Below are positions 1 to 25,839 of a stretch of 25,839 nucleotides of DNA, one piece after another. The notes under the pieces were generated by a model. That model worked only from the letters and a program-made list of their open reading frames with translations. It did not search any database and was not told the DNA's origin. This DNA comes from a virus, in the IMG/VR virus record IMGVR_UViG_3300006735_000212, positions 1 through 25,839 of that record. One strand, written 5' to 3'. Position 1 is the stretch's first letter; each line of letters begins with the position of its first letter. The position numbers and the translations under genes are program-made.

Positions 1-236
1 ATCGTGAAGCGCGATCCGCCTATCCGGATCGGTCTAGGGTCCCCGACGAATCGAGTCAAACGCACCCCGATAAATGGTTGATTTTTCTTTATTTTTTTTT
101 CACACCCCCTCCCCCCCGCCGCTGACGGCTTGTGCCATGTTTTTCACGAACAAATCTGAAAAAAAACAAAGCGCTTTTACTTATGTATACATTCGTATAT
201 CCTGACCCCTGATTCGTGTTTCACGTGGAACCTTCT
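1..236. other. Leader region upstream of terL
   Basis: No convincing gene lies here. Frame 1 is open from the window edge to a TGA at 79-81 (26 codons), which could be the tail of an upstream gene but is too short to judge. Bases 12-18 and 25-31 form a 7-bp inverted repeat with a 6-base loop. Bases 82-117 are almost entirely pyrimidines: a T-rich stretch ending in nine Ts, then a C-rich stretch. Two perfect 10-bp palindromes follow, AAAGCGCTTT at 168-177 and ATGTATACAT at 183-192, and then the parS-like site at 217-232. A small terminase gene, often found before terL, is not in the window. The palindromes could be operator or promoter elements, but I cannot assign a promoter with confidence. 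Confidence 0.5.
217..232. promoter_or_regulatory. parS-like site (imperfect) before terL
   Basis: The sequence TGTTTCACGTGGAACC matches 14 of 16 positions of the bacterial chromosomal centromere consensus TGTTTCACGTGAAACA, the binding site of the CTPase clamp protein ParB. The CACGTG core and both GTT/AAC shoulders are kept. It ends 4 bases before the preferred terL start at 237. It also overlaps an alternative GTG start at 216, which is one reason to prefer 237. With the perfect copy at 4127-4142 it may be one of a pair. Alone it could be chance. Confidence 0.4.
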
Positions 237-1682
237 ATGAACCAAGATGAGCGCATTTTAAAACTCCAGTTAAGGCTAGCCCAGTTAGATAAGATAGAGG
301 CTTGCCAAGGTACGTTTTTGTCCTTTGTACAGGCTATGTGGCCTGAGTTTATTGTAGGTGAGCATCATCGAACGATTGCGGACAAACTGGAGCGGATTGC
401 TTCGGGAGAGTTGAAGCGTTTAATTATCAACATGCCGCCCCGGCACACGAAGAGTGAGTTTGCGAGTTATTTGTTCCCGGCGTGGATGATAGGCAAGAAT
501 CCTGCGATGAAGATTATCCAGGCGACACACACCACGGAGCTTGCGATAGGTTTCGGTCGTAAGGTTAAGAATTTGTTGGAGCGTGATGAATATAACGAGA
601 TATTCCCGGAAACGAAGTTAGCGGTAGATTCCAAGGCTTCTGGCCGGTGGGACACGAACCGTGGTGGGATGTATTATGCGGTAGGTGTAGGCTCCAACTT
701 GGCGGGACGTGGTGGTGATTTGATTATTATTGACGATCCGCATTCGGAGCAGACGGCGATGTCGAACACGGGTTTTGACGATGCGTGGGACTGGTATACG
801 GGGGGTCCCCGACAGAGGCTCCAGCCGGGAGGTGCGATAGTGTTGGTTCAGACGCGGTGGTCGGAGAAGGACATGACGGGTCAACTTATCCGCGCACAGG
901 CTAAAGATCCCAATGCGGATCAATGGGAAGTGGTGGAGTTACCGGCGATTATGCCGTCGGGCAATCCGTGTTGGCCGGAGTATTGGCCGTTACCGGATTT
1001 GGAGGCGGTGCAGGCGAGTATTCCGCCGAGCAAGTGGAACGCGCAGTATCAGCAGCAACCGACGGGTGACGACAATGCGATATTGAAACGCGAGTGGTGG
1101 CGCGTGTGGGATAAGGAGTCGGTCCCGCAGTTGCAGTATGTGATTCAGAGTTACGATACGGCGTTTAGTAAGAAGGAGACAGCGGACTATAGTGCGATTA
1201 CGACGTGGGGTGTTTTTTACCCGGACGAGGGGACCACGCCGAATTTAATTTTGTTAGACGCGCAGAAGGGTCGTTGGGAGTTTCACGAATTGAAAGGTAT
1301 TGCGTTAGAACAGTATAGATTTTGGGAGCCGGAAACGGTTATCATAGAGGCGAAGGCCAGTGGGTTACCCTTGACGCACGAACTACGAAACATAGGAATT
1401 CCGGTTGTGAACTTCACACCGAGCCGTGGTAATGATAAGGTATCGAGGGTACACGCTATATCCCCACTATTTGAAAGTGGTATGATATGGTCACCGGACA
1501 AGCGGTGGGCCGAGGAGGTCATAGAAGAATGTGCGGCGTTTCCTAACGGGGAGCATGATGATTTGGTAGACAGTACGACACAGGCATTAATGCGTTATCG
1601 TCAGGGTAATTTTATACAGTTACCAACGGACGACTGGGCGGACGAGCCGAGTTACGTCGAGCCACAGGTATATTACGGGTAA
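237..1682 (+). CDS. terL: Terminase large subunit (TerL)
   Basis: ATP-driven DNA-packaging motor and nuclease that docks on the portal and cuts concatemeric phage DNA into unit genomes. With the ATG start at 237 the protein has 481 residues, a normal TerL length. The ATPase half has the Walker A-type motif MPPRHTKSE (about 66-74) and the Walker B motif LIIIDDP (about 162-168). The C-terminal RNase H-fold nuclease has the acidic SYDTAF motif (about 305-310), followed by ETADYSA, an IIEAKASG strand, and the HDDLVD motif near 440-445. A GTG at 216 would add seven residues, but it lies over the parS-like site. Neither start has a strong ribosome-binding site. Local base composition is G+C richer than in the distal tail genes. 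The family assignment is secure; the packaging mode (cos, pac or direct repeats) is not visible. Confidence 0.97.
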   Translation: MNQDERILKLQLRLAQLDKIEACQGTFLSFVQAMWPEFIVGEHHRTIADKLERIASGELKRLIINMPPRHTKSEFASYLFPAWMIGKNPAMKIIQATHTTELAIGFGRKVKNLLERDEYNEIFPETKLAVDSKASGRWDTNRGGMYYAVGVGSNLAGRGGDLIIIDDPHSEQTAMSNTGFDDAWDWYTGGPRQRLQPGGAIVLVQTRWSEKDMTGQLIRAQAKDPNADQWEVVELPAIMPSGNPCWPEYWPLPDLEAVQASIPPSKWNAQYQQQPTGDDNAILKREWWRVWDKESVPQLQYVIQSYDTAFSKKETADYSAITTWGVFYPDEGTTPNLILLDAQKGRWEFHELKGIALEQYRFWEPETVIIEAKASGLPLTHELRNIGIPVVNFTPSRGNDKVSRVHAISPLFESGMIWSPDKRWAEEVIEECAAFPNGEHDDLVDSTTQALMRYRQGNFIQLPTDDWADEPSYVEPQVYYG

Positions 1683-1689
1683 TTAGTTT

Positions 1690-3915
1690 ATGGCGACAAA
1701 TTTAAATCCGGGGGCGCAAGCTTTTCTAGATCGGTTAGATCAAACGGTTGAACTTGCTAAACAAAAGGGAGCGGAACAGGTCGCCGGTTTAGGCAAAGCC
1801 AATTATTCATGGGTCACGAACCCTGATGCCTTGCGCGTCGAACGCGATATGTTTACGGCAAAAAACCTGCCTTTTTCGATAGCAGGGGTAGGTTTATCCA
1901 ATTACGGTGTAAACGAAGACAATATTTTTTCCAAGCTCCAGCAGGCGCGTCAAGCTAAACGAACAAACACTAAAGACGGCGGGTTTTTGACGATCTATGA
2001 CGGGATTATAGATCAGGCGGGTACGTTCAGCGATCCGGATCAGGGTCGTTTGATGCGCGAGTACATGGAAACGGGGTCTATTCCGTCGGGTTTAACGATG
2101 GACACGGTTATGCAACACATGGATTATGGGTTGCGGCATAACGCACGGAAACAGCAACGGAAGAAAAAAGGATTTTTTAGCGGCAATATTGGTGCCATTA
2201 TCGGTGCGATAGGTGGCGCGACGATAGGTTTTATGGTGACAGGCAACCCTGCTGGCGCAATAGCGGGAGCCAAGGCGGGTGGTGCGGCTGGCGGTGTAGG
2301 GCAGGCCGTTAACGAGCATCGGGGTCTACTGGGTACGGCACTCGCGGGTATTGGTGGGTACGGCATCGGGTCGTTAGGTGCGAGTATTGGTCAAGCGGCC
2401 GCCACTACCTCGGCTAACATAGCGGCTCAACAAAGCATAAAGCAAGGTTTACTTACCAGCGCCAGAGCGGGTATCGGGTCGTTAACCGAAAGTTTAAAAA
2501 ACACGTTATTAAATCCTGTCGGTGCGGTAAAAAGCACTTTTCAGGGTATGTACAACGATTTAATTAACCCCTTAGTGCAGACGGGTAAAGGGGTCTATTC
2601 GGGTATAGGGTCCCTTGCAAACCCCAACATGACTTTTGGTCAGGGCTTTCGGGCTGGGTTTTATGGTCCGAGTTCGGCCGGTATAGGGTCCCTTTCTCCG
2701 GTAAAACAACAGTTTGGTGTAGATGCGACGGGTCAGGGTTATACACTAGATACTCAGTCTGTTATAGACGCAAGTCCGAGTAATATTATAAAAACACCTG
2801 AATTTAGTGGGTTTGGACCGGATGGTACGATCAGTGGCTATGAAAGTGCTGTTTCAAACCCGAATCTTGGAATGGAAAACCTATTAGATCAGGCGGTTTA
2901 TCCTACAAACGTTTTAGATCCTAATTTTGTAGGTCCGCAACTGCCTTATCATAGAACAGAGTTAATTAATCCACTATCGGGTCCTTTGCAAACCCCGGAT
3001 ATCACACAACCTGTTATGGCTACGGAACAGGTCACGGGGCCTATTCGTTCGGCAGGCCCGTTAAATACCGGCCGACCTCCGGGTACACGTTATAGAATGG
3101 TAAGAAGCACAAATGAAATGCTTCGGACAGGACAAGGTTTAAGTCCCAATCGTTTTCCGGGTGGTTATTTACCGGATCAAACCTCAACGCTTCCCACAAC
3201 GACACAGGTAGGTACGTTTGATCCGAGTGCTTTGGACGTATCCGGGTATACCGATCAATTTATACCAACACCAGCGGTAGCGCCTCGTTTTACGGGTGTA
3301 GTAGGTGACACGCTTGCAAATCCGTCTATTCCTACCCCGCAACCTTATTTTGGTCAATTAGGCGTTCCGGTTACGTTAGCGGCGGGTAGCGTGTTAGAGG
3401 ATGCGTTAAAGGTACCGGTAGAAGAGGAAGATCAAGGTCCGGTATACGGTGATTTTGAGTCCGGTTCCGAAAGAGAAAAACCTGTAGCCGAGGGCTTTGT
3501 AACACCGTTAGCGTACAGCGGCAGCATTCCGCAGGCACAAGATCCGTACAGTTACGGTGGCTATGACGAAGGTGCGCTCGGTCGCCGGTTGTACAGTGGT
3601 GATAGAATAAATCTTGAAAACCCTTTTGATTTAACGCCTTATTTCCGTTCACGCCCTGTTTTTGCAGAGGGTGGTGCGGTAGACACGGGCTTTCCGATGA
3701 TGAAAGAGATTCCTGCGGACATGCAAAGCAAGTTTATGAAATACGAATCGGGTAAGCAAACCATACAAAGCAGTGCAGGTGACGACGAGGAACGCGGCTT
3801 TATGCGTATGTCGGGTACGGGTATGGAACCGGTAGAAGAGAGTTATGTAAAGAAACCGATGGGCTTACAGGAATTTTTTAAAAGAACGCCGGAAGGCCGT
3901 TTCCAGATGGCATGA
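1690..3915 (+). CDS. Large glycine-rich protein, possible internal virion or ejection protein
   Basis: No family is recognised over the full 741 residues. A polar N-terminal part (1-155) is followed by a KKKG stretch and then a Gly/Ala-rich hydrophobic segment (about 165-250) that looks able to enter membranes. The motif GIGSL recurs four times (about 225, 261, 305, 331). A long Pro/Thr/Gly-rich, low-complexity region follows. Near the C-terminus is FAEGGAV (658-664), a motif form that recurs in neighbouring proteins. The position between terL and portal, the size and the membrane-active-looking segment suggest a protein packaged in the virion and ejected into the host, like podoviral internal proteins. 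That is inference. The ATG at 1690 follows terL by 7 bases with only a weak ribosome-binding site. The gene overlaps the next by 4 bases. Confidence 0.8.
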   Translation: MATNLNPGAQAFLDRLDQTVELAKQKGAEQVAGLGKANYSWVTNPDALRVERDMFTAKNLPFSIAGVGLSNYGVNEDNIFSKLQQARQAKRTNTKDGGFLTIYDGIIDQAGTFSDPDQGRLMREYMETGSIPSGLTMDTVMQHMDYGLRHNARKQQRKKKGFFSGNIGAIIGAIGGATIGFMVTGNPAGAIAGAKAGGAAGGVGQAVNEHRGLLGTALAGIGGYGIGSLGASIGQAAATTSANIAAQQSIKQGLLTSARAGIGSLTESLKNTLLNPVGAVKSTFQGMYNDLINPLVQTGKGVYSGIGSLANPNMTFGQGFRAGFYGPSSAGIGSLSPVKQQFGVDATGQGYTLDTQSVIDASPSNIIKTPEFSGFGPDGTISGYESAVSNPNLGMENLLDQAVYPTNVLDPNFVGPQLPYHRTELINPLSGPLQTPDITQPVMATEQVTGPIRSAGPLNTGRPPGTRYRMVRSTNEMLRTGQGLSPNRFPGGYLPDQTSTLPTTTQVGTFDPSALDVSGYTDQFIPTPAVAPRFTGVVGDTLANPSIPTPQPYFGQLGVPVTLAAGSVLEDALKVPVEEEDQGPVYGDFESGSEREKPVAEGFVTPLAYSGSIPQAQDPYSYGGYDEGALGRRLYSGDRINLENPFDLTPYFRSRPVFAEGGAVDTGFPMMKEIPADMQSKFMKYESGKQTIQSSAGDDEERGFMRMSGTGMEPVEESYVKKPMGLQEFFKRTPEGRFQMA

Positions 3916-5507
3916 ACGGCATATACTCCCTGAAACACGTCGCACGAGCCATGAACCAAGGCGGCCCCGTAGACGGCGACGACAAGAAGCCCAAACCAAC
4001 AAAATTTAAAACCCCTGCACAAGGGGATTTATTTAAACAGGTGCCTAAGTTTTTACCCAAAATACCGGGGGTAGCGGGTAAATTAGCGTCGGGCTATCAG
4101 TTATTACAACCGCTTATATCCGGGGATGTTCCACGTGAAACATTCGGGTTTCAGGTTCCAGAAAAAGAAGACGCGGAGGAACGTTCTCTTTTGATATTGG
4201 GTTGTTGTAAAACAAAAGAAAAAGATAAGGGTTTAGTATCTGCGGAAGAACTGTACAGCGGTCCGATGTACAAAGCCTTGCAAAAGTATCGTGAAAAAAA
4301 CGACATACCCGAAAACGTGGACATTGCTATATTATCGGCTAAACACGGGTTAATTCGTTTGGACGATAAGATTGAGGATTACGATGTAACGTTTGAAAAA
4401 AACGCTACGTTAAGAAATGAAATGGCGGCAAAGCCGGAGTTTAAAGCCACCATCAAAAAAGCTTTAGATAACTATAAAGACGTGTATGTTGCAGCGGGTG
4501 AGCCGTATCGTGATGTTATTAAGAAAGCGGATGACAATGCCGTGCGTTTTAACCAGTATCCTCAAGGTACACAACGCGCTCAACAGCCCAACCAACTAAA
4601 ACAGTATTTGCATGAAAAACGTTTAGGTGGTGTGGGGCAGCCGGTAAAAGTTAGAAACAAGGCTATTTATGGTACGTTTGACGGTATAGACTCAAAAACC
4701 GGAAAAGCCATGTTTAGTGACGATGAAGCAGGAGCCAGAAAAAACCGGTATAATCTAGAAGATTTAGTACCTTTTGAGCGGTATGCTAAAGGCGGTGGGG
4801 TAGAAACTAAGGATATAGAAAAACTGTTAAAGCCGGTTGCTAAAAGCCTTCCCGGAACCTTGGGCGTAGGGGCTAAAGTATTAGGCACTGCTTTATCCCT
4901 GCCTTACAGTTCGGTTCCTGTTCCGGCATCGGAAAGTGAAATGTTTGGGGCTTTAAAAAGTAACCAAAAAGAAAAAATTAATGCACCGCTTCCGGAAGGT
5001 CAAAAAATAGGGCTTAGGTTAGATATTGATGCGTACACAAAGCACGATGTTTGGGTTCCTACTTTGAAACCGTTAGAGGGTAAAAAACAACTAACGTCCC
5101 ATAGAGCGACAGCCGCCATTAAAAACGCGGATTTAAACTTAAGTGAGTCCATACAAAAGAAAGCAAAAAAGGTAAAGGAAGGTAGCAAAAAAGGTCCTTT
5201 TGCTGTAATAGAAGGTGCGTTTATAGACCGAACAGACGAAGAAAACTATCGTTTAGCGCAACAATATTTAAGCGATCCTGAGTGGGTGCAAGTAGGGTAT
5301 AATCCTAAAAAACACGCTTATTTTTTTGATAGAGAAACGGACGAACCTGTAATAAACGGAGAAGAAGCTATTCAAGTAGGTCCGCTTGTTTTAGTTAAAA
5401 ACCCTGTGTTTGGAAGAAGGGAAGATTTTCTTTATGCTAAAGGCGGTGGGATAAACAGCATGAAGCATATTGCACGAAACATGAATGGAGGGCATGGCTT
5501 TGCTTAG
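3912..5507 (+). CDS. Putative virion protein with embedded DUF6884-like domain
   Basis: A 531-residue multidomain protein whose start overlaps the previous stop (ATGA). Residues 93-165 carry LLILGCCKTK, then AEELYSGP, then ILSAKHGLI (140-148) and a YDVTF segment. I recognise this pattern from the DUF6884 group of small enzyme-like proteins, where the Cys-x-x-Lys and SAKHGL motifs are invariant. The C-terminal part (about 370-500) has LRLDIDAY, WVQVGYNPKKHAYFFDR (from about 458) and IQVGPLVLVKNPVFG (to about 501). This arrangement I associate with phage polyvalent-type proteins. YAKGGG occurs twice (291 and 508), encoded by an identical 18-bp stretch. The N-terminus (SLKHVARAMNQGG) and C-terminus (SMKHIARNMNGG) share a second motif. 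A perfect parS consensus lies inside the gene. Function is unknown; packaging with the neighbouring proteins is inferred. Confidence 0.85.
   Translation: MNGIYSLKHVARAMNQGGPVDGDDKKPKPTKFKTPAQGDLFKQVPKFLPKIPGVAGKLASGYQLLQPLISGDVPRETFGFQVPEKEDAEERSLLILGCCKTKEKDKGLVSAEELYSGPMYKALQKYREKNDIPENVDIAILSAKHGLIRLDDKIEDYDVTFEKNATLRNEMAAKPEFKATIKKALDNYKDVYVAAGEPYRDVIKKADDNAVRFNQYPQGTQRAQQPNQLKQYLHEKRLGGVGQPVKVRNKAIYGTFDGIDSKTGKAMFSDDEAGARKNRYNLEDLVPFERYAKGGGVETKDIEKLLKPVAKSLPGTLGVGAKVLGTALSLPYSSVPVPASESEMFGALKSNQKEKINAPLPEGQKIGLRLDIDAYTKHDVWVPTLKPLEGKKQLTSHRATAAIKNADLNLSESIQKKAKKVKEGSKKGPFAVIEGAFIDRTDEENYRLAQQYLSDPEWVQVGYNPKKHAYFFDRETDEPVINGEEAIQVGPLVLVKNPVFGRREDFLYAKGGGINSMKHIARNMNGGHGFA
4127..4142. promoter_or_regulatory. 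parS site, perfect consensus match
   Basis: TGTTCCACGTGAAACA fits the chromosomal parS consensus TGTTNCACGTGAAACA at every defined position. It lies within the coding sequence (about codons 72-77, the VPRET region) of the DUF6884-like gene. With equal base frequencies the expected number of such matches in 25.8 kb, both strands, is about 5 in 100,000. Bacterial ParB proteins nucleate at this site and spread as a DNA-sliding clamp. No ParA or ParB gene is visible in the window, so a host ParB, or one encoded elsewhere on the phage, would have to bind. The sequence match is direct; function is inferred. Confidence 0.7.
4782..5450 (+). repeat. Pair of 18-bp direct repeats encoding YAKGGG
   Basis: The identical 18 bases TATGCTAAAGGCGGTGGG occur at 4782-4799 and 5433-5450, both in frame in the same gene and both encoding YAKGGG. 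The last domain of the protein lies between them. Exact identity at the DNA level suggests a fairly recent duplication, conversion or strong constraint, and such repeats could allow excision or exchange of the domain between them. Confidence 0.75.
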
Positions 5508-5940
5508 TAAAGTAGCTCAAGAGATAATAAAGAAGGGCGTAACGGTAGCCAAAAACAAGTTTGGTGAAAAGAAAGTTAAAAAAGCCTATAAAGAAATGCA
5601 AAAAGAAGGTTTTGACTTTCAGGACGTAGTAAAGGGCAAAGGCGCTTTTAAGGATTTTAAAGTAAAAGATTTAGAAGCTTTAGGTAAATATGGCGCAAAG
5701 CAGGAACGTAAAGCAAAAAAACAAAAAGAAAGAAAGCAAAAAATTAAAGACGTTACGGATAAGGTAGGCCGTGTGGCACGGGACGTTAAGGATATACCGC
5801 TTAGTCATGTTGCGGGTGCGGGGGTCGCTGCGGAAGGTGGCCGAAGAGTGTTAGAAAAATCTGCGGGTGGCGCGGTAAACAAACGAAAATCTATTGACGG
5901 TATTGCTATAAAAGGCTTTACTAGGGCAAAACATAGGTAA
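5485..5940 (+). CDS. Basic protein with C-terminal GGAV / SIDGIA motif
   Basis: A 151-residue, strongly lysine-rich protein that overlaps the end of the preceding gene by 23 bases in another frame. The middle (about 70-90) is a charged KQERKAKKQKERKQK-type helix. The C-terminus reads GGAVNKRKSIDGIAIKG and then FTRAKHR. I know the SIDGIA(x)KGxTR ending, from memory, as a recurrent tail on otherwise unrelated marine phage proteins, but I know no function for it. A second possible start is the ATG at 5494, directly behind a GGAGGG; that spacing is unusually short, so the choice of start is uncertain by three residues. The basic composition and position next to the portal fit a DNA-contacting or internal head protein, which is inference. 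Confidence 0.8.
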   Translation: MEGMALLSKVAQEIIKKGVTVAKNKFGEKKVKKAYKEMQKEGFDFQDVVKGKGAFKDFKVKDLEALGKYGAKQERKAKKQKERKQKIKDVTDKVGRVARDVKDIPLSHVAGAGVAAEGGRRVLEKSAGGAVNKRKSIDGIAIKGFTRAKHR

Positions 5941-5945
5941 TTATT

Positions 5946-8372
5946 ATGGCAGAAAAACCGGTTGTTTCTTTGATGGACAAAAATACGGATTCTCCGTTAG
6001 CGGAAGAAATAGTTGCGGATATCAACTTAGATTTACCGGAAGACATGTTAACGGAGCCGGATATTGAGGGGATAGAAATAACGCCTTCTGAAGATGGCGG
6101 AGTGGTAATCGACTTAGATCCAACGGCTACGAACGAAGGGGGTAGCGGTGATTTTTACGCTAACTTAGCGGAAGAAATGAGTGATCAGGAGCTAGGGTCT
6201 ATTTCTTCTGAATTAGTTTCGGAGTACCAATCTAATAAGTCTTCAAGAAAAGACTGGGAAGATTCCTATTCAAAAGGGTTGGAGTTGTTAGGTTTTACTT
6301 ATGAAGAACGGACGCAACCGTTTAGAGGTGCTACAGGTGTAACACATCCTTTGCTGGCAGAGGCTGCTACACAATTTCAAGCGCAAGCATTTAACGAATT
6401 GTTACCTGCTGGCGGCCCGGTTAGAACGACTATTCTAGGTGATTTGACTCGTGAGAAAGAAGCGCAAGCTAAACGAGTGAAAGAATTTATGAACTATTAC
6501 ATAACAAATGTAATGGAAGAATACACGCCTGAGTTTGACCAGATGTTGTTTTATCTTCCGTTAGCGGGTTCAACATTTAAAAAGGTTTACTACGATGAAA
6601 CAATGGAACGCGCTATCAGCAGTTTTGTCCCGGCTGAAAACTTGGTGGTCCCATATGAAGCTAGCGATTTGGAAAGCTGCCCAAACATCACGCAAGTTCT
6701 TAGAATGCCGCTTAATGCCTTACGTAAAAAACAAGTGGCAGGGTTTTATCGAGATGTACCGGTACACCCTTCACAAGGAGATTCTGACGGAATTTCAGAC
6801 CAAATTGAATTTATTGATGGATTACACCCGTCCAATGTGGACTACGATTGTACATTACTGGAATGTCACGTTGACTTGGATCTCGAAGGTTTTGAAGAAA
6901 CTGACGAAGAAGGAGAGCCAACCGGAATAAAAGTACCGTACATTGTAACCATTAGTGAGGATAGCGGTCAGATTTTATCCATTCGTAGAAACTACGAAGA
7001 AGGTGACGATAAAAAATCTAAAATACAGTATTTTGTGCATTACAAGTTTTTGCCGGGATTCGGGTTTTACGGTTTAGGTTTGATACACACTATTGGCGGT
7101 TTATCCCGGACGGCTACGGCTGCTTTACGGCAGTTGATAGATGCTGGCACGTTATCTAATTTACCGGCGGGTTTCAAGGCGCGTGGTTTAAGAATCAGGG
7201 ACGATGACGATCCGTTACAACCGGGCGAGTTCAGGGATGTAGACGCACCTGGAGGTGCAATACGGGATAGCCTGATGCCACTACCGTTTAAAGGTCCTGA
7301 CAGTACCTTATTTCAATTACTGGGTTTTGTAGTAGATGCGGGTAGACGTTTTGCTACGATTACTGATTTAAAAGTAGGCGACGGTAATCAGGGTGCTGCG
7401 GTAGGTACGACGATTGCAATGTTGGAGCAGGGAACTCGTGTAATGAGCGCGGTACACAAGCGTTTACATTATGCGATGAGAATAGAATTCAAACTATTAG
7501 CGCGTATAATGGGCGATTATTTGCCGCCAGAGTATCCGTATGCGGTAGCTAATGCAGATCAAACGATAAAAGCAGCGGATTTTGATGATCGTGTAGATGT
7601 AGTACCTATATCCAACCCCAACATTTTTTCGCAGGCACAACGTATTTCTTTAGCACAAGCGCAGATGTCGTTAGCTGCACAGGCTCCCGAAATGCACGAC
7701 ATGCACGAAGCGTATCGTCGTATGTACGAGGCGTTGGGTGTAGCCGACATAGACAAGATTTTGAAAGCACCTTCTTCGGAAGAACCTGTGCCAAAAGATC
7801 CGGCACAGGAAAACATAGATGCGTTGGAAAATACGCAGCTTAAAGCTTTTGAAGGGCAGAACCATGACGCGCATGTGTACGCTCATTTGCTGTTTGCTGC
7901 TTCGGGTGCGGTATCGGCGTTGCCGGCAATAACTATAGCTATACAAAAGCATGTTTTTGAACATGTGCAAATAAAAGCACAGGAACGGGCTATGCAAACG
8001 TTTATGCAGCAGTCGCAAGGACAAGCACCTTCCGAAGAACAACTAACGCAAATAGATTCTTTGGTAGCGCAGTTTATTGCTGAAGAGATGGAAAAGATGA
8101 AACAACTCAACATGCAAATTATGGCTATGGGGCAACAACAAGGCCCCGATCCACTTGTTCAGTTAAAAGAACAGGAGCTACAGATAAAAGCACAGGAATC
8201 TCAAGCCGACATAGCAAGGGACCAAGCCGAGTTGCAGCTTGATCAACAAAAAGAAATGCGTAAAGGTCAGGAATTTCAACAAAGACTACAAAGTCAGGAA
8301 GAACAAACGGAAGCTCGAATACAATCGGCTATGGATAGAGAATTAATTAAATTAAGAAATAGAGGAAATTAA
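5946..8372 (+). CDS. Portal protein (P22-like, long C-terminal coiled coil)
   Basis: The portal forms the dodecameric DNA channel at the capsid vertex, the docking site of terminase and of the connector proteins. The protein has 808 residues, at the large end of the family and close to P22-type portals. After an acidic N-terminus (1-75), the core includes SSRKDWEDSYSKGLELLG and a segment around TGVTHPLLAEAATQFQAQAFNELLP (about 130-155), typical of this portal branch. Further on are FFYGLGLIH-type clip and stem sequences (FLPGFGFYGLGL) and the AAVGTTIAMLEQGTRVMSAVHKRL helix. The final 120 residues are Gln/Glu/Lys-rich and predicted helical, fitting the C-terminal barrel of P22 gp1. The ATG at 5946 is 5 bases after the previous stop with a modest TAGG upstream. 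Confidence in the function is high, based on pattern and gene order. Confidence 0.9.
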   Translation: MAEKPVVSLMDKNTDSPLAEEIVADINLDLPEDMLTEPDIEGIEITPSEDGGVVIDLDPTATNEGGSGDFYANLAEEMSDQELGSISSELVSEYQSNKSSRKDWEDSYSKGLELLGFTYEERTQPFRGATGVTHPLLAEAATQFQAQAFNELLPAGGPVRTTILGDLTREKEAQAKRVKEFMNYYITNVMEEYTPEFDQMLFYLPLAGSTFKKVYYDETMERAISSFVPAENLVVPYEASDLESCPNITQVLRMPLNALRKKQVAGFYRDVPVHPSQGDSDGISDQIEFIDGLHPSNVDYDCTLLECHVDLDLEGFEETDEEGEPTGIKVPYIVTISEDSGQILSIRRNYEEGDDKKSKIQYFVHYKFLPGFGFYGLGLIHTIGGLSRTATAALRQLIDAGTLSNLPAGFKARGLRIRDDDDPLQPGEFRDVDAPGGAIRDSLMPLPFKGPDSTLFQLLGFVVDAGRRFATITDLKVGDGNQGAAVGTTIAMLEQGTRVMSAVHKRLHYAMRIEFKLLARIMGDYLPPEYPYAVANADQTIKAADFDDRVDVVPISNPNIFSQAQRISLAQAQMSLAAQAPEMHDMHEAYRRMYEALGVADIDKILKAPSSEEPVPKDPAQENIDALENTQLKAFEGQNHDAHVYAHLLFAASGAVSALPAITIAIQKHVFEHVQIKAQERAMQTFMQQSQGQAPSEEQLTQIDSLVAQFIAEEMEKMKQLNMQIMAMGQQQGPDPLVQLKEQELQIKAQESQADIARDQAELQLDQQKEMRKGQEFQQRLQSQEEQTEARIQSAMDRELIKLRNRGN

Positions 8373-8373
8373 C

Positions 8374-8577
8374 ATGAGCAGTGTAAAAATAGTTAGTGGT
8401 CCGGGAGCGGACGCGCCTGCGCCGCAAAACTACGCCGACATAAAAGGCCAAGGTAAAATACCTTATGCTGAAATTAAAGAAGAGGCTACGCCAAACACCG
8501 CTAAGGGTATTATGATAAAGGGCAAAAAACGTGGTATGGGTGACGCTGAAAGAGGCGGTAGTTTTAGGAGTTGTTAG
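8374..8577 (+). CDS. Small conserved phage protein, RGMGxAERGGxF type
   Basis: 67 residues starting one base after the portal stop, with GAGG 7 to 10 bases upstream of the ATG. The N-terminal half is Ala/Pro-rich and the C-terminal end reads KGKKRGMGDAERGGSFRSC. I recognise this Gly/Arg-rich ending from small proteins coded directly after portal genes in marine phages, but know no function. The position suggests a minor structural or head-assembly role, which is inference. Confidence 0.75.
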   Translation: MSSVKIVSGPGADAPAPQNYADIKGQGKIPYAEIKEEATPNTAKGIMIKGKKRGMGDAERGGSFRSC

Positions 8578-8721
8578 ATGCCTTTAAAAGGAGGTTCTGG
8601 TGACAAGGTCATCAGTGAGAACATTAAAAAACTAATGTCTGAAGGTTACCCGCAAAAACAAGCCGTAGCGATTGCATTAAGTAAGGCGAATAACAGTGAC
8701 CCCAAAAAAACTCGATCCTGA
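8578..8721 (+). CDS. Short conserved protein, [20 protein letters not shown] type
   Basis: 47 residues. The ATG at 8578 directly follows the previous stop codon and has TAGGAG at a good distance. The core [20 protein letters not shown] is a compact helix-turn-helix-shaped pattern that I have seen repeatedly as a stand-alone small phage protein. No function is known to me. Its end overlaps the next gene by 26 bases in another frame, which argues for translational coupling. Confidence 0.75.
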
Positions 8722-9016
8722 AAGTATTTATAACAAATACGATATAAATCACGATGGTACGGTCAGTGATGAAGAAATGGCTCGTAACAAAGAGTTACTG
8801 GAGCTAGAGCTACAGGAACAAAAGTCAGAAACACAGAAACAGATGGCGTGGGTAGCTATGCTTTCTATGATAGTAGGAACTGTTTTTTTGTATACGCCGT
8901 TGATAAAAGAAACCAGAGTAGCTGCATTAAGCGATTTACTAGGGCTATTTTACATTGCTCAAGCGGGTGTAGTTGGCGCGTATATGGGCGTTACAGCTTG
9001 GATGAGTAGAAAATGA
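8696..9016 (+). CDS. Membrane protein with canonical EF-hand loop
   Basis: 106 residues from a GTG start inside the end of the preceding gene. Residues 16-27 form a complete 12-position EF-hand calcium loop: D16, N18, D20, G21, V23 in the hydrophobic slot, S24 and E27. A charged helix follows, then two hydrophobic segments (about 49-70 and 79-103). The predicted architecture is one cytoplasmic calcium-binding loop plus a two-helix membrane hairpin. It sits in the small-gene cluster upstream of the holin-like protein and endolysin, so a role in lysis or membrane sensing is possible but unproven. A single EF-hand would normally need a partner, for example through a dimer. Confidence 0.75.
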
Positions 9017-9171
9017 ACGGTGTTTCAAGCGTATCTAATCGGCCCCCGCCTCCTTTAGTTAACGAACCGCCTAGAAAAACAGAAGAACAAAAAGAGACTG
9101 TTTCGGTTAAAGACACAAACAAAGAATTAGCTATTAAACAACTAAACCGAGCAATAGATAAATTAGTTTAG
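9013..9171 (+). CDS. Small hypothetical protein (proline-rich N-terminus)
   Basis: 52 residues, starting by ATGA overlap with the EF-hand gene. The N-terminus contains RPPPPLVNEPP and the C-terminus is helical, ending KELAIKQLNRAIDKLV. The layout faintly resembles FlaG-type proteins, but that is not a firm match. No ribosome-binding site of its own is evident, so translation is probably coupled. The tight overlap, the clean stop and the strong TAGGAG site of the next gene directly behind it support it as real. Confidence 0.6.
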   Translation: MNGVSSVSNRPPPPLVNEPPRKTEEQKETVSVKDTNKELAIKQLNRAIDKLV

Positions 9172-9179
9172 GAGTTAAA

Positions 9180-9362
9180 ATGCCCCCTAAAACAAAAAAA
9201 ACTAAATCTAAGTCTAAATCGCCAAAACCGACTAATCCGGCGTTGTATTCAAGGGTTAAAGCAGAAGCCAAACGTAAATTTGACGTGTACCCAAGTGCTT
9301 ATGCAAATGCTTGGTTAGTCAGGACCTACAAGAAACGTGGTGGAGGTTATCGAAGTGGCTAG
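9180..9362 (+). CDS. Small basic protein, YPSAYANAWLVRTYKKRGGGY type
   Basis: 60 residues with 17 Lys/Arg and only two acidic residues. The lysine-rich leader TKKTKSKSKSPK is followed by LYSRVKAEAKRKFDVYPSAY and AWLVRTYKKRGGGY. I recognise the second half as a small conserved module of phages and large DNA viruses, possibly the DUF5872 group; the label is from memory and needs checking. TAGGAG lies 6 bases before the ATG. The C-terminal coding end holds the ribosome-binding site of the next gene, so the two are probably co-translated. A nucleic-acid-binding or packaged role is plausible from charge alone. Confidence 0.8.
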   Translation: MPPKTKKTKSKSKSPKPTNPALYSRVKAEAKRKFDVYPSAYANAWLVRTYKKRGGGYRSG

Positions 9363-9636
9363 GTCTAGCGGGGGTCTTACCAAATGGTTTAAAGAAGATT
9401 GGGTGGATCTAGGCCGTAAAAAGAAAGACGGAAGCTATGCTAAATGTGGACGTAAAAAAGCGTCAAAAAGCAGCAAGGGTTACCCAAAGTGTGTGCCTAG
9501 AGCAAAAGCCGCTAGTATGACTGCGGCGCAAAAGAAAAGCGCGGTAACAAGAAAACGCGCTAAACCACAAGGTGTAGGTGGTAAGCCTACACGAGTAACT
9601 ACGATAGCTAAAAAGAAAAAAACAAGGAGATCATAA
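9355..9636 (+). CDS. Basic protein, WFKEDWVDL / YPKCVP type
   Basis: 93 residues from a GTG at 9355 that has GGAGG 8 bases upstream. The same frame is open to a GTG at 9337, but that one lacks a binding site. Residues 1-50 carry SGGLTKWFKEDWVDLGRKKK, then CGRKKA and GYPKCVP, including two conserved cysteines. The rest is KRAKP / KKKKTRR-rich. About 30 of 93 residues are Lys/Arg, against four acidic. The WFKExW...CGR...YPxC pattern also occurs in small proteins of giant viruses and other phages. A zinc- or DNA-binding role is only a guess. It overlaps the previous gene by 8 bases and the next by 1 base (TAATG). Confidence 0.78.
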   Translation: MARSSGGLTKWFKEDWVDLGRKKKDGSYAKCGRKKASKSSKGYPKCVPRAKAASMTAAQKKSAVTRKRAKPQGVGGKPTRVTTIAKKKKTRRS

Positions 9637-10010
9637 TGTTAGGATTTCTTGGTCCGATAGCTAATCTAGCCAACACGTTTGTAGAGGGTCGTGTAGAAAA
9701 AACTAAAGCGGTAGCTAAAGCAAAAGTAGCAAGAGCAGAAGCCGAAGCAGAAGTTATGAAGGTAGCGGCTACTCACGAAGCCGGCTGGGAAAAAATTATG
9801 GCCGAAGCTAGTCAAGATAGCTGGAAAGACGAAGCATGGACTATTCTGTTTATAGCTATTATTGCAGCTTCTTTTATACCCTGGTGCCGACCCTACATTG
9901 CAGAGGGGTTTGCTGCGTTAGAAACAGCCCCTGATTGGTTCACTTACGCTATGTATGCTTCGATTGCGGCTAGTTTCGGTATTCGTGGTATTAAAGGGTT
10001 TAAAAAATAA
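9636..10010 (+). CDS. Two-helix membrane protein, probable holin
   Basis: 124 residues. An amphipathic, charged Ala/Glu/Lys coiled-coil region (about 18-60) is followed by SWKDEAWTILF and two membrane segments (about 67-83 and 101-116), with a basic C-terminus GIKGFKK. I know the form 'SWKDExxT ... FIP ... GFxALExxPDW ... AASFGxR' from phage proteins usually annotated as holin or lysis-associated. It lies one gene before the endolysin, which supports a role in membrane permeabilisation at lysis. Because it has a long soluble N-terminal helix, a spanin or membrane-anchor role is an alternative. The start overlaps the previous stop by one base and a GGAG lies just before. Confidence 0.65.
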   Translation: MLGFLGPIANLANTFVEGRVEKTKAVAKAKVARAEAEAEVMKVAATHEAGWEKIMAEASQDSWKDEAWTILFIAIIAASFIPWCRPYIAEGFAALETAPDWFTYAMYASIAASFGIRGIKGFKK

Positions 10011-10309
10011 TGGCAGAAAGAAAAACAAAAGCTATTCCTAAAACCACAAAAGGTAAGGGCGCTAATTATCGTCCTACTAAATCTGGGGCAGGAATGACTA
10101 AAAAAGGTGTAAAAGCTTACCGTAAAGCTAATCCCGGTTCTAAATTAAAAACAGCGGTAACCGGCAAAGTTAAACCGGGAAGTAAAGCGGCAAAACGTAG
10201 AAAATCGTATTGCGCCCGTAGTTTAGGTCAATTAAAGCGTAGTTCGGCTAAAACCAGAAATAACCCCAACTCAAGAATAAGACAAGCTCGAAGAAGGTGG
10301 AAATGTTAG
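10010..10309 (+). CDS. Highly basic protein, DUF6321-like
   Basis: 99 residues, 33 of them Lys/Arg and one acidic. The conserved core runs GAGMTKKGVKAYRKANPGSK, then LKTAVTGKVKPGSKAAKRRK, then SYCAR, and the end reads NPNSRIRQARRRWKC. This pattern I know as DUF6321, found in phages (including cyanophages) and bacteria, without an established function. The extreme charge suggests nucleic-acid contact, possibly as a packaged protein. The ATG overlaps the previous stop by one base; the end overlaps the endolysin start. Confidence 0.85.
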   Translation: MAERKTKAIPKTTKGKGANYRPTKSGAGMTKKGVKAYRKANPGSKLKTAVTGKVKPGSKAAKRRKSYCARSLGQLKRSSAKTRNNPNSRIRQARRRWKC

Positions 10310-10827
10310 AAAATTTTGTGTCAAGCTTAGAAGCAGTGTTAAAACATGAAGGGGGTTACGTAAATCACCCGGACGATCCCGGTGGACGAACTAATATGGG
10401 GATTACACAAGCTGTGTATGAAAAGTATTTAGGTCGCAAAGTAACCGAACAAGAAATGAAAGACATGAAAACAGGTGATGTTCGCATTATTTACAAAGAA
10501 AATTATTGGGATAAAGTAAAAGGCGATGATTTACCTGCGGGAATAGATTTTTGTGTGTTTGATTGGGCGGTAAACTCAGGGGTTTCTCGTGCTAGCAAAG
10601 CTTTACAAAAAGTAGTAGGAGCCGTTGCAGACGGTGTAATAGGCCCTAATACCCTTAAAGAAGTTAATTCAGCCGACGCGCAAGTAGTTATTGAACAATT
10701 AACGGATGCGCGAGAAGATTTTTATAAAAGATTGTCTACTTTTGACACTTTTGGAAAAGGTTGGCTTAGTAGAAACGAAAAAACCGCCGTGTTTTCTTTA
10801 GAAATGAATCAAAAAGGGGTGGTGTAA
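10303..10827 (+). CDS. Endolysin, glycoside hydrolase family 108 (N-acetylmuramidase-like)
   Basis: 174 residues. It degrades the peptidoglycan glycan strand so that progeny can leave the cell. The N-terminus carries the GH108 signature LKHEGGYVNHPDDPGGRTNMGIT, with the catalytic glutamate at residue 16. The YKENYWDKVKGDDLPAG segment follows, and then the FDWAVNSG...ADGVIGPNTL region that belongs to the family's C-terminal peptidoglycan-binding part. The ATG at 10303 has AAGG about 5 bases upstream and is preferred over a GTG at 10297. It overlaps the preceding gene by 7 bases. No signal peptide is seen, so release depends on a holin, most likely the protein at 9636-10010. Confidence 0.93.
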   Translation: MLENFVSSLEAVLKHEGGYVNHPDDPGGRTNMGITQAVYEKYLGRKVTEQEMKDMKTGDVRIIYKENYWDKVKGDDLPAGIDFCVFDWAVNSGVSRASKALQKVVGAVADGVIGPNTLKEVNSADAQVVIEQLTDAREDFYKRLSTFDTFGKGWLSRNEKTAVFSLEMNQKGVV

Positions 10828-10856
10828 TCGAATAATATTCTATATATTGCATAATT

Positions 10857-11054
10857 ATGGATTATATTCTATTAACCCAGCATATACAGAAAACAATAAA
10901 AGAAAGAAAGTCGATTATTTTAAGTGTTCTGGAAAACAACGGTATTAAAAATATGGAACAATACCGGGAATTGATGGGTGAACTGAACGGTTTAAATTAT
11001 ATTTCACAGGAACTCACGGGCCTGCTAGAAAAACAGGAGCTTTTAGATGAATGA
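10857..11054 (+). CDS. Small helical hypothetical protein before groES
   Basis: 65 residues, mostly helical and coiled-coil-like (TIKERKSIILSVLENN, then ELMGELNGLNYISQELTG). No family is recognised, although short coiled-coil proteins of this size are common at this position in phage head modules. The 29 bases before its ATG are very A+T rich (TATATATTGCATAATTATGG-like) and hold no ribosome-binding site, so a promoter and a weak or leaderless start are possible. It overlaps the GroES-like gene by 8 bases in another frame. Confidence 0.65.
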   Translation: MDYILLTQHIQKTIKERKSIILSVLENNGIKNMEQYRELMGELNGLNYISQELTGLLEKQELLDE

Positions 11055-11466
11055 TACAGTTACTTCTATAAACGAGTCGTATATAGACAAAGATAAACGG
11101 GTTTTAGACCCTTCTTTGTTAGATAAATCACTTATTGAAAGAATGCCGCAGCCTACAGGTTGGAGAATGTTGATTTTACCGTATAGAGGTAAAGCAACAA
11201 CCGAAGGTGGCATACATATTCCAAATCAGGTTCTTGACGACGGTCAAATACAAACTGTTGTCGGGTATATTCTAAGACAAGGCCCCTTAGCCTATAAAGA
11301 TACGGAAAAATTTCCAGATGGACCGTGGTGCGTGGAAAAAGACTGGGTTATTTTTCCTCGTTATGCTGGTTCTAGGTTTCGTATTGAAGGTGGCGAAGTC
11401 CGAATTATAAACGACGACGAGGTTTTAGCTACTATAGCGGACCCTGATGATATCTTATCTTTTTAA
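11047..11466 (+). CDS. GroES-like co-chaperonin (Cpn10 family)
   Basis: 139 residues, longer than bacterial GroES (about 97) because of a 37-residue N-terminal extension. The Cpn10 fold is visible: GWRMLILPYRGKATTEGG (38-55) corresponds to the first strand plus mobile loop, with GGIHIP (54-59) in place of the GGIVL that contacts GroEL. QTVVGYILRQGP (69-80) matches the conserved VVAVGxG region, DWVIFPRYAGSRFRIEGGEV (99-118) matches the VLF..Y.G strand, and INDDEVLATI (121-130) the DDILA end. Phage T4 gp31 is the precedent: it caps host GroEL to fold the major capsid protein. Lying directly upstream of scaffold and capsid genes, this protein probably does the same. AGGAG lies 8 bases before the ATG. 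Confidence 0.85.
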   Translation: MNDTVTSINESYIDKDKRVLDPSLLDKSLIERMPQPTGWRMLILPYRGKATTEGGIHIPNQVLDDGQIQTVVGYILRQGPLAYKDTEKFPDGPWCVEKDWVIFPRYAGSRFRIEGGEVRIINDDEVLATIADPDDILSF

Positions 11467-11480
11467 GAGGTTTATACACG

Positions 11481-12404
11481 ATGGAAAATACTGAAAACGA
11501 ACAACAAACGTTGGATTTAGAGGACGTTGATGAAGTTGTTGTAGAGGAAACAGCCGAACAACAAACAACGGTTGAGCCGGAACAGGAATCAGAGCAACAA
11601 GAATACAGCACGTCTGTACAAAAAAGAATCAATAAACTTACACATAAGTTGCGAGAAGCAGAGCGTCAACGTGATGAGTCTATTAACTATGCAAAAGGCA
11701 TTATTGATGAAAATACGCAAATAAAAGCTAGAATAGACGAATTAGACCGTGGTTATGTAGAAGAATACGGTGGCCGCGTAGATGCTGAAGAAAAGCAGGT
11801 TGAAGATGAGTTACGTAGAGCGGTAGAAATAAGTGATACAGACGGCACTATAAAAGCTCAAAAACGATTGACAGAGATAGCTGTTGCAAAAGATAAAGTT
11901 CGTCAAGCTAAACTTGCTCAGGAAAGGCAAGAACAGCTTGTACAACAACAAGCGCAGCAACCCGTTCCACAACAACAACAAGCACCTCAACAACCGGACC
12001 CGATGGCGCAAGAATGGGCCGCCAGACCCGACAACGCTTGGTTTGGACAGGATGAGGCTATGACTTTCGCTACTTTTGGTATACATAAAAAATTGGTGGA
12101 AGCAGAGGGTTATGACCCTAGAACAAAAGAATACTATGACGAAGTAGATCGACGGTTACGTCAAACTTTTCCGAATAAATTTGACACATCCGACGTAAGT
12201 GTAGAAAATACAAGTAATAACGAGCCTAGCCGACGTAACGTTCAGACGGTGGCTGGAAACTCTCGCACATCAAATACTGGACGCTCAACAAAAGTCCGGC
12301 TGACCTCCTCCCAAAAGGCTCTGGCTGAAAAGCTAGGGGTTCCTTTAGAGGAATACGCTAAAAACGTCTTAAAACTCGAAAGAGAAAGACGTGCAAATTC
12401 GTGA
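11481..12404 (+). CDS. Scaffolding protein
   Basis: 307 residues, very acidic at the N-terminus and then a long helical, Glu/Lys/Arg-rich coiled coil (about 50-155). A Gln/Pro-rich linker follows (about 155-175), and then a C-terminal half with WAARPDNAWFGQDEAMTF, YDPRTKEYYDEVDRRLRQTFP and a basic end. This composition and layout are typical of phage head scaffolds, which line the procapsid interior and leave before DNA fills the head. Position between GroES and capsid genes supports it. AAGAGG precedes the ATG by about 10 bases. Confidence 0.85.
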   Translation: MENTENEQQTLDLEDVDEVVVEETAEQQTTVEPEQESEQQEYSTSVQKRINKLTHKLREAERQRDESINYAKGIIDENTQIKARIDELDRGYVEEYGGRVDAEEKQVEDELRRAVEISDTDGTIKAQKRLTEIAVAKDKVRQAKLAQERQEQLVQQQAQQPVPQQQQAPQQPDPMAQEWAARPDNAWFGQDEAMTFATFGIHKKLVEAEGYDPRTKEYYDEVDRRLRQTFPNKFDTSDVSVENTSNNEPSRRNVQTVAGNSRTSNTGRSTKVRLTSSQKALAEKLGVPLEEYAKNVLKLERERRANS

Positions 12405-12414
12405 AGGAGGAATT

Positions 12415-12915
12415 ATGAGTAACGAAGAAAATAAGAGTGGACTTCAAGGCTTGAATAGAACTCCTCGCGCAAAAAATACGAGAGAGAAAACGGCGAAAAG
12501 AAAACCGTGGACTCCTCCTCAACAATTAGACGCACCGCCTGCCCCAGAGGGTTTTAAACATCGGTGGATACGCGCTGAAGTGCGTGGTCAAGAAGACCGC
12601 CAAAACATTTCGGCAAGACTTCGTGAAGGCTACGAGTTAGTCCGACGCGATGAGTATCCTGATTTTGAAGCTCCCGTTGCTGATTCAGGTCAATTTGAAG
12701 GTGTATTTGCTGTTGGGGGACTAGTTCTTGCAAGGATACCGTTGGAAACAGTAGACGAACGTAATTCTTATTACGCCAGCAAACATGCTGATCAAATTGA
12801 GGCTATTGACCACGATCTTCTGCGTGAGAACGCACATCCGACGATGACGATAGGGAAACCTGAGCGTCAATCTCGTGTAACTTTTGGTGGTGGATCGACT
12901 CAACGCGAGTCGTGA
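12415..12915 (+). CDS. Conserved head-module protein between scaffold and capsid
   Basis: 166 residues from the ATG at 12415, chosen because AAGGAGG lies at 12404-12410. The frame is open further upstream to 12391, but without a binding site. A basic, disordered N-terminus (RTPRAKNTREKTAKRKPWTP) precedes a compact region with GFKHRWIRAEVRGQEDRQN and ISARLREGYELVRRDEYPDF, and then GGLVLARIPLETVDERNSYY. I know this RW(I)R...LREGxExV pattern from proteins coded next to phage scaffolds and capsids. The function is not established; a head-assembly accessory or minor capsid role is inferred. Confidence 0.75.
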   Translation: MSNEENKSGLQGLNRTPRAKNTREKTAKRKPWTPPQQLDAPPAPEGFKHRWIRAEVRGQEDRQNISARLREGYELVRRDEYPDFEAPVADSGQFEGVFAVGGLVLARIPLETVDERNSYYASKHADQIEAIDHDLLRENAHPTMTIGKPERQSRVTFGGGSTQRES

Positions 12916-12947
12916 GGCTTTAATTAGGATATTAGAGGACTAAAAAT

Positions 12948-13598
12948 ATGGCAAACCAAGAAACTGCCTACGGTCTTCGTCCTATAGGACTAGTTGGAAG
13001 CGCAGTAAACTCTACTGGGGTAACTCAGTATGAAATTGCTACAGACGATACTAATGCAATCTACCAATATGAAATTGTAGTTCCTTTAGCTACAGGTTTT
13101 ATTGGTCAAGCAGCAGATACGGCTGGTGGCACAACTGCCTCCTTGGGCGTTCTTATGGGCGTAGAATATGTAGATTCTAGTCTAGGGAAACCTAGATTTT
13201 CTAACTATTGGCCGGGATCAAACAACGTAAGTGTTGACACGAATCATCCTGTCAAGGCTTTTGTTGCTGATAACCCTAACCAGCTATTTCAAGTAGCTAG
13301 TGATGCGTCGTTAACTAGTAAAGCAACCGCACAAGCGGCTGTTTTTGCTAACGCAACGTTGGGAACTTCAGCACGTTCTGGTTCTACCAATACAGGCCGT
13401 TCAAGTTCGGCTCTTAGTGTTTCATCTATTGCTACTACAGCGACTCTAGGGTTGCGTATTGTAGGTATTCAGGATGACGAAGCTAATAGCGACTATACAG
13501 CAGCGGGTATTCCGTTGATTGTACGCTTGAACGCACATTTTAACGCTACTACGTCACGGTACGATTCACAGACTACCGCGACTAGTACAGGCATTTAA
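12948..13598 (+). CDS. Probable head decoration or capsid-associated protein
   Basis: 216 residues, no membrane segment, rich in Ala, Thr, Ser and Gly with alternating beta-type sequence. It begins ANQETAYGLRPIGLVGSAVN, an opening I recognise from virion proteins coded just before the major capsid gene. The middle contains a low-complexity Ser/Thr/Gly stretch (about 139-162) that may be an exposed loop. Position directly before the capsid gene suggests a decoration protein that binds the outer shell, but a minor capsid role is equally possible. GAGG lies about 11 bases before the ATG. Confidence 0.7.
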   Translation: MANQETAYGLRPIGLVGSAVNSTGVTQYEIATDDTNAIYQYEIVVPLATGFIGQAADTAGGTTASLGVLMGVEYVDSSLGKPRFSNYWPGSNNVSVDTNHPVKAFVADNPNQLFQVASDASLTSKATAQAAVFANATLGTSARSGSTNTGRSSSALSVSSIATTATLGLRIVGIQDDEANSDYTAAGIPLIVRLNAHFNATTSRYDSQTTATSTGI

Positions 13599-13611
13599 GG
13601 AGGGTTAGCAG

Positions 13612-14520
13612 ATGGCTATATCACGCGCTCAACTCGCTAAGGAGTTGGAACCCGGCCTTAACGCCTTGTTTGGGCTGGAATATGACCGATACGAAGCTGA
13701 ACACGCCGAAATATTCGACGAAGAAAGCTCTGATCGTGCATTTGAAGAAGAAGTAATGCTGAGTGGTTTTGGTACTGCTCCAGTAAAAAGTGAAGGCGGA
13801 GCGATTTCTTTTGATGACGCGCAGGAAACTTACACTGCTCGTTACACAATGGAAACGATTGCCCTTGCTTTTAGCATTACGGAAGAAGCAATCGAAGACA
13901 ACTTGTATGACAAGTTAGCTTCGCGGTACACCCGTGCTTTAGCTCGTTCAATGTCGCAAACAAAGCAAATTAAGGCTGCGGCAATTTTGAACAACGCTTT
14001 TACAGCAGGAGCTTCTGCTATTGGTGATGGCGTAGCACTATGTAGTGCTTCACATCCGTCACTAAGCGGAAACCAAAGCAACATCTTAAGCACAGCAGCG
14101 GATCTCAACGAGACTTCTTTGGAGTCTATGATGATCTCTATTGCTGGGTTCACAGATGAAAGAGGGTTGAAGGTAGCAGTTCGTGGAATGAAACTACTTA
14201 TTCCTAAAGAACTTCAGTTCATTACTGAAAGAGTTCTAAACTCTACCCTTCGTTCCGGTACTGCGGACAACGACATTAACGCTATGAAGAGCATGGGTAT
14301 GCTTCCAGAAGGTGCGGTGGTAAACCACTTCCTCACCGACACGGATGCTTACTTTGTTAAGACCGATGCTCCAAATGGCTTCAAGTTGTTTAACAGGACC
14401 CCAATTCGCACCGCTATGGAAGGTGACTTCGACACAGGCAACATGAGATTTAAAGCTCGTGAAAGATATGCCTTCGGAGTTTCTGACTGGCGCTGTGTTT
14501 TCGGAACACCTGGAGCTTAG
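13612..14520 (+). CDS. Major capsid protein (Mu gpT-like, HK97 fold expected)
   Basis: 302 residues. The family features are an N-terminal helix region (LAKELEPGLNALFGLEYDRY), the E-loop zone around FGTAPVKSEGGAISFDDAQE, and a spine helix EEAIEDNLYDKLASRYTRAL. The segment ILNNAFTAGASAIGDGVALC followed by SASHPSLSGNQSNIL and DLNETSLESM is characteristic of the Mu gpT-type head subunit. The C-terminus has the IRTAMEGDFDTGNMRFKARE strand and YAFGVSDWRCVFG. AAGGAGGG lies before the ATG, one of the strongest binding sites in the window, as expected for the most abundant virion protein, and a terminator hairpin follows the stop. Assignment is secure. Confidence 0.93.
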   Translation: MAISRAQLAKELEPGLNALFGLEYDRYEAEHAEIFDEESSDRAFEEEVMLSGFGTAPVKSEGGAISFDDAQETYTARYTMETIALAFSITEEAIEDNLYDKLASRYTRALARSMSQTKQIKAAAILNNAFTAGASAIGDGVALCSASHPSLSGNQSNILSTAADLNETSLESMMISIAGFTDERGLKVAVRGMKLLIPKELQFITERVLNSTLRSGTADNDINAMKSMGMLPEGAVVNHFLTDTDAYFVKTDAPNGFKLFNRTPIRTAMEGDFDTGNMRFKARERYAFGVSDWRCVFGTPGA

Positions 14521-14525
14521 TATAA

Positions 14526-14543
14526 GGGGGCCTTTTGGCCCCC
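14526..14543 (+). terminator. Terminator-type hairpin after the major capsid gene
   Basis: A perfect 7-bp G/C stem, GGGGGCC and GGCCCCC, closes a TTTT loop 6 bases after the capsid stop codon. The downstream sequence AACTTTAACT is only weakly T-rich, so termination may be partial. The usual reason for such a hairpin here is to lower expression of the following tail genes relative to capsid, or to protect the 3' end of the capsid message. Confidence 0.75.
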
Positions 14544-14564
14544 AACTTTAACTGGGAATAATTA

Positions 14565-14623
14565 GCCCTAGCGACTGACCCAGCAGACGCTTACCAAGAC
14601 TCTAGGGCGAAACCTTTGGTAAG
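14565..14623 (+). promoter_or_regulatory. Interleaved inverted repeats, possible RNA pseudoknot over a ribosome-binding site
   Basis: Two perfect inverted repeats cross each other. Repeat A pairs 14565-14571 (GCCCTAG) with 14602-14608 (CTAGGGC). Repeat B pairs 14590-14597 (CTTACCAA) with 14616-14623 (TTGGTAAG). The order A, B, A', B' is that of an H-type pseudoknot, or of two mutually exclusive stems. The last three bases of B' are the first three of the AAGGAGG site (14621-14627) of the gene starting at 14635. Stem B would therefore partly hide the binding site. This suggests translational control of the next gene. I do not recognise a known riboswitch family here. Confidence 0.5.
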
Positions 14624-14634
14624 GAGGAATTACA

Positions 14635-15351
14635 ATGGCAGTTCATTTTACTGGCCCTATTCTACACGCAGGTAAAGACGGCAACAGACAATGGTTTGAA
14701 AACCTTCCTGCTTCTCAAAACCCAGATTATCTTACTTATATGGACGATTTTACTGGGATTGCTTTAGATACAACTAATGACTGGACTCTTATAAAAGACA
14801 GTTCAGCTACGGCTGCATTAGGTGCAGACGCTGAAAACGGTACATTAGTTCTAACTTCGCAAGCTACTACAGACAATGACGGAGCTTCTGTACAAGGTAA
14901 CGAAATTTTTGCCGTATCTTCTGGACGTGACATTTGGTTTGAAACCAAGTTGTTTGTTACAGATGCAGAAGGCGATGCGATGGATGTTTGTGTTGGCCTA
15001 ACTGTAAACTTTGCAACTAACCCAGAAGCTATGCTGACGGCTGCTGACCGAATTGTTTTTCAGGTAGATGATGGCGATAGCAATATTGATTGTGTTACTG
15101 AAAAAGATGGCACAGCAACCACTACTGATTCTGGCGTAGACATTGCAAGTGGTACGTATGTAACGCTTGGTTTTCATGTAAAAAGCACAGGAAGTGTAGA
15201 GTTTTTTGTAAACAGAAATAAAGTAGCTACACATACAGCCAATATTCCTGATGATGAAAATCTTGCTATAGGTGCAATGGAACTTTCTGGTTCAGCTACC
15301 GGAACTAAGTCAATGACTATTGACTATCTGCTTGCTTCTCAAAACAGATAA
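14635..15351 (+). CDS. Probable virion protein with lectin-like (jelly-roll) fold
   Basis: 238 residues, beta-rich and without membrane segments. The pattern YMDDFTGIALDTTNDWTLIK, a GTLVLTSQATTDNDG strand, FETKLFVTDAEGDAMDVCVG, GTYVTLGFHVKSTGSVEFFV and a closing MTIDYLLASQ resembles concanavalin-like sandwich domains seen in marine phage structural proteins. The gene has a strong AAGGAGG site and follows the capsid gene and its terminator, within a structured leader that may regulate it. A decoration or surface-binding role is inferred. Confidence 0.7.
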   Translation: MAVHFTGPILHAGKDGNRQWFENLPASQNPDYLTYMDDFTGIALDTTNDWTLIKDSSATAALGADAENGTLVLTSQATTDNDGASVQGNEIFAVSSGRDIWFETKLFVTDAEGDAMDVCVGLTVNFATNPEAMLTAADRIVFQVDDGDSNIDCVTEKDGTATTTDSGVDIASGTYVTLGFHVKSTGSVEFFVNRNKVATHTANIPDDENLAIGAMELSGSATGTKSMTIDYLLASQNR

Positions 15352-15361
15352 GGAGTAATCA

Positions 15362-22404: not shown

Positions 22405-24276
22405 ATGACTAGTAGTTATACCGTAAACAATGGACTCGAAAAACCTGAAGCAGGAGATCAAGAGGGTGCGTGGGGTGGCACACTTAATACTAACTTTGAC
22501 ATTATTGACCGGGTATTGTCTGGCGTTGGTTCTGTTTCACTATCTGGGACTACTCACACTTTAACCACTACTGACGGTACGTTAACCGATGGTATGTATC
22601 GGGTACTTCTGTTTACAGGCGCATTGGGTGCTAACAACACAGTCACTATTAGCCCTAACGACCAAGACAAACTATATTTTATAGTCAACAATACGACTGA
22701 TAGTGGTAGTAGTGGGCCGTACTCTGTCATTATAAAACAGGGTACAGGAGCTACTGTTACGGTAGAAAATGGTCGAGCCGATATTGTTTATGCAGATGGC
22801 GCAGGTTCTGGTGCTGCGGTAGTTAGTCTTGGTACTGAAATAGGACAAAGAGCATTTGATTTATATACGTATACTGCAACTGCGGGGCAAACTACTTTTA
22901 CGGGGTCAGATACATCAAGTAAAACTTTAGCTTATAGCGCAGGTAATTTATTTGTAACGCTAAACGGTGTGACTTTAGAAAACGGTACGGATTACACAGC
23001 TACTAATGGCACGAGTGTAGTGTTAACCGATGCTGCAACAGTAGGTGATGAGTTAAATATCTACGCCTTTAATGCGTTTTCAGTTGCAAATGTAACTACA
23101 GCTAGTGGTGATTTTAGTATTGGTGATGATCTTAGTTTTACAAGTGACGGTGCAATCATTAACATGGGTGCGGATAGTGATGTCACTATAACTCATAATG
23201 CTGACGAAGGTATCACGCTAAACAGCAAAGATATTAGTGGCGTTAGTTCCATTAATGGTGGGCAAGTTGGAGGAAGCCGCAATTTTATTTACAACGGCGA
23301 TATGGCAATTTGTCAAAGAGCCACCTCGGTAGCTGATGTAGGAGGATCGTCAGGATATTTTGTGCAAGACAGATGGAGAAGTTCATCAGCAAATATGGAA
23401 GGACGTTTTACAATGTCCCAAGACACAGAAACTCCAGATGGTTTTGCGAACAGTATGAAAATTGATTGTACGACAGCAGAGACAAGTACTCCTGATGTAA
23501 ATGAATATCTTTTAATCGAGCAACGCTTTGAAGGGTTAGATTTGCAATCGCTCAATAAAGGGGATGCTCAAGCAAAAGCATTAACGGTTTCCTTCTACGT
23601 GCGCTCACCTAAAACTGGAGTACACACAGTGTCTTTGTACGATGAGTCTAATTCTCGAATTATTGGCTCAACCTATACAATCGCATCGGCAGACACATGG
23701 GAGAAACACTCGGTATCATTTGCAGGAGATACTAGCGGGGCTATCCCAGACGACAGTACAGTAGGGTTGGCATTATGGTTTTGGTTGTTAGCGGGTAGCG
23801 ATTATACAGGAGGCACTTTTAACACATCTTGGGCTTCTTACACAGCCGCTAATACTTGTAATAGTAGTCAAGTTAATGTGTTGGATAATACATCAAACAA
23901 CTTTTACCTAACTGGAGTTCAAATGGAGCTTGGAGACACCGCGAGTATTTTTCAAAACGAGAGTTATGGCGAAAATTTAGCTCGATGCCAACGATATTAT
24001 CAGATAGTTGGGTTAAACACCGCAGCAGGCAATCAATCAAACAATATGTATTACACATCTTTAGGTTTGTCTCCATCTATGAACCATGACCCTACAATCG
24101 AAGCAAGTTATGCGCATGGCTTGCTTTCGGGAAATTTTCAAACGCGAGTTACTTCCACTTTTGGTAATGGAGTGACTTTGATTGATTCAACTCCTGAATC
24201 AGTAGTTGTGCGAGGTGGGACAAGTAGTTCCTACAATTGGATAAGGGGTAATTTACATATGGAAGCAGAACTATGA
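22405..24276 (+). CDS. Tail fibre / receptor-binding protein (T7 gp17-like bulb module)
   Basis: 623 residues directly following the first fibre. The N-terminal 150 residues are a paralogue of the previous fibre's N-terminus (LSGTTHTLTTTDGTLTDGMY, FIVNN). Residues about 152-225 (LYTYTATAGQTTF, LFVTLNGVTLENGTDYTATN, LNIYAFNAF) resemble the T7 tail-fibre type repeat. The SIGDDL...GADSDVT shaft module follows. The C-terminal part, from FIYNGDMAICQRATSV, has DRWR, SFYVRSPKTGVHTVSLYDES and GVQMELGDTASIF, a carbohydrate-binding-like sandwich found in marine phage fibres. It ends NLHMEAEL. It has no S74 domain. ATGA overlap leads to the partner gene at 24273. Confidence 0.85.
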   Translation: MTSSYTVNNGLEKPEAGDQEGAWGGTLNTNFDIIDRVLSGVGSVSLSGTTHTLTTTDGTLTDGMYRVLLFTGALGANNTVTISPNDQDKLYFIVNNTTDSGSSGPYSVIIKQGTGATVTVENGRADIVYADGAGSGAAVVSLGTEIGQRAFDLYTYTATAGQTTFTGSDTSSKTLAYSAGNLFVTLNGVTLENGTDYTATNGTSVVLTDAATVGDELNIYAFNAFSVANVTTASGDFSIGDDLSFTSDGAIINMGADSDVTITHNADEGITLNSKDISGVSSINGGQVGGSRNFIYNGDMAICQRATSVADVGGSSGYFVQDRWRSSSANMEGRFTMSQDTETPDGFANSMKIDCTTAETSTPDVNEYLLIEQRFEGLDLQSLNKGDAQAKALTVSFYVRSPKTGVHTVSLYDESNSRIIGSTYTIASADTWEKHSVSFAGDTSGAIPDDSTVGLALWFWLLAGSDYTGGTFNTSWASYTAANTCNSSQVNVLDNTSNNFYLTGVQMELGDTASIFQNESYGENLARCQRYYQIVGLNTAAGNQSNNMYYTSLGLSPSMNHDPTIEASYAHGLLSGNFQTRVTSTFGNGVTLIDSTPESVVVRGGTSSSYNWIRGNLHMEAEL

Positions 24277-24461
24277 AAATTATTTCAGCTAAATATGTTC
24301 ATGATAGGTTAATGGAAAAAAATTGTAGTATTAATGTGGTTATTCAAGTCACAGAGGGTCAAACAAAAACAATTCATGTTCCGTTGAAAGAAAACAATAA
24401 ACATTATCGTGCTATCCAAGATTGGGTAGCAGCAGGAAATACAATAGCGGAAGCAGACTAA
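24273..24461 (+). CDS. Small fibre-partner protein, copy 1
   Basis: 62 residues, ATGA overlap with the fibre gene. KIISAKYVHDRLMEKNCSIN is followed by VVIQVTEGQTKTIHVPLKEN and a closing helix HYRAIQDWVAAGNTIAEAD. It is a paralogue of the protein at 25564-25740 (shared SAKY/TAAKY opening, VP(L/I), Y R xx Q.WVA.GNTIA(E/D)AD end). Position behind each fibre suggests a fibre chaperone or tip cap. Its TAA shares a base with the next ATG. Confidence 0.75.
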   Translation: MKIISAKYVHDRLMEKNCSINVVIQVTEGQTKTIHVPLKENNKHYRAIQDWVAAGNTIAEAD

Positions 24462-25567
24462 TGGTTAGTAAAGCAAGAAAAGCAGCAGCAGACGCATCGT
24501 TTCCTCAGAGAAGAAAAAACCATTTAATTAATGGGGATTTTCAAATATCTGCACGACATGGAACTAATAAAGTAATATCAACTTCAGTTCCAAATAACAG
24601 CGATGATAATTATTGTTTGCCCGATAGGTGGTTATTACTAAGCGATGGTAACGATATAGTAGACCCTCAATTAGTAGATGTTACTAGCCCAGATAATGCT
24701 AAATATAGTCTAGCATTAGAAGTAGAAACAGCAGATAAAAAGTTTGGTGTAGTACAAATAATAACAAACCAAAATTCCGTACCTATTATTGGTAATACAG
24801 TGACGTTATCTTTCCAAGCTAAAGTTAGCAACACAACAAGATTAGATGATGTTAGAGCAGCTATTGTCACATGGTCTGGTACAGCAGATGCTCCAACAAG
24901 TGACTTAGTAAACGCTTGGAATGGGGCTGATACAAACTTTTCTGTTGTAACTAATTGGACTTTAGAGAATACTCCTGCAAATTTAAGCGTAACTACAAGT
25001 TGGGCTAAATACAGTGTTACAGGAGCCTTGGATGCTAGTAGCGGTACAAATGTAGCCGTTATGATTTGGTCAAACAGCGTAGACAATGATGCTGATGATA
25101 TATTATACATAGGCCAATGTCAGCTAGAATTAGGTAATGTAGCGACAGATTTTGAATTTGTGAACAGAGACAACGAAGGTCAATTGTGTCTAGCCCATTA
25201 TTATGATTCCCGTAATTCTTATACATCGGGACAAGATATGTACAACGGCACAACAAAAGTTGTTACATATCAAGCCGCAGGGATAATGCAGATGTGGGGG
25301 TGGAATATTGGTGCAGCTAATCAATATAGGTGGCTAACAGAAACTAATCCTACCATGATGCATAAAACACCTACTATGACTTTATTTGACAGTGCAGGTA
25401 CTTCTGGAAAAATTACTCGTTGGTCTTCTACTGGAGGAAGTGCTATTAATGGAAATGACCCTTATGGAACAGTAGTTACTGCTGCAAGGTTTCATATAAA
25501 CACTTGGACTTCATTAGGGGCTACATATGGGTGGCATGCAATGGTTGTATTGGAGGCAGAATTATGA
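24461..25567 (+). CDS. Short tail fibre / receptor-binding protein, second cassette
   Basis: 368 residues from the ATG at 24461, chosen because it overlaps the preceding stop by one base; the frame is open to 24422 but that start is buried in the previous gene. It lacks the N-terminal attachment module of the two larger fibres and starts almost at once with the sandwich domain (KNHLINGDFQISARHGTNKV, DRWLLLSDGNDIVD, TVTLSFQAKVSNTTR, GQCQLELGNVATDFEFVNRD). It ends YGWHAMVVLEAEL, the same EAEL ending as the 22405 fibre. Spot samples show it is A+T richer than terL (for example 37% G+C in 25201-25260 against 55% in 661-720), which fits a separate origin. It probably assembles onto another virion protein. 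Confidence 0.8.
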   Translation: MVSKARKAAADASFPQRRKNHLINGDFQISARHGTNKVISTSVPNNSDDNYCLPDRWLLLSDGNDIVDPQLVDVTSPDNAKYSLALEVETADKKFGVVQIITNQNSVPIIGNTVTLSFQAKVSNTTRLDDVRAAIVTWSGTADAPTSDLVNAWNGADTNFSVVTNWTLENTPANLSVTTSWAKYSVTGALDASSGTNVAVMIWSNSVDNDADDILYIGQCQLELGNVATDFEFVNRDNEGQLCLAHYYDSRNSYTSGQDMYNGTTKVVTYQAAGIMQMWGWNIGAANQYRWLTETNPTMMHKTPTMTLFDSAGTSGKITRWSSTGGSAINGNDPYGTVVTAARFHINTWTSLGATYGWHAMVVLEAEL

Positions 25568-25740
25568 CAATTACCGCAGCAAAATATGGGCGACCTTTGA
25601 TGGACGAAACAAAATCACATAATGTAATTGTAACTATGGATGGTGTTGTTAAGTATGTTCCTATAGATATTGAGAATAGAGATTACAGAAAACTACAAGC
25701 ATGGGTAGCACAAGGTAACACAATAGCGGATGCCGACTAA
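25564..25740 (+). CDS. Small fibre-partner protein, copy 2
   Basis: 58 residues; the ATG at 25564 overlaps the fibre stop (ATGA), as for copy 1. An upstream in-frame start at 25504 lies inside the fibre and is rejected. Sequence: TITAAKYGRPLMDETKSHNV, IVTMDGVVKYVPIDIENRDY, then RKLQAWVAQGNTIADAD. It is the paralogue of the 24273 protein. TAATG links it to the next gene. Confidence 0.75.
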   Translation: MTITAAKYGRPLMDETKSHNVIVTMDGVVKYVPIDIENRDYRKLQAWVAQGNTIADAD

Positions 25741-25839
25741 TGGAAAACACCGAAAAACTACATGAACTAACCGCTCGGCTTGAAGCTCATGTTGCACGTT
25801 GCGAAGAGCGGGATAAGACGATATTTAACCGATTAGATA
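25740..25839 (+). CDS. Start of a coiled-coil protein, cut by the window edge
   Basis: A partial gene of 33 codons, open at the window end, starting from TAATG overlap. It reads ENTEKLHELTARLEAHVARC and then EERDKTIFNRLD. Short charged coiled coils of this kind begin XhlA-like and other membrane-anchored phage proteins that usually continue into one hydrophobic helix. The continuation would decide between a lysis-related membrane protein and a structural coiled coil. Confidence 0.5.
   Translation, partial: MENTEKLHELTARLEAHVARCEERDKTIFNRLD

Follow-up and report, generated by a model that had tools for sequence, protein, structure and literature searches.

Autoregulatory pseudoknots in the leaders of T4 gene 32 and of the ribosomal proteins S15 and S4 exert translational control over products that are needed in a fixed amount. 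Closer to the leader considered here is the Mu-gpT-DE RNA (Rfam RF03012), filed by Rfam as 'Gene; sRNA' with no known role; its model contains just two helices, P1 and P2, and extends no further than the AUG. In a paper on structure prediction it is listed among the families whose database structure has no covarying pairs (PMC7657543). Our subject is a leader within a 25,839-nucleotide stretch of viral DNA (positions 1 to 25,839 of the IMG/VR record IMGVR_UViG_3300006735_000212, below referred to as the window). Most relatives of the gene behind this leader carry Mu-gpT-DE RNA at the same place, with RF03012 matches of 52.4, 62.0 and 58.2 bits in the loci L028, L091 and L437, respectively; the window itself gave no match to this model, neither at the gathering score nor at E-values up to 10. 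The leader is very probably a cis-acting translational operator of a marine phage cement-protein gene, the folding of its knot perhaps being shifted by a trans-acting factor.

The leader spans the distance from the stop of the major capsid protein gene at 14520 to the ATG of the next gene at 14635, on the plus strand, like its two neighbouring genes and the hairpin and helix arms described below. The capsid gene (13612-14520) is Mu gpT-like (Pfam Phage_capsid_4, 2e-15; Mu-like_gpT, 2.7e-4; PHROG major head protein), and the controlled gene (14635-15351) encodes a putative head decoration/cement protein of 238 aa, judging from its position after the capsid gene and its predicted fold. The original prediction placed the leader between a capsid terminator hairpin and a structural gene. 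The two neighbouring genes agree with this description, but the hairpin GGGGGCC-TTTT-GGCCCCC (14526-14543) that follows the capsid gene has no U-run, and a terminator scan found no terminators in the window, this hairpin included; the hairpin is therefore not terminator-like, and a terminator function was rejected for this window.

In the 5' to 3' direction the leader reads CTGGG, GCCCTAG, GA, CTG(ACCCAG)CAG, AC, CTTACCAA, GACT, CTAGGGC, GAAACCT, TTGGTAAG, GAGG, ATG. Stem A, or P1, is formed by GCCCTAG (14565-14571) and CTAGGGC (14602-14608), and stem B by CTTACCAA (14590-14597) and TTGGTAAG (14616-14623), all four arms being supported by both the sequence and the covariation. As had been predicted, these stems are perfect (7 and 8 bp) and cross each other in the order A5'-B5'-A3'-B3' (14565-14623); B reaches nine pairs when the flanking G-U pair 14598/14615 is included. 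The 3' arm of B overlaps the ribosome-binding site. Of the Shine-Dalgarno sequence AAGGAGG (14621-14627, 7 nt 5' of the ATG) it pairs AAG and leaves GAGG free, in line with the claim that the first bases of the site are engaged. P1 surrounds the hairpin P2, composed of CTG (14575-14577), invariant in an alignment of 51 leaders (A1, see below), and CAG (14584-14586), after which the same alignment has a conserved AC. The third helix, P0, was absent from the original prediction: the upstream strand CTGGG (14552-14556) pairs with CCCAG inside the P2 loop (14579-14583) and forms a second pseudoknot. The partners in the other pseudoknot, B, are the strand between P2 and the 3' arm of P1 and the bases running into the Shine-Dalgarno sequence. 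Finally, GAC at 14598-14600 together with the preceding A gives a conserved AGA 5' of the 3' arm of P1 (invariant columns A50, G51 and A52 of A1).

One of 3000 dinucleotide shuffles made from the 82-nt leader contained perfect crossing stems as long as these (at least 7 and at least 8 bp); crossing stems of that size are present at two other places on the plus strand of the window. The nested minimum free energy of the leader is unremarkable in comparison with shuffles (z -1.57), as expected for a pseudoknot. Chance inverted repeats are ruled out by the shuffles taken together with the covariation, which was assessed as follows. A DNA pattern derived from the core matched at least 119 stretches in IMG/VR, and these yielded at least 81-90 distinct leaders, depending on trimming. 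The patterns used for fetching prescribed some bases in one arm of P0 and in one arm of B, never any in the partner arm, and hence the pairing was not built in. In A1, the arms match in 97.8% of the cells of stem A and in 93.6% of those of stem B. The check suggested with the original prediction was a search for compensatory changes in the two stems, and these were indeed present: there were 39 two-sided cells against 5.7 ± 2.0 in shuffled controls (0 of 500 as high), and controls with slid helices had 6-16 two-sided changed cells. All three helices, P0, A and B, are kept with compensatory changes in 91 related leaders of the window form (type 1). These had been chosen by a descriptor without a P0 requirement, and in every one of the 91 P0 has 5 bp or more, in nine arm-pair forms (e.g., CTGGG/CCCAG, CCGGG/CCCGG, CTAGG/CCTAG, CCAAG/CTTGG, CCTAG/CTAGG). 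Among 110 candidate sites, some of which lie within coding sequence and are not leaders, P0 was present at 98, compared with a mean of 14.8 when the loops were shuffled.

The letters of the helices drift, and the unpaired core is near-invariant: GA 5' of P2, AC 3' of P2 and AGA 5' of the 3' arm of P1. P2 itself has variants (CCG/CGG in the freshwater phage L467, longer helices in L082, L083 and others). Copies in front of genes of this kind, a further check suggested with the original prediction, were found in many phages; all 82 distinct pattern matches listed precede genes starting M-x-x-T/S-x-F-x-G or similar, five of the start codons having been corrected by eye. Type-1 leaders accept GTG starts and many second codons, as should be the case if the start codon is not used by the knot.

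Sixteen leaders are more diverged. Among them are those of the window, Pelagibacter phage HTVC023P (L370), phage DSL-LC04 (L369), the freshwater phage mentioned above (L467), and the contigs L082, L093, L096, L097, L128, L137, L150, L155 and L156, chosen by their capsid genes. Most of their helix letters are different (11-15 different arm pairs per helix). With their own arms they pair in 78 of 78 cells of P0, 127 of 128 of P1 and 101 of 102 of B (100, 99 and 99%; L354, with 4 of 5 B pairs, and L083 were left out of this count), against 54, 59 and 49% with arms swapped between leaders, although part of this excess is due to selection, the arms having been picked by eye; the order and position of the helices are the stronger point here. 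For P1 and P2 a covariance model was built from A1, L369 and L370 being among its sequences; it detected the unseen leaders of L155 (2.8e-9), L354 (2e-7) and L467 (1.9e-5), and an Rfam scan of the most diverged leaders returned nothing relevant. In HTVC023P, DSL-LC04 and L155, stem B merely abuts the Shine-Dalgarno sequence. In the leader at 1527-1632 of the cyanophage MinM2 (Synechococcus; L462), GACCCGGGG/CCCCGGGTC is crossed by CCGTCT/AGACGG over the Shine-Dalgarno sequence. This leader is possibly a further relative, with a possible P1 and a B covering the Shine-Dalgarno sequence, but it has no recognisable P2 core and was excluded from the counts.

In the Mu-gpT-DE form (type 2) the Shine-Dalgarno sequence is held in P1, and the second pseudoknot falls on the AUG and codon 2, to which the loop is complementary (AGCCA/AUGGCU, ACCCA/AUGGGU, GCUCA/AUGAGC, GGUCA/AUGACC). 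When the 5-mer of the loop is set against positions 2-6 of the initiation region across 97 distinct leaders, 455 of 485 cells are paired (the count is one of sequences and not of independent events), whereas shuffling the initiation regions among the leaders gave 413.5 ± 4.4 pairs, with a maximum of 428 in 2000. A scan built to test this idea on loops with an altered third base retrieved GCTCA with ATGAGC, GGTCA with ATGACC and GCTCA with ATGGGC, each with 5/5 pairs (G-U allowed); its remaining matches were dismissed by gene context as unrelated chance matches. P1 of type 2 also covaries, being CCTTG/CAAGG in 26 leaders versus the CCTG/CAGG type in most others. The start-codon pseudoknot, missing from the Rfam model, is new here, and so is the type-1 form with its two interlocked pseudoknots, undetected by any Rfam model. 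A contig scan for Mu-gpT-DE yielded mostly chance matches, those in L391, L395, L401, L405, L407 and L416 being real by gene context. In L284 the Mu-gpT-DE leader is present twice, at a distance of 123 nt (4694-4844), and one of the copies is followed by a truncated ORF of 25 codons (MANTTFTGPVISNNGFQVAPVSFYY); the doubled leader looks like the outcome of a partial duplication.

The Rfam label 'Gene; sRNA' would agree with a trans-acting small RNA or an element of the 3'-UTR of the capsid gene, but the helix partners located in the downstream Shine-Dalgarno sequence, start codon and codon 2 covary, which argues for action in cis and leaves such a role very improbable. The orphan Rfam RNA thus gains a suggested function: instead of an sRNA it would be a leader that controls translation in cis. 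Another role to be weighed is that of a 5'-end stabiliser protecting an abundant late mRNA against decay, with the overlap of the ribosome-binding site as a by-product. It could draw on a TATNNT element, likely a promoter, that ends 8-9 nt 5' of P1 in 43 of the 97 distinct Mu-gpT-DE leaders, so that the transcript may begin roughly where the RNA element begins. Yet a stabiliser has no need for a start-codon pairing that tracks codon 2 by compensatory changes. Moreover, the window has no terminator-like site and no TATNNT was seen in it just 5' of P0; its leader may share a longer mRNA with the capsid gene. We therefore consider stabilisation quite unlikely.

Both forms consist of P1, GA, P2, AC, a loop, AGA and the 3' arm of P1, and both direct the second pseudoknot from that loop to the initiation region: beside or into the Shine-Dalgarno sequence in type 1, and to the AUG and codon 2 in type 2. 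Near-identical proteins are found behind different forms (L227 and L106, 91% identity; the window and L020, 90%). Given the shared core and these proteins, the two forms should be regarded as variants of one cis-acting translational operator. The leader of L354, combining P0, a free Shine-Dalgarno sequence and a 4-bp GCCA/UGGC pairing with the start codon, may be an intermediate between them. Exchange of the forms between near-identical proteins, together with the overlap of the ribosome-binding site, could also be accounted for by a fixed throttle without a ligand, i.e., by constantly lowered initiation matching the cement to the capsid protein; for this purpose simple hairpins over the Shine-Dalgarno sequence suffice, and neither two pseudoknots nor near-invariant unpaired bases are needed, which makes a fixed throttle an unlikely explanation.

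The operator seems to be common among these phages. We judged 79 sufficiently long loci chosen by capsid homology alone, regardless of the leader: regular expressions assigned 59 to type 2 and 4 to type 1 (63 in total), and inspection by eye placed 13 of the 16 negative loci in the family (L151 as type 2; L155 and eleven others as type-1-like), no family leader being seen in L116, L135 and L142. With 76 of 79 capsid loci bearing one of the forms by either approach, RNA control of the head-cement supply is probably a general feature of this group. Of the cultured relatives, CRP-901 and CRP-902 carry type 2, and type 1 is found in HTVC023P and DSL-LC04; no such leader was seen by eye in Pelagibacter phage HTVC027P, where a different gene follows the capsid gene, in Alcaligenes phage QDWS535 or in Caulobacter phage GB2A.

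The 238-aa protein of the window has a match to Pfam SO2946-like_C (7.5e-6) just under the cut-off and a predicted concanavalin-like beta-sandwich with a low-confidence N-terminus. Its body differs from that of the commonest family behind these leaders, which occupies the same genomic position. For this sister family, the predicted fold (mean pLDDT 74.5) has its best PDB matches in a capsid chain of Ralstonia phage GP4 (E 6e-4), a capsid chain of cyanophage Pam1 and KHP30/KHP40 chains (E 1.7e-3). In DSL-LC04 the gene behind the leader is annotated as encoding a cement protein. In the cement protein of Pam1, an extended N-terminal loop contacts the capsid protein (PMC9698820); a contact of this kind, by analogy, may account for the common T-x-F-S-G-P start. 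Several other ORFs of the window deserve mention. The ORF at 11047-11466, near the head genes, resembles the co-chaperonin GroES, which is annotated there in HTVC023P, HTVC027P and DSL-LC04, and the ORF at 16479-16952, among the structural genes, encodes a basic glycine-rich protein with MMGGGAVKKTGAKR repeats. Each of two related ORFs of about 60 aa (24273-24461 and 25567-25740) comes after a long ORF that is tail-fibre-like, and the C-termini of the long ORFs are similar; this looks like a duplicated gene pair.

On the level of sequence comparison, the existence of the helices and the location of B at the ribosome-binding site can be taken as demonstrated by covariation. They support the original reading of the leader as an element of translational control, and such control, deduced from the anatomy, is in our opinion highly probable. 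The folded knot would block binding of the 30S subunit, translation of the cement gene would depend on whether the knot is folded or not, and a trans-acting factor would shift the balance between the two states; no alternative 'open' fold of the leader was identified. Since B covers only AAG in the window and abuts the Shine-Dalgarno sequence in HTVC023P, DSL-LC04 and L155, its effect might be tuning or stabilising rather than blocking. As for the factor, our leading guess, a tentative one, is a virion protein (cement or capsid) providing feedback. Near-identical proteins stand behind both forms, so a protein ligand would need to read the shared core.

The main alternative for the factor is a small molecule, which we hold to be rather unlikely. 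The leader might accordingly be imagined as a riboswitch that senses a metabolite or an ion, uses a pseudoknot as its expression platform and was taken over by the phage for the timing of late gene expression. An H-type pseudoknot entering the Shine-Dalgarno sequence is the layout of the SAM-II and preQ1 classes, the near-invariant unpaired core among drifting helices is suggestive, and the near-identical proteins behind both forms look as if one signal were read by both. At the same time, no Rfam riboswitch matched even at permissive thresholds, and in the sets examined the leader precedes phage cement-type genes only and no metabolic gene; thus, a known riboswitch is rejected, there being no Rfam model match in the window, and a riboswitch of any class appears doubtful. 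The earlier remark that the leader was not recognised as a described riboswitch family agrees with these scans as far as riboswitches are concerned, but clade-mates do carry a described RNA, RF03012, at the same place and with the same core. Returning to the translational operator, we could also suppose, with some reserve, that the switches of this RNA family monitor head assembly via the common core, by way of free cement or capsid protein or of some shared signal, and have two interchangeable outputs, one on the Shine-Dalgarno side and the other on the start codon and codon 2. RNA control of the cement supply is testable in cultured phages, namely Roseobacter phage CRP-901 and Pelagibacter phage HTVC023P.

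Compared with known systems, the leader resembles those of T4 gene 32, S15 and S4 in having a pseudoknot before a gene for a product required in fixed quantity; no sequence kinship is apparent, and autoregulation is for the present leader a hypothesis only. With the SAM-II and preQ1 translational riboswitches it shares an H-type pseudoknot extending by its 3' strand to the Shine-Dalgarno region, and differs from them in the lack of a covariance-model match, in the genes concerned and in its two interlocked pseudoknots. From Mu-gpT-DE the window leader differs in the extra helix P0, in a P2 of 3 bp and in the position of B at the Shine-Dalgarno sequence rather than at the start codon. Furthermore, the 3' strand of P1 in Mu-gpT-DE is the CAGG of the Shine-Dalgarno sequence, whereas in the window the 3' arm CTAGGGC (14602-14608) lies apart from it (14621-14627), and the Mu-gpT-DE loop engages the start codon together with codon 2, whereas the window loop CTTACCAA pairs with TTGGTAAG adjacent to the Shine-Dalgarno sequence. 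Nevertheless, the window leader has with Mu-gpT-DE in common the slot after a gpT-type capsid gene and before a cement-type gene, a P2 enclosed by P1 and flanked by GA (5') and AC (3'), the AGA that precedes the 3' arm of P1, the same or near-identical downstream proteins, and a second pseudoknot in which the corresponding loop reaches the initiation region.
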